A DNA stretch of 64,000 bases from contig RECZ01000102.1 in NCBI GenBank assembly GCA_007693765.1, positions 1 to 64,000 on the forward strand, read 5' to 3'. This document shows, piece by piece, positions 1 through 64,000 of the stretch; position 1 is the stretch's first letter; each line of letters opens with the position of its first letter. The stretch is from Phycisphaerales bacterium (lineage in GTDB: Bacteria; Planctomycetota; Phycisphaerae; Phycisphaerales; UBA1924). Made by a program: the position numbers and the translations under genes. The notes under the pieces were generated by a model, which searched no databases, was not told where the DNA came from, and saw nothing but the letters and a program-made list of their open reading frames with translations.

Positions 1-325
1 CCCGCACCCTCCCCGGGGGCTAAGCTATCGGCCGCCCAGGTAAAGCGACGTCAAACGCGAACTCGCCCCGGAGGGGCGAAGGATCGGAACGCGCAGCGCG
101 GCACGCCCGCGCCCCGATATCGATGTCTTCACGACAACCCGGCGCGCACAACGCTCCACCGCCCCTTCAGGGCGGCGATCGCGCCGGAGCCCTAAACCGT
201 GGGCGGCGCTGCGCTTCGCCCACGGCTAAGACCCTGCGCCCCTCCGGGGCGAGTGGCCCGTCTCGCCTCGATGCGCCGGCCTCGCGTAGCGCGGACCATC
301 CCCGCCGCCTCACTACACTCACCGC
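1..325. other. Non-coding lead-in with GC-rich hairpins
   Basis: I see no convincing gene here. The stretch holds several short palindromes: a 7-bp stem with a 3-nt loop at 63-79, a 9-bp stem at 197-205/217-225, and a 6-bp stem at 237-251. None is followed by a T-run, so they do not look like classical terminators of a gene lying to the left. The promoter of the flavoprotein gene starting at 326 must lie here, but I cannot place it with confidence. Confidence 0.5.
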
Positions 326-1633
326 GTGACCAAGCGTGTGGACATCGCGGTTGTGGGCGCTGGGGCTGCCGGCTTGATGGCGGCCATCGCCGCGGGACGC
401 GCGCTGCAAGAGCGTTCGCCGGGCGGCGCGCACTCTGTCGCCGTCTTCGACGGGGCACGCACGCTGGGCGCGAAGATCCTTGTCGCCGGGGGCGGGCGCT
501 GCAACGTCACGCATCACGAGGTGACGGAGCGGGCGTACGCGGGGTCCACGCCCAACGCCATCAAGAGCGTGCTGCGCCGTTTCGGCGTGCCCGACACCGT
601 GCGGTTTTTCGAGGAAATCGGGGTCACGCTCAAGCGCGAGGACACGGGCAAGCTCTTCCCCACGACCGATCGCGCCCGCAGCGTGCTCGATGCGCTCCTC
701 GGGGCCGCCGACGCCGCTCGTGTGCGCATCCATCACCCGTGGCGCATCGACGACGTCCGCGCCGACGACGACGGTTTCCTCCTCACGCCCCCGGACACGG
801 ATGAAGACGGGGCGCCGCCGCCGCCCGTGCGCGCAGCGCGGGTGATCCTCGCCACCGGGGGTCGGTCGCTGCCCAAGACCGGCTCGGACGGGCGCGGCTA
901 CGACATCGTCCGCGGGCTCGGGCACAGCGTCACCGAGCGCGTGTTCCCCGCGCTGGTGCCCCTGACGACGCCGCGCGACCACCCGCTGTGCGCGCTGAGC
1001 GGCGTGACCCTTCGCGCAACCATCGAGCTGCGCAGCGCCACCAACAAGCGGCTCGTGCGCTTCACCGACTCCACCCTGCTCACCCACTTCGGCCTCTCGG
1101 GGCCGAGCGTGCTGGACATCAGCCGGTACTACACCGACGCCGTGCGCGACGACCCCGGCTCCCGCCTCGTCGCCAACTGGCTGCCCGACGAGACGCCCGA
1201 GCGCATGGACAAGGCGCTGCTGGACGCAGGGCCCACTACGCCCGTGCGCCTGCTGCGCGACCGTCTGCCGGAGCGCCTCGTGCGCACGCTCTGCGACCTC
1301 GCGGGCGTGGACGGCGCAGCGCCAGCGAGCGCGCTCACGCGCGAGCAGCGTCGCGCCCTCGCTCGTGCGCTCACCGAGTGCGAACTGCCCATCACCGGCG
1401 ACCGCGGCTACACCTACGCCGAGGTCACCGCCGGAGGCGTGCCCCTGCGCGAGCTGCGCCTCGAAACGATGGAGTCGCGCATCCGCCCCGGCCTGCACCT
1501 GTGCGGCGAGATCTGCGACGTGGACGGTCGCATCGGCGGGTTCAACTTCCAGTGGGCGTGGGCGAGCGGGCACGTCGCGGGGACGGCGGCGGCGGGTGAG
1601 ATTCTGCAGCACGCCGCGCCGCGGGAGGCGTAG
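326..1633 (+). CDS. BaiN/HI0933-like NAD(P)/FAD-dependent oxidoreductase
   Basis: A 435-residue cytoplasmic flavoprotein of the HI0933/YhiN (BaiN-like) family. The N-terminus carries the dinucleotide-binding GAGAAG at residues 11-16. The family signature ILVAGGGRCNVTH is at 51-63, followed by DTGKLFP and ATGGRSLPKTGS. The C-terminal FAD-contact block reads DVDGRIGGFNFQWAWASG. Length fits the family (about 400). The start is GTG at 326, just before the Rossmann strand; an upstream start would add unlikely low-complexity sequence. Family members are annotated as flavoprotein oxidoreductases with uncertain substrates, so no reaction is assigned. It stands alone on the plus strand, tail to tail with the oligopeptidase gene 3 bases downstream. 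Confidence 0.93.
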   Translation: MTKRVDIAVVGAGAAGLMAAIAAGRALQERSPGGAHSVAVFDGARTLGAKILVAGGGRCNVTHHEVTERAYAGSTPNAIKSVLRRFGVPDTVRFFEEIGVTLKREDTGKLFPTTDRARSVLDALLGAADAARVRIHHPWRIDDVRADDDGFLLTPPDTDEDGAPPPPVRAARVILATGGRSLPKTGSDGRGYDIVRGLGHSVTERVFPALVPLTTPRDHPLCALSGVTLRATIELRSATNKRLVRFTDSTLLTHFGLSGPSVLDISRYYTDAVRDDPGSRLVANWLPDETPERMDKALLDAGPTTPVRLLRDRLPERLVRTLCDLAGVDGAAPASALTREQRRALARALTECELPITGDRGYTYAEVTAGGVPLRELRLETMESRIRPGLHLCGEICDVDGRIGGFNFQWAWASGHVAGTAAAGEILQHAAPREA

Positions 1634-1636
1634 GGC

Positions 1637-3346
1637 TCACGCCGGCAGCGATTCGAGCGTGCGCTCCACCTCGTCGGCGAGGCGGGCGACGTTGTCGGGG
1701 CCGAAGTCGAAGTCGAGGCCCGCGGCGCCGAAGAGTTCGGGCAGCGGCTTGGCGCCGCCGATCGAGAGGGCGTGCTTGTACGCCCGCAGCGCCGCGCCGT
1801 CGCCCTCGGTGCGGGCGCGCAGCCAGAGCTGCAGGGCGCCGAGTTGGGCGATGCCGTACTCGATGTAATAGAAGGGCAGGGTGAAGATGTGGAGTTGTCG
1901 CTGCCACGTGCGGGCCCGCTCGCGCGCGAGGCCTTCCCACGAGACGCCGCGCCCGAGGCGCTCGTCGAGGGCGACCCAGTGAGCGTGCCGCTGCTCGCGC
2001 GTGTGCCCGGGGTTGGTGTAGACCCAGTGCTGGAAGGCGTCGACCTGGGCGACCCACGGCAGCACGGAGACGACGCCCTCGAGTTGCTCGCGCACGGCGC
2101 GGGCCTCGTCCTCCGTGTCGGGGTAGAAGGCGCTCCAGCGGTCCATCGTCAGCAACTCCATCGACATGGAGGCCACCTCGGCGAACTCGGCGCCCGTGTG
2201 CCGGTAGTGCACCAGCGGCTCGTCGGCGCACAGCAGCGAGTGGAACGCGTGCCCGGCCTCGTGGATCATGGTGCGCACGTCGTGGTGCATGCCCGCGGCG
2301 TTCATGAAGATGAAGGGCTTGCGCGAGCGGTCGCGCATGTACTGGTACCCGCCGGGCGCTTTGCCCTTGCGGGTCTCGAGGTCGAGGCAGTCGCCCTCGC
2401 GGAGCGACTCGAACATGGCGCCGAGGTCGGGGTCCATGCAGTTGAACAGCGCGGCGCACGCGTCCACCAGGGCTTCGGCGCCCTCGAAGGGGCGGAGCGG
2501 GTCGCGCCCCTGCACGTCGACGGCCAGGTCCCACGGGCGGAGGGGGTCGACGCCGAGGGCGGTGCGACGCTGGGCGTCGAGTCGCCGGCACAGGGGCGTG
2601 ACGACCGTCGCGCAGGCCTCGTGGAAGGCGGCGCAGTCGTCGGGCGAGTAGTCGAAGCGCCTGCGGGCGCGGAAGGCGTAGTCGCGGTAGTCGGCGAAGC
2701 CGGCGTTGTGCGCGACTTTCTGGCGCAGCGGCAGCATCGACTCGAACAGAGCGTCGAGGTTGTCGGCCTCCTGCATGCGGCGGGCGGCGACGGCGCGCCA
2801 GGCGCTCTCGCGGAGTGCGCGGTCGGTCTTCTCGGTGTAGCGGGCCATCTGGGGGAGCGTGCGCTCCTCGCCCTCGAACTCGACGGTCATGGCGCCCATC
2901 GTTTCCTCGTACTTCTGCGCGAGGAGCGTGAGCTCGGTCTCGACGGGGATGTTTTCCTCGCGGAAGAGCGCCACCTCGTTGCGCACGTCGCGCTCCAGCA
3001 CGGCGTAGCGGTCGGGGTCGAGCGGGATGCGCCCGTGCAGTTCGGCCTGGCGCCGGTCGAGCGTGAACGAGGCCTTTCGGAGCTCGGGCTCCACCTCGCG
3101 CACAAAGCGCGTGTAGGCGTCGGCGGCGGCTTTGTCGTCGGTGCGCCGGGTCATGGCGATGTAGAGCACGGCGTGCGCCTCGCCGCACGCCGCGTCGAGT
3201 TCGGAGCGGTCGGCCAGCCAGCGGCCGAAGGCGTCGGGGCCGTCGACCTCGCGCTGCAGCAGCGCCTCGAAGAGCGGGGAGACGCTCGCCCAGTCGGCGG
3301 CGTCGAGGTCGGCGGGGACGAAGGGTGCGGCGGCGGGCGAGGTCAT
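1637..3346 (-). CDS. M3 family oligoendopeptidase (PepF-like zinc metallopeptidase)
   Basis: A 569-residue cytoplasmic peptidase predicted to cut short peptides. The zinc motif HEAGH is at residues 362-366 from the chosen start, and the third ligand is probably the Glu of AEVASMSMELL about 25 residues later. This is the M3 arrangement HExxH plus downstream Glu. The ATG at 3346 begins MTSPAAAPF; an in-frame start 54 bases earlier adds an unlikely basic leader. Length matches OligoF-type enzymes (about 560-600). No signal peptide is visible. It lies downstream of the two ClpP-fold genes on the same strand but 117 bases away, so it may be a separate unit. Confidence 0.93.
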   Translation of the reverse strand: MTSPAAAPFVPADLDAADWASVSPLFEALLQREVDGPDAFGRWLADRSELDAACGEAHAVLYIAMTRRTDDKAAADAYTRFVREVEPELRKASFTLDRRQAELHGRIPLDPDRYAVLERDVRNEVALFREENIPVETELTLLAQKYEETMGAMTVEFEGEERTLPQMARYTEKTDRALRESAWRAVAARRMQEADNLDALFESMLPLRQKVAHNAGFADYRDYAFRARRRFDYSPDDCAAFHEACATVVTPLCRRLDAQRRTALGVDPLRPWDLAVDVQGRDPLRPFEGAEALVDACAALFNCMDPDLGAMFESLREGDCLDLETRKGKAPGGYQYMRDRSRKPFIFMNAAGMHHDVRTMIHEAGHAFHSLLCADEPLVHYRHTGAEFAEVASMSMELLTMDRWSAFYPDTEDEARAVREQLEGVVSVLPWVAQVDAFQHWVYTNPGHTREQRHAHWVALDERLGRGVSWEGLARERARTWQRQLHIFTLPFYYIEYGIAQLGALQLWLRARTEGDGAALRAYKHALSIGGAKPLPELFGAAGLDFDFGPDNVARLADEVERTLESLPA

Positions 3347-3463
3347 GCGGGCTCCGGTGCTGGTGCGCGGGTGTGCGGTGACATGGTACGCACGGCGCAT
3401 GAAAACGCCCGGCGCATCGCTGCGCCGGGCGTTGGTGGTCTGTGGTCGGTGTGCGACGCCCGC

Positions 3464-4744
3464 TCAGAAGGGCAGCGTGACGCGCTCGCCGTTGGCGATG
3501 CGGCGGAGGATGTCCTCGAGTTCACGGAAGAGATCGTCGTTGAGGCCGTTGTAGAACGCGATGCCGGAGGAACGGCGGGCGTGCGAGCGCAGCTCGGTGA
3601 GCGAGCGGCGGGCCATGCCGACGTGGCGATTGCGGTCCTGCTGGTCGTTGGCCCGGGCCGCGGCCTGCATGGCCACCTGCAGGTTCCTCCACACGCGGTT
3701 CATGGAGAGCTCGGCTCTGTGCGTGGCCTCGCGGTATTCGTACTGGTAGGCCGCGGCGGCCTGCCCGACCTCGACCCATTCCTGATCGCCGACGAGCTGG
3801 CGGACGAGATCGTCCTTGGTGTCGGCGATGCCCCGCGCGAACTTGTAGCGCATGGCGTCGCGGGAGTTGAAGGTGAGGATGCGGTCCTTGGGGTTGACGA
3901 TGTGCTGGCCCTTGAGGTCGTTGCGCCAGTGGACGACGCCGTTCTCATCGATGTCGCAGGAGAGCTCGGTGTGGATCTGCATGGCGCGCATGATGAGCGG
4001 GTCGTACCCGCCGCGGGCGGAGATGCGCTCCATCATGTAGAGGGCCTCTTCGAGCGCGCGCCCGGAGACGGGTTGCGTCTGCCCGGGGCCGGTGGATCTG
4101 TATCCGGTGGCCGCGCCGAAGTTGCCGCGGGTCATGAAGTAGATCTCGTTGCAGGCGAGCGCGGTCATCGCCGCGGCGGAGATGGCGGAGTTGATCCACG
4201 CGACCGTGCGGTAGGACTTCTTGTAGTGATCCTCGATCACGTCGGAGAGGTACTGCACCTCGTGCAGGTACCCGCCGCCGGAGTTGATGTGCAGGACCAC
4301 GATGTCGGGGTTGTCGCCCTCGAGCAGTTCGTAGGAGCGCTTGAGCGCCTCGGCGTTGAGGTAGGTCCCCACCATGTCGCGTCCGGATTCGCCGAGGGTG
4401 ATGAAGGCGACGCGGATGGCGTCCGGATCGGCGTCGCGGGCCGCGGGGGCGCGGCGTTGCTCCGGCGCGGGGCGGGCCTTCGCGTCGGGCGTCTTGGCGG
4501 CGGTCTCGGAGCGTTCGATGCGATCGATCTGCTCGCGGAGGATGTACTCGCCGCGTTCGATCGAGCCGACCGAGATCACGAAGTAGACGAAGGCGTCGGT
4601 CTCTTTCTCGATGCGGCCCTCGAGCACGCGCCCGTCCTTGAGGTGCAGGGTGTCGGCGAGCGCGGGCACGCCGAGGAACGTCAGCGCCAGCGCGAACGCG
4701 GTGAGCGTTCGGGTCAAGAGGCTGTGCAGTGTGGTTCGCTTCAT
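3464..4744 (-). CDS. ClpP/NfeD-fold membrane-associated serine protease (active-site Ser present)
   Basis: A 426-residue protein with a signal peptide (residues 1-30, ending VPALA). A small N-terminal domain holds LHLKDGRVLEGRIEKETD. A crotonase/ClpP-like core runs from about residue 110 to 330. HINSGGG at 152-158 and AISAAAM at 187-193 correspond to the GG loop and catalytic-Ser block of SppA/NfeD proteases; the putative nucleophile is Ser189. A helical C-terminus follows. The ATG at 4744 has GGGAG six bases upstream, which decides it over the ORF extension. It lies 35 bases downstream of a diverged paralogue, probably in one operon. The substrate is unknown; export is inferred from the signal peptide. 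Confidence 0.8.
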   Translation of the reverse strand: MKRTTLHSLLTRTLTAFALALTFLGVPALADTLHLKDGRVLEGRIEKETDAFVYFVISVGSIERGEYILREQIDRIERSETAAKTPDAKARPAPEQRRAPAARDADPDAIRVAFITLGESGRDMVGTYLNAEALKRSYELLEGDNPDIVVLHINSGGGYLHEVQYLSDVIEDHYKKSYRTVAWINSAISAAAMTALACNEIYFMTRGNFGAATGYRSTGPGQTQPVSGRALEEALYMMERISARGGYDPLIMRAMQIHTELSCDIDENGVVHWRNDLKGQHIVNPKDRILTFNSRDAMRYKFARGIADTKDDLVRQLVGDQEWVEVGQAAAAYQYEYREATHRAELSMNRVWRNLQVAMQAAARANDQQDRNRHVGMARRSLTELRSHARRSSGIAFYNGLNDDLFRELEDILRRIANGERVTLPF

Positions 4745-4779
4745 GGTTGCTCCCGCTCGGAGTAGGGTGTGTGCGTGGT

Positions 4780-6162
4780 TCACCGCCGCTGGCGATCGGC
4801 GTTGGCGAGCGCCTGGCGGAGGTCTTCGATCTGCATGTCGATCTGGCTGCGCTGCTGCCCGCCGGCGTCGAGCACCTCGGCGAACTGTGACAGGATGCTG
4901 CGGAGCTCCCGCAGATTGCGCAGCCGGGTCTGGATCTCATCTCGGGTCGTCAGGCGCTGGTTCTCCTGCATCTCGCGAGAGATTCGCTGGGCGCGATCGA
5001 TCCCGGCGCGGATGCGGGTGCGCCAATCGTCGACGATGCGCTGGGAGCGACCCTCGACCTTGACGTGCTCGGACCCCAGGCCCAGCCCGAAGACGAGGTC
5101 TTCGAGACGGTCGTATGTGCCCTGCGAGACGCGGAGGCGGAGGGCCCAGTCGGCGTCGAGGTTGAGCACGTCGTTGCCGCGCCCGCGGACGATGTCTTCG
5201 AGCGTGTCTTTATATGCGCCTTGCCCGTTGTCACTGAGGATCGTCCAGCCCTCGTTGTTGATCATCTCGTCGCTGGGCTTCTGCGTGTTGATGTAGAACT
5301 CCGGGCGGCCGCCGCGGAAGCGCACGGCCAGCCAGTAATCCATGCGCCCCATGGCGCGGATGATCTCGGGGGCGTACCCGCCGGTGAGCGCGACGCCCTC
5401 GGCGTGGCCGGAGAAGGCGGAGATGAGCTTCTCGGTGACCATGCTGTCGCCGACGCTGAAGTCCTGCAGCGTGCCGATGCCGCCCATGCGGCCGTCGGAG
5501 GTGAAGTAGATCTCGGGGCTGACGAAGGGCAGGAAGGCGGCGCCGACGGTGGCTTCCTTGATCCAGAAGACGATGCGGTGGCCCTCGCGGAGGTAGTCCT
5601 CGACCATGCCGGTCATGTCTTCGGCGCGGAAGATGCCCTGGAAGCCGGCCCGCTCATCCTGCGTGGTGTCCATCTTGATGATGATGACGTCGGGGTTCTG
5701 GGAGACCGCGTCGTCGAGGGCGCGCTGCAGGGGCGTCTGGGAGACGTCGGTGCCGAAGATCCCCTTGAGCTCGAACATCACTACACGCGCCGCGTCGTCG
5801 CTGGGGGCGACGGCCTGTCGCTGGGGCTCGCCGCGACGCGTCGGGGCGCTGGCCTTGTCGTCTCGGGCGCCGACCGCGACGACGCCGCGCTCGATCGTCA
5901 GAACGTCTGAGAGTGGGTAGCTGGTCTCTGTCGAGAGCGTTCCCACGTAGACCCGCATGCGCACGTGCGTGGCCGTCTCTTCGAGGACCACGCCCTCGAC
6001 GACGCGCCCGTTGCTGAGCGTCACGCGATCGCGCTTCTCGGCGCCGTCCTGCGAGGCCGCAGCCTGCGCGACGCCGGTGAGGGGCGACCCCGCGGGCATC
6101 CACGCGCAGACCATCGCTGTTCCGGCGACACAAGCGAGCATGAAACGCGAGATCGTTCGCAT
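4780..6162 (-). CDS. ClpP/NfeD-fold protein, probable inactive paralogue of the downstream protease
   Basis: A 460-residue protein with a signal peptide (about residues 1-36). It has the same N-terminal module (VTLSNGRVVEGVVLEE) and ClpP/NfeD-like core as the gene after it. Aligning the shared VxWI and EIYF blocks puts Val206 where the neighbour has the presumed nucleophile Ser189. The GG loop HINSGGG is replaced by KMDTTQD. The C-terminal third is long, charged and probably coiled (repeated R/E/Q-rich helices to the end). The ATG at 6162 fits a signal sequence. Loss of catalytic residues suggests a regulatory or scaffolding partner; this is inference. Confidence 0.75.
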   Translation of the reverse strand: MRTISRFMLACVAGTAMVCAWMPAGSPLTGVAQAAASQDGAEKRDRVTLSNGRVVEGVVLEETATHVRMRVYVGTLSTETSYPLSDVLTIERGVVAVGARDDKASAPTRRGEPQRQAVAPSDDAARVVMFELKGIFGTDVSQTPLQRALDDAVSQNPDVIIIKMDTTQDERAGFQGIFRAEDMTGMVEDYLREGHRIVFWIKEATVGAAFLPFVSPEIYFTSDGRMGGIGTLQDFSVGDSMVTEKLISAFSGHAEGVALTGGYAPEIIRAMGRMDYWLAVRFRGGRPEFYINTQKPSDEMINNEGWTILSDNGQGAYKDTLEDIVRGRGNDVLNLDADWALRLRVSQGTYDRLEDLVFGLGLGSEHVKVEGRSQRIVDDWRTRIRAGIDRAQRISREMQENQRLTTRDEIQTRLRNLRELRSILSQFAEVLDAGGQQRSQIDMQIEDLRQALANADRQRR

Positions 6163-6320
6163 GGTGGTGAGTCCTTCCCGGCGAGAGCCGGTTGTCGCAT
6201 CGACGAAGAGGGAGCCGCCACGAAGGTTTCGAGGGGCTCCGGGGGGATCCGGGGGCTCTGAGGCCCGAGCGGCGTGCTCGACCCTCTCCAACAATCGAGG
6301 TTTCCCCTCTGATTCCCCCA

Positions 6321-6350
6321 AGTATACGGGTGAGCAGCGAAAAAGTTCTA
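6321..6350 (-). promoter_or_regulatory. Candidate sigma-70-type promoter for the ClpP-fold pair
   Basis: On the minus strand a good -10 hexamer TATACT lies at 6326-6321, about 160 bases upstream of the ATG at 6162. The matching -35 is weak (AGAACT or TAGAAC at 17-18 bp). A similar TATACT lies before the histidine kinase gene, which supports this hexamer as a host -10. Confidence 0.4.
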
Positions 6351-6378
6351 CATCCGCGGGCGTGAAGGTCGGTGTCCG

Positions 6379-7650
6379 TCAGGACTGTGCCCGCACGCGA
6401 CGCACAAGCTCCAACGCGCCCGCCTTGTCGTGGATGCGGCCCTCGAGTTGAGCGTCGTACGCCACGTCCAGCCACGCCCGAAAACCCGGGCCGGGCGTGA
6501 AGCCCGCGGCGACGAGGTCGTCCCCGGTCAGGAAGGGCGCCGGGGCGATCCCCTGCGCGATCTTCGCTAACTCCTCAACGCGGGCGGACACGCTCGCGGC
6601 GAGGGCGGCGTCGCGCGCACGGACCAGCGCCATCGACTGCGCGAACCACGGCGTCGCCACGGCCCGCTTCTGCGCCGCCACGCCCGACGACGGCCAGTCC
6701 TGCTCCAGAATCGCGACCCCCTCGAGAACATCGCGGAGGGCGGCCCGCTCGTCGTTGCTCAGGCACAGGGCCGTACGCCACCGGTCGAGGATGCCGGGCG
6801 CCGTCTCGCGGATCCGGGCAGCGCTGACGCGGCGGCCCGCGGCCGCGCGATCCAGGGCCCAGGCGCCGAGTGCGGTTGGGTAGGGCGCATCGTCGCCGAG
6901 GCCGGCGAGGGTGGGCGTCTCGCAGAGGGCGTTCGGCTCTCCGAGCGTTGGGGCGTCGAGGCCCAGCCGCTGGAGGCGCGAGGCCGCGAGGGCGCGGGAG
7001 GGGTGCGTGAGCATCCTCCGCACCTCTTCGCCGATGCGCTCGCGGCTGACGCCCAGCAGTTCGCGGGCGTGCCGGGTGATCGCGTCGGCCGTGGCGCTGT
7101 CGATCTCGAAGCCGAGGCGCGAGGCGTGGCGGACGGCCCGGAGGGCGCGCAGGTGATCTTCGTTGAGGCGGGCGTCGGCGTCGCCCACCGCCCGAAGCAC
7201 GCGCCGTGCCAGGTCTTCGCGCCCGCCGACGTGGTCGATGACGCGTCCGGACCCGCCGGCGCCGGTGTCGAGGGGGTCGAGGAAGAGGGCGTTGATGGTG
7301 AAGTCGCGCCGCTTGGCGTCCGCCTCGGCGTCGGCGTACTCCACGCTGTCGGGGCGGCGGCGGTCGGAGTAGTGGCCCTCGCGCCGGAACGTGGCGACCT
7401 CGACTGTTGCCCCCTCGTGGCGTACGAGCATCACGCCGAAGGATGCGCCGACCTCGTCCACGCGCCGGAAGAGCCCGCGCACCTGCTCGGGCCGGGCGTC
7501 GGTGGCGATGTCGTAGTCCTCCGGCTCGAGGCCCAGCAGCTCGTCACGCACGCAGCCACCCGCGAAGTAGGCGACGAAGCCCGCGTTGTGCAGGGTGCGC
7601 ACGATCTCGGTGGCGCTGTGCCGATGCTTTTTGTGCGCGATCCGCGCCAT
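6379..7650 (-). CDS. CCA tRNA nucleotidyltransferase / poly(A) polymerase family
   Basis: A 423-residue class II nucleotidyltransferase. The catalytic head has GGCVRD at residues 31-36 and DYDIAT at 45-50 (the two metal-binding Asp), then RRDFTINALF. The tRNA-recognition block HLRALRAVRHASRLGFEID follows. The family adds or repairs the CCA end of tRNA; sequence alone cannot rule out a poly(A) polymerase role. The start is the ATG at 7650 (MARIAHKKHRH); the frame stays open upstream but there overlaps rsmD. It is 23 bases downstream of rsmD on the same strand, so co-transcription is likely. Confidence 0.9.
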   Translation of the reverse strand: MARIAHKKHRHSATEIVRTLHNAGFVAYFAGGCVRDELLGLEPEDYDIATDARPEQVRGLFRRVDEVGASFGVMLVRHEGATVEVATFRREGHYSDRRRPDSVEYADAEADAKRRDFTINALFLDPLDTGAGGSGRVIDHVGGREDLARRVLRAVGDADARLNEDHLRALRAVRHASRLGFEIDSATADAITRHARELLGVSRERIGEEVRRMLTHPSRALAASRLQRLGLDAPTLGEPNALCETPTLAGLGDDAPYPTALGAWALDRAAAGRRVSAARIRETAPGILDRWRTALCLSNDERAALRDVLEGVAILEQDWPSSGVAAQKRAVATPWFAQSMALVRARDAALAASVSARVEELAKIAQGIAPAPFLTGDDLVAAGFTPGPGFRAWLDVAYDAQLEGRIHDKAGALELVRRVRAQS

Positions 7651-7673
7651 GCGCGCAGTGTACGGCCCGGCGA

Positions 7674-8267
7674 TCAGCGGCGCGGGGCGTAGAAGTGCAA
7701 CGCCGTGGTGCCGTACTCGTGCGTCTCGGGGCCCAGCAGGCCCTCGTGGCGGAGATCGATCTCGGTCTGCTCCTCGATGGGGCCCGTGCTCGCGGGCCAC
7801 GGGGTGCGGATCACCAGAAAGCCCCCCTCGTCGAGGATCGCGGCCAATGCGGCGCCCTGGCGCATGATGCGGTCCCGGCCCTGCTCCGACTCCCAGAGCG
7901 GGTAGGGCGGGTCGAGGAAGGCCAGGTGCAGCGGACGGCGGGCGCGGGAGAGGGCCGAGGGGCCCAGAGCGTCGCCGGTGACGACGTCGGAGCGGTCGCC
8001 GGCGCCGAGGGTCTCGATGTTCTCGCGGAGCAGGGCCGCGGCGGCCTTGTCGCGTTCGACGAAGGTGCAGAACTCGGCGCCGCGCGAGAGCGCCTCGAGG
8101 CCGATCGACCCCGTGCCCGCGAAGCCGTCGAAGACGTTCACGCCCTCGACGTGGCCGCGCAGGAGGTTGTAGAGCGACTCCTTCACCCGATCGGGGATGG
8201 GGCGGGTGGCGTCGTCCGGGGGCGACTTGAGCCTGCGTGATTTGTATTCGCCGCTGATGATGCGCAT
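7674..8267 (-). CDS. rsmD: 16S rRNA (guanine(966)-N(2))-methyltransferase RsmD
   Basis: A 197-residue SAM-dependent RNA methyltransferase that methylates G966 of 16S rRNA. It opens with the hallmark MRIISGEYKSRRL. SAM motif I is FDGFAGTGSIGLEAL (residues 46-60) and the catalytic motif IV is DPPY at 119-122. Length is normal for RsmD (about 190-200). It lies just upstream of the CCA-adding gene, giving a small RNA-processing unit. Confidence 0.95.
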   Translation of the reverse strand: MRIISGEYKSRRLKSPPDDATRPIPDRVKESLYNLLRGHVEGVNVFDGFAGTGSIGLEALSRGAEFCTFVERDKAAAALLRENIETLGAGDRSDVVTGDALGPSALSRARRPLHLAFLDPPYPLWESEQGRDRIMRQGAALAAILDEGGFLVIRTPWPASTGPIEEQTEIDLRHEGLLGPETHEYGTTALHFYAPRR

Positions 8268-8298
8268 GGCAGGGATGATACGCCCGGGGCGAGTGGCG

Positions 8299-9096
8299 TC
8301 AGAACCGGATCACGAGCGAGCCGATCAGGCCGCCGAGCGAGCCCGTGAACTTCGTGTCGTCGTTGTCGACCTCGAAGAACATCTGCCGGAAGCCGATCTG
8401 CGCGCCCACGTTGTCGTGGGGCCTCCACTGGAAGCCCACGATCACGCTCACCGAGTAGCTCTCGCGGGAGCTGACGGGCATCACGCCCGCGTCGAGCGCC
8501 AGGTCGGCGGAGAATCGGCGGGTGAGTTCGGCCTCGAGTTTGCCGCCGACGATGGGGTGCACCCACACGTCGCTGTCGGTCAGCCGCTGGCCGTCGATGC
8601 GCTGCTCGAAATCCATGTGGAACATGCGGGCGCCGGCGTAGACGTGCAGGCCGAGGTGCACGTCGCTGGCGTCGTTGCCGGGGTTCCAGCGCCACACGTT
8701 GTGCCCGATAGTGGCGTCGACGGAGGCGAGGTCGACGCTGGTGTGGGTCTCGCCGAGGGCGCTGCTGCGCCCGTCGACGGAGAAGCCGAAGCCGGAGAGG
8801 GTGAACGTGAGGTCGTCGGCGCGGAAGTGGAGTTCGCCAAAGGGGTTGGCCTCGGGATCGCTGATGTTCAGGTCGCCGGCGTCCGCGCGCCCGGCGCCGC
8901 GGACGTTGAGATCGCCGCCGAGGGCCGCGTACCACACCGCGGGCTCGAACTGGATCTTCCACGGGCGGGGCTCGTTGTCGCGGAGGGCGCGCTCGACGGG
9001 GGGTTCGTCCTGTACGCGGGCGCCGGCCGCGGGTGCGCCGAGGCAGATCGCGACGCAGAGGGCGGGGGTGATGGCGATGGGTCTTGGTTTGGGCAT
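8299..9096 (-). CDS. Predicted outer-membrane beta-barrel protein, function unknown
   Basis: A 265-residue exported protein. Residues 1-26 form a signal peptide (MPKPRPIAITPALCVAICLG, then APAAGARVQ). The rest is alternating polar/hydrophobic strands rich in G, D, W and aromatics. It ends in SLVIRF, a C-terminal Phe typical of outer-membrane barrels. No enzyme motif is visible. An outer-membrane location is inferred from strand pattern and terminal Phe. It ends 31 bases upstream of rsmD on the same strand. Confidence 0.65.
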   Translation of the reverse strand: MPKPRPIAITPALCVAICLGAPAAGARVQDEPPVERALRDNEPRPWKIQFEPAVWYAALGGDLNVRGAGRADAGDLNISDPEANPFGELHFRADDLTFTLSGFGFSVDGRSSALGETHTSVDLASVDATIGHNVWRWNPGNDASDVHLGLHVYAGARMFHMDFEQRIDGQRLTDSDVWVHPIVGGKLEAELTRRFSADLALDAGVMPVSSRESYSVSVIVGFQWRPHDNVGAQIGFRQMFFEVDNDDTKFTGSLGGLIGSLVIRF

Positions 9097-9176
9097 GTGC
9101 GGCGGGGTCCTCGGTCTGACTCGTCGCGGGGCCGTGCGCCCCGTCGCCCCCTGAGTATGGCGTACATTCCGGGATC

Positions 9177-9665
9177 GTGAGCGCCGCCGCCGACCAGCCC
9201 GAGACCCCCCCCACCCCCGACTCCGCCCCGCTCCAGCCCGGGGGCGAGGAGATCGCGCCCGGCGTGCGGATCGCGCCCGACGCCGTGCGCTTCGCCTTCA
9301 CCCGCAGCACGGGCCCGGGCGGGCAGAACGTCAACAAGCGCAGCACCCGCGCCGAGATGCGGATCCGCCTCGACGACATCCCCCTGCCGCCCGATGCGCG
9401 GCGCCGGCTGGTGCGGCTGGCGGGCTCGCGCATCACCGACGACGGGGAACTGATCCTCACCAACGAGGAGACGCGCTCGCAGCGGCGCAACCGCGATGCG
9501 TGCCTCGACACCCTACGCGAACTGGTGGTGCGGGCGCTGGTGAAGCCCAAGCCGCGCAAGAAGACCAAGCCGAGCAAGGGCAGCGTGCGCCGTCGTCTGG
9601 AGGAGAAGTCGCAGCGGTCGGAGATCAAGAAGCGGCGGCAGCGACCGGGCTCGGACGGGCACTGA
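9177..9665 (+). CDS. ArfB-like peptidyl-tRNA hydrolase / class I release-factor-domain protein
   Basis: A 162-residue single-domain release factor relative. The hydrolysis motif GPGGQNVNKRST has GGQ at residues 48-50. A lysine/arginine-rich tail follows (KPKPRKKTKPSKGSVRRR, RSEIKKRRQR). That combination is the layout of ArfB (YaeJ), whose basic tail enters the empty mRNA channel of stalled ribosomes to free the nascent chain. The GTG at 9177 gives a Pro-rich leader of about 25 residues, slightly longer than typical ArfB (about 140), so the true start could be internal. It sits alone between minus-strand genes. Confidence 0.88.
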   Translation: MSAAADQPETPPTPDSAPLQPGGEEIAPGVRIAPDAVRFAFTRSTGPGGQNVNKRSTRAEMRIRLDDIPLPPDARRRLVRLAGSRITDDGELILTNEETRSQRRNRDACLDTLRELVVRALVKPKPRKKTKPSKGSVRRRLEEKSQRSEIKKRRQRPGSDGH

Positions 9666-9735
9666 GCGCACGCTGTGTGCGCACGACCGATGCGCGGCGC
9701 GGGTTCGCACGCAGATCAGCGCGGAGCCTTCGCGC

Positions 9736-10929
9736 TCAGGCGTGCAGGGCGAGGCGGCAGAAGGCCTCGACGCCGGTGGGGATGGCGTCGTCGTTGAAAT
9801 CGAACTCGGCCTGGTGCAGGTCGGGCATCGCGCTCGCGCCCTCGGGCAGCAGGCCCAGCAGGAAGAAGCACGAGGGGACGCGCTGGGCGTAGAAGGAGAA
9901 GTCTTCGCCGCCCATGCCGGGGGCGTCGTGCAGGCGGACGCGCGACTCGCCCAGCGCCTTCGACGCAACCTCGAAGAACGTCGATGTGGCCTCGGGGTGG
10001 TTGTCCGTCACGGGGTAGCCCGGCTCCCACTCGACGACGCCCTCGCAGCCGTGCGCCCCGGCGGTGTGCCGCACGATCTCGCGGAGGCGGCGCTCCACCA
10101 GCGCGCGCGTCTCGGCGCGGAGCGTGCGAGCCGTTCCCTTGAGCACGCACGAGCCGGGGATCACGTTCTCGGCGTCGCCGGCGTGGATGGCGCCGACGGT
10201 CACGACGGCGCTGTCGAGTGGGTCGACGGCGCGGGAGGCGATCGTCTGCAGGGCGGTCACGCAGTGGGCGCCGGCGACGATGGGGTCGTGCGCGAAGTGC
10301 GGGAACGCCGCGTGCCCGCCCACGCCCTTGATGGTGATGTGGAAGTTGTCCGTCGCGGCGAGCAGCGGGCCGGGGCGCGTCGCGACCACGCCCAACTGCA
10401 GGCGCGGCCAGCCGTGCAGGCCGAACATCGTGCGCACTGGCGGCCCCAGCAGCGAGCCGTCGATGGCGCCCTCGTCGCACATGCGCTTGCCGCCGGCGCC
10501 GCCCTCCTCCGCCGGTTGGAAGACGAAGGTGACGGGGTTGGGGCGGTCCTCGACGCGGGCCAGGACGCGGGCGGCGCCGAGCAGCATCGCGGTGTGCCCG
10601 TCGTGCCCGCAGGCGTGCATGACGCCGGGCGTCTCGGAGGCGTAGGGCGCGCCCGTCGCCTCGTGGATGGGCAGGGCGTCCATGTCCGCCCGCAGCCCGA
10701 TGGCGCCGCGTGCGTCCGGGCGCGTCGCCGGGAGGTAGGCCACGACGCCCGTGCCCCCGGCCAGCCCGGCGCGGAACTCGATGCCCGCGTCGGAGAGCGC
10801 GCGTTGCACGAGCGCGCTGGTGCGCTCTTCCTTGTACATGAGTTCGGGGTGACGGTGCATCGTGCGCCGGGCCTCGGTGAGGCTGGGCGTGAGTTCGTCG
10901 ATCAGGCCCCTGAGGGCGGCGGTGTCCAT
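9736..10929 (-). CDS. M20 family amidohydrolase (M20D, aminoacylase/hippurate-hydrolase-like)
   Basis: A 397-residue zinc amidohydrolase. Metal-site motifs are ADMDALP at 81-87, HACGHDGH at 105-112 (with C107 and H109) and the catalytic pair E141-E142 in PAEEGG. A dimerisation domain interrupts the catalytic domain around residues 185-300, as is usual. Members remove acyl groups from amino-acid amides; the substrate cannot be read from sequence. No signal peptide, so cytoplasmic. The stop of the ArfB-like gene on the opposite strand lies 70 bases away. Confidence 0.93.
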   Translation of the reverse strand: MDTAALRGLIDELTPSLTEARRTMHRHPELMYKEERTSALVQRALSDAGIEFRAGLAGGTGVVAYLPATRPDARGAIGLRADMDALPIHEATGAPYASETPGVMHACGHDGHTAMLLGAARVLARVEDRPNPVTFVFQPAEEGGAGGKRMCDEGAIDGSLLGPPVRTMFGLHGWPRLQLGVVATRPGPLLAATDNFHITIKGVGGHAAFPHFAHDPIVAGAHCVTALQTIASRAVDPLDSAVVTVGAIHAGDAENVIPGSCVLKGTARTLRAETRALVERRLREIVRHTAGAHGCEGVVEWEPGYPVTDNHPEATSTFFEVASKALGESRVRLHDAPGMGGEDFSFYAQRVPSCFFLLGLLPEGASAMPDLHQAEFDFNDDAIPTGVEAFCRLALHA

Positions 10930-10957
10930 GTCGGCGAGTGTAGGTCGGGCCGCACGC

Positions 10958-11806
10958 TCAGCGGAGGCCGTCGAAGGGCGCGAGGCCGCCGTAGGCGACG
11001 CATTCGACGGCGTGTTCCTCCCGCAGCCACTGCAGAAGCAGGTTCATGCCGATGGCGTCGCTGGCCATGTGCCCGGTCACCACCAGCGACCCGGCGTGGC
11101 CCTCGCGCGCCCGGGCTTCGAGGCGGCCCGCGTCCTCGCCCGAGAGGTGGATGTACGCCACCGTGCCCACGCCGTGGGCGAAGAGGGCCTCGGCGACGGA
11201 CGCCCCGCCGTTGGTGCCCCCGGCGTGCATGACGGCGATGCGCCCCGCGGGGCGCGGCGCATCGGACTCGGGCACGACGATGATCTCGTTCTCCGGGTGC
11301 GCGAGTTCTGGAACATCGCCCAGCGCGCGCACGACGTCGGCGACCGTGGCGTGCTCGGGCAGCGGGCGCAGGGCTTCGAGCATGGCGAGGCGCCCGAGTT
11401 CGTCCGCCGCGAGGTGCACGTTGAGCAGCGTGATCCCGATGCGCTTGGCGGCGTCGGCGAGGTGGCCCCAATCGGAAAGGTGATCGTTGAACCGCGCCCG
11501 GCGCGCGAGCGGCTCGACGGCGGCGCGGGCGGGCGCGGGGGGCACGCCGTGGTCCTCCATGAGTTCGACCATGCGCGCGAGCACGAGGTGGAAGCGGCGC
11601 TTGGCGTCGCCGGCGAGCGGGTGGTGGAGCAGGAACGTGTCGCAGCCCATCTCCCGCGCGACCAGCAGGTCGCCGGTGGTGGCGTTGATGCCGGCGCAGA
11701 CGCGCCGGACGGGGGCGCCCGCGTCGTGGGCGACGCAGGAGTCGGCGGGCGTCTCGTCGAACCCGGCGAGGCGGGAGGAGGCTTCGAGCAGGTCGTGGGC
11801 GCGCAT
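10958..11806 (-). CDS. Nif3-like dinuclear-metal-centre protein (DUF34 family)
   Basis: A 282-residue protein with a metal-binding pattern like Nif3/YbgI. HHPL is at residues 61-64, and a C-terminal TGHMASDAIGMN block ends near GGLAPF. The spacing and the central insert fit the family. The last motif differs from the common TGE-x-x-HH form, so the assignment is moderate. Function of the family is unsettled; it is often annotated as a GTP cyclohydrolase 1 type 2 homologue. It begins 10 bases after the release-factor-like gene and 28 bases before the M20 gene, so the three probably form one operon. Confidence 0.6.
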   Translation of the reverse strand: MRAHDLLEASSRLAGFDETPADSCVAHDAGAPVRRVCAGINATTGDLLVAREMGCDTFLLHHPLAGDAKRRFHLVLARMVELMEDHGVPPAPARAAVEPLARRARFNDHLSDWGHLADAAKRIGITLLNVHLAADELGRLAMLEALRPLPEHATVADVVRALGDVPELAHPENEIIVVPESDAPRPAGRIAVMHAGGTNGGASVAEALFAHGVGTVAYIHLSGEDAGRLEARAREGHAGSLVVTGHMASDAIGMNLLLQWLREEHAVECVAYGGLAPFDGLR

Positions 11807-11816
11807 GGCGTGATCC

Positions 11817-12317
11817 TTACTTGAGCGGGCGCAGGCCTTTGGTCGCCCGCGCCTCGTTCATGGCGTTGAACGCGGGGCGGTGGTCGCGCACGAGGTTGAC
11901 GAGTTGCGTGGCGCTCACACCAAGACGCAGCGCGGCGTGGGGGGCGTCCCACCCGGCGTCGGCGAGGGCGTCCATCGCTTCGGCGAGCAGGGCGGGGAAG
12001 TCGCGGTGCTCGGGGTTGCAGACGATCCGCGTGCCCTTGCGGCGCGACCGCCACAGGTCGGAGCCGATCTCACCCTCGGGCACGCCCTCGCGGTGCGTCG
12101 CGGCGAGGACGAGCCGGAGCCGGTAGAGGGCGACGCGTTTGTTCTCGATCTGGCTGCGCCGCTCGCTGGCGTGGGCGCGGAGGCCGGTGGGCTCGTGGAC
12201 GAGCGTGACCATCGTCTCGACCTTGTTGCGGTGCTGCCCCCCGGGGCCGCCCGCGCGCCCGCGCTCGACGGCGCAGTGCTTGAGGAGGTCGTCTTCCGGG
12301 AGCGCGGCGGGGTGCAT
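11817..12317 (-). CDS. Release-factor-domain (GGQ) protein with C-terminal extension
   Basis: A 166-residue second GGQ protein. The motif GGPGGQHRNKVET lies near residues 22-34 and is followed by the RF-1 core (ASERRSQIENKRVAL). Unlike ArfB it lacks a Lys/Arg-rich tail. It ends in an acidic/hydrophobic extension of about 75 residues containing GVSATQLVNLV, which may be a small helical or HTH-like domain. The ATG at 12317 (MHPAALPEDD) is the most plausible start. It heads the operon with the Nif3-like and M20 genes. A peptidyl-tRNA hydrolysis or ribosome-rescue role is inferred from GGQ only. Confidence 0.82.
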   Translation of the reverse strand: MHPAALPEDDLLKHCAVERGRAGGPGGQHRNKVETMVTLVHEPTGLRAHASERRSQIENKRVALYRLRLVLAATHREGVPEGEIGSDLWRSRRKGTRIVCNPEHRDFPALLAEAMDALADAGWDAPHAALRLGVSATQLVNLVRDHRPAFNAMNEARATKGLRPLK

Positions 12318-12334
12318 GCGTGTACACGATACGA

Positions 12335-12360
12335 CGGCTCGGCGAGCCGCCCCACCGAAG
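12335..12360. repeat. 26-bp inverted repeat, left copy
   Basis: This 26-bp sequence is the exact reverse complement of 13484-13509. Its core GGCTCGGCGAGCC is nearly palindromic. Together the two copies bracket the formylglycine-enzyme-fold gene. This copy begins 7 bases beyond that gene's stop codon. It is not followed by a T-run, so it is not a classical terminator. Confidence 0.75.
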
Positions 12361-12366
12361 AGCCGT

Positions 12367-13386
12367 TCAGCCGCGCCGGCGGCGCGCGGCGAAGAGCAGG
12401 GAGACGGCGCACAACGCTGCGGCGCCCGGGCTCGGGATCGCAGAGGCGATGCGGAGACCATGCACGGATAAGTGCTCGAAACCTTCTCCGTATCTGTCGA
12501 GACGGTCTGTGTTGTGTGATGGTTGTCCCAGCGCTGAACCTGCCACGAGCCGCAGCAAGTTATTGCCAAACGGCTCCCCGTCCTCCAGCCACTCCCGCGC
12601 CCCGCCGGAGACATCCAGAAGGCCCCACGGCGAATCCGCGTGCGGGTACGACCCCACCGGCATCGAACTCGGCGCGCCCCAGTCGTTGCCCGCGTTGGTC
12701 ATCGCCCCCGAGCCGGGCGGGCCCCCTTGGAGCGGGACCTCGCTCTGGTAGGGGTAGAGCCAGTACCCCTCCTGCCCCTCGCCGTAGCGGTTGGGGTCGT
12801 AGTGCGCAGCCTTGGCCCACTCGTCGATGGAGGGGATCCAGTACTTCGCGTCCGAGGAGCGTGTCGCGATGCTGTTCGGTCCCTGGCCGAAGAAGGAAGT
12901 GTCGTAGACGCCGCTCTCGAAGGCCCACTGCTCGCTGACCTTGTCGTTGTGCAGCCAGTTGACGAACCGGGCCGCGTACTGCCACGACATCTGCGAGGCG
13001 AGGTGCGGGTGATCGGCGTTGAACTGGTATTGAGGCACCCCGTTCTGGAAGCCGACCAGGTGCGCCGAGCCGCCGTGGAACCTGACAGAGTTTGTGTGCC
13101 CGCTGCTCACGTAGGGCGCGTAGGCCTGGACGAAATTGAAGTACTGCGTGTGCGTGACCTCGGTCCTGGTCATGCGGTAGCGGTAGTCCACCGCGCCGAG
13201 GCCCGCGAGTTGGGGACGCGTGGGCAGTTCGGAGGCCAGCGCCCCGCGGTTGCCGGGGGCGCCGATCGTCACCCAGTTCAAGCCGTAGTCGGGCGCCTTG
13301 CCCGCGTGCGCAGACGCGGCGGCGAGGATCGCGATCAGCGCGGCCGCCGCGCGGTGGTGGAGCCGGATACGAATCGTGTCGCTCAT
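12367..13386 (-). CDS. Secreted formylglycine-generating-enzyme-fold protein with PEP-CTERM-like tail
   Basis: A 339-residue exported protein. A signal peptide covers about residues 1-30 (RAAAALIAILAAASAHA). An FGE/SUMF1-like C-type-lectin-fold domain follows, with family blocks TRTEVTHTQYFNFVQAY, MSWQYAARFVNWL, YWIPSIDEWAKAAHYDP and DVSGGAREWLEDG. The two catalytic Cys of true FGE are absent, so it is probably not a sulfatase activator. The C-terminus PSPGAAALCAVSLLFAARRR is a PEP-CTERM-like sorting tail, suggesting exosortase anchoring. The ATG at 13386 has GGAG six bases upstream. Flanked by a 26-bp inverted repeat. Confidence 0.8.
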   Translation of the reverse strand: MSDTIRIRLHHRAAAALIAILAAASAHAGKAPDYGLNWVTIGAPGNRGALASELPTRPQLAGLGAVDYRYRMTRTEVTHTQYFNFVQAYAPYVSSGHTNSVRFHGGSAHLVGFQNGVPQYQFNADHPHLASQMSWQYAARFVNWLHNDKVSEQWAFESGVYDTSFFGQGPNSIATRSSDAKYWIPSIDEWAKAAHYDPNRYGEGQEGYWLYPYQSEVPLQGGPPGSGAMTNAGNDWGAPSSMPVGSYPHADSPWGLLDVSGGAREWLEDGEPFGNNLLRLVAGSALGQPSHNTDRLDRYGEGFEHLSVHGLRIASAIPSPGAAALCAVSLLFAARRRRG

Positions 13387-13483
13387 GGTGTTCTCCAGTG
13401 CCGCGGACATCATGCGGCGCCCCGGGCCGCGATACAAGCAAAAACCGGCCGCTTTGCGCAAATTGTCCCGCGAGGAAGGAAAT

Positions 13484-13509
13484 CTTCGGTGGGGCGGCTC
13501 GCCGAGCCG
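13484..13509. repeat. 26-bp inverted repeat, right copy
   Basis: Exact reverse complement of 12335-12360. It lies between the FGE-fold gene and tsaD. Confidence 0.75.
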
Positions 13510-13543
13510 CCTGATTTTCTTCGTGTCGGGCAGCCAACAAGAT

Positions 13544-13573
13544 GGCGGCTCGGCGAGCCCCCCCCGCCCCACC
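13544..13573. repeat. Partial third copy of the palindromic repeat
   Basis: A degenerate copy sharing GGCGGCTCGGCGAGCC and the CGCCCCACC flank with the left copy, in the same orientation as 12335-12360. It lies 35 bases beyond the right copy. The tsaD stop codon at 13593 is next, after a 7-bp hairpin with a 3-nt loop at 13578-13594 that overlaps the stop. Confidence 0.6.
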
Positions 13574-13592
13574 TCAAGAGCCGCTTTGCGGC

Positions 13593-14678
13593 TCAGGCGG
13601 TCGTCGTGGGCTCGGCGCGGAGGGTTAGGTCGTCGGTGTCGGCGTTGATGAGGCGGTGGTGGGCGAGGCCGGCGATCATCGCGGCGTTGTCGAGGCAGTA
13701 GGCCATGGCGGGCAGGTGGAGGTCGACGGCGCGGCGCTCGGCGAGGCGCGCGAGGTCGGTGCGCAGGCGCGAGTTCGCGCTCACGCCGCCGCCGACGATG
13801 ATCGAGCGGTATGCGTGCCCCCGCTCGCTGGCGGCGTCGAGCGCGCGCTCGATCTTGAGCGTCACCGCGCGCACCGCGGCGCGCTGGAACGATGCGGCGA
13901 TGTCCGCCCGCGCTTGTGCGCTCAGGTGCGTGTGGTCGCGCTCGAAGCGGGTGACGCCGCCGTCGCGCACCGGGGCGCCGCGGACGCAGTAGAGAACGCT
14001 GGTCTTGAGCCCGCTGTAGGAGAAATCGAGCGAGTCGGGTGCGAGGCGACTGACGGGGAAGTCGTGGGCGCGGTCGTTCCCGTCGCGGGCGAGTTTGTCG
14101 AGATTGGGGCCGCCGGGGTGGGGCAGGCCCAGCATGGCCGCGGCCTTGTCGAAGGCCTCGCCCACGGCGTCGTCGATGGTGGAGCCGAGGCGGGTGAGCG
14201 TGCGCGGGCCGTCGCAGCGGTAGAGCGCCGTGTGCCCGCCGCTGACGACGAGGCCGAGCGCCGGGTACAGCGCCTCGGCGGAGACGGGGGCGCGGGGCTT
14301 GGAGGCGTCGGTGAGCAGCGGCGCGTAGAGGTGGGCGTGGACGTGGTCGACGCCGATGAGCGGCTTGCCCAGCGCCAGCGCCAGCGCCTTGGCGCCCGCC
14401 ACGCCCACCAGCAGTGCGCCGATGAGGCCGGGGCGGTGGCCGACGGCGATGGCGTCCACATCGCGCAGGCCGACGCCGGCGGCGCGCAGTGACTCGCGCA
14501 CCACGGGCAGGATGCGCTCCACGTGGGCGCGGCTGGCGATCTCGGGCACCACGCCGCCGTACTCAGCGTGCAGGTCGTGCTGCGAGGCGATGATGTTGGA
14601 CAGCGCCTCGCGCCCGTCGCGCACGAGGGCGCAGGCGGTCTCGTCGCAGCTTGTTTCGAGGCCGAGGATCAGGGTCAT
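13593..14678 (-). CDS. tsaD: tRNA N6-adenosine threonylcarbamoyltransferase TsaD
   Basis: A 361-residue ASKHA-fold enzyme that transfers threonylcarbamoyl to A37 of ANN-decoding tRNAs, with TsaB and TsaE. It starts with the signature LGLETSCDETACALV. It has the metal-binding HVHAH at residues 112-116, GVVPEIASRAH at 42-52 and the C-terminal GGGVSANSRLR. Length is normal (about 340-360). It lies 22 bases downstream of the S41 protease gene on the same strand. The Thr tRNA (CGU) 3.4 kb away would be among its substrates. Confidence 0.96.
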   Translation of the reverse strand: MTLILGLETSCDETACALVRDGREALSNIIASQHDLHAEYGGVVPEIASRAHVERILPVVRESLRAAGVGLRDVDAIAVGHRPGLIGALLVGVAGAKALALALGKPLIGVDHVHAHLYAPLLTDASKPRAPVSAEALYPALGLVVSGGHTALYRCDGPRTLTRLGSTIDDAVGEAFDKAAAMLGLPHPGGPNLDKLARDGNDRAHDFPVSRLAPDSLDFSYSGLKTSVLYCVRGAPVRDGGVTRFERDHTHLSAQARADIAASFQRAAVRAVTLKIERALDAASERGHAYRSIIVGGGVSANSRLRTDLARLAERRAVDLHLPAMAYCLDNAAMIAGLAHHRLINADTDDLTLRAEPTTTA

Positions 14679-14700
14679 GGGTGGGCGGCCGCGCGGGGGA

Positions 14701-16332
14701 TCATTCTTGTTGCGCGTCGTCGCGTTGCAGGGGGGCGTCCATGAGCCAGCGCTCGATGCCCGGGCCGGTGATGCGCAGGGTGGCGATGGTGTTGCCCTGG
14801 GCGTCGACGACGTTGAGCACGCCGCCGGTGAGGTCGAGGTCTTCGGGGAGCAGGTCGGTGGGCGGCTGCTCGCGGGCGCCGGTGGTGCGGAGGGCGTCGA
14901 GGCGCCTGTCGACGCGGGCGACCTCGCGCAGCAGGCGTTCGCGCGCCTGCTCGGTGCGGCGCATCTCGTCGCTGCTGATCGCGTCCGCGGCGGCGACGGC
15001 CTCGCTGACCGGCCTCCACTCGTTGTGCGCGGCCTTGTCGCGGAGGGCGGCGACGGCGCCGGTGAGTTGGGCGTCCTGCAGGCGGGCGAGCACCCATTCG
15101 GGGTCGGTCCAGCGGTGCTCCTCGTCGGCCTCGCCGTTGCGCTGACGGATGATCTCCTCCTCGCGACGGATGGTGAGCATCTTTCGGGCCTCTTCGTCGG
15201 TCATGGGCAGGTAGAAACCGGGCGTCGGGTCGACGCCCCACGCCGCGTCGTCGTCGGAGCGGTGCAGGCTGCGCCCCGAGGGGAGGTAGTAGTGCTGCTC
15301 GGTGATCTTGAGTTGGCCGGCGCCCGAGGGCAGCGGGACGACGTTCTGCACGCTGCCCTTGCCGAAGGTGCGCTCGCCGAGCACGATCGCGCGGCCGTTG
15401 TCGGAGAGGGCGCCGGCGACGATCTCGCTGGCGCTGGCGCTCTGGCGGTTGGCGAGGACGACGATCGGGAAGTCGGGCAGCGTGCCGCGGGATCGGGCGG
15501 TGAAGCGCTGCGGCGAGTGGGCGCGGCCCTGCGTCGAGACGATGACGCCCTCGGAGAGGAACAGGTCCGCGATCTCGATGGCGCTGTTGAGCATGCCGCC
15601 GGGGTTGAAGCGCACGTCGAGGATGAGCCCGCGCATGCCGCCCGCGAGCAACTCGCGGACCACGCGCTCCACGTCGGCGGCGGTGCTGGTGGTGAACTGC
15701 GAGATCCGCAGGTAGGCGATGCCCTCTTCGGGGGCGAGCCAGAAGTCCCAGCGGTCGTCGATGCGGTGCACGCCCCTGACCGTCTGCGTGACGATGCGGG
15801 CGCGGATGATCTCGACGTCGAAGGTCTCGCCGTCGCGCTCCACGGTGACGACGACCGGGGTGTTGGGCTCGCCCGTGAGCTTGGCGATGCAGTCGAAGAT
15901 GCTCAGCCCGAAGGTGGACTCGCCGTCGACGGCGGTGATGCGGTCGTCGGCCATGATGCCGGCCTTGTAGGCGGGCGAGTCTTCGAGGGGGCTGATGATC
16001 TTGAGCCAGCCGTCCTCCATGCGGACCTCGGCGCCGATGCCCACGAAGGCGCCGCGGGTCTGCTTGTCGAACTCCGCCACGTCGCGCGCGGGGATGAACT
16101 CGGTGTAGGGATCGTTGAGCGACTGGAGCAGCCCGGTGATGGCGCCCTGCAGCATGGCCTCGCGGTCGGGGTCGGTCACGAAGTCGCGGGTGACGAGGCG
16201 TTCGACGTCGATCAGGGGCTCGTACCACGTGTAGACCGAGGCGCGGTTGGCCGCGGCGACGGGGAGGCGCACCAGCAGCACGCCGATGAGCACCACGAAC
16301 AGGACTGGGGCGACGCGTCTGGCGTTGAACAC
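14701..16332 (-). CDS. S41 family C-terminal processing protease (CtpA/Prc-like)
   Basis: A 543-residue periplasmic protease. A single N-terminal membrane anchor lies at residues 8-28, then a PDZ domain around 95-180 (GIGAEVRMEDGWLKIISPL, SPAYKAG). The S41 core has the structural block LILDVRFNPGG. The catalytic dyad is inferred as Ser300 in NRQSASASEI and Lys325 in TFGKGSVQ, 25 apart as in Prc. A C-terminal extension of about 190 residues is helical. The start is GTG at 16332 with GGAGGT six bases upstream; the frame stays open far upstream, antisense to hflX, which is an artefact. These enzymes trim C-termini of exported proteins. Confidence 0.93.
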   Translation of the reverse strand: MFNARRVAPVLFVVLIGVLLVRLPVAAANRASVYTWYEPLIDVERLVTRDFVTDPDREAMLQGAITGLLQSLNDPYTEFIPARDVAEFDKQTRGAFVGIGAEVRMEDGWLKIISPLEDSPAYKAGIMADDRITAVDGESTFGLSIFDCIAKLTGEPNTPVVVTVERDGETFDVEIIRARIVTQTVRGVHRIDDRWDFWLAPEEGIAYLRISQFTTSTAADVERVVRELLAGGMRGLILDVRFNPGGMLNSAIEIADLFLSEGVIVSTQGRAHSPQRFTARSRGTLPDFPIVVLANRQSASASEIVAGALSDNGRAIVLGERTFGKGSVQNVVPLPSGAGQLKITEQHYYLPSGRSLHRSDDDAAWGVDPTPGFYLPMTDEEARKMLTIRREEEIIRQRNGEADEEHRWTDPEWVLARLQDAQLTGAVAALRDKAAHNEWRPVSEAVAAADAISSDEMRRTEQARERLLREVARVDRRLDALRTTGAREQPPTDLLPEDLDLTGGVLNVVDAQGNTIATLRITGPGIERWLMDAPLQRDDAQQE

Positions 16333-16572
16333 GGTTGGACCTCCGTCGGTGCGGTCGGGGGCGGGACGATCGGATCGTACGCGATCAGACGCCGGCGCCG
16401 GGCGGTTCGTTCCGTCCGGGATCGGCGGGATCGGCCCGTGGGCGGGCGCGGCGCCGGCCGGGGCGGCGTATTCTTCTGTTCGGGCCGCGCCCCGGGTCGG
16501 GTTCACACGCGGCCGCAGGACGGGGCGCACTTCGATCGCACGCGCGCGGGGAGGACCCCCCGTAAGGAACAC

Positions 16573-17952
16573 ATGGCAGGAAAATCGCACACAGACCGCA
16601 CGACCATCGCCGTGGCAGCCGAGAAGGCGGTGCTGGCCGCGGTCCGCCTCCCGGACGACAACATCGACGAGCGCGACCCGATGGGCGAGCTGCGCTCGCT
16701 CGCCGAGACCGCCGGCGCCCGCGTCGTGAGCGAGATGACGCAGAACCGCCAGCGCCCGGAGGCGGGCACGTTCATCGGTTCGGGCAAGGTGGACGAGCTC
16801 AAGACGCTCTGCGAGGCCACCGGCGCCACGCTGATCATCTTCGACAACAACCTCTCGCCCAGCCAGATCGGCAACATCGAGAAGCGCGTCGAGCGCAAGG
16901 TGATCGACCGCTCCGAGCTGATCCTCGACATCTTCGCCAGCCGCGCCACCACGCACGAGGCCAAGCTGCAGGTCGAGTTGGCGCAGTTGGAATACACCTA
17001 CCCGCGCCTCCGCGCCATGTGGGACCACCTGGAGCGCATCGTGGGCGTGGGCGGGGTGGGCGGCATCGGCACCCGCGGCCCGGGCGAGCAGCAACTCGAG
17101 ATCGACCGGCGGCTGGTGCGCAAGCGTCTGTCCGAGCTGCGGGGCGAGCTCGAGGTCATCCAGGCCCGCAAGCGGCGCGAGGTCGAGAAGCGCAACACCG
17201 ATTTCTTCACCGTCGGCCTCGTGGGCTACACCAACGCGGGCAAGTCGACGCTGTTCAACACGCTCACCGAGGGCGGCGCGTACGTGGCGGACAAGCTCTT
17301 CGCCACGCTCACCACGCGCACGCGCGAGTGGTCGGTGGAGTCGGAGACGGGCTCGACGCGGGTGATGATCTCCGACACCGTCGGGTTCGTGCGCAACCTG
17401 CCGCACAACCTCGTCGCGTCGTTCAAGGCCACGCTCGAGGAGGCCACGCACGCCGACCTGCTGCTGCTGGTGCTGGACGTCTCCGACCCCTCCGCCGAGC
17501 GGCAGTACGAGACGGTGAACAAGGTGCTCGACGAGTTGTTCGCCGACGTCGCCAAGGCCGAGGCCCGCGCCGAGCGCGAGTGGGCGCCGCCGCGTCGGTT
17601 GCTCCTGCTCAACAAGATCGACCGCCTCGAAGACAACGCCAACCTGCTGGTGTGGCAGGCCCGCGTGCCCGACTCGGTGCCCATCGTCGCCCGCGACCCC
17701 GACGGGGCGGGGCAGGATCTGCTGCGTGCGGCGGTGCTCGAAGCGCTGCGCGGCCCGATGCTCGAGTGCGTGATCCGCATCCCGATGCGCGATTCCAAGG
17801 GCGTGCACGCGATCGAACAACGAACGCAGGTGCTCGAGCGGGCGTACGAGGACGGCGCCGCCCTGCTGCGGGTGCGCATCGGCGCCAACGAGGTGCAGCG
17901 GCTGCGGGCGCTGGGCGCGACGATCGAGGAGGCCGGGGCGCCGGCGTCGTAA
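16573..17952 (+). CDS. hflX: GTPase HflX
   Basis: A 459-residue ribosome-associated GTPase that splits stalled or stressed 70S ribosomes. An N-terminal HflX domain covers residues 1-200 with the glycine-rich GVGGVGGIGTRGPGE at 158-172. The G domain has G1 GYTNAGKS at 218-225, DTVG as G3 and NKID as G4. A short C-terminal domain follows. The ATG at 16573 has AAGGA seven bases upstream; in-frame sequence before it lies antisense to the S41 gene and is rejected. It is transcribed divergently from the S41 gene across about 240 bases. Confidence 0.95.
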   Translation: MAGKSHTDRTTIAVAAEKAVLAAVRLPDDNIDERDPMGELRSLAETAGARVVSEMTQNRQRPEAGTFIGSGKVDELKTLCEATGATLIIFDNNLSPSQIGNIEKRVERKVIDRSELILDIFASRATTHEAKLQVELAQLEYTYPRLRAMWDHLERIVGVGGVGGIGTRGPGEQQLEIDRRLVRKRLSELRGELEVIQARKRREVEKRNTDFFTVGLVGYTNAGKSTLFNTLTEGGAYVADKLFATLTTRTREWSVESETGSTRVMISDTVGFVRNLPHNLVASFKATLEEATHADLLLLVLDVSDPSAERQYETVNKVLDELFADVAKAEARAEREWAPPRRLLLLNKIDRLEDNANLLVWQARVPDSVPIVARDPDGAGQDLLRAAVLEALRGPMLECVIRIPMRDSKGVHAIEQRTQVLERAYEDGAALLRVRIGANEVQRLRALGATIEEAGAPAS

Positions 17953-18052
17953 GCGGGGCGGGGGCTGTCTGTGGCTTTGGGGGCCGTGCCGCCCCCCTGA
18001 GGATTTGGGAGTGGACATCTTCCCCGGGGGCGGCGATACTTCCCGCCCATTG

Positions 18053-18125
18053 GCCACCTTAGCTCAGTTGGTAGAGCGGAGCTTTCGTAAAGCTCAGGTC
18101 GCCGGTTCGAGTCCGGCAGGTGGCT
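18053..18125 (+). tRNA. tRNA-Thr (anticodon CGU)
   Basis: A 73-nt cloverleaf. The acceptor stem GCCACCT pairs with AGGTGGC. The D arm is GCTC/GAGC. The anticodon stem GAGCT/AGCTC encloses loop TTCGTAA, giving anticodon CGT (reads ACG, Thr). The T arm GCCGG/CCGGC encloses TTCGAGT and the discriminator is T. CCA is not encoded, which fits the presence of a CCA-adding type enzyme at 6.4 kb. A strong terminator follows 17 bases later. Confidence 0.96.
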
Positions 18126-18141
18126 TTCCCATACAAAAAAG

Positions 18142-18167
18142 AACGGCCCGCGTGGGCCGTTTTTTTT
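18142..18167 (+). terminator. Rho-independent terminator after tRNA-Thr
   Basis: An 8-bp stem AACGGCCC/GGGCCGTT (18142-18149/18154-18161) with loop GCGT leads into a run of T to 18167. An A-run upstream (18135-18140) means it could also work for the minus-strand gene ending at 18259. Confidence 0.9.
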
Positions 18168-18258
18168 GTTGGCGGCCGACGGCTGCGCAGGAGCGCCCGC
18201 CCGCGGCTTTCGCCGCGTTCGTGCGCCCCTGTGCTTCGTCGTTGGTATGGGCGCGCGT

Positions 18259-18714
18259 CTAGGCGCTCGGGTGCCTGGGGACACGCGGCGTCTGATCGAC
18301 GAGTGCGCCGAGTTCGGTGGGGGTCATCTTCGCCGCGTGCGCGGCGCCGTTGAGCGCGGATTTGAAATCGGAGTGGGACGCGTCGTAGCTGTCGCGGATG
18401 TGGCGGCACGCCCGCTCGGAGATGCTCCGTCGTTCGACGTCGCCCATCTCGCCTTCCTCGCCCGTATCGGAGACGCCTCGCGCCGCCGCGGCGATCGCGG
18501 GGGAGCGGAGCATGACGGCGGCCGAGAGCACGCCGCGCATGATCTCGCTGGCGACCTCGATGACGTTCGTGTCTTTGGTGCCGAAGCCGTTCGTGTTCTT
18601 CGTCAAGAGCTCACGGCATCCGGCCTCCACAACCATGGGATCTGCGCCCTGTGCGAGCCGATACACCAGGTCGTGCGAAGCCGCCGCCAGCGGGGAAAGA
18701 TTCAGATTTTCCAT
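18259..18714 (-). CDS. Hypothetical small helical protein
   Basis: A 151-residue protein I do not recognise. It is helical, without a signal peptide or membrane segment, acidic in the middle (DTGEEGEMGDVE), and ends in polar sequence (MTPTELGALVDQTPRVPRHP). The ATG at 18714 (MENLNLSPL) is preceded by GGAAAG about nine bases upstream; a TTG 72 bases earlier is possible but less likely. It lies between the tRNA terminator and the two-component genes. Confidence 0.6.
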   Translation of the reverse strand: MENLNLSPLAAASHDLVYRLAQGADPMVVEAGCRELLTKNTNGFGTKDTNVIEVASEIMRGVLSAAVMLRSPAIAAAARGVSDTGEEGEMGDVERRSISERACRHIRDSYDASHSDFKSALNGAAHAAKMTPTELGALVDQTPRVPRHPSA

Positions 18715-18868
18715 AACAGCACACTTTCCGTGAACTGTTGATGGCCCCGCATCGAAGCGAGCGGCGGGGCTTGTGTTCACGGACAAGTATGGGCGAGCCG
18801 CGCGGCGATTGGTATCGGGTCTTCCACTGAGTGGGGCGAGGCCGTAGCACGTAGCGTGCGGGCGCGAT

Positions 18869-19552
18869 TTACTCGCTGAGCCCGGTCAGGCCCTCACGCA
18901 CCGCGTATTTCGTCAGTTCGGCGATGGAGTGGATGTCGAGCTTGCGGATGATGTTCGTGCGGTGCGATTCGATCGTTTTCAGCGCTGCGCCGATGCGGAC
19001 GCCGATCTCCTTGCTCGTGAGCCCCTCGGCGATGAGCTGCAGCACCTCGCGTTCGCGGGGCGTGAGCGAATCAATGGGGGGCGTGCCGGTCCGCGGGACG
19101 CCGTGCTCGCTGCCCTGGCGCCGGTCGACCAGCACGTGGGTGAGGTCGGAGGTGACGTAGAACTTGCCGCGTTTGACGGAGTCGATGGCGCGGAAGAGTT
19201 CTTCGCTGTCGCACGTCTTGAGCAGGTAGCCGCGGGCGCCGGCGTCGAGCATGCCCGTGACGTAGCGCTCGTCGGAGTGCATGGAGAGGGCGATGATGGC
19301 GATTTTGGGGTCGGCGGTGTGGATCTTCCGCGTCGCCTCGATGCCGTTGAGGTCGGGCATGCCCACGTCGATGAACATGATGTCGGGGGCGTGCTTCGAG
19401 GCCAGCGCGATCGCGTCGCGCCCGTTCGTCGCCTCGGCGACGACGGAGAGGCCCTCGACGCCCTCGAGGATCGATCGGATCCCGCCGAGCATCATGGCGT
19501 GGTCGTCGACGATGATGATCGTTGTGGCTTCGGTTGTTGTGGTGTTAGACAC
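18869..19552 (-). CDS. NarL/FixJ-family response regulator
   Basis: A 227-residue DNA-binding regulator. The receiver domain (residues 10-130) has the acidic pair VDDH at 15-18, phospho-acceptor Asp62 in FIDVGMPD and Lys112. The LuxR-type HTH near residues 160-220 reads LTPREREVLQLIAEGLTSKE and KTIESHRTNIIRKL. The start is GTG at 19552, eight bases inside the end of the kinase gene, with GGAG nine bases upstream; this implies translational coupling. It is the cognate partner of the adjacent kinase. Its target genes cannot be read from the window. Confidence 0.95.
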   Translation of the reverse strand: MSNTTTTEATTIIIVDDHAMMLGGIRSILEGVEGLSVVAEATNGRDAIALASKHAPDIMFIDVGMPDLNGIEATRKIHTADPKIAIIALSMHSDERYVTGMLDAGARGYLLKTCDSEELFRAIDSVKRGKFYVTSDLTHVLVDRRQGSEHGVPRTGTPPIDSLTPREREVLQLIAEGLTSKEIGVRIGAALKTIESHRTNIIRKLDIHSIAELTKYAVREGLTGLSE

Positions 19553-20636
19553 GTGTAGGCGCTCCGTGTGAGGTCGTCGGGACGGTGATGGTGGCTCTGG
19601 TCCCCTCGCCGACGCTGCTGACGAGGTTGAACGACCCGCCCACGCCGCGGATCTGCTGTTCGACGCTGAGCAGCCCGAAGTGGGACGATTCGTCATGCCC
19701 GATGCGGGTGTGGTCGGCGCTGAAGCCGGGCCCGGTGTCGCGCACCATGATGCGGAGGCTGCTGCGCTTCGCGACGCAGGTGATGACGATCTCTGTTCCC
19801 GGCGCGTGCTTGGAGGCGTTCACCAGAAGTTCGCGCACGGCGCGGAAGACGATGATGCGCGTTTCCTTCGTGATGTCGGGCTCGTTGTCGTCGAGCGCGA
19901 CGTGGATGGGCGTGCCGTATTGCTTGCTGAGGTGCTCGGCGAGCCACCGCAGGGCGGAACGCAGGCCGAGGTCTTCGAGGACGGGCGGGCTCAGTTCGAA
20001 CGAGAGCGTGCGAACCTCATCGATCACCCTGTCGATGCTCGTGACGACCTTCGATTGCTTGCTGACGGCGCCGGCGCCATTGAGCACCATCGAGCGGATC
20101 TGCGCCAGTTCCTGCGCGACGACGTCGTGCAGCGCCTGGCCGAGGCGGCGGCGCTCGGTCTCTTCGATGAGCGTCTGTCGCACCAGCAGGTGTGTGATCA
20201 TCACCTGCTGCGCGGCCATGATCGAGGCGGTGTGGTCGCTCGTATCCTCGCTTTGCAGGATCAAGACCGCCAACTGCCGGCGGTTGCTCGGGAGTTCGAT
20301 CTGGGACCAGCGGGCCGCGTACACGCGCCCGCCGGTGTCGGGGGCGTCCTTGTCGGGCGCGCTGTGGAGGGCGATGACGCCGACGGAATGCGCACCACCT
20401 CGGAGCGCGGCGAGCAGCGCATCGGCCGGGTCGAAGTGACGGAGGCTGCGCTCGAGCGTTTCGCGCTGCGGCCGATCGAGCATGCTGCGCGTCGCCTGCA
20501 ACCACGGCGCGTTGTGCGCAACGATCTCATCACCGTCAGCGACGACGGCCGCGGGGCGCTCGATGTGAGATATGAGGATCTCGGCGAGCGGCGCGAACTC
20601 GGCGAACGTTGTTACCAGTTGCTGTTTCATCCACAC
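19545..20636 (-). CDS. NarL-type sensor histidine kinase (HisKA_3)
   Basis: A 363-residue cytoplasmic kinase. Residues 1-130 form a sensor region without a clear membrane span, possibly PAS-like (VVADGDEIVAHNAPWL). The dimerisation/phospho-acceptor block is RRRLGQALHDVVAQELAQI with His170. An HATPase domain follows, with N-box RELLVNASKHA and G-box DTGPGF. The first possible start is GTG at 20636; an ATG two codons later at 20630 (MKQQLV) is as good. No strong ribosome-binding site is seen. It overlaps the response regulator gene by eight bases. The stimulus is unknown; lack of membrane spans suggests an internal signal. Confidence 0.93.
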   Translation of the reverse strand: MWMKQQLVTTFAEFAPLAEILISHIERPAAVVADGDEIVAHNAPWLQATRSMLDRPQRETLERSLRHFDPADALLAALRGGAHSVGVIALHSAPDKDAPDTGGRVYAARWSQIELPSNRRQLAVLILQSEDTSDHTASIMAAQQVMITHLLVRQTLIEETERRRLGQALHDVVAQELAQIRSMVLNGAGAVSKQSKVVTSIDRVIDEVRTLSFELSPPVLEDLGLRSALRWLAEHLSKQYGTPIHVALDDNEPDITKETRIIVFRAVRELLVNASKHAPGTEIVITCVAKRSSLRIMVRDTGPGFSADHTRIGHDESSHFGLLSVEQQIRGVGGSFNLVSSVGEGTRATITVPTTSHGAPTRV

Positions 20637-21066
20637 CCGCTTTTACAACCTCGTTTCTATTGTTGCCACGACGCCATCGAGCAAGCAACAGTATACCCCC
20701 CGTCGGGGTGTCGTTGGCGCCGGAGTGCGGTCTTTGGAGCGAAAAAATACGGCGTGATACGCCTCCGGGTCGTGGAGTGGATCGTGTGTTCGATATCAGG
20801 GTTTCACCTGATGGATTCGGCGGGCGGGACGCGTCATGATCCCCCTGTCGGATTTCCCAACGCACAGGGAATGACAACAGGGAAGCACGCATCGTCTACG
20901 GAGAGACGTGTTCACATCACAAACGACCACAGCCCCGAGATGCGGGGTGGTGTTCGCGGCCCTCAACCGTTGCGGCGTGTATGCACGCCGAGCGTGAGGG
21001 TGTGGTGTGGCACGGCGTGGTTACGGACGCGGCGTGTCAGCGCCGGGAACAAGAGAGGCCCGCACC
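20637..21066. other. Divergent intergenic region with candidate kinase promoter
   Basis: About 430 bases without a convincing gene. On the minus strand a TATACT -10 element lies at 20695-20690, about 60 bases upstream of the kinase start; its -35 is weak. The rest contains short palindromes but no structured RNA that I recognise. Confidence 0.45.
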
Positions 21067-21291
21067 ATGAGCGAGAGCAGGAACGATCCCGATCGGACCG
21101 CCGCGAACAGCGAAGTGCTCAAGGGAACGCGGCCCGACATCGACGAACGTCTTTTGCGGGACATCCTCGACGCGAAGCTCCAGAACGAGAGCGACGCGAG
21201 CGAGCAGCGTCCCGACGCCGACGATCAGCCGCGCGTCCTCGTCAGGCCGCGCGGCGCGCCGGCGTCTCCGACTCGGTCACGGATCGACTGA
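21067..21291 (+). CDS. Small hydrophilic hypothetical protein
   Basis: A 74-residue polar protein rich in D, R and E, without hydrophobic segments or motifs that I recognise. The ATG at 21067 has GAGAGG about eight bases upstream. The predicted helix DERLLRDILDAKLQNE is the only ordered-looking part. It lies between the kinase and the ice-binding-like gene. A real gene is likely but not certain. Confidence 0.45.
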   Translation: MSESRNDPDRTAANSEVLKGTRPDIDERLLRDILDAKLQNESDASEQRPDADDQPRVLVRPRGAPASPTRSRID

Positions 21292-21517
21292 GCAACAGGT
21301 TCACCGGCCGGCTCATGCGGCCGGCCATACAGCGCAGGAACGGCGGGGCCGTCGCGGCGCCCGCCGAGTTCGCACAGAGATCCTCCGGCATCCACGCCGC
21401 GCGAGGGTGACGACGTGTTCGGCGCCGATCGGATGAGTCAGTCAGGCACAAGCCTTGTTCGGCGCGTAACCGGATGGGGAGAGAATCTTGCACATCGGAA
21501 TGCACAGGGAGTTTTCC

Positions 21518-22324
21518 ATGCATGCGAAGCTGAATCGGAATTCGAAGTCGACACTGTTCGTGGCGACGATCCTCGCCGCGGGCCTGGCCACGCACACCCA
21601 GGGCGGCATCGAGATGGGGACCGCGATGACGTACGCCGTGCACGGCGCGGCGGGCGTCACCAACACGGGCCCGTCCGTCATCACGGGCGATCTCGGGGCG
21701 TGGCCGACGGGGAGCGTGACGGGCTTCCCGCCCGGGATCGTGAACGGGACGATGAACATCGGGAACGCGGCCGCGATGCAGGCGCACAGCGACGCGACCA
21801 CGGCGTACAATACGATCGCCGGCCTGTCCCCCACGCAGAACCTCACGGGCACGGACCTGGGCGGCCTGACGCTCACGCCGGGCGTGTACTTCTTCGCGTC
21901 GTCGGCGGGGCTGACGGGCAACCTCACGCTCGACGCGCAGGGCGATCCGGACGCGCAGTTCGTCTTCCAGATCGGCAGCACGCTGACCACGGCGACCGAT
22001 TCGTCGGTGTCGTTCATCAACGACGCTGACGGGTGCAACGTGTTCTGGCAGGTGGGGAGCTCCGCGACGCTCGGCGTCCGCACGGACTTCACCGGCACCA
22101 TCATCGCGCTGGCCGCCGTCACGCTGACCACGGACGCGACCATCACGCACGGCAGGGCGATCGCGCTCACGGAGTCGGTCACGATGGATTCGAACATCAT
22201 CGACGGCGGCCCGTGCATCCCGTCGCCCGGCGCGTTGGCGCTGCTCGTGCCCGCGTGCCTCACCGTGTTCCTGCCGCGTCGCCGCGACGCTGCGCGCCGT
22301 GGGGGCGCGTTAGCGCGTTCGTAA
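21518..22324 (+). CDS. DUF3494 ice-binding-like secreted protein with PEP-CTERM-like tail
   Basis: A 268-residue exported protein. A signal peptide covers about residues 1-30 (STLFVATILAAGLATHTQGG). The DUF3494 right-handed beta-helix domain follows, with typical blocks TGDLGAWPTGSVTGFPPG, TPGVYFFASSAGLTGNLTL, AQFVFQIGSTLTTA and HGRAIALTESVTMDSNII. The C-terminus PSPGALALLVPACLTVFLPR plus arginines is a PEP-CTERM-like anchor with a longer-than-usual basic end. The ATG at 21518 has GGGAG six bases upstream. DUF3494 proteins bind ice or act as adhesins; which applies here cannot be read from sequence. Confidence 0.88.
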   Translation: MHAKLNRNSKSTLFVATILAAGLATHTQGGIEMGTAMTYAVHGAAGVTNTGPSVITGDLGAWPTGSVTGFPPGIVNGTMNIGNAAAMQAHSDATTAYNTIAGLSPTQNLTGTDLGGLTLTPGVYFFASSAGLTGNLTLDAQGDPDAQFVFQIGSTLTTATDSSVSFINDADGCNVFWQVGSSATLGVRTDFTGTIIALAAVTLTTDATITHGRAIALTESVTMDSNIIDGGPCIPSPGALALLVPACLTVFLPRRRDAARRGGALARS

Positions 22325-22644
22325 GTCTCGGCGCGTTCTCACGCGCTGCTTCATGCGTTGAGCGGTCGCCGGGCCTCACGCCCGCCCGGCCGATCAGCGG
22401 ATGAACGCCGACTGCGATCGGCGATGGCGGGCCGATATCGCTCAACTCAGGATGACCCGCACCCGCCAGCGGGTTGTCCAACACACGAGCGGCCAGATCC
22501 TCCAGGAGGGGGAGTTCCGGCCGCTCGTGTTTATTTTTGGGTCGACAGACAGGTTGGTTTGGTGAAGACGTGCGAGCCGCGGATCCCATCGGAGGCCGCG
22601 TCCATGTGCGATACCACGGCTGCCCCCCCCGGGCGCGGGCGGCG
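22325..22644. other. Convergent intergenic region
   Basis: About 320 bases between the end of the ice-binding-like gene and the end of the epimerase gene. It contains the large hairpin at 22483-22538 (listed separately) and no convincing gene. Confidence 0.5.
22483..22538 (+). terminator. Large-loop hairpin terminator
   Basis: A perfect 12-bp stem (22483-22494 with 22519-22530, ACACGAGCGGCC/GGCCGCTCGTGT) encloses a 24-nt loop and is followed by TTATTTTT. It lies 160 bases past the ice-binding-like gene, on its strand. The loop is itself partly self-complementary (TCCTCCAGGAGGGGGA). Confidence 0.7.
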
Positions 22645-23601
22645 TCACGCGGGGTGCGTCGGCGCTGCGGGGGCGGCGGCGAGGTCCGCCAGCGCTGCGG
22701 CCAGATGCGGGAAGCGGAACGCGAATCCCTCATCGAGCAGGCGCGTGGGCACGCAGTAGCGCCCGTAGAGCGCCAGTTCGGGGTCTGTGCGCAGGACCAG
22801 CGGCGCGCCGAGGCGCACCAGGAAGGCCGGCGCCGGCAGCCCGATCGGGCGGCGGAGCGCGCGGCGGAGTTCGCGCATGAAGACGGCGTTGGAGACGGGG
22901 TTGGGCGCGGTGGCGATGTAGGCGCCGCGCATTGCGTCGTCGGTCAGGGCGCGGGCGAAGACGCGGTTCATGTCCGTCTCGTGGATCCACGACATGCCCT
23001 GGCGCCCGCGCCCGACGGTCCCGCCCAGCCCCCAGCGGGCGAGCGCCCCGAGCCGGGCCATCGCGCCGCCCTCACGCGTGAGCACGAAGCCCGTGCGCAG
23101 GATCACGCGGCGCAAGCCCTCGGGCGCGGCGCGGTCGAACGCCTCCTCCCAGCGCGTGGCCACGAGAGGGGCGAGGCCGAGGCCGAAGGGGGAGCCCTCG
23201 TCGCACACCACGTCGGGCGGGTCGCCGTAGGCGTGGGCGGTTGACATCTGCACCCAGACCCGCGGCGGCGACGCGGCTTGGCGCATCGCCAACCCCAGCG
23301 CCGTGGTGGCTTCGACGCGTGAGCGCAGGATCTCGTCGCGGTTGTCGGGCGTTTTGACGCAGTCCACGGTGCGCCCGGCGAGGTTGATCAGGCCCGAAGC
23401 GCCCTCGAGGCAGCCCGACCACGCCCCGAGCGTGCGGGCGTCCCACGTGATGTGCTCCCACGGGCCGCTTTCGCGGGGTGGGCGGCGCGAGAGGAGCACC
23501 GCTCGCGCCCCGCCGGCGTGCAGATATCGGGCCATCGCGCGACCCAGCACGCCGCTGCCGCCGGCGATCACCACCTGTCCCTCCGGAGTCGGATCAAGCA
23601 T
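22645..23601 (-). CDS. TIGR01777/YfcH-type NAD(P)-dependent epimerase
   Basis: A 318-residue SDR-fold protein of the YfcH/SulA-like epimerase family. Residues near 10-16 hold the nucleotide-binding [30 protein letters not shown] and the STAHAYGD block are family-typical. The C-terminal [10 protein letters not shown] matches the usual F-x-FP-x-L ending. The ATG at 23601 gives MLDPTPEGQ just before the Rossmann fold. Substrate unknown. It is convergent with the ice-binding-like gene and divergent from the PEP-CTERM cluster. Confidence 0.88.
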
Positions 23602-23672
23602 GATGGCAGTGTATCCGTCCGGGGAGCCGCTCCGCTTTTTGAGAATTCCTCCCCCATAGTGGCGGTTTTCCC

Positions 23673-23701
23673 TTGCATTTATCCCTCGTGGCACATACTC
23701 T
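23673..23701 (+). promoter_or_regulatory. Promoter of PEP-CTERM paralogue 1
   Basis: -35 TTGCAT at 23673-23678, 17-bp spacer, -10 TACTCT at 23696-23701. It is located like the promoters of paralogues 2 and 3, about 100 bases before the start codon. Confidence 0.6.
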
Positions 23702-23713
23702 GGTGGTATGTGG

Positions 23714-23745
23714 GGCGGTTGCCGCCGCCCCTTTGGAACACGTCA
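23714..23745 (+). promoter_or_regulatory. Conserved leader element, copy 1
   Basis: A short hairpin GGCGG-TTG-CCGCC (23714-23726) is followed by the 11-mer GGAACACGTCA at 23735-23745. The same 11-mer lies in the leaders of both downstream paralogues at a similar distance from the promoter. Function unknown. Confidence 0.6.
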
Positions 23746-23801
23746 CAGACTCTCGGCGATGACGCTCGCGTCGGTCGTCTATAAGAGGAGGGAACACACG
23801 C

Positions 23802-24506
23802 ATGCGAATTCTGACCGCTTCGTTGCTCGCGGCCGCCGTCGCCGGCTCCGCGTCCGCCAACATCACCCAGGTCGTGCCCCCCGCGTACGACGGCGCCCAG
23901 GGCACCGCGTCGTTCGTCGGCCCCATGGCCATCGGCGCCCGCACGTACCAGTTGCTCATCAGCGAGACGCAGCTCACCAACCTCGTGGGCCTCGAGCTCA
24001 CCGGCATCTCGTGGCGCCTCCCCGCCAACGCCACCATCGGCTGGCCCGCCTCGAACCTGTCGTACAACAACTACGACATCTACCTGAGCGACAGCGTGGA
24101 CCCCTCTGACCGCAGCCTGACGTTCGCCGACAACATCGTCGGGACGCAGACGCAGGTCCGCTCGGGCGCGCTCTCCGTGGACGCGGGCGACTACACCTTC
24201 GGCTCCAGCCCCAACGCCTTCGGCCCCACGATCTTCTTCAACACGGGCTACCTGTACACGGGCGGCAACCTGCTGCTCGAACTCCGCCACGACGGCAACG
24301 GCGTCGCCTCGCGCGCCATGGACGCCATCGGCACCTCGACCGCCGGCTACGGCACGGACTTCAGCGCCGCGTGGCAGAGCGGGTACGACGCCGTCTCCGG
24401 CTTCCAGGGCAACTTCGCGATCGTCGAGTTCACGGCCATCCCCGCCCCCGGCGCCGCGGCGCTGCTCGGGCTGGGCGCGCTGGTCGCGACGCGCCGCCGC
24501 CGCTGA
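23802..24506 (+). CDS. PEP-CTERM-like secreted protein, paralogue 1 of 3
   Basis: A 234-residue exported protein of unknown function. The signal peptide is residues 1-19 (ending GSASA). The body is a beta-rich domain with conserved blocks RTYQLLISETQLTNLVGLEL, NYDIYLSDSVDPSDRSLTF, GTQTQVRSGALSVD and YLYTGGNLLLELRHDGNG. The tail PAPGAAALLGLGALVATRRR is a PEP-CTERM-like sorting signal. AGGAGGGAA lies before the ATG at 23802. It is closely related to the next two genes (tandem duplication). Cell-surface display by an exosortase-like system is inferred; no exosortase is in the window. Confidence 0.88.
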   Translation: MRILTASLLAAAVAGSASANITQVVPPAYDGAQGTASFVGPMAIGARTYQLLISETQLTNLVGLELTGISWRLPANATIGWPASNLSYNNYDIYLSDSVDPSDRSLTFADNIVGTQTQVRSGALSVDAGDYTFGSSPNAFGPTIFFNTGYLYTGGNLLLELRHDGNGVASRAMDAIGTSTAGYGTDFSAAWQSGYDAVSGFQGNFAIVEFTAIPAPGAAALLGLGALVATRRRR

Positions 24507-24537
24507 TCCGATTTCGCCGCAAGATTCTCGAACACCC

Positions 24538-24578
24538 CGCCGCGGGGCGTCGTCCGGACGCCCCGCGGCGTCTTTTTT
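24538..24578 (+). terminator. Strong intrinsic terminator after paralogue 1
   Basis: A 14-bp GC stem (24538-24551 with 24557-24570) with loop GTCCG, followed by TCTTTTTT. Confidence 0.9.
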
Positions 24579-24629
24579 GCCCCGAGCGACGCCCGACCAC
24601 GGCATCTGACGGCGTCTGATGGTTTTTTC

Positions 24630-24658
24630 TTGCCTGCACCCCCCATAACACGGTATCT
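24630..24658 (+). promoter_or_regulatory. Promoter of PEP-CTERM paralogue 2
   Basis: -35 TTGCCT at 24630-24635, 17-bp spacer, -10 GTATCT at 24653-24658. Confidence 0.55.
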
Positions 24659-24695
24659 TGGTGATCGATTGGGAGGTTGCGTTCGTCGCCCCCTC

Positions 24696-24706
24696 GGAAC
24701 ACGTCA
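24696..24706 (+). promoter_or_regulatory. Conserved leader 11-mer, copy 2
   Basis: GGAACACGTCA, identical to copies 1 and 3, 37 bases beyond the -10. The hairpin before it is weak here (GAGG at 24673-24676 with CCTC at 24692-24695). Confidence 0.6.
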
Positions 24707-24759
24707 ACTCCAGCCCGTCCCTCCCGATGGAGGGCCGGCACAACAGGAGGGAATGCAAC

Positions 24760-25470
24760 ATGCGTCTTTTGAGCGTTTCGATCATGAGCGCGGCGATCGC
24801 GGGCGCGGCCGCCGCGGGGCCTATCACGCAGACGGTCCCGTTGAGCGCGGAGAACGCCGCCGGCAACTCGACCTTCCTCGGCCCGCTCGCCAACAGCCAG
24901 CGGACGTATCAGCTCCTCGTGCACGAGTCGCAACTGACGAACCTCGTGGGCCTGCGGCTGACAGGCCTCTCGTGGCGACTGCCGACGGCCGCCACCATCG
25001 ATTGGCCCGCCGCGATCGTCGAGTACGCGAACTACGACATTTACATCAGCGACAGCGTCAACCCCGCGGATCGCAGCCTGACCTTCGCGGACAACGTCGT
25101 CGGGACGCAGACGCAGGTTCGCTCCGGCGCGCTGACGATCGACGAGAACTCGTACACCTCGGGCAGCAGCCCCAACGCCTTCGGCCCGACCATCGACTTC
25201 GGGACGGAATACCTGTACACGGGCGGCAACCTGCTCGTCGAGATCCGCCACACCGGGTTCACGGGGACGTCGCGGAGCGTCGATGCGTACAGCACCTCCG
25301 CCGCGACCGGCTACGGCTCGCTCTTCAGCGCCGCCTGGACCGGCAACTACGAGGGCGTGCAGGGCACGCAGGGCAATTTCTCGATCTTCCAGTTCAACGC
25401 GATCCCCACGCCCGGCGCCGCGGCGCTGCTGGGCATGGGCGCGCTGGTCGCTGCGCGTCGTCGCCGCTGA
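24760..25470 (+). CDS. PEP-CTERM-like secreted protein, paralogue 2 of 3
   Basis: A 236-residue exported protein. The signal peptide is about residues 1-20 (SVSIMSAAIAGAAAAG). The domain is the same as in paralogue 1, with blocks RTYQLLVHESQLTNLVGLRL, NYDIYISDSVNPADRSLTF and YLYTGGNLLVEIRHTG. It ends PTPGAAALLGMGALVAARRR. AGGAGGGAA precedes the ATG at 24760. It is most like paralogue 3 at the C-terminus. No enzymatic residues are conserved between the three, which suggests a structural or binding role. Confidence 0.88.
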   Translation: MRLLSVSIMSAAIAGAAAAGPITQTVPLSAENAAGNSTFLGPLANSQRTYQLLVHESQLTNLVGLRLTGLSWRLPTAATIDWPAAIVEYANYDIYISDSVNPADRSLTFADNVVGTQTQVRSGALTIDENSYTSGSSPNAFGPTIDFGTEYLYTGGNLLVEIRHTGFTGTSRSVDAYSTSAATGYGSLFSAAWTGNYEGVQGTQGNFSIFQFNAIPTPGAAALLGMGALVAARRRR

Positions 25471-25503
25471 GCGCGCCGATTACGCTCGATCCAACCATAC
25501 ACC

Positions 25504-25539
25504 GACCGCGGTGCGTCGCTACGGCGCACCGCGGTCTTT
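25504..25539 (+). terminator. Intrinsic terminator after paralogue 2
   Basis: A 12-bp stem GACCGCGGTGCG/CGCACCGCGGTC (25504-25515 with 25525-25536), 9-nt loop, but only TTT afterwards. Confidence 0.7.
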
Positions 25540-25597
25540 GCGTTGGCTCACGGGCCGTTCTTCGGGGCGAATTGTGATGGAAATGCCCATTTTTTTC

Positions 25598-25626
25598 TTT
25601 GTAGATCGGGCACACCACTGTATGCT
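25598..25626 (+). promoter_or_regulatory. Promoter of PEP-CTERM paralogue 3
   Basis: -35 TTTGTA at 25598-25603 (or TTGTAG one base on), 17-bp spacer, -10 TATGCT at 25621-25626. Confidence 0.55.
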
Positions 25627-25637
25627 CTGTTCGGAAT

Positions 25638-25668
25638 GCGCCGTTGTGGCGCCTTTCGGAACACGTCA
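25638..25668 (+). promoter_or_regulatory. Conserved leader element, copy 3
   Basis: Hairpin GCGCC-GTTGT-GGCGC (25638-25652) followed by GGAACACGTCA at 25658-25668. Confidence 0.6.
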
Positions 25669-25719
25669 TTGATCCTCGGCCGCCGCGGCTCGCGGTCCGT
25701 CACGCAGGAGGGAACACAC

Positions 25720-26430
25720 ATGCGCAAAGTCAGTATCGCCATGTTCACCGCGGTCATCGCCGGCGCGGCGAGCGGTGGTCAGATCACTCAGGTCGTACCC
25801 GGGGCGTACACGAACACGCCGGGCACGGGCGTCTTCCTCGGCCCGATGACCATCGGCCCGCGCACCTACCAGATGCTGCTGCACGAGGACATGCTCACGA
25901 ACCTCGTGGGCCTCGAGCTCACCGGCATGTCGTGGAGGCTCCCGCTCAGCGCGACCACCGGCTGGCCCGCGTCGGACATCGCGTACAGCAACTACGACAT
26001 CTACCTCAGCGGCAGCGTCGACCCATCTGACCGCAGCCTGACCTTCGCGGACAACGTCGTCGGGACGCAGACGCAGGTGCGCTCCGGCGCGCTGACGATC
26101 GACGCGGACTCGTTCGGCTTCGGCGGGTCTCCCACGAACGACTTCGGCCCGACGGTCGGCTTCCAGAGCGGCTACCTCTACACGGGCGGGAACCTGCTCG
26201 TTGAGATCCGCCACGAGGGCAACGGCTTCGGCTCGCGCGCTCTCGACGCGCTGACGACATCAACCTCCGGGTACGGGTCGATGTTCAGCGCCGCGTGGCA
26301 GAGCAGCTACACGGCCACGACAGGCCTGCAGGGCAACTTCACCATCTTCCAGTTCACCGCCATCCCCACCCCCGGCGCCGCGGCGCTGCTGGGCATGGGC
26401 GCGCTGGTCGCTGCGCGTCGCCGCCGCTGA
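25720..26430 (+). CDS. PEP-CTERM-like secreted protein, paralogue 3 of 3
   Basis: A 236-residue exported protein. The signal peptide is about residues 1-19 (SIAMFTAVIAGAASG). It shares the blocks RTYQMLLHEDMLTNLVGLEL, NYDIYLSGSVDPSDRSLTF and YLYTGGNLLVEIRHEGNG and ends PTPGAAALLGMGALVAARRR. The ATG at 25720 has AGGAGGGAA upstream. Each of the three genes has its own promoter, leader and terminator, so they can be expressed independently despite being tandem. Confidence 0.88.
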   Translation: MRKVSIAMFTAVIAGAASGGQITQVVPGAYTNTPGTGVFLGPMTIGPRTYQMLLHEDMLTNLVGLELTGMSWRLPLSATTGWPASDIAYSNYDIYLSGSVDPSDRSLTFADNVVGTQTQVRSGALTIDADSFGFGGSPTNDFGPTVGFQSGYLYTGGNLLVEIRHEGNGFGSRALDALTTSTSGYGSMFSAAWQSSYTATTGLQGNFTIFQFTAIPTPGAAALLGMGALVAARRRR

Positions 26431-26460
26431 GGCGCACACACCGACGAACGTTGATGCACA

Positions 26461-26495
26461 CGCGGGGCGCCGATCGCGGCGCCCCGCGTTTTTTT
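26461..26495 (+). terminator. Strong intrinsic terminator after paralogue 3
   Basis: An 11-bp stem CGCGGGGCGCC/GGCGCCCCGCG (26461-26471 with 26478-26488), 6-nt loop, T-run to 26495. Confidence 0.9.
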
Positions 26496-26531
26496 CTGCG
26501 CTCGTGCGACGAGGAGAACCCGCTCGGCGGC

Positions 26532-27395
26532 CTACGCGCCCTCGGCGTCTTCGGCGCGGATGTGGATGTCGTACGCCAGCGCCGAGGAGGCGCCGGTGCC
26601 CCGGTAGGAGCCGGTGACGGGCGCGGCGAGCCGGTGGTCGGGGCCGCTGGTCAGCGCGACGTGCCCGTCGGCGACCGCGAGGCCGAGGCTGGGGTCGAAG
26701 GCGCGCCAGCCGCCGCCGGGGAGGTAGACCTCCGCCCAAGCGTGCAGCTCGTGCTGGGTTGTCTCGGGCGGGTTGTGGACCGAGTATCCGCTGACGAACC
26801 GCGCGGCGAGCCCCTGCACGCGGCACGCCTCGACGTAGAGCATCGCCACGTCGCGGCACGCGCCCTCGCGGCCCTCGAGCGTGGCGGCGGCGTCGAACGG
26901 GTCGCCGTCGAGGCGCTCGATGACGTGGAACGAGCCGTGGACGACCTCGGCGAGGCGCATCAGGAAGGCGGCGGTGTCGCGCCCCGTCTCGGCGGCGTAA
27001 CGCTCGGACCACGCGACGACCGACTCGTGCGCGGGGGCGCCGGCGGTGTACGCGGCCAGCGCATCGCGCATCGCGGGCGGGTACGAGACGGGGAGCTCGC
27101 GGGCGGGCGCGTGGGTGATGATGTAGTCGAAGGGGTTGGCGCGGAGCGTCTCGACGATGGACGTTGCGTGGATGGTGATCGCGGCGCGCTCGCCGCTGAA
27201 CCAGAGGATGCGCTCGGTGGAGCCGTCGTGCGCGACGCACTCGCTCACGCCCTCGGGGGGCGGGTCGAAAGTGATCTCGTGGCGGATGAGGCGCTGGGTG
27301 GCGTCTTCGCGCGGCGTGAGGCGCACCGATGTGGGCTCGATGAAGACCGGTCGGTCGTAGGTGTAGCGGGTGTCGTGGCGGATGTGGATGCGCAT
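26532..27395 (-). CDS. Transglutaminase-like cysteine protease of the Anbu cluster
   Basis: A 287-residue protein. An N-terminal beta domain (MRIHIRHDTRYTYDRPVF, typical of the bacterial transglutaminase-like N-terminal region) precedes the transglutaminase core. The putative nucleophile Cys lies in REGACRDVAMLY, the His in QHELHAWAEVYLPG, and the Asp in WRAFDPSLG. No signal peptide, so cytoplasmic. The ATG at 27395 opens the family-typical N-terminus. It is the last gene of the four-gene Anbu cluster, 25 bases downstream of the Anbu gene. Peptidase or amide-exchange activity is inferred. Confidence 0.92.
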   Translation of the reverse strand: MRIHIRHDTRYTYDRPVFIEPTSVRLTPREDATQRLIRHEITFDPPPEGVSECVAHDGSTERILWFSGERAAITIHATSIVETLRANPFDYIITHAPARELPVSYPPAMRDALAAYTAGAPAHESVVAWSERYAAETGRDTAAFLMRLAEVVHGSFHVIERLDGDPFDAAATLEGREGACRDVAMLYVEACRVQGLAARFVSGYSVHNPPETTQHELHAWAEVYLPGGGWRAFDPSLGLAVADGHVALTSGPDHRLAAPVTGSYRGTGASSALAYDIHIRAEDAEGA

Positions 27396-27420
27396 GACGC
27401 TTTCTCTCGCGCGGGAGGGC

Positions 27421-28164
27421 TCAAGCCCGGGGCGCGAGGGTGTCGAACTTGTTGAGCACGGTGTCGGACCAGCCGTTGGGGGCCTGGGTGAAGGCGTCGA
27501 GGATGCGCTCGTTCCACCAATCGGAGAGGTCCTGCAGCTCTTCGCGGGTGTAGCGGTGCTCGACCATGGTGCGCTGGTCGTTGCGGTAGACGACGACGTC
27601 GAGCGGGAAATCGACGTCCGAGGCGCTGGCGCGGGTGGCGTCGAAGGCGAGGTAGCCGGCCTTGACGGCGTCGCCGATGGAGGATTCGTAGCGCAGGGCG
27701 CGGTCGAGCAGCGGCTTGCCGTAGCGGGACTCGCCGATGACGAAGTATGGCGAGCCGCGGCTGACCTCGACCCAGTTGCCCTGCGGGTAGAGCATGTACA
27801 GCTTGGGCTCGGGGTCGCGCTCGAACTGCCCGCCCACGAGCGCGTGCAGATTGAACGGGAGGCCGACCTCGGCGAGCGCCTCCTTGTCCTCGTGCGCCAC
27901 GCGGCGGATCTGCTCGGCGAAGCCGTTGACGGCCTTGTAGAGGCGGTCGTAGTTCTGGTCGCTCTCGGCGATGACGTCCTCGAAGTAGGTGAGGGCCTTA
28001 TCGCGGGCGGCGCGCAGGCCGGAGGTGGTGAGGAACATCGAGTGCTCGCCGTGCTGGTGCATGGTGATCTTGCGCGCGGTGATGCACTCCGAGCCGGTGG
28101 TGACACGGGTGTCGGCGATGCCCACGAGACCGTCTTTGACCTTGATGCCGATGCAGAACGTCAT
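27421..28164 (-). CDS. Anbu (proteasome-type peptidase, HslV/20S relative)
   Basis: A 247-residue proteasome-fold protein. It begins MTFCIGIKVKDGLVGIADTR, so a Thr is residue 2 and exposed after Met removal, matching the Anbu N-terminus. TTSGLRAARDKAL and SPYFVIGESRYGKPLLDRAL are family blocks. Length agrees with Anbu (about 240-250). The ATG at 28164 overlaps the alpha-E stop as ATGA, giving strong translational coupling. Anbu proteins form ring or helical assemblies; their peptidase substrate is not settled. The genetic context (alpha-E, ATP-grasp, transglutaminase) is the well-known Anbu neighbourhood. Confidence 0.94.
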   Translation of the reverse strand: MTFCIGIKVKDGLVGIADTRVTTGSECITARKITMHQHGEHSMFLTTSGLRAARDKALTYFEDVIAESDQNYDRLYKAVNGFAEQIRRVAHEDKEALAEVGLPFNLHALVGGQFERDPEPKLYMLYPQGNWVEVSRGSPYFVIGESRYGKPLLDRALRYESSIGDAVKAGYLAFDATRASASDVDFPLDVVVYRNDQRTMVEHRYTREELQDLSDWWNERILDAFTQAPNGWSDTVLNKFDTLAPRA

Positions 28165-29192
28165 ATTGTGCTCGCCCCGCTGTGTGTGCTGTTGTCGTTG
28201 TCCGAGACGTCGGGCTCGACGTCGGGGACGGCGTCCGGTTCGATGGGTCGGGCCGCGATGAAGGTGTCGAAGATGGCGTCGCCCACCTTGTTGATGCGCG
28301 ACTGCGCATCGTCGAGGAACTCGTGCAGCCCGCCCGAGATGACGTCGTTGATGCGGGCGAACTCGAAGTCGCTCCGCAGCCGCCCGAGGCGGAGCTCGGC
28401 GGTGTTGAGGTACGCACCCGGGGGCGAGCCCGAGATCGCGCGCAGCGACTCCTCCGCCTTCACCAGGCAGTGTCGCACCGAGCGGGGGAAATCTCGGTCG
28501 AGGATGAGGAACTCGGCCACCCACTCCGGGGCGATGCGCCGGTAGCGCTTGCGGTACATCTCGTACGCCGTGGCGGACTTGAGCAGCGCCGCCCAGTGCA
28601 GGTTGTCGTAGGGCATGCCCACGTATTCGACGTTGGGCAACACGAAGTAGTACTTGACGTCCACGATGCGTGAGGTCTTCTCGGCGCGCTCGATGAGGCG
28701 GCCCATCCGGGCCCAGTTCCACGCCTCGTTGTGCGACATCGTCGTCTCGGTCAGGCCCACGAAGAGGTGGCTGGCCATCTTGATCTCGGTCAGGAAATCG
28801 TGGGGGTTCTCCACGAGGCGGTCGCCGCCGCCGGCGTGGCGCATCATGAGGTGGAAGCGGTTGGCCAACTCCCACATCTCCGAGGAGATGCTCTGGCGGA
28901 CGGCGCGGGCGTTCTCCCGCGCAGCGCGCACGCACGAGACGATCGAGTTGGGGTTGGTGGTGTCGAAGACGAGGAACCGCAGGACCGCATCCTGCGACCA
29001 GTCCTCGCCGTAGCGCTCGATGAAGGCCTCCTCGTCGCCAGTGGTGTGCACCAGCGGGCGCCACTGCGACGCGGATTCGATGTCGAGGTCGAGCATCAGG
29101 TGCAGGTTGACGTCGATGAACCGGGCGACGTTCTCGGCGCGTTCGACGTAGCGGGCCATCCAGAAGATCGAGTTGGCGACGCGGCTGAGCAT
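28161..29192 (-). CDS. Alpha-E domain protein
   Basis: A 343-residue all-helical protein of the alpha-E (DUF403) family. Its N-terminus [20 protein letters not shown] is the family signature and TEIKMASHLFVGLTETTMSH is a typical inner block. The tail (SDNDNSTHSGASTI) is polar. Its stop overlaps the next gene as ATGA; its start shares one base with the ATP-grasp stop (TGATG). Family role is inferred from conserved linkage: a partner of the circularly permuted ATP-grasp in making or attaching a small peptide-like product. Confidence 0.92.
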   Translation of the reverse strand: MLSRVANSIFWMARYVERAENVARFIDVNLHLMLDLDIESASQWRPLVHTTGDEEAFIERYGEDWSQDAVLRFLVFDTTNPNSIVSCVRAARENARAVRQSISSEMWELANRFHLMMRHAGGGDRLVENPHDFLTEIKMASHLFVGLTETTMSHNEAWNWARMGRLIERAEKTSRIVDVKYYFVLPNVEYVGMPYDNLHWAALLKSATAYEMYRKRYRRIAPEWVAEFLILDRDFPRSVRHCLVKAEESLRAISGSPPGAYLNTAELRLGRLRSDFEFARINDVISGGLHEFLDDAQSRINKVGDAIFDTFIAARPIEPDAVPDVEPDVSDNDNSTHSGASTI

Positions 29193-30706
29193 CAGTGATC
29201 GCCCTCCGCCTCGTCGCCCTCGGGCAGCACGTCCGCGGGATCGACGCCGCCGCGGAAGGTGAGGCTCGCGTCGGGCGTCTCGTCGAGCACCCAGGTGTCC
29301 TTGCTGCCCCCGCCCTGCGAGGAGTTCACAACCAGCGATCCCTTCTTGAGGGCGACGCGGGTGAGGCCGCCGGGGAGGATGTGGGTCTCTTCGCCGAGGA
29401 GGATGAAGGGGCGGAGGTCGACGTGGCGGCCCTCGAAGCCGTCGCCCACGATCACCGGGGCGCGGGAGAGCGCCAGCGTGGGCTGGGCGATGTAGTTGCG
29501 CGGGTTGGCCTTGATGCGCTGGGCGAAGTCTTCGCACTCCGCCTTCGTCGCGTGCGGCCCGACGAGCATGCCGTAGCCGCCGGACTCGTTGGCGGGCTTG
29601 ACGACGAGCTTGGCGATGTTGGCCAGCACGTAGGAGAGGTCTTCCTTGCGCCAGCAGAGGAACGTCTCGACGTTGGGAAGGATCGCGTCCTGGTCGAGGT
29701 AGTAGCGGATGATCTCGGGCACGTAGGCGTAGATCACCTTGTCGTCCGCGACGCCCGTGCCGGGGGCGTTGGCCAGCGCGACGCGACCGGCGCGGTGCGC
29801 ATCCATGAGCCCGGGGACGCCCAGCGCCGAGTCGGAGCGGAAGGCGTGGGGATCGATGAAGTCGTCGTCGATGCGCCGGTAGATCACGTCCACCCGCTGG
29901 GGGCCGTCCGTGGTGCGCATGAAGACGACGCCGTCCTGCACAAAAAGATCGGACCCCTCCACGAGCTCGATGCCCATCTGCTGGGCCAGGAACGCGTGCT
30001 CGAAGTACGCCGAGTTGAAGACGCCCGGCGTCAGCACCACCACCGTCGGGGACTCGGCGTGCGGCGCCAGGCACTGCAGCGTCTCGAGGAGGCGGATGGG
30101 GTAGTCGTCCACCGGGCGCACGCGCGAGGCGCGGAAGACGTGCGGGAACGTGCGCTTGAGGATCTGCCGGTTCTCGATGACGTACGACACGCCCGAGGGG
30201 CAGCGGAGGTTGTCTTCGAGGACGTAGTACTGGCCGTCGCCGGCGCGGACGAGGTCGGTGCCCGTGATGTGGCACCAGATACCCAGCGGGGGCTTGAGCC
30301 CGGCGCACTGGGGCCTGTAGGCGGCGCAGGAGAGGATGAGATCCTCGGGGACGACGCCGTCCCTGATGATGTTCTGGTCGTTGTAGATGTCGTGGAGGAA
30401 CGCGTTGAGCGCACGGATGCGCTGCGCCAGGCCGCGTTCGATCGGCTCCCACTCCCGCGCTTCGATGATGCGGGGGATGATGTCGAAGGGGAAGATCTTC
30501 TCCTCCGCGTCCTCGTCGCCGTAGACGTTGAAGGTGATGCCCATGTTGAGCAGCGCCACCTCGGCCGCCTTCTGGCGTCGGAGCAGATCGCCCTCCTGGA
30601 GCGACTCGATCCGCTCTTTGAGCAGACGCCCACCGGGGCGCGGATCGCTCCCGTCGAGGAACATCTCGTCGAAAAATCCGTCGGTTGTGTAGCCGTTGAA
30701 GTTCAT
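29192..30706 (-). CDS. Circularly permuted type 2 ATP-grasp protein
   Basis: A 504-residue predicted amide-bond ligase. Blocks of the family: [37 protein letters not shown] (the permuted metal-binding part), [19 protein letters not shown] (phosphate-binding) and [20 protein letters not shown]. The C-terminus [15 protein letters not shown] is typical. It is first in the Anbu cluster. The ATG at 30706 gives [16 protein letters not shown], the usual N-terminus. Substrate unknown. Confidence 0.94.
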
Positions 30707-30767
30707 GTGCGGGGCCGCGTGGGCGGCGGATCATCGTAGCAGCACCGGGGCGCACGAACGCCGCGAT

Positions 30768-32192
30768 TTACGTGTCGCCGGCCACTTTCTCGTACGCGCC
30801 GTAGCCGCCCTCGAGGTTGGTCACGTCGAACCCGGCGCGCTGGAGCAGCGAGGCCGCACGCGCCGAACGAACGCCGCCCTGACAATGCACGAGGATGGGC
30901 CGGTCGTTCGGGAGCCCCTCGAGGCGCTCGGGGAGGCGGACGTGCGTGGCGTTGACGGCGTCGCCGATGGCGCCGCGGGCGTGCTCTTCGGCGCGGCGGA
31001 CGTCGAGGATGAAGGGGCGTTCGCCGGCGTCGAGCCGCTGCTTGAGCGTGGCGCTGTCGATTTCCTTGAGGGTCGCGAGCGGGCCGGCGGCCTCCCGCAC
31101 CGCCTCAGGGGGCGCCCACGCGGCGATGTCGTCAACGCCAACGCGCACGAGGTCGCGGACGGCCTCTTCGAGCCGCGGCTCTTCGACGATCAGGGTGACG
31201 CGCTCGCCCTCGCGCACGTACGAGCCGGCGATCGTCGGGAAGGTGCGGTCCAGCGGCGTGCTCAGGGCGCCGGGGATGTGCCCGGCGCGGAACGCGTCCC
31301 ACGGGCGAGTGTCGAGCAGCGCCTCGCGGCGGGTGTCCATCGATGCGAGTTCCGATGCGCCGATCCGGCGGGGCGCGGGCAGGGCGCCCAACAACGGCGG
31401 GCCGTCGCGGTTGAGACGCTTCATGCGCGCGAAATACAGCGGCGGCGCGGGCTGGCCGGTGAGGATGTGCCCGAGGAAGCCCGCTTCGTCCGCCGCGGCG
31501 GCGATCGCGGGATTGGTGATCTTCTCGTACCCGACGGTGCTCTGGGGCACCGCGCCCAGCGCCTTGCCGCACGCGCTGCCGGCGCCGTGCCCGGGCCAGA
31601 CCTGCAGGTGGTCGGGCAGGTCGAGGAAGCGGCGCACGGAATGGCGCAGCGCCTTGGCCGCGGGCTCCTTGGCGCCGACCTGCCCCGCGGCGGTTTCTAA
31701 TAGATCGGGGCGGCCGAGGTCGCCGACGAAGACGAAGTCGCCCGTGACCACACCGATGGACGCGGATGCGCCGGCGCCGGCGTCCGTGACCTCGAAGCAG
31801 ATGTGCTCGGGCGTGTGCCCCGGCGTGTGCAACGCCTTGAAATCGATGTTGCCCACGCGGAACGCGTCCCCGTCGTGCAGCAGCGTGTGCGCGTACGCGC
31901 CGCCCCCCCGCTTCTTATCCAGCCAGGTGTAGCGCCACCCCTCGCCGCCCTCGTCGGAGAGGTAGAGGTGCGCCCCGGCGGCCTCGGCGAGTTCGCGCGC
32001 CCCCGAGAGGAAGTCGGCGTGGATGTGTGTCTCGGCGACGGCCACGATCCGAAGGCCCTCGCGGGCCGCCGCGTCGGTGTAGCGGTCCACATCGCGCTCG
32101 GGATCGATGACGATCGCCTCCCCGGTGCGCTGGCAGCCGATCAGGTACGCGGCTTGGGCGAGTTTGTCGTCGTAGAGCAGGCGGAACAGCAC
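30768..32192 (-). CDS. CstB-like persulfide dioxygenase-rhodanese fusion
   Basis: A 474-residue fusion. Residues 1-240 are a metallo-beta-lactamase-fold persulfide-dioxygenase-like domain with THIHADFLSG, LHTPGHTPEHICF and GDFVFVGDLGRPDLL. A rhodanese-like domain without an active Cys follows (DTRPWDAFRAGHIPGAL, then VTLIVEEPR at the active loop). A C-terminal rhodanese has its active Cys in HCQGGVRSARA. This MBL-pseudorhodanese-rhodanese order matches CstB, which oxidises and transfers persulfide sulfur. The GTG at 32192 has AAGGAGG eight bases upstream. It is divergent from the peroxiredoxin gene. Cytoplasmic sulfide or persulfide detoxification is inferred. Confidence 0.82.
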   Translation of the reverse strand: MLFRLLYDDKLAQAAYLIGCQRTGEAIVIDPERDVDRYTDAAAREGLRIVAVAETHIHADFLSGARELAEAAGAHLYLSDEGGEGWRYTWLDKKRGGGAYAHTLLHDGDAFRVGNIDFKALHTPGHTPEHICFEVTDAGAGASASIGVVTGDFVFVGDLGRPDLLETAAGQVGAKEPAAKALRHSVRRFLDLPDHLQVWPGHGAGSACGKALGAVPQSTVGYEKITNPAIAAAADEAGFLGHILTGQPAPPLYFARMKRLNRDGPPLLGALPAPRRIGASELASMDTRREALLDTRPWDAFRAGHIPGALSTPLDRTFPTIAGSYVREGERVTLIVEEPRLEEAVRDLVRVGVDDIAAWAPPEAVREAAGPLATLKEIDSATLKQRLDAGERPFILDVRRAEEHARGAIGDAVNATHVRLPERLEGLPNDRPILVHCQGGVRSARAASLLQRAGFDVTNLEGGYGAYEKVAGDT

Positions 32193-32345
32193 CGAGAGGC
32201 CTCCTTCGCGGTTCGTGGGCGGGCAATGTACCCCGACGGCCGGTCCCTCGGCGTGCGGTTTTTCATTGCGGCGGGGGATGGGCCGGGGTACGTTGGATCC
32301 CCGCTGTGCGGCACTCGTCCGCGGCGCACCCCACAGGAGACGACC

Positions 32346-32981
32346 ATGAGCGTGCAACTCGGCGACATCGCCCCGGACTTCACGCAGGAGTCCACCGACG
32401 GCCCCATCCGCTTCCACGAGTTCCTCGGCGACTCGTGGGGCGTGCTCTTTTCCCACCCCAAGGACTACACCCCCGTCTGCACGACCGAACTGGGCGAGGT
32501 CGCCCGCCTCAAGGGTGAGTTCGACAAGCGCAACGTCAAGGTCGTGGGCCTGAGCGTGGACCCGCTCGCCGACCACAAGGGGTGGGTGAAGGACATCGAA
32601 GAGACGCAGGGCGTCGCCCTCAACTTCCCACTGCTCGCCGACGCCGACCGCAGCGTGTCGAGCCTCTACGGGATGATCCACCCCAACGCGGACGACACGT
32701 TCACGGTGCGCTCCGTCTTCGTCGTCGGCCCCGACAAGCGCGTGAAGCTCACGCTCACCTACCCCGCCAGCACCGGGCGCGACTTCAACGAACTGCTGCG
32801 CGTCATCGACTCGCTGCAACTCACGGCGAAGTACAAGGTCGCCACGCCGGTGAACTGGCGCAACGGTCAGGACTGCATCATCGTGCCCGCCGTCAAGGAC
32901 GAGGAGGCCGACAAGGCGTTCCCCAAGGGCTACCGCAAGGTGAAGCCGTACCTGCGCTACACGCCGCAGCCGAACCACTGA
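32346..32981 (+). CDS. 1-Cys peroxiredoxin (Prx6 type)
   Basis: A 211-residue thiol peroxidase that reduces hydroperoxides. The peroxidatic Cys lies in PVCTTE at residues 44-49; the C-terminal extension with YLRYTPQP is typical of Prx6. No resolving Cys partner of the 2-Cys type is evident. The ATG at 32346 has AGGAG upstream. It is divergent from the CstB-like gene across about 150 bases and followed by a terminator, so it is its own unit; joint control under oxidative or sulfur stress is plausible. Confidence 0.95.
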   Translation: MSVQLGDIAPDFTQESTDGPIRFHEFLGDSWGVLFSHPKDYTPVCTTELGEVARLKGEFDKRNVKVVGLSVDPLADHKGWVKDIEETQGVALNFPLLADADRSVSSLYGMIHPNADDTFTVRSVFVVGPDKRVKLTLTYPASTGRDFNELLRVIDSLQLTAKYKVATPVNWRNGQDCIIVPAVKDEEADKAFPKGYRKVKPYLRYTPQPNH

Positions 32982-33014
32982 GCGAACCGTCACGCATCGG
33001 GTACGCCCCCCGCG

Positions 33015-33043
33015 CCACGGCCCTTCGCGGCCGTGGTTTTTTT
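33015..33043 (+). terminator. Intrinsic terminator after peroxiredoxin
   Basis: An 8-bp stem CCACGGCC/GGCCGTGG (33015-33022 with 33029-33036), 6-nt loop, then seven T. It also abuts the end of the minus-strand SnoaL-like gene. Confidence 0.88.
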
Positions 33044-33569
33044 ATTGATCCCCGGGGGCTTCGTGGGCCCGGATCATCTCCACAACGCCCGGCAGCAGGT
33101 CGTTGGGCACGGGCACGGTGAGGTTGTACTGCGTGATGCGCCAGCGCCCGTCGATCAAGCGCATGGCGCCCGTGCCGCGGCACTCGCCCCAGCGCTCGTT
33201 GTGCAGGCGTTCGTCGAACCACGCGACGTCGCATCCCGGCGCGAGCTCGACGTGGCGCTCGAGGACGGTGTACGTCCAGCCGCGCCCCTGCGAGAAGTAG
33301 GGCTCGGCGTAGGCGCGGAACTCGTCGACGGTCCAGCGCTCGGCGGCGTCGGTGCCGAGGAAGACGCCCTCGGGGGCGAAGAGCGCGAAGTAGCGGTCGC
33401 CGTCGGCCTCGTGGGCGTATCGGTGCAGGCGATCGAGCGCGTGCTGCGGTGACGTCGCCACGTGCGGGCTGGTCGCCGTCGCGCAGCCTTGCCCCGCGGC
33501 GAGCGCGCCGAGCAGCAGGAGGCTCGCGGCTACGGCGCGCACACGTCGGGGTTTGGGGAGATGTCGCAC
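33042..33569 (-). CDS. SnoaL-like (NTF2-fold) exported protein
   Basis: A 175-residue protein. A hydrophobic N-terminus (VAASLLLLGALAAGQGCA) looks like a signal peptide and ends near a Cys, but the lipobox (GQGC) is not canonical. The rest is an NTF2-like SnoaL domain: YAHEADGDRYFALFAPEGVF, TVDEFRAYAEPYFSQGRGW and GTGAMRLIDGRWRITQYNLT. Such domains bind or modify small molecules; no function can be assigned. The GTG at 33569 is the best start I can see but without a clear ribosome-binding site. The frame stays open upstream, antisense-like to the propeller gene, and is rejected. Confidence 0.72.
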   Translation of the reverse strand: MRHLPKPRRVRAVAASLLLLGALAAGQGCATATSPHVATSPQHALDRLHRYAHEADGDRYFALFAPEGVFLGTDAAERWTVDEFRAYAEPYFSQGRGWTYTVLERHVELAPGCDVAWFDERLHNERWGECRGTGAMRLIDGRWRITQYNLTVPVPNDLLPGVVEMIRAHEAPGDQ

Positions 33570-33655
33570 AGGCGGTATCTGAGCACCCGAGGCGCCACGC
33601 GGCAAGCGCCCGCGGCCCCCCCTGCCGCCACCGCTTGTCGCGTGGGACGAGGCGG

Positions 33656-35053
33656 TCACTCGCACACAGCGCCGAAGTTGGAGAGCACGAGCGAGAGGTC
33701 GGCGAAGTCCACCTCCCCGTCGTTGTTGAGGTCGCCCGGCGCACCCGGAGTCCCCGAAGCGCCGAAATTCGAGAGCACGACGCTGAGGTCCGCGAAATCG
33801 ACGACGCCGTTCATGTCCGCGTCGCCGGGGCACTCGGGCGGTGGCTCGTCGGATGCGCACCCCACGAGGCGGGTCACCCGCACGGCGACCTGCGTCTCCA
33901 GCACCGTGAAATCGCCGCCGAGCCAAAGCGCCGGGGCGGCCCCGGGGGCCCCGGGGGATCCGGGGGTTTGGGGGGCGAACGCGAGCGCGCGCACGGCGCC
34001 GTTGTCGATGGTGGAGGCGATGGGCGCCCACGTCGCGCCATCCCACCGCGCCGCGCGCGGCACGAACTCGCCGCCGGACACGATGAAGTCGCCGCCCGCG
34101 TAGATCGCGGGCCCCTGGCCGTCGCCAAGGTCGGCGACCCTGAGGGCGCGCACGCGGTCGTTCACGCCGCTGCCGAGTGGGCTCCACGATGCGCCGTCCC
34201 ACCACGCCACGCGATTGGCGGGCGCCCCACCGGCGTCGCCGAAGATGCCCCCCACCACCACGCCGCCGTCGGGGTGCGGCGCTGCGCATTGCCCGACCCC
34301 GCTGAGCCCGGCGCCGAGCGGCGACCACGCGGCCCCGTCCCACGACGCGGCCCGCGCCGCCGACACGCCGCCCGCGGTCGTGAAACCCCCGAAGGCGCCG
34401 AGGCGCGGCGAGCCGTCGTGCATCCACGACGCGAGCGCGCGCACGGAACCGTTCATGCCCACGGCGAAGGGCGCGAGTGACTGCCCGTTCCAGCGCACGA
34501 TCGAGAACGCGTTGACGCCGCCCGTCTGCGTGAACACCCCGCCGATGTAGAGCGCCGGGCCGGCGCCGTCGTCGTGCGCGTGCATCGTGTAGACGTCGTT
34601 GTTCACGCCGGCGCCGAGGGCGCTCCACTGGGCGCCGTCCCACCGCGCGACGTTCGCGGCCGCGGCGCCGCCCGCCTCCGAGAACGCGCCGCCGACGTAC
34701 ATCGCGGGGCCGTTCCCGTCGTCGAAGACGGCGATCGCGTAGACCGGCCCGTTCGGGCTGCCGGGGATCGGCTCCCACGTCGAACCGTTCCACGACGCGA
34801 GCCGCGCGGCCGCGACGCCGCCGATCATCGAGAAATCGCCGCCCGCGACGACGCGCCCTTCTCCTCCGAAGACGTCCGGCACGTAGGCGAGCGCGTGCAC
34901 GCTGGCGGTCGCGCCCGGCGCGCCGGGCGTGTGGTCCCACGACGGGGCGCAGGGATCGCCGGCGAGGGCCGGCGCCGCTGCGCACGCGAGGACGCAGAGC
35001 AGGCGCGGACGCGGCGCGGTCGCGGCGAGGAGTGATGCTCGATGCTGTGTCAT
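33656..35053 (-). CDS. Secreted beta-propeller-like protein with C-terminal dockerin-like repeats
   Basis: A 465-residue exported protein. The signal peptide is about residues 1-31 (ends APALA). The body is a series of about eight repeats of roughly 48 residues with the pattern VxxGGxFxxxGGxxAxxxAxWDGxxWxPLGxG, each resembling one propeller blade. The last 60 residues hold two dockerin-like repeats (GDADMNGVVDFADLSVVLSN, GDLNNDGEVDFADLSLVLSN). The ATG at 35053 has GGAGG four bases upstream. Function unknown; an extracellular binding role is inferred. Confidence 0.85.
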   Translation of the reverse strand: MTQHRASLLAATAPRPRLLCVLACAAAPALAGDPCAPSWDHTPGAPGATASVHALAYVPDVFGGEGRVVAGGDFSMIGGVAAARLASWNGSTWEPIPGSPNGPVYAIAVFDDGNGPAMYVGGAFSEAGGAAAANVARWDGAQWSALGAGVNNDVYTMHAHDDGAGPALYIGGVFTQTGGVNAFSIVRWNGQSLAPFAVGMNGSVRALASWMHDGSPRLGAFGGFTTAGGVSAARAASWDGAAWSPLGAGLSGVGQCAAPHPDGGVVVGGIFGDAGGAPANRVAWWDGASWSPLGSGVNDRVRALRVADLGDGQGPAIYAGGDFIVSGGEFVPRAARWDGATWAPIASTIDNGAVRALAFAPQTPGSPGAPGAAPALWLGGDFTVLETQVAVRVTRLVGCASDEPPPECPGDADMNGVVDFADLSVVLSNFGASGTPGAPGDLNNDGEVDFADLSLVLSNFGAVCE

Positions 35054-35133
35054 GGGGCCTCCACGGTCCTGAGGAACGCGTGAGATGGTCCCCCAGACGC
35101 CGCGGGGGTGTCAAACGGAGGCCGCGCCGAGCG

Positions 35134-35943
35134 TCAGTGTGCGCGCAAGGCGCGCTCGGCCGCGGCGACGTTGTCTGAGAGGTGTTCGGGGTTGATCGTC
35201 CCCACCACGACGCTGCTCACGCCCCGGCGCGCGAAGACGAACCGCAGCGCCGCCTCGACGGGGTCCGTCGTCGCGGGCTCGGCGCCCCCGTCGCCGTCGC
35301 CGAGGCGCCCGCTCATGAGCGCTTTCTTCACGAGCACGCCGACGCCGCGCGCGCGCGCCGATTCGATCGCCGCGTCGTCGCCCGTCTCGCGCGGGTTGCA
35401 CGCCAGCATGACCACATCGGACCGCTCGACGGCCATGGCCGCGCCCTCGGGGGTCTTCGTGGAAGCGCCGACGGCGCGCACCTTGCCCTCGTCGCGCAGG
35501 CGCTCGAGCGCCCCCATGGCGCCGGAATCACGCACGACGTGGGCGTCGTCGCCATCGGAGTGCAGCAGCACGCAGTCGAGCGCGTCGGTGCGCAGGCGGC
35601 GGAGGCTGCGCTCAACACTTGCGCGGATCGCCCGCGGCGTGAAATCGAAACGGGATCGTTCCCCGTCGAACTCCTCCCCGGCCTTGGTGCAGACCACCCA
35701 CCGGTCGCGCTGCCCGGTGAGCAGCGCGCCCAGGCGCTCCTCGCTCACGCCGTAGGCGGGCGCGGTGTCGATGAGGTTGATCCCGAGGTCTTGTGCGCGC
35801 GCGAGCAGCGCGCGGGCCGCGTCGTCGTCGGGGATCTCGAACGGGCGCGGGTGTTTCAGCCCCGCGGTGCGTCCGAGTTTCACCGTGCCCAGCCCGATGG
35901 CGCTCACGCGCAGGCCCGTCGATCCCAGGTCTCTCATCTCCAT
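35134..35943 (-). CDS. Aldo/keto reductase family protein
   Basis: A 269-residue AKR (TIM-barrel) protein predicted to reduce carbonyls with NAD(P)H. It starts MEMRDLGSTGLRVSAIGLGT. Catalytic-region blocks: DTAPAYGVSEERLG (Asp and Tyr of the tetrad) and VVCTKAG (Lys). The C-terminal block SSVVVGTINPEHLSDN is cofactor-binding-like. The ATG at 35943 overlaps the end of the FAD oxidoreductase gene by 10 bases, implying an operon. Alternative start M three codons in. Confidence 0.93.
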   Translation of the reverse strand: MEMRDLGSTGLRVSAIGLGTVKLGRTAGLKHPRPFEIPDDDAARALLARAQDLGINLIDTAPAYGVSEERLGALLTGQRDRWVVCTKAGEEFDGERSRFDFTPRAIRASVERSLRRLRTDALDCVLLHSDGDDAHVVRDSGAMGALERLRDEGKVRAVGASTKTPEGAAMAVERSDVVMLACNPRETGDDAAIESARARGVGVLVKKALMSGRLGDGDGGAEPATTDPVEAALRFVFARRGVSSVVVGTINPEHLSDNVAAAERALRAH

Positions 35944-37160
35944 GTGCGCCCCGCCTCTCTCCACGGCAGCGGCGCCACGCCGGGGCGTTGCAACGCGTCG
36001 AGCGCATCGCCCTCGTGGGCGCGGCGTGGGACGTTGTCGTGCTCGAGCCGCGCCGCGACCTCTCGCGCCACGGCGGGTGCGAACGCCAGTTTCGTCGGCC
36101 AGCACGCGATGAACGCGCCCGCATCGCCCACCACGGGCTCATCGGGGCGCGAGCCGTCGGGCGTGCGCCCCTCGGCGCGGTCGATGCGCAGGGCGCTCCA
36201 CTCCAGCCGCGACGTGTCGAGCCACGGCAGCGCATCGCGCAGCGCTGCGCGGCCCGCTTCGATCTGCGCCTGCTCGTCGCGCTCCACGCCGGTCTCGGCC
36301 ACGCCGCCGCCGATGTACCAGACGGCGCGCCCGTCGGGCTCGCGTTGGCTGGTGATGGTCAGGCGCGGGACGGCGCTCATGCCCACGCAGTGCGCCCACA
36401 GGTCGGGCAGGTCGCCGCGGGCCAGCAGCATGTGCAGCGGCCGGCGCTGCATCGTCGGCGTCTGGTGTTCGATCCGCCCGGCCAGCCGCGCGAGGACCGC
36501 CTCGGCGCCGGCGCCGGCGCACAGCACGCACCGCGAGGCGCGGAGTTCGACGGGCGCCCCCGCGGTGTCTTTCACTTCGATCACCGCCTCCCCCCCGTCG
36601 CCGATCCCGGGTTCGAGCGTCGACTCGTCGATGAGAAAGACGTGCTCGCCGACGTGCCGCGACAGCGCCTCCACGAGGGTTGCGGGGTCCAGGACCGGTT
36701 CGGGCACGCGGTGGACGCCGACGCTCCGCGGCGCTGCGCGGAGCGCCGCGGGGCGGTCGTCCGCGTCGACCCGCTCCGCCCGGGCCCGGATCACCTTCGA
36801 GGCCGCAGCGCCCGCGAGTCGTGCCCCGACGCCGCCCGCGGTCCATATCCACTGGTGCTCTGAGAGCACTTTGGCGGCCGAGAGGTCGATCTCGCACCCC
36901 GGGCGGTTCTCGAGGCAGGCCCGCCAGACCTCGGGCATGGGCGCGATCATCGCCGATGCCCGCCCCGCCTTGCCCGTGAGGGCGTATTTCACGCCGCCGT
37001 GGATGATCCCCTGCGAGGCGATGGTCTGCCCGGAGCCCAGGGCGCGGGCCTCCAGCAGGGCCACGGACCACCCCTGCGCCCGCAGTCGGGCCGCGGTCCA
37101 CAGCCCGGCGACACCGGCCCCGATAACGACCACATCAAAGCGGGCTCGGAGCGTGGGCAT
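35934..37160 (-). CDS. FAD-dependent oxidoreductase (DAO superfamily)
   Basis: A 408-residue flavoprotein. The N-terminal Rossmann motif is VVIGAGVAGLWTAARL (residues about 11-26), followed by the FAD-contact LLEARALGSGQTIASQGIIH. A middle substrate domain follows, with VLCAGAGAEAVLARL. It resembles D-amino-acid or L-2-hydroxyglutarate oxidases but the substrate is not clear. The ATG at 37160 is chosen over an in-frame ATG three codons before. It is first in a two-gene unit with the aldo/keto reductase. Confidence 0.88.
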   Translation of the reverse strand: MPTLRARFDVVVIGAGVAGLWTAARLRAQGWSVALLEARALGSGQTIASQGIIHGGVKYALTGKAGRASAMIAPMPEVWRACLENRPGCEIDLSAAKVLSEHQWIWTAGGVGARLAGAAASKVIRARAERVDADDRPAALRAAPRSVGVHRVPEPVLDPATLVEALSRHVGEHVFLIDESTLEPGIGDGGEAVIEVKDTAGAPVELRASRCVLCAGAGAEAVLARLAGRIEHQTPTMQRRPLHMLLARGDLPDLWAHCVGMSAVPRLTITSQREPDGRAVWYIGGGVAETGVERDEQAQIEAGRAALRDALPWLDTSRLEWSALRIDRAEGRTPDGSRPDEPVVGDAGAFIACWPTKLAFAPAVAREVAARLEHDNVPRRAHEGDALDALQRPGVAPLPWREAGRTWR

Positions 37161-37464
37161 GGGCGCATGGTTTGGAAGCCGCGGCCGCTTGTCAACGCTC
37201 CCGCGGGGCTGCCGCCGGGGCCCGCGAGGGTCCGAAACAGCGGATTTGAGCGCGGAATCGACAAAAATGGCGAGTTTTGTGCCATTCGGGGGCCCATCGG
37301 GGCCGTATGGGGTGTACTGTTCCAAGGTCGCTTGTGCCCCCGGCACGGGCGAATCGACTTGGATTCCGCGCTCCGTGTACCTCCGGATGGAGTACACCCG
37401 GGGCGCAGTCGACAACAGAGACCGAATCAGCGTTCGGCGCGACACATTGAGGAGAATCGCAGCG
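37161..37464. other. Divergent intergenic region
   Basis: About 300 bases separate the FAD oxidoreductase and the metalloprotease. It must hold promoters for both. I see GTGTAC/GTACAC as an inverted repeat flanking a CTCCGGATGGA core near 37375-37400 (possible operator or leader hairpin), but no promoter that I would call. Confidence 0.4.
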
Positions 37465-39204
37465 ATGGATGTCATCCGTACCAAACTTTTCGGAGCTTTT
37501 ACGGCGGCGGCCCTCGCCTGCCTCATCCTCACCCCGACGGCGGCGTTCGCGTCGCCAGACAACCCCGTGGCCGCGTCGCGGCTCTTCGCCGACGCCCCGC
37601 GCCCCGCGGACCTGGAGAACCGCGAACTGCCCGAGGTGTCGCGGACCCGCTACGTCACCGTCGACCACGAAGCCCTCGAGTCCGCCCGTCTGCGCGGCGC
37701 CGAGGGGCTCGTCCTCGACCTCTTCCCGGACACGGTGCTCCACGTGACGTACACGCGCGACGAGACGGCCCTGTACGCCGACTACGTCTGGATGGGCGAG
37801 GTCGTGGGCGACCCCGGCAGCAGCGTCGCGCTCTCCGTGAGCCGGGGCATGACCGTGGGTGAGATCAACTCCCCGCAGCACGGCCTCTTCCTCGTGACCT
37901 ACGCCGGCGAGGGCGTGCACTCCATTCTGGAGTTCAACCCCGATGTGCTCGACCCCTGCGCCATGGATCAGGAAGCGCACGCCGTCCACGCGCCCACGAT
38001 GCGCGACGACGAGATCACCGAGCTCGCCCGCTCCAGCGACGACGGCTCGCTGATCGACGTGCTCGTGCTCTACACGCCCTCGGCCCGCAACACCGCCGGC
38101 GGCGAGAACGCGATCCGCAACGCCATCGACTCGTTCATCGCCCAGACCAACAACTCCTACAACAACAGCGCCATCACCCCCCGCGTCCGCCTGGTGCACG
38201 CCGCGCTGACCAACTACACCGAATCGCCCAACGGGATGGGCACCGACCTGAGCAACCTGCGCAGCACCACCAACGGCATCATGCCCGAGGCCCACACGCT
38301 GCGCAACCAGTACGGCGCCGACCTCGTCGCCCTCATCTCGATGTCCACCGGCGCGTGCGGCATCGCCTACCTCATGACGAACCCCTCCGTCGGCTTCCAG
38401 AGCAACGCCTTCAGCGTGACGCGCTACACCTGCGGCGGCCTCACCTTCGCCCACGAACTCGGCCACAACCAGGGCAGCAACCACGATCACCAGAACGCCT
38501 CCAACGGCGCGTACTGCTACTCGTTCGGCTACCGCACGCCCAACAGCCAGTGGCGCACCGTCATGGCGTACGCCCCCGGCACCCGGATCTCGTACTTCTC
38601 CAACCCCGACATCACGTTCAACGGCTTCCCGATGGGCATCTCCGGCAACGGCTGCCCCTCCAACGCCGCCGACAACGCCCGCTCGATCGACAACACCGCC
38701 ATCTTCGTCGCCAACTTCCGCAAGAGCGTCGTGGGCAACCCGCCGCCCGAGTCGTTCACGCTCAACAACCCGCCCGCCGACGCCGTCGGCGTCAGCACCG
38801 GCGTCAACTTCACGTGGCAGACGGCCACCTACGCCCAGACGTACGACCTCACCGTCTCGACCAACAGCGACCTCTCCGACCCGATCATCTACGCCACGGA
38901 CATCAGCACCACCAACTACTCCGTCGGCTCCGGCACGCTCGAGTTCTTCACCGACTACTACTGGAGCGTGCAGGCCTTCGGCTTCGGCGGCGACACCGTC
39001 AGCAGCCCCGAGGTGCAGACGTTCCGCACCCGCTCGCAGGGCGACATCACCGGCGACGGGCAGGTCGGCTTCAACGACCTCAGCCTCGTGCTGGGACAGT
39101 TCGGCCAGACCGGCAGCGGCCTCGACGGCGACGTCAACGGCGACGGGCAGGTCGGCTTCGCTGACCTGAGCATCATCCTCTCCACGTTCGGCCAGGGCTC
39201 CTGA
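37465..39204 (+). CDS. Secreted reprolysin-like zinc metalloprotease with Fn3-like and dockerin-like modules
   Basis: A 579-residue exported protease. The signal peptide is about residues 1-29 (ends TAAFA). A propeptide-like region runs to about 190. The catalytic domain has DVLVLYTPSAR, the zinc motif FAHELGHNQGSNHD (HExxHxxGxxHD) and a downstream Met-turn TVMAYAPG. A fibronectin-like module covers about 430-520 (TATYAQTYDLTVSTNSDLSD), then two dockerin-like repeats (GDITGDGQVGFNDLSLVLGQ, GDVNGDGQVGFADLSIILST). The ATG at 37465 has GAGGAGA about 10 bases upstream. Extracellular protein breakdown is the likely role. Confidence 0.92.
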   Translation: MDVIRTKLFGAFTAAALACLILTPTAAFASPDNPVAASRLFADAPRPADLENRELPEVSRTRYVTVDHEALESARLRGAEGLVLDLFPDTVLHVTYTRDETALYADYVWMGEVVGDPGSSVALSVSRGMTVGEINSPQHGLFLVTYAGEGVHSILEFNPDVLDPCAMDQEAHAVHAPTMRDDEITELARSSDDGSLIDVLVLYTPSARNTAGGENAIRNAIDSFIAQTNNSYNNSAITPRVRLVHAALTNYTESPNGMGTDLSNLRSTTNGIMPEAHTLRNQYGADLVALISMSTGACGIAYLMTNPSVGFQSNAFSVTRYTCGGLTFAHELGHNQGSNHDHQNASNGAYCYSFGYRTPNSQWRTVMAYAPGTRISYFSNPDITFNGFPMGISGNGCPSNAADNARSIDNTAIFVANFRKSVVGNPPPESFTLNNPPADAVGVSTGVNFTWQTATYAQTYDLTVSTNSDLSDPIIYATDISTTNYSVGSGTLEFFTDYYWSVQAFGFGGDTVSSPEVQTFRTRSQGDITGDGQVGFNDLSLVLGQFGQTGSGLDGDVNGDGQVGFADLSIILSTFGQGS

Positions 39205-39236
39205 GCCCGCACGCCCGACGCGATATCCGAACCACC

Positions 39237-39271
39237 ACGGCGGCGCGCCCTCATCGGCGCGCCGCCGTCTT
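39237..39271 (+). terminator. Hairpin terminator after the metalloprotease
   Basis: A 12-bp stem ACGGCGGCGCGC/GCGCGCCGCCGT (39237-39248 with 39257-39268), 8-nt loop, followed only by CTT. The T-run is weak. Confidence 0.65.
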
Positions 39272-39432
39272 CGCGGACAACCCCCCGCGCTTCACGCGCA
39301 ACCCCCCACGCGCAACCCCACGCGCAACCATGCGGTGAGACAACGTCAGGAACGCTCGCGGCCGCACGCAAGGCCAAACGGCGCCCGGCGGGCACGCAGG
39401 TTTTTCTTCATCTCGTGAGAGGAAAGACGCCC

Positions 39433-40503
39433 ATGCATAGAGCAACCCGGTCATTCGCGCTCGGGGCCGCGCTCGCGGCGGGGGCGCCGGCGGGCGCGGC
39501 GACGCTCACGCAGTCGGTTTCGCACACACCGACCCATGTGCGCCTCGGGCACTTGATGCTCAACGACGACCCGGGGGCGGTGTACAACAGCGCCACGCTG
39601 CAAGGCCTCTTTCTGCCGCTCGCGGAGTTGATCCACGACTTCGGCGTGCAGCACGGCAACCCGGCGAGCGGCTTTGCGAACGCGCAGGACTTTCTGGATT
39701 CGGCGCTGACCGGGGGCACGACCGGAGGGGGCCAGATCAATACGCTAAACGGGTGGCTTCTCACCGGAAAAGACCCGCTGGAGATCACCAACGTCGGGGG
39801 GTTCCCGGGCTTCGACTACACGCCGTGGACGCACGGGGTGCAGGCGTTTTATCGCTTGAGCATTCCCCGGCAGTACCTCACCGCCTCCGGCGACCCCGGT
39901 GATTGGGGCGTCGAGGGGAAGGTCTACGCGACCATCACGCTCTCGGACATCGTTGTCCCGGATGCGTTTGTGGGGCGGGCGGGCATTAACAGTTGGTCCG
40001 CCGACGGCCTCGCCTACCGGCTCACGATCGTCTCGCCGGCGCCGCAGGCGTTCGCGCTGGTCAGCCCGGCGGACAACGCCACGGGCGTCGCGGCGGGGGC
40101 GTCGTTCTCGTGGGAGGGCGCGGCGTACGCCCAGACGTACGTGCTCTCGGTCTCGACGCACAGCGACCTGAGCGACCCCGTCGTCCAGCACACGCTCGGC
40201 GAGACCTCGTACACGCTCCCGGCCCAGACGCTCGACCACATGACCGACTACCACTGGGGCGTGAAGGCGATCGGCCACGGCGGCGAGACGCTCAGCGACC
40301 CCGCGGCCCGCGCCTTCCGCACCCGCCCGCGGGGCGACATCACCGGCGACGGCGTGGTGGGCTTCGACGACCTGAGCATCGTGCTGTCCCAGTTCGGCCA
40401 GTCCGGCCCCGGCCTCGAGGGCGACGTGAACGCCGACGGCGTGGTCGACTTCGCCGACCTGAGCATCATCCTCGCCGACTTCGGCCAGGGCGCGGGGGGC
40501 TGA
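39433..40503 (+). CDS. Secreted protein with Fn3-like and dockerin-like modules
   Basis: A 356-residue exported protein. The signal peptide is about residues 1-24 (SFALGAALAAGAPAGA). An N-terminal domain of about 180 residues is unknown (NDDPGAVYNSATLQGLFLPL, PWTHGVQAFYRLSIP). The second half is clearly homologous to the C-terminal half of the preceding metalloprotease: Fn3-like block AAYAQTYVLSVSTHSDLSDP, then dockerin-like GDITGDGVVGFDDLSIVLSQ and GDVNADGVVDFADLSIILAD. The ATG at 39433 has GAGAGGA about 9 bases upstream. It was probably formed by module duplication. Confidence 0.85.
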   Translation: MHRATRSFALGAALAAGAPAGAATLTQSVSHTPTHVRLGHLMLNDDPGAVYNSATLQGLFLPLAELIHDFGVQHGNPASGFANAQDFLDSALTGGTTGGGQINTLNGWLLTGKDPLEITNVGGFPGFDYTPWTHGVQAFYRLSIPRQYLTASGDPGDWGVEGKVYATITLSDIVVPDAFVGRAGINSWSADGLAYRLTIVSPAPQAFALVSPADNATGVAAGASFSWEGAAYAQTYVLSVSTHSDLSDPVVQHTLGETSYTLPAQTLDHMTDYHWGVKAIGHGGETLSDPAARAFRTRPRGDITGDGVVGFDDLSIVLSQFGQSGPGLEGDVNADGVVDFADLSIILADFGQGAGG

Positions 40504-40526
40504 ACGGGCCCCCGGGGGCGCGCCGC

Positions 40527-40979
40527 TCACCGGCCCGTCAGCAGCAGCACGCCAGCGAGGATCATGACGACGCCGATCCCCTTGCGCAGCGTCATCGGCT
40601 CCTGCAGGATCAGCCACCCCAGCAGCACCGCGACCGCCGGCGCCAGCGTGAAGGCGATCGGCTTGACGCGCGAGATCTCGCCCACGCTCAGGGCGCTGTA
40701 GAAGAAGATCATCGCCGCGGCGCCGGCGACCAGCCCCGAGCCGAGCACGAGTTTGAGCAGCACGGGCGTCTCGATGGTGCGCCACCACCCGGCGCGCTCG
40801 GCGCCCGAGTAGCGCATCGCGATCAGGTACGCCGCCCAGAGCACGGGCAGCGCCACCGTCGAGCGCACCGCGATGGCGGTGATCGGCCCGACCTGCTTCG
40901 TGTGCAGCACGGACTTGGTGAAGAGTTCGCCGATGCCCCAGCAGACACCGGCGCCGATGGCGAGCAGGACAGCGTTCAT
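40527..40979 (-). CDS. EamA-domain (DMT) half-size transporter
   Basis: A 150-residue membrane protein with five predicted segments: a single EamA unit. Typical blocks: GAGVCWGIGELFTKSV, FFYSALSVGEISRVKPIAFT and LGWLILQEPMT. Full-size DMT proteins carry two such units, so it probably dimerises. The ATG at 40979 starts MNAVLLAIGAG. Substrate unknown. It is transcribed toward the secreted-protein gene and ends 23 bases past that gene's stop. Confidence 0.88.
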   Translation of the reverse strand: MNAVLLAIGAGVCWGIGELFTKSVLHTKQVGPITAIAVRSTVALPVLWAAYLIAMRYSGAERAGWWRTIETPVLLKLVLGSGLVAGAAAMIFFYSALSVGEISRVKPIAFTLAPAVAVLLGWLILQEPMTLRKGIGVVMILAGVLLLTGR

Positions 40980-41027
40980 GGCGCGCACTGTACCGGGGCG
41001 GGTGTCGGGGGCTGGTTCCGGGGGGGC

Positions 41028-42341
41028 TCAATCCTCGCGCTGCGCCTCGTCCAGGCGCGTCGCCGAGAGCGCCGCCAGCGCCGACATCCCCGCGAAGAGC
41101 AGCAGCGTGGCCTCGAACCCGAACCGCTGCGCCACGGCCGCGGTGGCCCCGGCCGCCAGCAGCAGCACGCCGATCGCCGTGTTCGAGAGCGCTGTGTACG
41201 CGGCGCGGGTCTCCTCCGTGGCCATGTCGACGATGTGCGTCGCCCGCCCCACGCGCACCCCCTGGTGGGCGATCATCAGCACGAAGAGCAGCGTCGGGAA
41301 CAGCCACAGGCCCGTGGCGCCGCCCACGCCCGCCAGCCCCGCAACCGCCGCGCCGGCCATGGTCGCCGCGCCGATCACGCCGGCGAGGATCATCACCCGC
41401 CGGCTGGAGCGGTCCGACATGCGCCCCCAGATGTACGAACTCACCAGCGAGGCCGTCGCGGACGCGATCAGGAACGGCCCCAGCCGCCCCAGCCCGTTGT
41501 CGCCGTCGACGCCGCTCATGGCCAGCACGTAGGGCGGCGCCAGCGCCGTCGCGGTCAGCAGCCCGCGCGTGACGATGAACCGCCGCAGCGGCGCATCGGT
41601 GCGCAGCAGACCCACCTGTCGCACGGCGACGCGCAGCGCGCTCTGGCCGCCCTCGGTCGATCCGGGCGCCTCCGCCAGCGTCGCGAACAGCGCGGCCGCG
41701 GCCAGCCAGCATCCCGCCGCGACCAGCAGCACGATCGCGACGTTGGGGACGGTGAGCGGGATGATCCCGAAACTGAGCAGAGCGCCGAACGCCAGCACCA
41801 CACCCGCCGAGGCCGTCGCCGCGGAGCCCGTGGCCGTGCCGCGTGTCGCCTTCGACACCGTTTTGCCCAGCACGTCCTTGTACGTCACCGAGCACACGCT
41901 CCGCGCCACGGCGAAGACGGCGAGCAGGCCGATGATCGCCGCCCCGGCCGCGGGCCCCTCCATGGTGAACGCCGTGGCCGCGATGCCGATCAGGGCCAGC
42001 GCCTGCGCCACGCTCCCCAGCGCCCACGCCCACTTGCGCACCGGCAGTTTGCGGAGAACGCCCGCGGTCACGAGTTGCGGCAGCAGCGACCCCGCCTCCC
42101 GCACCGGGACCAGGAGCCCGATCATCCCGGCGGGCGCGCCCAGCGCCGTGAGCAGCCACGCCAGCGTCAGTTTGGGGTCGGCGAGGCCGTCGCCCGCCTT
42201 GGTCAGCGTGAGGCTGGCGACGTGCACCGTGAAGTTTCGCGGCTGCTCTTGGCACGCTTCTTCGGGGATGTCGCGGCAGACGCGCCCGTCGTCCTCGGAG
42301 GTCAGCGTCTCGTGGATGGCTTTGGAGATCGAAGCGGGCAA
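41028..42341 (-). CDS. Major facilitator superfamily transporter
   Basis: A 437-residue membrane protein with about 10-12 predicted helices in two halves. The cytoplasmic motif A-like loop WGRMSDRSSRR lies between helices in the second half. The start is TTG at 42341 with GGAGG six bases upstream; no ATG fits better. The frame continues far upstream but that part overlaps the C39-like gene on the other strand. Substrate unknown. It is divergent from the peptide-ligase operon across about 150 bases that include a CCCCCGGA-type tandem repeat. Confidence 0.85.
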   Translation of the reverse strand: MPASISKAIHETLTSEDDGRVCRDIPEEACQEQPRNFTVHVASLTLTKAGDGLADPKLTLAWLLTALGAPAGMIGLLVPVREAGSLLPQLVTAGVLRKLPVRKWAWALGSVAQALALIGIAATAFTMEGPAAGAAIIGLLAVFAVARSVCSVTYKDVLGKTVSKATRGTATGSAATASAGVVLAFGALLSFGIIPLTVPNVAIVLLVAAGCWLAAAALFATLAEAPGSTEGGQSALRVAVRQVGLLRTDAPLRRFIVTRGLLTATALAPPYVLAMSGVDGDNGLGRLGPFLIASATASLVSSYIWGRMSDRSSRRVMILAGVIGAATMAGAAVAGLAGVGGATGLWLFPTLLFVLMIAHQGVRVGRATHIVDMATEETRAAYTALSNTAIGVLLLAAGATAAVAQRFGFEATLLLFAGMSALAALSATRLDEAQRED

Positions 42342-42411
42342 TGCGGTCCTCCGCGCGGCGTCGGGCCCCACAACGGGGCGTGCGACGGTGTCGGCCACTC
42401 TACCCCGCCCG

Positions 42412-42456
42412 CCCCCCCGCCCCCGGACCCCCGGACCCCCAGCCCCCGGACCCCGG
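42412..42456. repeat. CCCCCGGA-type short tandem repeat
   Basis: Four tandem 8-mer-like units of CCCCCGGA or near variants in the divergent promoter region between the MFS and peptide-ligase operons. Similar tandem units are seen at 6232-6260, 33941-33976, 55806-55830 and 58806-58846. Confidence 0.65.
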
Positions 42457-42494
42457 CGCACAGCGCGGCGGGCGCTCTGCAGAGGGGCGCCGGT

Positions 42495-43343
42495 ATGATC
42501 CACCCGCCGCGCCGATCCTCGGACGCGGCGCACAGGCTCCACGGGATGCGCAACAGACTCTCTCTCGACATCCTCGCCCAGCCGGACGACACCACGTGCG
42601 GCCCAACGTGCCTGCACGCGCTCTATCGCTACTACGGCGACGACATGCCTCTCGAGCGGGTGATCGACGAGACGCAGCGCCTCCGCCACGGGGGCACGCT
42701 AGCGGTGCTGCTCGCCAAGCACGCGATGCGGCGCGGGTACAAGGTGCAGATCTACACCTACAACGTGCACGTCTTTGATCCCACGTGGTTCGAGCCCGGC
42801 GCCGGGGACATGCGCGACCTCCTGCGCGCCCAGATCAAGCGCAAGCGCGACGCCCGGATCCGGTTCGCGTCCAGGGCGTACATCGAATTTCTTGACATGG
42901 GAGGCGAGATCTACCTGCGCGACCTGACGCGCGACCTCATCAGGAAGCACCTCGACCGGGGCGTGCCCATCCTCACCGGCCTCAACGCGACGTACCTCTA
43001 CCGCGAGGCCCGCGAGCGCCAGCGCGACGGCAAGCCCGACCCCATCGGGGGCGAGAGCACCGGGCACTTCGTGGTGCTGAGCGGGTACGACCGCGAGGAG
43101 CGCACCGTCAGCGTCGCCGACCCGCTGGAATCCAACCCCGTCTCGCGCACCACCAGTTACGACGTGGACATCGACCGCCTGATGTGCTCGATCCTGCTGG
43201 GCATCGCGACGTACGACGCCAACCTGCTCATCATCCGCCCCGGCGATTCGAAGGGATCGCCCAGCCCCGCGCCGACGACCAAGGTCGCCCGGCGCAAGGG
43301 CGCGAAGGGAGGCAAACGTGCCCGCGCTCGTCGTCGTCAGTGA
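42495..43343 (+). CDS. C39-like cysteine peptidase, first gene of the amide-ligase operon
   Basis: A 282-residue papain-fold peptidase of the C39-like type. QPDDTTCGPTC places the presumed nucleophile Cys35 (from the first ATG). The His is H191 in STGHFVVLSGYD and the Asp D209 in VADPLES. A basic tail (KGAKGGKRARARRRQ) ends it. The start is ATG at 42495 (GAGGGG about 7 bases upstream) or ATG 42546 (MRNRLSLD). Related peptidases occur next to or fused with GNAT domains beside RimK-like ligases; here no GNAT is fused. The next gene begins 26 bases before this one ends. A role in cutting a peptide made by the operon is inferred. Confidence 0.8.
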   Translation: MIHPPRRSSDAAHRLHGMRNRLSLDILAQPDDTTCGPTCLHALYRYYGDDMPLERVIDETQRLRHGGTLAVLLAKHAMRRGYKVQIYTYNVHVFDPTWFEPGAGDMRDLLRAQIKRKRDARIRFASRAYIEFLDMGGEIYLRDLTRDLIRKHLDRGVPILTGLNATYLYREARERQRDGKPDPIGGESTGHFVVLSGYDREERTVSVADPLESNPVSRTTSYDVDIDRLMCSILLGIATYDANLLIIRPGDSKGSPSPAPTTKVARRKGAKGGKRARARRRQ

Positions 43344-44817
43344 ACCGGAGGACTGGTCGGACGAGGTGCTCGGCGCCACGGTCGTCAGCGCGCGCGACTA
43401 TCTCATTCAGCCCCGCTTCAGCGAGTCGCGCGGGTGGAAGGTGCACAACCTGTGCCGCTCGTACCGCTACCAGAGCGCGGGGTATTACGTCTCGCTGCTG
43501 GCCGCGGCCCGCGGGCACAAGCCCATGCCCAGCATCACGACGATCCAGGACATGAAGTCCGTCTCGCTGGCGCGGGCGGCGACGTGGGACCTCGACGAGC
43601 AGATCCAGAAGAGCCTCACGCCGATCACGACGGGCAAGTTCACGCTGAGCATCTACTTCGGGCGCAACTTCGCCCAGCGCTACCAGCGCCTCAGCCTCGC
43701 GCTCTTCAATCTGTTCCCGGCGCCGCTGCTGCGGGCGCAATTCAAGCGCGAGAGCGACGAGTGGCGCCTGCAGAGCATCAGCCCCATCAGCGCCGAGGAC
43801 GTGCCCGACGAGCACTGGCCCTTCGTCTTCGAGAGCGCCGCCCATTACTTCGAGCGCGGCGTGCCGACCTCGCGGCGCACCAAGGCGGCGCGGTACGACC
43901 TCGCCATCCTCCACAACCCCGAGCAGCGCGACTCGCCCTCCGGGCCCAAGACGCTCCAGAAATTCGTCCGGGCGGCGGAGGCGCTGGGCATGCGCGCCGA
44001 GCTCATCACCCGCGACGACTACGGGCGCCTGGCGGAGTTCGACGCCCTCTTCATCCGTGAGACCACCTACCCCAACAACTACACGTACCGCTTCGCGCGG
44101 CGCGCCGCGGCGGAGGGGCTCGTCGTCATGGACGACCCCGACTCCATCGTGAAATGCACCAACAAGGTGTACCTCGCGGAACTGATGAACCGCCACAAGG
44201 CGCCCACGCCCAAGACGCTGATCGTGCACCGCGACAACGTCGCCGACATCGCCCCCACGCTGGGGATGCCCTGCGTGCTCAAGCAGCCCGACAGCTCGTT
44301 CTCGCAGGGCGTCGTCAAGGTGAACGATGAGGATGAGCTCCGCGTGCAGATCAAGGCGCTGCTCGAGAGCTCCGAGATGCTCATCGCGCAGGAATTCGTG
44401 CCCACCAAGTTCGACTGGCGGATCGGGGTCATCGACCGCAAACCGCTGTATGCGTGCCGCTACTTCATGGCGGAGAAGCACTGGCAGATCATCAACCAGC
44501 AGCGCCCCGAGCGCGGGCGGTACGGGCGTGTGGAGACGATCCCGGTGGAGGACGCCCCGCCGCGGGTGGTGAAACTCGCGGTGCGCGCCGCGAACCTGAT
44601 CGGGGACGGCTTCTACGGCGTGGACATCAAGGAGCGCGCCGGGCGGTGCTACGTGATCGAGGTCAACGACAACCCCAACGTCGACAGCGGCTACGAGGAC
44701 GCCGTGCTCAAGAAGGACCTCTACGCCACGGTGATGGGGGTCTTCCTGCGACGCATCGAGGAACGCAAGAACGGGAGGGGCGCGGGTGAGCGAGCCGGGC
44801 ACGCGACGACTGTTTGA
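43318..44817 (+). CDS. RimK-like ATP-grasp amide ligase with N-terminal RLAN-type domain
   Basis: A 499-residue ligase. The N-terminal 200 residues match the RimK-associated (RLAN) domain (ARDYLIQPRFSESRGWKVHN, SAGYYVSLLAAARGHKPMPS). The ATP-grasp core has KCTNKVYLAELMNRHKAP, CVLKQPDSSFSQGVVKV, IAQEFVPTKFDWRIGVIDRK and the metal-binding EVNDNPNVDSGYED. The family joins an amino group to a carboxylate with ATP, often Glu tails. The GTG at 43318 has GGGAGG five bases upstream. It overlaps the C39-like gene by 26 bases and the GCS2 gene by 32 bases. Substrate unknown. Confidence 0.9.
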   Translation: MPALVVVSEPEDWSDEVLGATVVSARDYLIQPRFSESRGWKVHNLCRSYRYQSAGYYVSLLAAARGHKPMPSITTIQDMKSVSLARAATWDLDEQIQKSLTPITTGKFTLSIYFGRNFAQRYQRLSLALFNLFPAPLLRAQFKRESDEWRLQSISPISAEDVPDEHWPFVFESAAHYFERGVPTSRRTKAARYDLAILHNPEQRDSPSGPKTLQKFVRAAEALGMRAELITRDDYGRLAEFDALFIRETTYPNNYTYRFARRAAAEGLVVMDDPDSIVKCTNKVYLAELMNRHKAPTPKTLIVHRDNVADIAPTLGMPCVLKQPDSSFSQGVVKVNDEDELRVQIKALLESSEMLIAQEFVPTKFDWRIGVIDRKPLYACRYFMAEKHWQIINQQRPERGRYGRVETIPVEDAPPRVVKLAVRAANLIGDGFYGVDIKERAGRCYVIEVNDNPNVDSGYEDAVLKKDLYATVMGVFLRRIEERKNGRGAGERAGHATTV

Positions 44818-46039
44818 GGCGTTCGGCGTCGAGATCGAGCACATGATCGTGCGCGCCGACACGCTCGACGTCGCGCCCGTCTGCGACGCCGTCATCCACG
44901 CCCGGACCGGCGGCTACGACGAGGACGTCGAGCACGGCGACATCGCGTGGTGCAACGAACTGGCGCTGCACGTGCTCGAGTTCAAGACCAACGGCCCTGC
45001 GCCCACCCTCACCGGCGCCCTCGTCGCCCGCTTCCAGGACGAGGTGCGCCTCGCGCACGAGACGCTCGCTCCGCTCGGCGCCCGCCTCATGCCCGGCGCC
45101 ATGCACCCGTGGATGGACCCGCACCGCGAACTGCGGCTCTGGCCGCACGGGTACAGCACGGTGTACGAGGCCTTCGACCGCGCTTTCGACTGCACGGGGC
45201 ACGGGTGGGCCAACCTCCAGAGCTCGCACCTGAACCTGCCCTTCGCCGACGACGAGGAGTTCGGGCGCCTGCACGCCGCGATCCGTGTGATCCTGCCCAT
45301 CCTGCCCGCGCTCGCCGCGGCCTCGCCCTTCGCCGATGCGAAGGCTACCGGCCTGATGGACACCCGCCTCGAGGTGTACCGCCACAACGCGCGGCGCGTG
45401 CCCAGCGTCTCGGGGCGCATCATCCCCGAGCCGATTTTTACGCGCGACGAGTACGAGAACACCCTGCTCGCCGGCCTCTACCGCGACATCGCCCCGCACG
45501 ACCCCGGCGGCGCGCTGCGCCACGAATGGCTCAACGCCCGCGGCGCCATCGCCCGCTTCGACCGCGACACCATCGAGATACGCGTGCTCGACACGCAGGA
45601 GTGCCCGCGCGCCGACATCGCCATCCATCACGCCGTCGTGGAGGTCCTGCGCGGCCTGGTCGAGGAGCGCTGGTCGAGCCTGTGCGATCAGCAGTCGTGG
45701 GGCGTCGAGCCCCTCGCCGACATGCTGCTCCGCGCCGTGAAGGACGCCGGGGCCGCGCCCATCGACAACGACGACTACCTCGCCCTCTTCGGCGTGCCCG
45801 CCGGCGGCGCGGGCACGATGCGCGACCTGTGGGGACGGCTCATCGAGGACGTCGTCGCCGTCTCGCCGCACGCCGACCAAGTGCTCGTGGGCGCCCTGCG
45901 CGCAGTCCACCGCGAGGGGTGCCTTGCGCAGCGCATGCTCCGCGCGCTGGGAACCGGCGAGCCCACGCGCGACCGCCTGCACGCGCTGCACGCCGAACTG
46001 TGCGCGTGCCTCGCCGAGGGGACGCTCTTCCGTGCCTGA
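44786..46039 (+). CDS. GCS2-like carboxylate-amine ligase
   Basis: A 417-residue glutamine-synthetase-fold ligase related to GCS2/YbdK glutamate-cysteine ligases. Typical motifs: GVEIEHMIV (first Glu), GAMHPWMDPHRE, the SSHLNLPF block, MDTRLEVYRHN and the late IEIRVLDTQECPRADIAI. It probably activates a carboxylate and joins an amine; glutathione-like chemistry is possible but not shown. The start is GTG at 44786, 32 bases inside the RimK-like gene. Its end overlaps the next gene by 8 bases. Confidence 0.88.
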   Translation: MSEPGTRRLFEAFGVEIEHMIVRADTLDVAPVCDAVIHARTGGYDEDVEHGDIAWCNELALHVLEFKTNGPAPTLTGALVARFQDEVRLAHETLAPLGARLMPGAMHPWMDPHRELRLWPHGYSTVYEAFDRAFDCTGHGWANLQSSHLNLPFADDEEFGRLHAAIRVILPILPALAAASPFADAKATGLMDTRLEVYRHNARRVPSVSGRIIPEPIFTRDEYENTLLAGLYRDIAPHDPGGALRHEWLNARGAIARFDRDTIEIRVLDTQECPRADIAIHHAVVEVLRGLVEERWSSLCDQQSWGVEPLADMLLRAVKDAGAAPIDNDDYLALFGVPAGGAGTMRDLWGRLIEDVVAVSPHADQVLVGALRAVHREGCLAQRMLRALGTGEPTRDRLHALHAELCACLAEGTLFRA

Positions 46040-46760
46040 GGCGCCGCGCCCGCACCGCCCGGCGCTGCTGCTCACGTGCGAGCACGCCGGCAACACTGTG
46101 CCGCGGGAGTTCGCGCACCTGTTCAGCGGGCACGACGCCACCCTCGAGAGCCACCGCGGCTGGGACATCGGCGCCCACGCGCTCGCCCGCGGCATGGCCC
46201 GCGCCGCCGGCGCCCCGCTCATCGCGCACACCATCACGCGCCTGCTCGTCGAGGTGAACCGCTCGCCGCATCACCGTGCGCTCTTCTCCGAGTTCACGCG
46301 CGGCCTTCCGAAAGACGAGAAAGCACGCATCGTGCGCACGCACTACGCGCCACACCGCGAACGCGTCGAGCGCGAGATCGGCGCGATGGGCAGGGGCGGG
46401 CGTTGCGTCGTCCTCGTCGGGGTGCACTCGTTCACGCCCGAACTCGGCGGCGAGGTGCGCACCGCCGACATCGGCCTGCTCTACGACCCGAAAAGAGCGC
46501 TGGAGAAATCGTTCTGTCACGCGTGGCGCGATGCGCTGCGGCGCGTCGACCCCGAGCAGCGCGTGCGCATGAACTACCCCTACCGCGGCGCCGCCGACGG
46601 CTTCACGACGTACCTGCGTTCGCGCTTCTCGCCGAATCGCTTCCTCGGCATCGAGCTCGAGGTCAACCAGCGCATCGCCCTCGACGGGGGCGAGCCGTGG
46701 CGGCGCCTGCAGCGCACGCTCTCGAACACGCTCGCCGAGACTCTCCGCAGCGGCGCATAA
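46032..46760 (+). CDS. N-formylglutamate amidohydrolase-like protein
   Basis: A 242-residue zinc hydrolase of the FGase family. Motifs: LLLTCEHAGNTVP, LVEVNRSPHHRALF, HSFTPELGG and a C-terminal GIELEVNQRIALDGG. The last Glu-containing block fits the family. It probably removes an amide-linked group from a Glu-like product rather than acting in histidine breakdown, since no hut genes are near. The start is GTG at 46032, overlapping the GCS2 stop by 8 bases. It ends the four-gene operon. Confidence 0.87.
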   Translation: MPEAPRPHRPALLLTCEHAGNTVPREFAHLFSGHDATLESHRGWDIGAHALARGMARAAGAPLIAHTITRLLVEVNRSPHHRALFSEFTRGLPKDEKARIVRTHYAPHRERVEREIGAMGRGGRCVVLVGVHSFTPELGGEVRTADIGLLYDPKRALEKSFCHAWRDALRRVDPEQRVRMNYPYRGAADGFTTYLRSRFSPNRFLGIELEVNQRIALDGGEPWRRLQRTLSNTLAETLRSGA

Positions 46761-46773
46761 CGAGCGATCGCGC

Positions 46774-47856
46774 TCACTCCGCCCCGTCCACCACCAGCCG
46801 CAGCGCGACGATGGCGCTGCCGCGTTGGACGTCGCGCCCGAAGTTGTCGTCGGCGATGAGCACCAGCAGCCGGCCGGCGCGGGCGTCGCCGATGCGCGGC
46901 CCGATCGCCATGCCCTCGATGTTGCCCACGTTGGGGGCGCCGAGGTCGCCCAGCGTTGTGATCGTGCGCACACGCAGCGGGCGTGCGTCGTCCGGGGCGA
47001 GGTCGCGCAACGATGGTGCGCCCAGCACGTCGCTCTCGCCGGCGCCGGGTTCGATCACGCGGATGGCGATGCGGAACCCCGAGGGCGCCGCGGCGCCGCG
47101 CTCCAGCGACAGGATGCGCCCGTCCTCGAGCGCCTCCACAGCCACCAGACCGTTGCGCGGCGCCAACGCGCCCGGGAGGGCCAGCCCGGGCGGCGCGGGC
47201 AGCGTTTCGTAGACGTGTTCGCGCACCGCCTCGCCCATCGCCGCGTCGAATACCACCACGCGGCACAGGCCGCCCCGCGTCGTGCTCGCCCGCTCGCCGT
47301 CGCTGCGCAGCGGCTCCTCCACCGCCGCCCAGACTTCCACGCCGCCGCCGGGCGAGGGGCGCGCCGTCACCGATTCGAACGACAGGTTGGGGCGGGCGTG
47401 CGTCGAGATGTGCGCGGGGATGCGCATCGCCCGCGGGTTCTCGAAGGCGCCGTCCGTGCGCACGACCGCCGGGGGCGCCTCGTAGGAGATCAGCCACGCG
47501 TCGTCGCCCAACGCCGCCAGGCCCTCAGCGTCGCGGTAGTTCCCCGGGAGGTCGGTGACGCCGACGACGCTCGCTGCGAGCGTGCCATCTGCGGCGTCGA
47601 CTTCTATTCGCAACTCGTACACCCGCGGCGACGCCGCGTCGTCGCTCACCGCGAACCATCGCCCGTCGCGATAGCCCAGCCCGCTCAGCCCCCCCACCGG
47701 GCGCGGGTCCAACGCTGTCTCGACGTCGAGCACGCCGATCGCCAGCAGTTCGAACGACACACCCCCCGCCTCACGCGCGCACGCGCCGAGGCTCAGGCAC
47801 GCGCTCGCCGCCGCCGCCGTGACGCCGAACCGTCTCAACCTTCGAAGCGTTCCCAC
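46774..47856 (-). CDS. Lipoprotein with phytase-like (esterase-like) domain
   Basis: A 360-residue exported protein. The lipobox LGAC near residue 26 suggests a lipoprotein. The body is the esterase-like-activity-of-phytase domain: GGLSGLGYRDGRWFAVSDDA, RDAEGLAALGDDAWLISYE, LRSDGERASTTRGG and NVGNIEGMAIGPRIGD. A propeller fold is expected. The GTG at 47856 has GGAGGG six bases upstream. Its first 22 bases overlap the end of the BtuF-like gene, so they are probably co-expressed. Enzymatic activity is uncertain. Confidence 0.85.
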   Translation of the reverse strand: MGTLRRLRRFGVTAAAASACLSLGACAREAGGVSFELLAIGVLDVETALDPRPVGGLSGLGYRDGRWFAVSDDAASPRVYELRIEVDAADGTLAASVVGVTDLPGNYRDAEGLAALGDDAWLISYEAPPAVVRTDGAFENPRAMRIPAHISTHARPNLSFESVTARPSPGGGVEVWAAVEEPLRSDGERASTTRGGLCRVVVFDAAMGEAVREHVYETLPAPPGLALPGALAPRNGLVAVEALEDGRILSLERGAAAPSGFRIAIRVIEPGAGESDVLGAPSLRDLAPDDARPLRVRTITTLGDLGAPNVGNIEGMAIGPRIGDARAGRLLVLIADDNFGRDVQRGSAIVALRLVVDGAE

Positions 47857-48806
47857 GGGAAGCCCTCCGGGATGCGTTCCGGCCGGTCGTTGAGCCACCC
47901 GACGAGCCACTCGTAGGCGTCCACGAGCCGCGGCCCGGGGCGGTTGAACATCTGATTGCCGTCGACGATTGCCACCCGCCCGGCGCGGACGGCGGGCAGA
48001 TCGGCCCACCACGCCGATTCGGCGAGCTTCCGCGTCTCGGCGCGCGTCTGATCGAGTGTCAGGCCGCAGGGACAGACGATCACCACCTCGGGCGCCACGC
48101 CCACGATCGCCTCCGGGGGCACGCGGATCGACTTTCCCGCCACCCGGTGGGCCATCTGGCCCCCCGCGCCCGCCCCGGCGCCGGGCATGGGCGCTGTGGG
48201 GTTGAGCGGGTGGGTGGCGCCGGCGCGTTCGATGAGTTGCGGCGTCCAGTGCCCGCCGATGAACGGGGGGTCGGTCCATTCGAGGAAGACCACGCGCGGC
48301 CCCTCGACGTAGGGCGTGACCAGTTCCGCCGCGGCGAAGAACCGGTCCCGCAACGCCATCATCGCCCGCCCGGCCTCGGCCTCGCGCCCGATGGCCCGGC
48401 CAACGCGGAGGACGTCGTCGAGCACGTCCTCGAAGGTGGCCGGGTTGAGGCTGAGCACCTCTGGAGCGGGGCTCATGCCCGCGGCGACGGCCCGGACGGT
48501 GTTCAGATCTATGGAGCAGACCTCGCAGAGGTCCTGCGTGAGGATGAGGTCTGGTTTGAGCGATCGGAGCAGGTCGGAGTCGAGGGTGTAGAGGGAGCGG
48601 CCCTCGCGCAGCGAGGCCGAGACGGCCCGGTCCACCCCCGAACTGCCGCCCAATGCGTCAAAATCGGTGTTCTGAGACGTCAGAACGGGCCGATCAAGGA
48701 TGTCAGCGGGCGCATCGCACTCGTGCGATCGACCGACGAGCAATTCGGAACCGCCCGCGACGCAGAGCGTCTCAGTGGCCGATGGCAGGAGGCTGACGAC
48801 ACGCAT
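47835..48806 (-). CDS. BtuF-like cobalamin/metal-chelate binding protein (no signal peptide)
   Basis: A 323-residue type III substrate-binding-fold protein. It starts MRVVSLLPSATETLCVAGGS, the usual N-terminus of cobalamin-binding-protein annotations. LVGRSHECDAP, LILTQDLCEVCSI and VVFLEWTDPPFIGGHWTPQL are family blocks. No signal peptide is visible, so it may be cytoplasmic. Ligand uncertain. The ATG at 48806 lies 7 bases from the divergent secretin start. Confidence 0.88.
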   Translation of the reverse strand: MRVVSLLPSATETLCVAGGSELLVGRSHECDAPADILDRPVLTSQNTDFDALGGSSGVDRAVSASLREGRSLYTLDSDLLRSLKPDLILTQDLCEVCSIDLNTVRAVAAGMSPAPEVLSLNPATFEDVLDDVLRVGRAIGREAEAGRAMMALRDRFFAAAELVTPYVEGPRVVFLEWTDPPFIGGHWTPQLIERAGATHPLNPTAPMPGAGAGAGGQMAHRVAGKSIRVPPEAIVGVAPEVVIVCPCGLTLDQTRAETRKLAESAWWADLPAVRAGRVAIVDGNQMFNRPGPRLVDAYEWLVGWLNDRPERIPEGFPWERFEG

Positions 48807-48813
48807 CGTGGCG

Positions 48814-51597
48814 ATGCTACACCCGTCGCGCCTGCCCCGGCCCGCAGGGCTTCGCGGCGTCTCGCGTTCTCTCGCCCTTCGACCCACCGATCACACCCGC
48901 CCCGAGGTCCGCGATTTGAAGCCGAGCCGGCCACACTCCACCGACCCCGCGCCGTTCCTTCCCCGGCCCACCCACCGCGTGCTGTTCGCGTCGTCGCTGC
49001 CGACGATGTGCATCGCGGCCGCGCTGCTCTGGCCCGCTAACGCCGCGTGGTCGCAGCCGCAGGACGAGAACCAGGAAGCCCAGCGTCAAGACGACGCCCG
49101 CGAGGATGCGCAGGAAGACGGCTGGATGCGCCGCGTGTGGCGGCCGGTTCGTCCGGAGCCCATGGTGGAGCCGAGCGAGCCCCCTGAGGATCGGGTGGCG
49201 CCCGATGCGGACCGCACCCGGCTCAACGACCCCGTCCGGGGCATTCCCGGATTCCCCCAAGCCGATCAGATCGCGCCTGGTGATGCGGAGTACGTCGTCT
49301 TCCCAGCGTTCGCAGAGCCGATCGAGCTCTCGTCGCTGATCGACTGGGTCAGCAACCGCCTGCAGGTGAACATCCTCTCCGACCCCTCGATCGCGGGGCG
49401 CATGGTCAAGTTCAACGGCCCGATGCGGGTCCGCCCCGACGAGCTGCTGGACCTGCTCTCGCTGCTCGTCGAGCAGCAGGGCTTCGCGCTGACGCAGGAG
49501 CGTGAGGGCTGGTACGTGATCCGCTCCGCCGGTGAGATCGCGCTGAACCTCGCCGAGGGCGACTTCACCACCACGCGCATCATCGCCACCCCGATGCTCC
49601 GCCCCAGCGCCCTCCGCCCACCCATCGAGACGGCGCTGGCCGGGCGCACCGGCGCCGCGGGGCGGATCTCCTACGTCGACGAGCTGGGCATCATCATCGC
49701 GACGGACACCCCCCGCGGCCTGCGCGCCGTGGAGAGCGTGGTGGACGCGATCATCAGCGAGCAGCTCCGCCAGGGGCTGCATCGCTTCGAGATCCTGCAC
49801 ATCAGCGCCGATCTGGCGCGATCCAAGATCATCGAGCTCAACGGCGGCGGCGCCGGCGCCGGGCGCACGACGCAGGCCCGCGCCCAGACCGGGCAGCAGC
49901 AGACCGGTGGCTCGCCCAGCGCGAGCGGCGGGCTGAGCAACCTCGGCGATCGACTCTTCATCGACGCCGAGAGCAACTCGATCATCTTCCGCGGCGCCCG
50001 CGACGAGAGTGTGCAGGTCGGTGTGCTGCTCGAGGTCATCGACGTCCCCAGCCGCCTCGTCGCCAAGCGGTACCCAGCGGGGCCCGCCTCGCCCGCGATC
50101 ACCTCCTACGGCGAGCGTCGCGGCCTCGGCCCGACGACCAGCACCCAGACCGGCGGAGCCCAGATGGGCTCGCAGCAACTCGGGTTCCGCGCCCCGCAGC
50201 GCGCCGGCGCCGGGCAGACGGGCGAGAGCATGAGCGGCTCGGGCTTCGTGCTCGAGGACAGCCTCGAAGCCTTCGTCTACTTCGGCACCGAAGCGCAACA
50301 CGCGCAGGTGCAGCAACTCGTGGACGCCTTCGCCGAGCATGCGCGCCAGGCGCGCGTCGTCGTCGAGATCTACAAGCTGCGGCACGCCAACGCCGAGGAC
50401 GTCGCCGACCTGCTGCTCAACCTCGTCGAGGATAGAACCCAGGATCAGTTCGGCGTCTCGCCCTTCCTGCCCCAGACCGGCAGCGCGCGCCGCCCCTTCA
50501 CGCCGCCGCAGCCGACCGCGGAGGGCGCCGATGCGCCGCCCCCCGTCGGCAACGGCGACGGCGAGAGCATCTCGTTCACGCCCGCCGAGCAGGTCTCGAT
50601 CACCGCGGACATCTCGCGCAACCAGGTGATCATCAAGGCCCCGGCGCGCCAGCAGGCGGAGTTCAAGTCGATCGTTGAGAAGCTCGACGTACGCAGGCCG
50701 CAGGTGTATATCGAGGCCAAGATCGTCTCCGTCACCACGAGGGACGACTTCACGTTCGCGGTCGAGTCGCAGTTCACGCCGGGCCAGAGCGTGCTCTTCA
50801 CCAACTTCGGCCTGACGACCGCCGGCGAGGGGTCCGACGCGACGGATCGGCGGAACGTGAGCACGGGGCTCAGCGGCCTCACCGCGGCGATCATCAAGAA
50901 CGATTACGTGCCCATCGTCATCAACGCCCTGCAGCGCGTGGGCGACACGCGGATCGTCTCCAACCCGCAGTTGCTGGTGAACGACAACGAGGAGGCGGAA
51001 CTGATCAGCGTGCGCGAGGAGCCCTTCTCGCAGACGTCGCAGGGCGGCGACACGACCATCACCTCACAAGGCGGCGTGGCGGAGGCGGGCACCACGCTCA
51101 CCATCACGCCGCGCATCAGCGACGCGGGCATGCTGAACCTCGAGTACGCGGTGGAGCTCTCTAGCTTTGACGGCACCTCGCCGGGCGGAGGGTTGCAGCC
51201 GCCCAAGCAGAAAGAGAACTACCGCAGCATTGTGACGCTGCCCTCGGATTCGACGATGGTCATCGGCGGGCTCTCGATGGAGCGCTCGGCGCAGAACGTC
51301 TCGAAGGTGCCCTTCCTCGGCGACATCCCGATCATCGGCGAGCTCTTCCGCAGCACTAGCCGGCAGACCATGCAGTCGACGATCTACGTCTTCATCCGCC
51401 CGGTGATCATGCGCGACGCCAACTTCGGCGACCTGCGCCTCATCACCCAGGGGCCGATGGAGATCTCCGGCATCGCCGACGACCCGCCGAGCCTCGAGCC
51501 GGCGCGCATCCCCGTTCACGCCGGGTCGATCACCGGGCGACCCCGCCCCGTCGCCGAGCCCGTCATCACGATGATCGCCGCCGACGACGACCGATGA
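48814..51597 (+). CDS. gspD: Type II secretion secretin GspD
   Basis: A 927-residue outer-membrane secretin. After a leader and signal-like segment (about residues 56-75, SSLPTMCIAAALLWPANAAW) come N0 and N-domains (VISDPSIAG-type block NILSDPSIAGRMVKF; VEIYKLRHANAEDVADLLLN). The secretin core has IEAKIVSVTTRDDF, RIVSNPQLLVNDNEEAE, the VVIGG-like STMVIGGLSMERS and VPFLGDIPIIGELFRS. The core is certain; the start is not. ATG 48814 leaves only 7 bases to the divergent BtuF-like gene, and TTG 48916 has GAGG upstream. It heads the secretion operon; an ATGA overlap couples it to gspE. Confidence 0.92.
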   Translation: MLHPSRLPRPAGLRGVSRSLALRPTDHTRPEVRDLKPSRPHSTDPAPFLPRPTHRVLFASSLPTMCIAAALLWPANAAWSQPQDENQEAQRQDDAREDAQEDGWMRRVWRPVRPEPMVEPSEPPEDRVAPDADRTRLNDPVRGIPGFPQADQIAPGDAEYVVFPAFAEPIELSSLIDWVSNRLQVNILSDPSIAGRMVKFNGPMRVRPDELLDLLSLLVEQQGFALTQEREGWYVIRSAGEIALNLAEGDFTTTRIIATPMLRPSALRPPIETALAGRTGAAGRISYVDELGIIIATDTPRGLRAVESVVDAIISEQLRQGLHRFEILHISADLARSKIIELNGGGAGAGRTTQARAQTGQQQTGGSPSASGGLSNLGDRLFIDAESNSIIFRGARDESVQVGVLLEVIDVPSRLVAKRYPAGPASPAITSYGERRGLGPTTSTQTGGAQMGSQQLGFRAPQRAGAGQTGESMSGSGFVLEDSLEAFVYFGTEAQHAQVQQLVDAFAEHARQARVVVEIYKLRHANAEDVADLLLNLVEDRTQDQFGVSPFLPQTGSARRPFTPPQPTAEGADAPPPVGNGDGESISFTPAEQVSITADISRNQVIIKAPARQQAEFKSIVEKLDVRRPQVYIEAKIVSVTTRDDFTFAVESQFTPGQSVLFTNFGLTTAGEGSDATDRRNVSTGLSGLTAAIIKNDYVPIVINALQRVGDTRIVSNPQLLVNDNEEAELISVREEPFSQTSQGGDTTITSQGGVAEAGTTLTITPRISDAGMLNLEYAVELSSFDGTSPGGGLQPPKQKENYRSIVTLPSDSTMVIGGLSMERSAQNVSKVPFLGDIPIIGELFRSTSRQTMQSTIYVFIRPVIMRDANFGDLRLITQGPMEISGIADDPPSLEPARIPVHAGSITGRPRPVAEPVITMIAADDDR

Positions 51598-53351
51598 GCG
51601 ACGCCCGACCGACCCAGCCCGACGCCGACAAGACACCGAGCCCCCGCGAGGCGCCCGCGCCGAGCACGCGTCCCGGCGTCGGCCTCCCCGCGCCCAGCGT
51701 GCAGGCCCAGCGCCTCGCCCGCCTCTTCGGCGTGCTGCCGGTGCGCGCCGAACAGATCGCCGAGTTCCGCACCCTCCCCGGCGCCGATGAGGAGCCGTGG
51801 GACGTGCTGCTCTCGACCATGGGCATGGAGGAACACGCGGCCCTGCAGCGCCTCGCCGCCCGCTGCGGCCTGCCCTTCGAGGCCGAGCCCACCGTGCATG
51901 TGTCTTCCGAGGTCTTCTACGACCGGGTGCCCGTGAACGTGGCGCGCCGGCACCAGATCGCCGGGCTGTCGAGCGAGGGCGGCGTCGTCACCGTGGCCTC
52001 GGCCCAGCCCATGCAGCCGGCGCTCTTCGGCGTGCTCGAGCGCATGATCGGGATGCCGATCCGCCTCGTGCTGGCGCCGCGTGCGCAGGTGGGCAACCTC
52101 ATCAACCGCGGGTACGAGCAGCGGCAGGACCTCGTCGAGGAGATCGTCGAGGACATGCCGCTGGACGAGCGGGCGATCCAGTCCGCCGCGGGCTCGGTCT
52201 CGCAGGCGACGGACCTGCTGCAGCTCGCGCGGCAGACGCCGGTGATCCGCCTCGTGAACATGATCCTGTTCGAGGCGCTGCGTCGGCGCGCATCGGACAT
52301 CCACATCCACCCGCTCGAGGGCAAGCTCGTCATCCGTCTGCGGATCGACGGCATGCTCATCGACGCCTTCAGCCCCCCGGCGAGCCTGTCGTCGGCGATC
52401 TCGTCGCGCCTCAAGGTGATGGCGGAGCTGGACATCGCCAACCGCCACTCCCCGCAGGACGGGCAGACGACGGTGCGCGTGGGCTCGCGCAAGATCGACA
52501 TCCGCATCTCGTGCATCCCAACGATATTCGGCGAGCGGATCGTGCTGCGTCTGCTGGACCAGAGCCAGACGCAGCTCACGCTCGACGCGGTGGGCATGAC
52601 GCGCGAGATGCAGGCGGAGTTCCTCGACCTCGTCGAACGCCCCACCGGCATGATCCTCGTCACCGGGCCCACGGGCTCGGGCAAGACGACGTCGCTCTAC
52701 GCGGCGCTCGAGCAGGTGGACCGCACCTCGCGCAACGTGATGACCGTCGAGGACCCTGTGGAGTACCACCTCGACAAGATCAGCCAGATGCAGGTGAACG
52801 TGAAGCGCGGCGTGACCTTCGCCGCGGGCCTGCGCTCCCTGCTGCGGCAGGACCCGGACGTGATCCTCGTGGGCGAGATCCGCGACGCCGAGACGGCGCA
52901 GCTCGCGGTGCAGGCGGCGCTCACGGGCCACCTGGTGCTGGCGACGCTGCACACCAACGATGCGCCCAGCGCCATCTCGCGCCTCGAGGACATCGGCGTG
53001 GAGCCGTACCTGATCAACTCCTCGCTGCTGGCGGTGCTGGCGCAGCGACTGCTTCGGCGCGTCTGCCCCGCGTGCGCCGGCTCGCGCCACGCCCCGGCGC
53101 CGGCGGGCTCGTCGGCCGAGCCCCTGCGCTGCGAGAAGTGCTACGGCACGGGCTACTCAGGGCGCGTGGCGGTGTACGAACTCATGCGCATGAGCGACGA
53201 GCTGCGGGCGTTGACGATGAAGTCCGCCGACGCCGTCGCCCTGCGCGAGCTGGCGACGTCGCAGGGCATGCGCACCATGCTCGACGACGCGCAGGACAAG
53301 GTCCGGCTCGGGCTGACGACGGAGGACGAGCTGCGGCGCGTGCTCGACTGA
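51594..53351 (+). CDS. gspE: Type II secretion ATPase GspE
   Basis: A 585-residue traffic ATPase that powers the secretion machine from the cytoplasmic side. Residues 60-180 are the N-domain, with ASDIHIHP at 233-240. The Walker A motif GPTGSGKTT is at 358-366. LRQDPDVILVGEIRD is Walker B, and TGHLVLATLHTNDAPSAISR is the His-box region. A zinc knuckle CPAC...CEKC lies near residue 490. Its ATG overlaps the gspD stop. Confidence 0.96.
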   Translation: MSDARPTQPDADKTPSPREAPAPSTRPGVGLPAPSVQAQRLARLFGVLPVRAEQIAEFRTLPGADEEPWDVLLSTMGMEEHAALQRLAARCGLPFEAEPTVHVSSEVFYDRVPVNVARRHQIAGLSSEGGVVTVASAQPMQPALFGVLERMIGMPIRLVLAPRAQVGNLINRGYEQRQDLVEEIVEDMPLDERAIQSAAGSVSQATDLLQLARQTPVIRLVNMILFEALRRRASDIHIHPLEGKLVIRLRIDGMLIDAFSPPASLSSAISSRLKVMAELDIANRHSPQDGQTTVRVGSRKIDIRISCIPTIFGERIVLRLLDQSQTQLTLDAVGMTREMQAEFLDLVERPTGMILVTGPTGSGKTTSLYAALEQVDRTSRNVMTVEDPVEYHLDKISQMQVNVKRGVTFAAGLRSLLRQDPDVILVGEIRDAETAQLAVQAALTGHLVLATLHTNDAPSAISRLEDIGVEPYLINSSLLAVLAQRLLRRVCPACAGSRHAPAPAGSSAEPLRCEKCYGTGYSGRVAVYELMRMSDELRALTMKSADAVALRELATSQGMRTMLDDAQDKVRLGLTTEDELRRVLD

Positions 53352-53382
53352 TCCCCGAGCGCATACCGTTGGGCATCTGACC

Positions 53383-54591
53383 ATGGCGAACGCACCCGGC
53401 ACACCCTCGACCTACGCCTTCGTGGCCGTCAACGCGATGGGCTCGAAGAAGATCGGGCTACGCGCCGCCCCCACGCCCGCGGCCCTCGCCGACACCCTCC
53501 GTCGCGACCACCTGCTGCTGCTGCGGTCGTGGCGAATGCCCTCGTGGGCCGGCTCCGTCAAGGAACCCGAGACCCTGCCCCTGCGCGACGAGGCGGCCCT
53601 CAACGAGCAACTCGCCAGCCTGCTCAACCGCGGCGTGCCGCTGATCGAGGCCCTCGGCGTGGGCGCCACCGTGGTCGGCGCCGGCACGAAAGCCCGGATC
53701 GAACGCATGCGCGAGATGGTCGCCTCCGGCGCCTCCTTCGCCGACGCCTGCGAGCGCGTTGGCGGGTTCGACACCGTCGCCATCGCCGTCTACCGCTCGG
53801 CGGAACGCTCCGGCGACCTCGGCGGCGCCGCGGCCCGGCTGGCCGTCGCGGCGCGCCGGCGGATGAAGATCGGCGGCAAGGCGATCACGCTCGCCATCTA
53901 CCCCGCGGTCGTGCTGAGCATCAGCGTGGTGGTCGCGACGATCATGATGCTCGTCGTCGTTCCGGCCCTGAGCAACATGCTCCGGGAGATGAACGCCGAT
54001 CTGCCGTGGTACTCGCAGGCCGTGTTCGACTTCGCCGACTTCGCCCGCGCCAACACTCTGTGGATGGGCACGGGCGTCGTGGGGCTGCTGACGGTGCTGG
54101 TGCTCGCCCGCGGCGTGCTGCTGCGCATCGCCACCGGGCTCCTGGCGCGGCTGCCGGTCTTCCGTCGGCTCCGCCTGAGCATCGATTCGGCCCGCTTCTT
54201 CTCGGTGATGGGGGCGATGTCGCGCTCCGGCGTGCCGGTGGCGGAGGCCATGCGGGTGGCGTCGAAGTCGATCTCCGACCCGAAGCTGCGGTCGCAGTTC
54301 GAGACGCTCGAGCGGCGGCTCGTCGAGGGCGGGGTGTTCCGATCGCTGATCGAAGACGTCGAGGCCCTGCCCGTCGCCACGCGCCGGCTGCTGGTGGCCG
54401 CGGAACGCGCGGGGGATCTCGACAGCGCCTTCGACGCGCTGTCGGAGGACATGTCGGACCAGGTGGACACCCTCTCCGACCGCCTGCTGGCCCTGCTGGA
54501 GCCGGCGCTGCTCGTGGGCATGTTCGCCATCATCGGGGCCCTGTTGATCGCGATCATGCTGCCGATGCTGACGATGTTCCAATCGATCTAA
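53383..54591 (+). CDS. gspF: Type II secretion inner-membrane platform protein GspF
   Basis: A 402-residue polytopic membrane protein. Two T2SSF domains: residues about 70-195 (ending AVVLSISVVVATIMMLVVVP) and 270-402 (SARFFSVMGAMSRSGVPVAE; AERAGDLDSAFDALSEDM). The C-terminal membrane segment is MFAIIGALLIAIMLPMLTM. The N-terminal 60 residues resemble other GspF. 31 bases separate it from gspE. Confidence 0.94.
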   Translation: MANAPGTPSTYAFVAVNAMGSKKIGLRAAPTPAALADTLRRDHLLLLRSWRMPSWAGSVKEPETLPLRDEAALNEQLASLLNRGVPLIEALGVGATVVGAGTKARIERMREMVASGASFADACERVGGFDTVAIAVYRSAERSGDLGGAAARLAVAARRRMKIGGKAITLAIYPAVVLSISVVVATIMMLVVVPALSNMLREMNADLPWYSQAVFDFADFARANTLWMGTGVVGLLTVLVLARGVLLRIATGLLARLPVFRRLRLSIDSARFFSVMGAMSRSGVPVAEAMRVASKSISDPKLRSQFETLERRLVEGGVFRSLIEDVEALPVATRRLLVAAERAGDLDSAFDALSEDMSDQVDTLSDRLLALLEPALLVGMFAIIGALLIAIMLPMLTMFQSI

Positions 54592-54841
54592 CCCCCCGGA
54601 AGTCCCCCCCGAAAATTGCCCCCGCGACGGGCCGGGGCGCCTTCTTTGAGCCTCGCTGGGAGGCTCGGGGGTGTGCTCTGATGGGGGGAGCGGACGTCGA
54701 GCCCCGCGGCGGGCGGCTCGGAACACCCCCCGCCGGGCCGCGTCTATTTCCTATGATCCGCCGATGACCATGGACGCGAGAGCCGATCACACCCCGTGGG
54801 CTGGCGTCGCCGCCCGCCGTTGCATTCCCGGAGCCACACCG

Positions 54842-55228
54842 ATGCCCATCCGCCGTCGCCGCCACGCCTTCACCCTGCTGGAAGTCATGCTGGTGCTGCT
54901 GATTATCGGGCTGTTGGCGACTGTCGCGGCCGTCAACCTTGTTGGCGCCTCCGATCGGGCCCGCGAGCAGCAGACCAAGACGAGCATCAAGATGATCGAG
55001 TCCGCCCTGAAGCAGTACTACTTCACCCACGGGCGGTACCCCACCAGCGAGGAGGGGCTGATGACGCTCGTGCCCGACTACCTCGAGAGCCAGCCGCTCG
55101 ACGCGTGGAAGCGTCCGTTCGTGTACTTCAGCCCTGGGACGGGCGGGCGTGACTTCGAGATCATAAGCCTCGGACGCGATGGGAACGCCGACACCGAGGA
55201 CGACATCGTGAGTTGGGAGCTCGAGTGA
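54842..55228 (+). CDS. gspG: Major pseudopilin GspG
   Basis: A 128-residue pseudopilin. The prepilin N-terminus is RRRRHA|FTLLEVMLVLLIIGLLATV, with Ala instead of Gly at -1 and Glu at +5. The GspG C-terminal fold includes GRYPTSEEGLMTLVPDYLES, DAWKRPFVYFSPG and a final acidic DGNADTEDDI loop that may bind calcium. The ATG at 54842 has GGAG about 8 bases upstream. An earlier ATG (54764) is less likely. 250 bases separate it from gspF. Confidence 0.92.
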   Translation: MPIRRRRHAFTLLEVMLVLLIIGLLATVAAVNLVGASDRAREQQTKTSIKMIESALKQYYFTHGRYPTSEEGLMTLVPDYLESQPLDAWKRPFVYFSPGTGGRDFEIISLGRDGNADTEDDIVSWELE

Positions 55229-55229
55229 C

Positions 55230-55862
55230 ATGACCGGTGCGCACGCCAAAGGCGTGACCTTCCTTGAGGTCGTGTTCAGCGCTGCGCTGCTCTCCATCGC
55301 CGCGACGACGATCACCAGCGCGTTCACGTTCATCGAGCGGCTAAGCCTGCACGACGAGGCCCGCCTCGGCGCGCACGAGATCGCGCACCGCACGCTCTTG
55401 CAGTTCATGGACGACCCGCGTTCGCTGCCGCCGGACGACGTCATCCTTCCGCTGGGGCGCTTCGACTACCGCTACCTGCTGCGCGAGGAGATCCTCGCGG
55501 CGTCGCAGGTCGAGGGCGAGAACACCACCGTCCGGCACAGCCGGCACGCCAGCGGCGTGAGCCTGATCGAGCGGTTCCAGGCGCGACTGGCGCTGATCAC
55601 CGTGGACGTGTACCTCGACGAGGACGGCCGGCGCGGGCCGCGACCGATCGCCACGCTCTCGCGCATCTACGACCCGATGGCCTCGTTCGACGACGACCCG
55701 GAAGCGGGCATGCGGAACGTGATCCACATGTTCCAGGACGAGCCGGTGCTGCAGCAGATGCTGCTCGAACACCTGCAAAACCAGATGCGCGACAACAACC
55801 CCCGCGCCCCCGGATCCCCCGGATCCCCGGCCAACAGCGGGCAGGAGCGTCGCAACCGATGA
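55230..55862 (+). CDS. GspI-like minor pseudopilin
   Basis: A 210-residue pseudopilin candidate. The N-terminus MTGAHAKG|VTFLEVVFSAALLSIA has the prepilin cleavage Gly, Glu at +5 and a hydrophobic helix. The rest has no clear motif; the tail is P/G/S-rich (PGSPGSPANSG) and overlaps a CCCCCGGA-type repeat. The position between gspG and the next pseudopilin suggests a GspH or GspI role. The next gene overlaps as ATGA. Confidence 0.75.
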   Translation: MTGAHAKGVTFLEVVFSAALLSIAATTITSAFTFIERLSLHDEARLGAHEIAHRTLLQFMDDPRSLPPDDVILPLGRFDYRYLLREEILAASQVEGENTTVRHSRHASGVSLIERFQARLALITVDVYLDEDGRRGPRPIATLSRIYDPMASFDDDPEAGMRNVIHMFQDEPVLQQMLLEHLQNQMRDNNPRAPGSPGSPANSGQERRNR

Positions 55863-56668
55863 GCCGCCGCCGCGCCTTTACGGTGCTGGAGGTCATGGTC
55901 GCGTCGGCGCTGGCGTCGATCGTGCTCATCGCCGCGCTGGCGCTCTTCGGTTTCATGGACCGTTCCAACGCGCGCCAGCAGCAGCGCTTCGAGAACCTCG
56001 GCGAGTTGGCGATCCTGCACCAGACGGTGCGCCGGGCCATGCAGACGCTGGTGGCCGAGCCGACGCCCCCCGGTCAGCGCTCCGCCGCCGCCGGCACGGC
56101 CCCCGGCGACCCCGCCGCGCAAGACGACGCGGAGACCGACGAAGACGACGCCGATGTGCAGGCGCGCCTCGAGCGCGACGCCGACGAGGGCGGCGACGCG
56201 AACGGCGTTCGTGAGGTCGACGCCAGGGGCCGGCGGATCGCGCGGCAGCCCCGGTTCCTGCTGCAGCCGCAGATCGATGGCGTGGCCGACGCGGGGGCGC
56301 CGCGACGGCTCGAGGTCGTGCTTCTGGCGCAGCCCGCGCCGGGGCCGGAGCCCGAGACGCCCACCATCCGCGGCGCCTTCGAGATCGTGCCGCAGGTGCG
56401 CGGGCTGGGAATCCTGTGGCGCCCGATCAATCCCCCCGGCGATCCGGTGCTGCTGGCGAGCGATCTGCACGCGGTGCGGTGGTCCGCGCTGGCGCGGGCC
56501 AGCGTGGAGTCGCGCTACGACCCCGACAGCGGCGCGTGGCGTCTGGACGCGGCGGGCGGGTACATCGCCGAGTTCCCCAAGGCGGTGCGCCTGGAGGTCG
56601 TCACCCGAGCCGGCGACGAGTTCGACTGGCTCTTCGAGCTGGCCATCACCAGCGGGCCCGAGCCATGA
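55859..56668 (+). CDS. GspJ-like minor pseudopilin
   Basis: A 269-residue pseudopilin candidate. The prepilin N-terminus is MSRRRA|FTVLEVMVASALASIVLIAA, again with Ala at -1. The middle is an acidic, low-complexity insert (DDAETDEDDADVQARLERD). The C-terminal domain has GLGILWRPINPPGDPVL and FEIVPQVRG. The assignment as GspJ rests on order and size. Confidence 0.75.
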   Translation: MSRRRAFTVLEVMVASALASIVLIAALALFGFMDRSNARQQQRFENLGELAILHQTVRRAMQTLVAEPTPPGQRSAAAGTAPGDPAAQDDAETDEDDADVQARLERDADEGGDANGVREVDARGRRIARQPRFLLQPQIDGVADAGAPRRLEVVLLAQPAPGPEPETPTIRGAFEIVPQVRGLGILWRPINPPGDPVLLASDLHAVRWSALARASVESRYDPDSGAWRLDAAGGYIAEFPKAVRLEVVTRAGDEFDWLFELAITSGPEP

Positions 56669-57441
56669 GCCGGCGCGGCTTCTCCATGCCGGTCGTGCTG
56701 ATGCTGGCGCTGGCGGCGTCGCTGATTGTCGTCGGCTCGCTGCAGCGGCAGGGTGCGCAGCGGCTGGTCGTCCAGCGGCAGATCGAGGAGTACCACCGCC
56801 ACCACGACATGCTCGGCGCGCAGGCGATCATCCGCTTCTGGCTCAGCCGTCAGGACAACGCCCGCCTGCGCGACATGAGCCGCGTGGATGAGCCGGCGCA
56901 CCGCTTCTCGCTGCCCGGGGGCACGCACATCAGCGTGTACATCACCGACGGGCAGGGGCGCGCCATGGCGGATCTCTCCGGCCAGCGTCCGCCCCGTCGG
57001 GAGTGGTTCGAGGCGATCATCTGGCGCCTCCGCGGCGAGCGCCCGGACCTGCTCCGCTACGTGGGCCCGCCGGAGATCAGCGTCAACGCGGCGCCCTTCG
57101 ACGTGCTCCGCCACATCATCGAGGACGGGGACGCGCTGGCGAACGCGATCATCCTCGACCGCGAACGGGTCCCCTTCGACGCCGTGCGCTTCCGGCAGTT
57201 TTTGACCCAGTTCGGGCTGAGCCAGGGCGAGGTGAACGAGATCGGCGGGATTGTCACCTTCGATTCTCGTCTGTGGCGCCTGCGCATCGTCGCCGAGGAC
57301 GACTCGGGCCAGTGGCGTATCTTCACCGGCTACGCGGAACTCGGCGGGCAGAACCCCGTCATTCATGAGTGGCGAGAAGTCTTCGAGGACGCCGATCTGG
57401 ATGAACGCGCCCCGTCCGCGCGCCCGCGTCGCGTCCGCTGA
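56665..57441 (+). CDS. GspK-like minor pseudopilin
   Basis: A 258-residue pseudopilin. The N-terminus MSRRG|FSMPVVLMLALAASLIVVG lacks Glu at +5, as is normal for GspK. A helical domain with SVNAAPFDVLRHIIEDGDAL and LTQFGLSQGEVNEIGG matches the GspK core. Its ATG overlaps the previous stop by four bases. It caps the pseudopilus with I and J. Confidence 0.82.
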   Translation: MSRRGFSMPVVLMLALAASLIVVGSLQRQGAQRLVVQRQIEEYHRHHDMLGAQAIIRFWLSRQDNARLRDMSRVDEPAHRFSLPGGTHISVYITDGQGRAMADLSGQRPPRREWFEAIIWRLRGERPDLLRYVGPPEISVNAAPFDVLRHIIEDGDALANAIILDRERVPFDAVRFRQFLTQFGLSQGEVNEIGGIVTFDSRLWRLRIVAEDDSGQWRIFTGYAELGGQNPVIHEWREVFEDADLDERAPSARPRRVR

Positions 57442-57487
57442 CTCCTCGCCGTCGCCCGCCCCCCCTCTTTTGGAGCCTCGCCGATCC

Positions 57488-58258
57488 ATGTCCCCCCTGC
57501 CCGTGCGTCAGAGCGTCGCCCAACGGTGGACGTTGTACGCGCGTTCCGCGGCGGCGCTGGCCGGGCTCCTCACCGCCGTGATCTTCCTGCTTCCCTCGGG
57601 CGCCCCGCGGACGCAGGAACGGCTGCAGGAGATCACCCCCGCCGCGACCCCGCCCTCCACCCGCGATCGGCGGTCGCCCACCGAATGGCTCGGGGAGCAG
57701 GATTGGACGGCCGTCGCGCCCACCCTCGACACGCTCGACGCCCCACTGCTGCGCCAGTACCGGGCCCGGCTCGAACGCGAACGCCAGCAGGCGGCGCAGC
57801 GGGCGGAAGTGGCCGCGGCCGAGACGAACGAGACGCAGCCCACACGCGGCGGCTTCCCCCCGCCCTGGCGGTACATCGGGTCGATCCGCGAGGGCGACAG
57901 GCTCAGCGCGTTGATCGTTTCGGACATGTCGCAGAAGTTCGTGCAGGAGGGCTACGAGCGGGACGGGTACACGATCGCCCGCATCGAGCCGGCTCGGATC
58001 ATCGTTCTGCAGGGCCGCAATGAGCACACCCTGCGCCTCATCGAGAACCCGCTCGTTGGTCAGCTCATCACCGGCGGCGGGTACCCCGGCGCCGGCCGCG
58101 CCTTCCCCGACCGTTCAATGCCCTCCAGAATCGACCCCCGAAACGACCCCCGGAATGATCCCCAGTTCGACCCGCGCAACGATCCCGCCGCCCAGCAGGA
58201 GCGCGAGGCCGGCGGCCCGCGGCGACTGAATCTGCCTGCGGAGCGGAACAACCCTTGA
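57488..58258 (+). CDS. GspC/PilP-like inner-membrane protein
   Basis: A 256-residue membrane-anchored protein. One N-terminal segment (SAAALAGLLTAVIFLLPSG, about residues 18-36) is followed by a coiled, charged region. A domain around residues 120-195 fits the GspC homology region/PilP pattern: GSIREGDRLSALIVSDMSQK, then EGYTI-like YERDGYTIARIE and RNEHTLRLIE. The tail is a repeat rich in RNDP (RNDPRNDPQFDPRNDP). It probably links the platform to the secretin. No strong ribosome-binding site is seen before the ATG at 57488. Confidence 0.65.
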   Translation: MSPLPVRQSVAQRWTLYARSAAALAGLLTAVIFLLPSGAPRTQERLQEITPAATPPSTRDRRSPTEWLGEQDWTAVAPTLDTLDAPLLRQYRARLERERQQAAQRAEVAAAETNETQPTRGGFPPPWRYIGSIREGDRLSALIVSDMSQKFVQEGYERDGYTIARIEPARIIVLQGRNEHTLRLIENPLVGQLITGGGYPGAGRAFPDRSMPSRIDPRNDPRNDPQFDPRNDPAAQQEREAGGPRRLNLPAERNNP

Positions 58259-59955
58259 GCCTCGTCACCTGTCATCTCCGTTCGGACTTCGGCGTCGTTC
58301 GTCTGGTGGCGGATGGGCGCGAGCACATATGGCGCGCCGAGACACCCAACGAGGAGGAGCAGGCTGACGCTATTTGGTGGCGGTCGCAGGCGCAGCGGGC
58401 GGCGGCGTGGGTGGTGGAGACCGTGGGATCGGGCGGGACGATCGACCTCGTGTGCCTCGACGCCGACGACGCCTCGTGCGCGTGGGTGGGCGCGCCGAGC
58501 GACGATGCTCGCGTCGTAGGCGCGGTGATGCGCCAGCCCGAATCGGCGTGGGAGGACCTCGGCGCCGAGGGGGCGATCCTGCCGCTGACCGACCCGCCTG
58601 AAAACGAGAACACGCCGCTCTCGGGGGCCCTCACGCTCTCCGTCCTGCAACGCCGGGCGAAGGCGGCTGGCGCCGGGCGCCGCTTCCCCGTTCTTTGCCT
58701 TCCCGATGCCCTGGCGCGACTCTGGCTCGATGATCTTGATAAGCAGGGCGTGCGTGTGGGCGTGGTGCTCGCGCTGTGGCACGCGATGTCGCTGGCGTGG
58801 GACACACCCCCGGAACCCCCGGAACGCCCGGAACCCTCGGATACCCCGTCAGCCTCTGAAGCTCCGACAGCCTCGAAAGGCCGAACCAAGGCCGGCGCGT
58901 CGGGGGGCGATCGGGCGGAGGGCGGATCTTCCGCCGATGCGCCGGCGCTCTCACCGAGCGTTGCGGCGCCCGTCGTGGGCGTGGTGCTGGTGCAGGACCG
59001 GCGCATCTCGTGGTCGTGGAGCCGCGCCGGGCGGTTGCTCGTGGGCGGCGAGCAGCGCGTGCCCAACGCCGCGCCGGACCCGAACGCCCCGGTCGCGGAC
59101 GCCTTCGCCATGAGCGAATCGCAGGGCGAGGGTGTGAGCGTGCCGGAAGAGCCGGCGCAGGATTTCGGGGCCGCGTGTGCGCGATTGTCGCTGGAATGGC
59201 TGACGTGGAGCGCACAACTCGGCGAGGGGCCGGAGCGGGTGATCGTTGTGGGGGTGGACGCTTCGGCGCTGGGCGAGTTGATCGGCCGCACGTGGCCGGA
59301 GGCGACCGTCGAGACGGTCGTCGAAGAAGACGCTCTCGCGGCGACGATCGGGCGCGCGGCGGCGTTGTCGTCGCGTGTTTCCGATCACGATCCGCGGGCG
59401 AGTTTCGTGCCTATGTCGCGCCGGCGCGGGCGAGCGCACCAGCGGCTGTACACGTGGGCCGGGGCGGCGATGGCGCTGCTGGGCGTGGGCATCGGCGCCA
59501 TGGCGTGGCGTGCGCACGAGCGACGCAATGCCTTGCAGAGCGAGCGAGAGGCCGTGGTGTCGTTGATCCGCGCGCGCGTGTCGGAGGCCACCGGCACTCG
59601 CGCCGACGCGGCGTTCCCGGTGCGCACGCTGGAATCGGCGCTGGAGCGTGTCCGCCGCGAGCGTCCCGACTTCGAGGACCCGGCGCGGGCGCGGCCGATC
59701 ATGAAAGAGATGACGCGGCTCGCCCGCGTGCTGGCCGACCTCACCCCCAGCGGGCTCGAGATCGACGAGATCGTGATGGACGAGCGCACCCCCAACGCGC
59801 GGGTCTTCGTGCCCGACTTCGCGTTGGGCGAGGACCTGCGCGAGCGGCTGCGTGCTTCGCCGGGCGGGGTGCGCTGGGACGTCACATTCGAATCGCAGGA
59901 GCCCAACCGGCAGCGCTGGCGCCTCGTGGGCCTGTGGGATGAGGTGGCGCGATGA
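58255..59955 (+). CDS. GspL-like platform protein
   Basis: A 566-residue protein. An N-terminal cytoplasmic part with beta/alpha character (residues 1-395, includes a proline-rich repeat PPEPPERPEPSDTPSASE at about 182-199) is followed by a membrane span near 403-420 (AGAAMALLGVGIGAMAW) and a periplasmic coiled/ferredoxin-like tail. This order is that of GspL (or fused PilM-PilN). The start is TTG at 58255, overlapping the previous stop by four bases (TTGA). A weak similarity, so identity is inferred from position. Confidence 0.65.
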   Translation: MSLVTCHLRSDFGVVRLVADGREHIWRAETPNEEEQADAIWWRSQAQRAAAWVVETVGSGGTIDLVCLDADDASCAWVGAPSDDARVVGAVMRQPESAWEDLGAEGAILPLTDPPENENTPLSGALTLSVLQRRAKAAGAGRRFPVLCLPDALARLWLDDLDKQGVRVGVVLALWHAMSLAWDTPPEPPERPEPSDTPSASEAPTASKGRTKAGASGGDRAEGGSSADAPALSPSVAAPVVGVVLVQDRRISWSWSRAGRLLVGGEQRVPNAAPDPNAPVADAFAMSESQGEGVSVPEEPAQDFGAACARLSLEWLTWSAQLGEGPERVIVVGVDASALGELIGRTWPEATVETVVEEDALAATIGRAAALSSRVSDHDPRASFVPMSRRRGRAHQRLYTWAGAAMALLGVGIGAMAWRAHERRNALQSEREAVVSLIRARVSEATGTRADAAFPVRTLESALERVRRERPDFEDPARARPIMKEMTRLARVLADLTPSGLEIDEIVMDERTPNARVFVPDFALGEDLRERLRASPGGVRWDVTFESQEPNRQRWRLVGLWDEVAR

Positions 59956-60512
59956 ACCGACGCACGCGCGACGTCGAGACCATGCTCTCGGCGCTGGCCT
60001 CGAGCGCCGACCGGGCGAACAAGCCGACGGCGGTGGTGGTGTTCTGCGTGGCGGTTCTCGGCGCATCGCTGATCTTCGCCATGTGGAGCATGAACGCCGC
60101 GGGCGCCGCGAGCCGCGACTATGAGCGGACGCTGCGCGAGTACGCCAACGTTGAGCGCCTGGCGCAGGTGCTCGAGCACATCCAGCGTGAGCGGGCGGAG
60201 TCCGGCGACGAGCCCGACATCTACGCCCGCGAGCCGCGTCTGCTGAGCACTATCTCGCAGGCGGCGCCGATGGCGGGCATCGACCGCACGCCAACGATCA
60301 CCGGCAGCCGCGAGACGATGCCCGGCTCTCCTTTGGTGCGCCAGATCGTCACGGCGCAGATCGACCGGCAGGACGTCGCGTCGGTCATGGAATGGATCAC
60401 CATCGCGCTGCGGGACATCCCCGGGCTGCACATCATCAGGCTCACCATGCGACCAACGAACAACGGCTGGCAATTCCAGATCCGCTTCGGACGATGGGAG
60501 GTTCAGGAATGA
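59952..60512 (+). CDS. GspM/PilO-like platform protein
   Basis: A 186-residue bitopic protein. The membrane segment is PTAVVVFCVAVLGASLIFAM (about residues 25-44), then a coiled region (EYANVERLAQVLEHIQRERA) and a small periplasmic domain (VASVMEWITIALRDIPGLHI). It overlaps GspL-like and TPR genes by four bases each. Position and topology suggest GspM/PilO. Confidence 0.68.
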   Translation: MNRRTRDVETMLSALASSADRANKPTAVVVFCVAVLGASLIFAMWSMNAAGAASRDYERTLREYANVERLAQVLEHIQRERAESGDEPDIYAREPRLLSTISQAAPMAGIDRTPTITGSRETMPGSPLVRQIVTAQIDRQDVASVMEWITIALRDIPGLHIIRLTMRPTNNGWQFQIRFGRWEVQE

Positions 60513-61135
60513 GGCGCTCGTTCACGACACTCGGCGCCGGCGTCACGCTCGGCGCAGCGCTCGCCCTCGTCGCGGGCTGCGGGCCGCGTGCGCAGGCGCC
60601 GGGCCACCTCGGCAGCGAGCCGGCACGTATCGGCGAGGCGGTGCAGTATGTCGCCGCGGCCCAGCGCTACGAGCAGCGCGGGAAGATCGACGAGGCGATC
60701 GAGCAATACCGCCGGGCGCTGCAGTCGTACCGCGACTTCCCCGCGGCATGGAACAACCTTGGCGTGCTGCTCATGGAAGACGGGCGGCTGCTCGAATCCG
60801 CCGAGTGCTTCGCGGTGGCCTCCGATCAGGCCCCGCAGGACCCCCGCCCAAAGTACAACCTCGGCCTCACCTGGGACCGGGCCGGGTACCCCGCTGACGC
60901 CGTGGAGCACTACCGGCTCGCGCTTCGTCGAGACGCCCGATACCTGCCCGCCCTGCGGGGGCTCATCCGGGCCGAGCGGATGCTCGGACAGGGCGACGAC
61001 ACCACCCTCTCCCACCTCCGCACCGCCCTGATGCTCGAACAGGACCCGCAGTGGCGTGAATGGCTGGAGCTGCAGCGGCTGCGTTTGGAGACTGAGCTTC
61101 TGGACGCCTCCCGCGGTGTGCCCACGGACCGATAA
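60509..61135 (+). CDS. TPR lipoprotein (PilF/GspS-like candidate)
   Basis: A 208-residue lipoprotein. The signal ends in LVAGC (lipobox, Cys about residue 24). Three or four TPR units follow (QYVAAAQRYEQRGKIDEAIE, NNLGVLLMEDGRLLESAECF, YNLGLTWDRAGYPADAVEHY). It overlaps the previous gene by four bases, so it is the last gene of the secretion operon. TPR lipoproteins act as secretin pilotins in related systems; here that role is inferred. Confidence 0.75.
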   Translation: MRRSFTTLGAGVTLGAALALVAGCGPRAQAPGHLGSEPARIGEAVQYVAAAQRYEQRGKIDEAIEQYRRALQSYRDFPAAWNNLGVLLMEDGRLLESAECFAVASDQAPQDPRPKYNLGLTWDRAGYPADAVEHYRLALRRDARYLPALRGLIRAERMLGQGDDTTLSHLRTALMLEQDPQWREWLELQRLRLETELLDASRGVPTDR

Positions 61136-61339
61136 GCCGCCGGTCAGAACCCGCGGCGGACCCGGGCGTCGAACCGTTGTCGGGACGGCGTAATTTTCGC
61201 GCATGCGCACGGATCGCCGTCTCATGCGTACATATGGATGAGCGGAGCGCGCCCCCGCCCGCCGCATGCGGACGCCGTCGTCGTCCGATGAGAATGAGAG
61301 AGCCGCTCGGGCGTCGCCCCGGGCGTCGGAACCAGATCA

Positions 61340-63505
61340 ATGCCCCGCCTGACCACCCAACCCGGAAGCCGTGCGACGCGTCGGACACTTACGGCCGCGC
61401 TGGCGCTGGCCGCGTCGTCGGGCATGGTGATGGGGCAGGACAGCGTCGCGGTCGACGGCGGCCAGAACGATGCGCTCTCGGCGCAGGCGCCTGGGCAGCA
61501 GCGGGTGCGCTACGTGGTCGACCTGACCCCGGTGACGTCGTCGTGGGGGCTGCGGTACGTGGTGGGGCCGGTGCTCAAGGCCTCGCGCGACCTCGACCCC
61601 ATGTTCCACACCAACATCCTCGGCGCCGGCGCCATCAGCCCCACGCATCATGCGCCCAGCGCCGGCGTGACCCTGCCCGCCGACCGCCGCGATTTCGCGT
61701 TCTGGAGCGCGCCCGGACAGGGCGTGCACCCGCAGTGGAACACGGCGCCCTCGCAGACGCTGACCGTGGGCACGTACCAGCGCCGCTTCGGGGTGGCGTT
61801 CAACGACTTCGCGGTGGGGCCGAACAACGTCGTGGGCGCCGTGATCGGGCAGAACGGCGAGACGCTGGCGGACCTGCGCCGCCTGTACATCGAGCGCACC
61901 ACGGGCGCCACCTCGCGTTTGCCCGCGCAGGGGCTCAACGGGGACACGTTCCGCGTGTCGATGGGCGGCGTGGATCACACGGGCCTGGTGTCGACGCGGA
62001 TGGACGGGTTCCAAGCCTCGTCGGACGCCGTGTTTCGAATTCTGGGCGAGAACATCGTGCTGCTGCACCTGCCGCGGCGACTGGCGTCGGCCGTCGCCTC
62101 CCCGCCGCCGAACAACCCCCCGCCGTACGTCAACGTGATCATCAATCAGTTGGGCGAGAACAAGTCGTTCCTCGACACCGGTTCGACGTTCTTCGCCGTC
62201 GACGGCAGCGAGCCGCCCGCGGGCGAGGTGCAGGTGACGCTCAAGACGCCGGTGTCGTTCGCCAGCGGCGGCGGGCAGTTCAATCACTTCGTGGCGTTCG
62301 ACTTCAAGAGCCGGCTCATCACCGGCACACACTTCAACCCCGCCGACAGCCCTTCCCTCCAAAAGTCGACGATCGCCTCGGCGTTCCGCGCCCCGCAGGT
62401 CGCGGGTGTGCGCGGCGGGCCGTCGTACTCCGGCGTCACGGCGCTGGGTGGGAACCTGGGCACGGTGGCGTCGCTGGCGGTGGGCACGGCGTCGAGCACG
62501 GCGCGGGTCGATCGCATCAATGTGTTCGCGCTGGAGGCGAGCCCCCTGCCCTTCGAGCCGCCGCGTGTCGTCGCGGGCAGCCCGCTGGCGGCGGTGATGC
62601 CCTCGCCGATCGCGACGCTCGACGGCGCGTTCGAGGCGAACGAGGAGAATGATGCGGAGTTCCGGCACTGGCTGGGCGCGACGACGTTCCTCGGCCCGAG
62701 TGGGCTGGTGGGCATCGGTACGACGAAGAATGGCCGACTGGTGCTCGCCGCGACGGCGACGGACCCTGAGCACGGCGAGTTCATCGCGGTGGCGACGCGG
62801 GAGAACCCCATCGTTGGCGGGTGGTCGTGGCAGGTCGCGGCGCACGTCGGCATGCCGGTGCGGAGCGGCCCGACCGCGGGCGGCGTGGGCACGAGCGTGA
62901 TCGGCGCCATCGTCGCGGGTTCGCCGACGGGGATGTCGTCGCCGGCGGTCGACCTCTTGGGCAACATCTACTTCACAGCGCGCTGGCGCCAGTCGGGCGC
63001 ATCGACCGATCAGACGGGCTTCTTCCGCGCGGTGCGGACGCCGGACGGCTACGAGTTGGAGCGCTTGCTGACAACGGGGCAGACCGTGCAGGGGCAAAAC
63101 TCCGCGACGCCCTACGTGGTGCGGTCGATCGCGCTCGCGGATGGGCAGGGGCCTGCGCCGGGTTCGTTCCACGCGGGGAGCGTTCTGCAGTCGATGATCC
63201 CGGGGCGGGAAATCGATGATCCGCGCAGCGCGTTCGCCTTCGGCGGCGCCGTTGTGCAGGCGACGATCGCGTACCAACGCGGAGTCGAAGAGATCTACGA
63301 GGCCATGCTGTTCGTCGGGCCCTACGCGGCGGGCCTGACGGGGGACGCCACCGGCGACGGCGAGGTCGGCTTCGCGGACCTGGCGTTGGTGCTGAGCCAG
63401 CTCGGGCAATCCGGCGACGGGCTGCAGGGCGATCTCAACGGGGATGGGGTCGTCAACTTTGTGGACCTGCTGCTGGTTCTTGAGAATTACGGGTCCTCGA
63501 TGTGA
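61340..63505 (+). CDS. Secreted dockerin-like-repeat protein, function unknown
   Basis: A 721-residue exported protein. The signal peptide is about residues 1-32 (TLTAALALAASSGMVMG). The body is a beta-rich, propeller-like region with no motif I recognise (FNDFAVGPNNVVGAVIGQNG, LLGNIYFTARWRQSG, GMSSPAVDLLGN). The C-terminus has two dockerin-like repeats (GDATGDGEVGFADLALVLSQ, GDLNGDGVVNFVDLLLVLEN). It stands alone after the secretion operon and is a candidate substrate of it. Confidence 0.85.
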   Translation: MPRLTTQPGSRATRRTLTAALALAASSGMVMGQDSVAVDGGQNDALSAQAPGQQRVRYVVDLTPVTSSWGLRYVVGPVLKASRDLDPMFHTNILGAGAISPTHHAPSAGVTLPADRRDFAFWSAPGQGVHPQWNTAPSQTLTVGTYQRRFGVAFNDFAVGPNNVVGAVIGQNGETLADLRRLYIERTTGATSRLPAQGLNGDTFRVSMGGVDHTGLVSTRMDGFQASSDAVFRILGENIVLLHLPRRLASAVASPPPNNPPPYVNVIINQLGENKSFLDTGSTFFAVDGSEPPAGEVQVTLKTPVSFASGGGQFNHFVAFDFKSRLITGTHFNPADSPSLQKSTIASAFRAPQVAGVRGGPSYSGVTALGGNLGTVASLAVGTASSTARVDRINVFALEASPLPFEPPRVVAGSPLAAVMPSPIATLDGAFEANEENDAEFRHWLGATTFLGPSGLVGIGTTKNGRLVLAATATDPEHGEFIAVATRENPIVGGWSWQVAAHVGMPVRSGPTAGGVGTSVIGAIVAGSPTGMSSPAVDLLGNIYFTARWRQSGASTDQTGFFRAVRTPDGYELERLLTTGQTVQGQNSATPYVVRSIALADGQGPAPGSFHAGSVLQSMIPGREIDDPRSAFAFGGAVVQATIAYQRGVEEIYEAMLFVGPYAAGLTGDATGDGEVGFADLALVLSQLGQSGDGLQGDLNGDGVVNFVDLLLVLENYGSSM

Positions 63506-63836
63506 GCCGGGCGCGACGGACGACGCGGCGTCGCCGGGGGCGCGGTACGTCCGAAAAAAGTCGGCTCCAACTCCCGGGGGAAAAGTCGCGCAACATCGAC
63601 CAGAACATGAACCGAACGCAAAAACGCCTCTGGGCGTGCCTTTGGCCTGTCGGAGCGGCCGAGACCCTCCTCTTCATGAGAAATTTTCAGCGTTTTTGAG
63701 TCATGAGGCTTCCTCTACGGGGAATCGTGTGGTAGAGTCATCTTGATCGGGAGCGATGTTCGCTACCGGGTCTGCGCAACCCTCCACCAACACAAGTCAC
63801 TTTCAATAAGTGACGGAGAGACAGAGGAGAAAACGA
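63506..63836. other. Intergenic region with leader hairpin
   Basis: About 330 bases. It contains a weak stem ACGCC/GGCGT, a candidate promoter (TTCCTC, 17 bp, TAGAGT) near 63710-63740, and a 7-bp hairpin GTCACTT-TCAAT-AAGTGAC at 63796-63814 just before the ribosome-binding site AGAGGAGA of the next gene. Confidence 0.45.
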
Positions 63837-64000
63837 ATGGTTCGTATCCTTGCAGTTACCACGCTCTTTGCGGCCGCTTCGGTCGCCAACGCCGGCATCT
63901 CGGCCAGCAACTTCAGCCTCGGCTGGGTCGAGATTGACAACTCGGTCAGCCCCGCGACCGGCACCTCGCCCAGCACCGACCTCCAGTCCCCCTTCGATCC
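63837..64000 (+). CDS. Secreted protein, 5' part only
   Basis: The first 54 codons are visible before the window ends. The signal peptide is MVRILAVTTLFAAASVANA. The mature part begins GISASNFSLGWVEIDNSVS, resembling N-termini of other PEP-CTERM-type secreted proteins, but the C-terminus is outside the window. AGAGGAGA lies about 7 bases before the ATG. A hairpin at 63796-63814 sits immediately upstream of that site. Confidence 0.75.
   Translation, partial: MVRILAVTTLFAAASVANAGISASNFSLGWVEIDNSVSPATGTSPSTDLQSPFD

Follow-up and report, generated by a model that had tools for sequence, protein, structure and literature searches.

Three tandem genes of the PEP-CTERM type carry the same 11-base word, GGAACACGTCA, before their start codons, which raises the question of whether this word is a remnant of gene duplication or a signal and, if a signal, whether it is read in DNA or in RNA. 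The window, that is, the whole 64,000-nt stretch that was analysed, lies in contig C75 of a 2.9-Mb draft genome (a MAG, referred to as G000). By eye and with a simple score, the gene products were seen to have a signal peptide at the N-terminus, a single hydrophobic segment on the C-terminal side and a basic end, and the tail is made up of P-x-P-G, a hydrophobic stretch and RRRR. Every match of the tails to PF07589 was under the cut-off (best 19.3 vs 20.7 bits), as was that of the gene 1 tail to TIGR02595 (12.8 vs 16 bits); the genes are therefore named "PEP-CTERM-type". The locus is laid out as follows.

23673..23701, + strand: gene 1, putative promoter: TTGCAT and TACTCT, 17 nt apart, a weak match by hexamer scoring
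23712..23731, + strand: perfect hairpin GGGGCGG/CCGCCCC just 5' of motif copy 1 (folding)
23735..23745, + strand: leader motif copy 1, GGAACACGTCA (exact word search, genome-wide counts, alignment)
23802..24506, + strand: gene 1, PEP-CTERM-type, encoding 234 aa with a signal peptide and the tail IPAPGAAALLGLGALVATRRRR (ORF, tail profile)
24538..24570, + strand: intrinsic terminator 3' of gene 1 (terminator scan)
24630..24659, + strand: gene 2, putative promoter: TTGCCT and GTATCT/TATCTT, 17-18 nt apart, a weak match
24671..24693, + strand: imperfect hairpin 5' of motif copy 2 (sequence, folding)
24696..24706, + strand: leader motif copy 2, GGAACACGTCA (exact word search, genome-wide counts, alignment)
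24715..24738, + strand: hairpin 3' of motif copy 2 and 5' of the gene 2 ribosome-binding site (folding)
24760..25470, + strand: PEP-CTERM-type gene 2, 236 aa (tail profile)
25504..25536, + strand: intrinsic terminator 3' of gene 2 (terminator scan)
25599..25626, + strand: gene 3, putative promoter: TTGTAG and TATGCT, 16 nt apart, a weak match
25638..25652, + strand: perfect hairpin GCGCC/GGCGC 5' of motif copy 3 (sequence, folding)
25658..25668, + strand: leader motif copy 3, GGAACACGTCA (exact word search, genome-wide counts, alignment)
25720..26430, + strand: PEP-CTERM-type gene 3, 236 aa (tail profile)
26460..26489, + strand: intrinsic terminator 3' of gene 3 (terminator scan)

The three exact copies are the only ones in the window, and none of the one-mismatch versions of the word occurs there. 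Shuffled windows had a mean of 0.03 copies, and 0 of 100 shuffles reached three. A preliminary description of the locus had placed the motif about 50-60 bases before the start codon, in a leader that is otherwise diverged, with a short hairpin before two of the copies and a terminator for each gene, and all of this was recovered. The distances to the ATGs (23802, 24760 and 25720) were 56, 53 and 51 nt, the block GAACACGTC stood out together with the ribosome-binding site in a four-way alignment of the three window leaders and that of a relative, and the hairpin was perfect at copies 1 and 3 and imperfect at copy 2. The promoters, described as 17-bp-spaced and 31-37 bases before the motif, were reproduced in part: the gap of the best TTG/TA-rich pairs to the motif was about 31-37 nt, dependent on the choice of hexamers, whereas their spacers were 17, 17-18 and 16 nt, the hexamers were weak, and a consensus promoter scan gave none at its threshold. 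A reading frame that begins at the motif, ahead of the gene, was also considered and rejected: an in-frame TTG follows copy 3, and copies 1 and 2 have no nearby start codon.

Residual identity from tandem duplication is one reading of the shared word, and the three window genes are indeed paralogues with 66-69% identity. However, the word was not confined to them. The genome contained 10 exact copies of GGAACACGTCA and none of the reversed word, and inspection of the contexts placed 10 of 10 in leaders of genes with a signal peptide and a P-x-P-G ... RRR(R) tail. With a profile built from the tail, about 50 such genes were collected in G000. The top 8-mer of their leaders, with no word preselected, was AACACGTC, of which 22 copies were found before 18 genes in about 50-52 leaders, against a shuffle maximum of 7; start codons in these sets were picked by a heuristic, and the tallies are partly shaped by the search pattern. 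From the density in 863 kb of G000 stretches, in which genes were called roughly, with window gene 1 missed, 0.15 copies were expected in the leaders, so that the enrichment is about 150-fold, and elsewhere the 8-mer was at background (26 copies in the 863 kb, those of the window included, vs 27 for the reversed control). The consensus of the motif was GGRAACACGTC(A/G/C), and information dropped to nothing beyond both ends of the 11-mer. The 18 genes led by AACACGTC represent 13 families without relationship in their mature part and are spread over many contigs. Chance occurrence is rejected, and duplication residue, refuted by the unrelated families, the many contigs and a second genus, keeps practically no probability. 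The refuting conditions set in the preliminary description (a random or coding-region rate of the word, or mere duplication identity) were examined, and none held. The common signal first proposed for the tandem family thus stood, with too narrow a scope: it marks a genome-wide set rather than three paralogues. Outside this set, AGAAACACGTCA was seen 3' of a hairpin (G000:C172, L337 3302), at a distance of 161 nt from a downstream gene that looks secreted but has no such tail, a possible non-PEP-CTERM target.

The second genus is represented by G009 (Phycisphaeraceae MAG DLM2.Bin55, contig RECQ01000036). Its orthologue of the window genes (62% identity) has AGAACACGTCA about 50 nt before the ATG, at the matching place of a diverged leader, and further orthologue pairs of the two genomes retain the motif at shifted positions. 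CACGTCA was the top 7-mer of the PEP-CTERM-type leaders in G009 (in 10 of 30 at first, and in 12 of 38 once further genes had been added) and had no antisense copy; the 12 leaders compare with 0.27 expected, 44-fold above the background of that genome. The GG part of the motif is not conserved there, and CACGTCA is the part retained. Five other genomes of the family had CACGTCA in 1 of 96 leaders, and a search for RGAACACGTCA across 150 family genomes made G000 an outlier with 11 copies. Judged from these sequences, the signal is restricted to its lineage and under selection there, and it is highly probable that a selected leader element exists. In three relatives without the motif (G017, G018 and G104), the ribosome-binding regions of the PEP-CTERM-type leaders are rich in GGAGAGAG, which sets them apart from G000 and G009.

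The preliminary description had left open whether such an element functions in DNA or in RNA. The motif is present in roughly one in three PEP-CTERM-type leaders, between -1 and about -240 relative to the ATG, and in most of these leaders promoter-like sequences are found ~26-78 nt 5' of it. A DNA operator, on which a transcription factor would act as a roadblock or repressor 3' of the promoter, would suit this arrangement and the sharp edges of the motif. However, a promoter-downstream operator usually tolerates either orientation, and the curated leaders of both genomes were free of antisense copies (one antisense AACACGTC appeared in G000 in another variant of the gene set); moreover, the motif is not palindromic, its positions are wide-ranging and some copies overlap the start codon. 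An operator is therefore considered unlikely. Because the motif is sense-only, lies inside leaders, sometimes overlaps ribosome-binding sites and is predicted to be exposed, function in RNA or in the transcribing complex is favoured, and the motif would control the expression of the genes. One antisense copy was noticed on G000:C50 (L110 near 1500), 5' of a multihaem-cytochrome-like gene, and is probably due to chance; it was discarded as the seed of a small RNA, since one such site is unsurprising by chance.

Folding predictions gave the motif a higher unpaired value than its leader in both genomes (0.65 vs 0.44, p 7e-5, in G000; 0.58 vs 0.45, p 0.015, in G009). In G000 the motif follows a predicted hairpin (33 nt upstream; z -1.2, p 7e-4), and of 20 such hairpins 12 end 9-16 nt before the last C of the motif vs 5.9 in shuffles; this pattern was not seen in G009, where the upstream hairpin was not significant. 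Two copies lie directly 3' of the stop codons of two paralogues (G000:C72, L153 68-78 and 1167-1177), one of them in the predicted hairpin loop GTGCGGG-AACACGT-CCCGCAC. In the two genomes together, seven copies occupy the spacer that separates the Shine-Dalgarno sequence from the ATG (GAGGAACACGTCATC-ATG and alike). These spacer copies, and the similarity of the genome's own Shine-Dalgarno regions, GGAGGGAACACAC, would also fit an extended ribosome-binding or standby signal that needs no dedicated regulator. This is judged about as improbable as the operator, because most copies are 16-180 nt 5' of a separate Shine-Dalgarno sequence, the word is not enriched beyond PEP-CTERM-type leaders, and G009 conserves CACGTCA and not the SD-like GGA.

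Recognition in RNA is favoured by the motif being predicted unpaired, the preceding hairpin in G000, the copies between Shine-Dalgarno sequence and ATG and the copies after stop codons. We infer that the motif is single-stranded and acts at the RNA level, and our best explanation, to which we give an even chance, is that the 11-mer is the recognition site of a PEP-CTERM-type regulon read by a trans-acting factor. The cis-acting element GGRAACACGUC(A/G/C) would sit in the 5' leaders of scattered PEP-CTERM-type surface-protein genes as a short single-stranded site, predicted to be kept open by flanking hairpins; one trans-acting factor, either an RNA-binding protein or an antisense RNA, would recognise it in the transcript and would thereby tune the translation or lifetime of all these mRNAs jointly. 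Against this model it can be held that about two thirds of the PEP-CTERM-type leaders have no motif, that neither a significant upstream hairpin nor the GG part is seen in G009, that the motif lies at very different distances from the promoter and from the start codon, and that a NusG paralogue with the same presence and absence as the motif, described below, is not predicted by it.

An extended form of this RNA model involves a 289-nt stretch 5' of serS on the minus strand (G000:C112, ~30,400-30,700; L360 10410-10700), which has a folding z of -5.8. This candidate RNA begins in a promoter-like way, ends in a strong terminator and is predicted to form about eight hairpins with purine-rich linkers, which carry a partial motif copy and, in one linker, GAGAAACACGTCA. 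Neither the leaders nor the candidate RNA reached a gathering score in Rfam, where matches were sub-threshold at most; serS was not within the ~790 kb of G009 examined. The stretch could be a sponge, but a single intergenic motif copy is not far from chance. That a regulator, protein or small RNA, binds single-stranded GGRAACACGUCA and is titrated by the 289-nt RNA is offered tentatively, as possible rather than probable. A structured RNA with GGA linkers, the GGA in most motif copies of G000, and two CsrA genes in that genome, both above cut-off, would also agree with a CsrA/RsmA regulon, in which CsrA bridges the GGA of the motif and that at the Shine-Dalgarno sequence. Yet ANGGA is present at only 8 of 22 copies in G000, and GGA is near 5 of 16 in G009, where CACGTC is retained, so that CsrA is a very improbable reader of the site.

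The transcribing complex itself is the subject of another reading, an ops-like site at which RNA polymerase would pause and be joined by an UpxY/RfaH-like NusG paralogue, raising elongation and translation of the surface-protein mRNAs. The GG...YR spacing of the motif is loosely like that of the consensus pause, and the motif, strand-specific, ~12 bp long and located in transcribed leaders of many unlinked genes, resembles ops. G000 and G009 each have a second NusG-domain gene, and the five motif-less genomes have a single NusG-domain gene each; this profile was searched after the idea had arisen and, with 2 vs 5 genomes, is weak, as it would arise by chance in 1 of 21 cases. The second copies of G000 and G009 align over their length, with UpxY as best model followed by RfaH, at UpxY scores of 81 and 72 bits that are under the 100-bit cut-off. 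RfaH has been reported to act through ops sites that lie in the leaders of multiple targets at unlinked places (PMC7593976). Several points fit poorly, however: the targets here are short single genes, some copies follow stop codons, the G009 paralogue lies beside glycosyltransferase and flippase-like genes while UpxY usually acts on its own operon, and the leader of that paralogue showed no motif. The ops-like site is the main rival of the RNA model and is rated as doubtful. The two NusG paralogues are orthologues (L322 664-1629 on G000:C87; L321 1441-1980 on G009:C29); the one of G009 is ~4-5 kb from a motif-led gene, and that of G000 adjoins three genes with PLPTP...RRRR tails.

The element is, apparently, an undescribed leader signal of PEP-CTERM-type genes in Phycisphaeraceae, which suggests that control is exerted in the leader and not at the promoter; the NusG paralogue and the structured RNA are named as candidates for follow-up. 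Our search for literature on PEP-CTERM regulation found work on sigma-54/PrsR (RpoN) alone, and nothing relevant that connects leader RNA elements, RfaH or CsrA with PEP-CTERM genes. A sigma-54/PrsR cis-regulatory site has been described before proteobacterial PEP-CTERM genes, with further regulators and motifs left to find (Haft 2006, PMC1569441). Both systems have a common signal before many scattered PEP-CTERM genes, mostly in single-gene units; the proteobacterial site is a two-part upstream promoter/enhancer with two 17-nt motifs, whereas here an 11-nt block lies inside the leader, and the sigma-54 site TGGCAC-N5-TTGC(A/T) fitted 50 leaders no better than shuffles. As far as sequence comparison tells, the proteobacterial signal is different from the leader motif.

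CsrA/RsmA with CsrB-like sponges share with our element a leader GGA near the ribosome-binding site, a hairpin context and a structured RNA, here a candidate one, in which a linker contains the motif, but the core conserved here is CACGUCA and not ANGGA, and GGA is not retained in G009. The motif, GGRAACACGTC(A/G/C), does not match the ops sequence of RfaH, GGCGGTAGNNTG. Compared with RfaH/ops, UpxY and LoaP, the present element differs in sequence, in its short single-gene targets and in copies at start codons, and recruitment is putative; like theirs, it is a short, strand-specific leader element of several unlinked surface-related targets, and it co-occurs with an UpxY/RfaH-like paralogue that scores under the curated cut-offs.

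Follow-up and report, generated by a model that had tools for sequence, protein, structure and literature searches.

Gene neighbourhoods built around RLAN-RimK ligases are already a known, computationally predicted kind. Those with C39 and GNAT genes were reportedly predicted by Iyer et al. in 2009 to make peptides, and the Pfam text for RLAN reportedly lists GCS2 among the neighbours. Our literature search found no paper mentioning PF14401 or the RLAN domain. The DUF3335 (PF11814) C39-like domains present in many of the GNAT-containing systems frequently occur as fusions with GNAT domains, for which a peptide ligase activity has been suggested (2023 survey, PMC10318531). A second described system is the polyglutamylation of S6, in which RimK adds glutamates to RpsF and RimB, a protease that shares its operon, trims them (PMC12239564).

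The locus described here lies in the window, that is, the whole stretch of 64,000 nucleotides of a Phycisphaerales bacterium that was analysed. It consists of four genes:

42495-43343, plus strand: C39-like peptidase ORF, ATG start, 282 aa
43318-44817, plus strand: RLAN-RimK ligase ORF, GTG start
44786-46039, plus strand: GCS2 ligase ORF, GTG start
46032-46760, plus strand: FGase-like hydrolase ORF, GTG start

The operon shares with the GNAT-C39 systems (PF14401 with PF11814) an RLAN-RimK protein, mostly 37-45% identical, and an adjoining papain-fold C39-like domain. However, GCS2 replaces GNAT, the C39 protein is unfused and of the C39_2 type, and FGase is extra. As in the RimK-RimB system, a RimK-type ligase is linked to a hydrolase, but here the hydrolases are C39 and FGase instead of a retropepsin, and there is a second ligase as well as an RLAN domain. 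The overlaps of 26, 32 and 8 bases reported in the preliminary description were reproduced exactly from the ORFs. Start codons in the operon were chosen mechanically; C39 could just as well begin further in, at 42546, which matches the N-termini of relatives. Tight packing is typical for the whole family, with median intergenic gaps of -4 (C39 to RimK), -4 (RimK to GCS2) and -8 (GCS2 to FGase) across 44-78 loci. An N-terminal hydrophobic or signal-like segment was found in none of the four protein families.

The four family assignments of that description held as well, since every Pfam score beats its curated cut-off. The C39-like protein matches Peptidase_C39_2 (4.5e-12), and its Q29, C35, H191 and D209, kept in 94-100% of 72 rows, fit the C39 oxyanion glutamine and Cys-His-Asp triad. 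In the second protein, an RLAN domain (PF14401, 5.7e-47) is N-terminal to a RimK-like ATP-grasp domain (PF08443, 7.9e-11) with an intact metal site. It matches the RimK/LysX/MptN family, its closest solved structures are of the LysX/RimK type, and it does not match the GshB-type PF02955. Positions K283, K322, R368 and D436 of its ATP/metal site are also conserved. The GCS2 protein exceeds the cut-off for PF04107 (1e-24) and has the fold and the catalytic glutamates, with R194 and E264 also conserved. It falls far under every NCBIfam equivalog cut-off, and represents a separate deep subfamily with the glutamate-cysteine ligase fold. The FGase-like protein belongs to its Pfam superfamily (3.7e-25) and has a solved relative in 2odf (Atu2144; 1.9e-23). 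With H18, H41, D45, R77, H132, E208 and E210 conserved, it is predicted to be an N-formylglutamate amidohydrolase-like metal hydrolase. Assignment as a HutG-type N-formylglutamate deformylase was rejected (20 bits against the NCBIfam TIGR02017 cut-off of 278.75 bits). Since GCS2 and FGase both score far below the equivalog cut-offs, the names glutamate-cysteine ligase and formylglutamate deformylase are unsuitable for them.

Loss in homologues of the ATP-grasp metal site or of the GCS2 glutamates, set beforehand as counting against the proposal, was not seen: E448, N450, D451 and N452 of RimK are present in 99-100% of 80 rows, and E16, E18, E58 and E65 of GCS2 in 100% of 81 rows. Between 47 and 81 rows were aligned, depending on the family, and the catalytic roles are those which we presume from family knowledge. 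Active-site conservation across the four families points to working enzymes.

Of 294 planctomycete genomes, 75 contain the RLAN domain, while all 14 control genomes lack it. For a locus sample drawn through RimK (the RLAN-positive planctomycetes plus 48 relatives), the surrounding DNA was searched with the four window proteins. All four genes were full-length in 44 loci, 27 contained C39-RimK-GCS2, two RimK-GCS2-FGase and six RimK-GCS2, some of them at contig ends. Lack of conserved linkage in other genomes, likewise set beforehand as counting against the proposal, was not seen either: C39-RimK-GCS2(-FGase) is the gene order in members of the Planctomycetota, Pseudomonadota, Nitrospirota, Myxococcota, Thermodesulfobacteriota and Spirochaetota. 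Chlamydiota show a permuted order, mostly RimK-GCS2-FGase-C39, and there the module GCS2 occurs in 7 of 116 genomes, linked in all seven. In all, at least seven bacterial phyla keep these genes together as a unit. Within the Gammaproteobacteria, 12 of 185 genomes have the module by presence of genes. In the reverse direction, a GCS2 profile run against the 294 planctomycete genomes recovered 58 module-type copies in 57 genomes, 57 of them beside or fused to RLAN-RimK. The lone exception is a GCS2-FGase pair with no RimK on its contig (genome G004, L147:6124-8237). RimK and GCS2 are fused in one ORF in five loci (L062, L063, L064, L066 and L067; Pfam was run on L062). Pairwise distances among the four proteins, after removal of close pairs, correlate only moderately (Spearman 0.08-0.44), which leaves room for a degree of gene exchange, particularly of FGase.

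Several loci depart from this layout. An orphan GCS2-type RLAN-RimK (L086:5966-9188) lies in a genome without module GCS2, with a transposase-like ORF, recognized by eye, just upstream; this module may have been broken by insertion. In L037 (G247:C1:1499033-1500260), GCS2 occupies two overlapping ORFs, reflecting a frameshift or a sequencing error. A Methanomicrobiales archaeon (L145:331-6164) has a GCS2 gene some 3.8 kb from a RimK-like ORF in which the matched part does not include RLAN, a possible archaeal relative. One planctomycete family (f15: L068, L069, relatives G009, G060, G113 and others) has very divergent short RLAN matches, some split in two stretches.

Of the GCS2-type loci, 46 contain FGase; no GNAT-type locus does. 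Among 12 planctomycete genomes with an FGase-less cluster, it is encoded elsewhere in three and nowhere in nine, and FGase-less clusters outside planctomycetes show the same mix. FGase is optional and found exclusively alongside GCS2; the core is therefore composed of three genes, C39, RimK and GCS2.

There are two types of RLAN-RimK system, GNAT and GCS2, with hardly any overlap between them. A GNAT gene lies within 3 kb in 26 of 30 RLAN-RimK loci without GCS2, against one of 80 GCS2 loci, where the match is weak and on the opposite strand. In the window operon no GNAT is next to or fused with RLAN-RimK; in L057 the two are fused. GNAT-type loci often contain the DUF3335 C39-like domain. On the RimK tree the two classes are clustered without each forming a single clade; L120, for example, adjoins GCS2-type proteins, yet its downstream region contains a GNAT. 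RLAN-RimK therefore pairs with either GCS2 or GNAT as alternatives. The contrast drawn in the preliminary description (GNAT missing, GCS2 and FGase added) is correct, but it reflects the usual composition of a sister class that is widespread and is no local oddity.

Structural models gave further information about the C39 and GCS2 proteins. The AlphaFold model of the C39 protein (pLDDT 85.9) matches best the leader peptidase domains of PCAT1 and ComA (Z 16-17 over about 140 residues). It is also close to phytochelatin synthase Alr0975, including its glutathione acyl-enzymes (Z 16-16.5, about 165 residues). This synthase is papain-like and removes the glycine from glutathione (PMC10318531). The two matches are a tie, so the modelled fold allows a small gamma-glutamyl peptide as substrate. 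It is equally compatible with hydrolase and transferase, and with peptide and protein substrates. The protein is best described as a putative papain-fold cysteine peptidase/acyltransferase. It shares with phytochelatin synthase (C83), which cuts or transfers a gamma-glutamyl peptide, the papain fold and a cysteine enzyme character (Z 16.5 to Alr0975 over 164 residues), but a family-level sequence match is absent: PF05023 gave none at E up to 1, and the likeness is one of fold only. Glutathionylspermidine synthetase/amidase, with its papain-fold cysteine enzyme acting on a gamma-glutamyl peptide, offers a further parallel.

The leader peptidase match could also suggest that the ligases modify a ribosomal precursor whose leader is cut by C39, all the more as ATP-grasp enzymes make graspetides (PMC8939145). 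However, the RimK here falls in the LysX/MptN/RimK group, and the C39 protein stands alone, with no ABC transporter fusion and only C39-type families matched along its 282 aa. The genes mostly overlap and thus leave no space for a precursor between them. Among nearby ORFs of at least 45 aa no conserved one was found as a candidate double-glycine precursor, and we regard this explanation as highly improbable. The same holds across phyla: beyond the four genes there is no conserved neighbour ORF of at least 45 aa, be it precursor, exporter or target. The flanking clusters are, by eye, synteny among close relatives, ABC ATPases and response regulators. The divergent MFS gene upstream of the operon (41028-42236) was put forward earlier as a possible exporter, an idea that found no support: none of the other sampled clusters has a relative of it within 6 kb, and a different MFS type occurs near L095, L100 and L101 only. 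PADLOC returned no match to anti-phage defence.

The GCS2 model (pLDDT 92.7) is closest to glutamate-amine ligases: Z 38 to the YbdK-type 1tt4/1r8g and Z 33 to plant GCL (2gwc), followed by GshF (Z 25) and E. coli GshA (Z 23), and lastly by Dop/PafA (Z 15-21) and glutamine synthetases (Z 13-15). The physiological activity of YbdK-type GCS2 proteins is weak or unknown. A search for literature on the glutamate-binding residues of plant GCL or EgtA found none. These matches bear on whether the module tags proteins, in which case RLAN-RimK and GCS2 would modify a cellular protein with glutamyl or other residues that C39 and FGase take off again, much as RimK and RimB act on S6. RLAN-RimK belongs to the RimK family, and a ligase-hydrolase pairing suits a reversible tag. 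On the other hand, GCS2 forms its own deep subfamily nearer to free amino acid ligases than to PafA/Dop (Z 33-38 against 15-21), and no target protein gene is conserved nearby, though targets need not be linked. We consider protein tagging rather unlikely.

Glutathione synthesis (GshA/GshB, GshF) also combines a GCS-fold glutamate-amine ligase with an ATP-grasp ligase, sometimes in one polypeptide, and the module could be imagined to make a glutathione-like thiol in organisms without GshB. The host genome indeed has no match to GSH-S_ATP (PF02955). However, the ATP-grasp enzyme here is RimK-like instead of GshB. The module fusions run ATP-grasp then GCS, the reverse of the order in GshF. Moreover, the module coexists with a strong GshB (E < 1e-65) in all seven beta/gammaproteobacterial hosts tested, and in one Myxococcales host. 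Among module-positive planctomycetes, 4 of 57 have a strong GshB (E below 1e-30), a rate similarly low in module-free ones. Since proteobacterial hosts also carry glutathione synthetase, the module is very unlikely to be a glutathione replacement.

We read the module as a widespread cytosolic unit for the synthesis and later cleavage of a small non-ribosomal peptide or peptide conjugate containing glutamyl-type amide bonds, and give this reading a probability of about 0.45. This largely keeps the earlier idea of a closed set for building and then trimming a small peptide, still the most likely interpretation, except that FGase is accessory and the core has three genes. Beside the observed operon conservation, spacing, fusions, intact active sites, folds and GNAT/GCS2 exclusivity, we infer possible substrates, step order and biological role. 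By analogy with GshA, EgtA and YbdK, GCS2 would use ATP to activate a carboxylate, most likely the gamma-carboxylate of Glu, and couple it to an amine. Like RimK, LysX and MptN, RLAN-RimK would proceed via an acyl-phosphate and add one or more acidic amino acids. The C39-like enzyme may then form a thioester acyl-enzyme with the product, followed by hydrolysis or transfer, as phytochelatin synthase does on glutathione. Where present, FGase could remove an N-acyl- or glutamyl-type cap. The proposed order is thus two successive carboxylate-amine ligations, a papain-fold hydrolysis or transfer and an optional cap-removing amidohydrolase step, all presumably cytosolic. Peptide ligases encoded side by side often work one after the other, and their product may be capped by a GNAT where one is linked (PMC4431377). 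The sister class has GNAT in place of GCS2, and the amine-acylating (capping) step is therefore probably the task of GCS2; the restriction of FGase to GCS2 loci would fit with this. Several points speak against a small peptide or leave room for doubt: the substrate of RimK itself is a protein, so that the target could be one here too, YbdK-type GCS2 proteins have little established activity, the C39 fold suits several kinds of substrate, and the distances among the four proteins correlate only moderately. More speculatively, at odds we consider low, the product could be an undescribed gamma-glutamyl-type peptide cofactor or conjugate, distinct from glutathione and shared by at least seven phyla, with the papain-fold enzyme acting as a small-peptide acyltransferase, not as a protease.

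The hydrolases also lend themselves to a degradative or salvage set for environmental gamma-glutamyl or formyl-glutamyl compounds, in which the ligases would conjugate for detoxification. Both FGase-like and C39-like hydrolases are present, FGase being optional. However, the invariant core includes two ATP-dependent ligases, and no transporter or catabolic gene is conserved nearby, and we find this explanation improbable.

That distant phyla retain a self-contained set of three to four enzymes, with fusions and intact sites, suggests a specific metabolite or modification, and its small size makes the module directly testable in vitro. The GNAT/GCS2 swap suggests a clue to the role of the second enzyme. 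To the known neighbourhoods we add a GCS2(-FGase) class, defined here together with its distribution and fusions, the finding that GCS2 and GNAT replace each other almost exclusively, and evidence that the module does not replace glutathione.

Elsewhere in the window, an M12-type metallopeptidase (Reprolysin_5, 3.5e-25) is encoded at 37261-39204. Its C-terminus resembles that of the next ORF (39415-40503), both showing by eye a fibronectin-like stretch and a dockerin-like double repeat (GDxxGDGxVGFxDLSxxL). A GspD-like secretin (Secretin, 4.6e-37) is found at 48700-51597.
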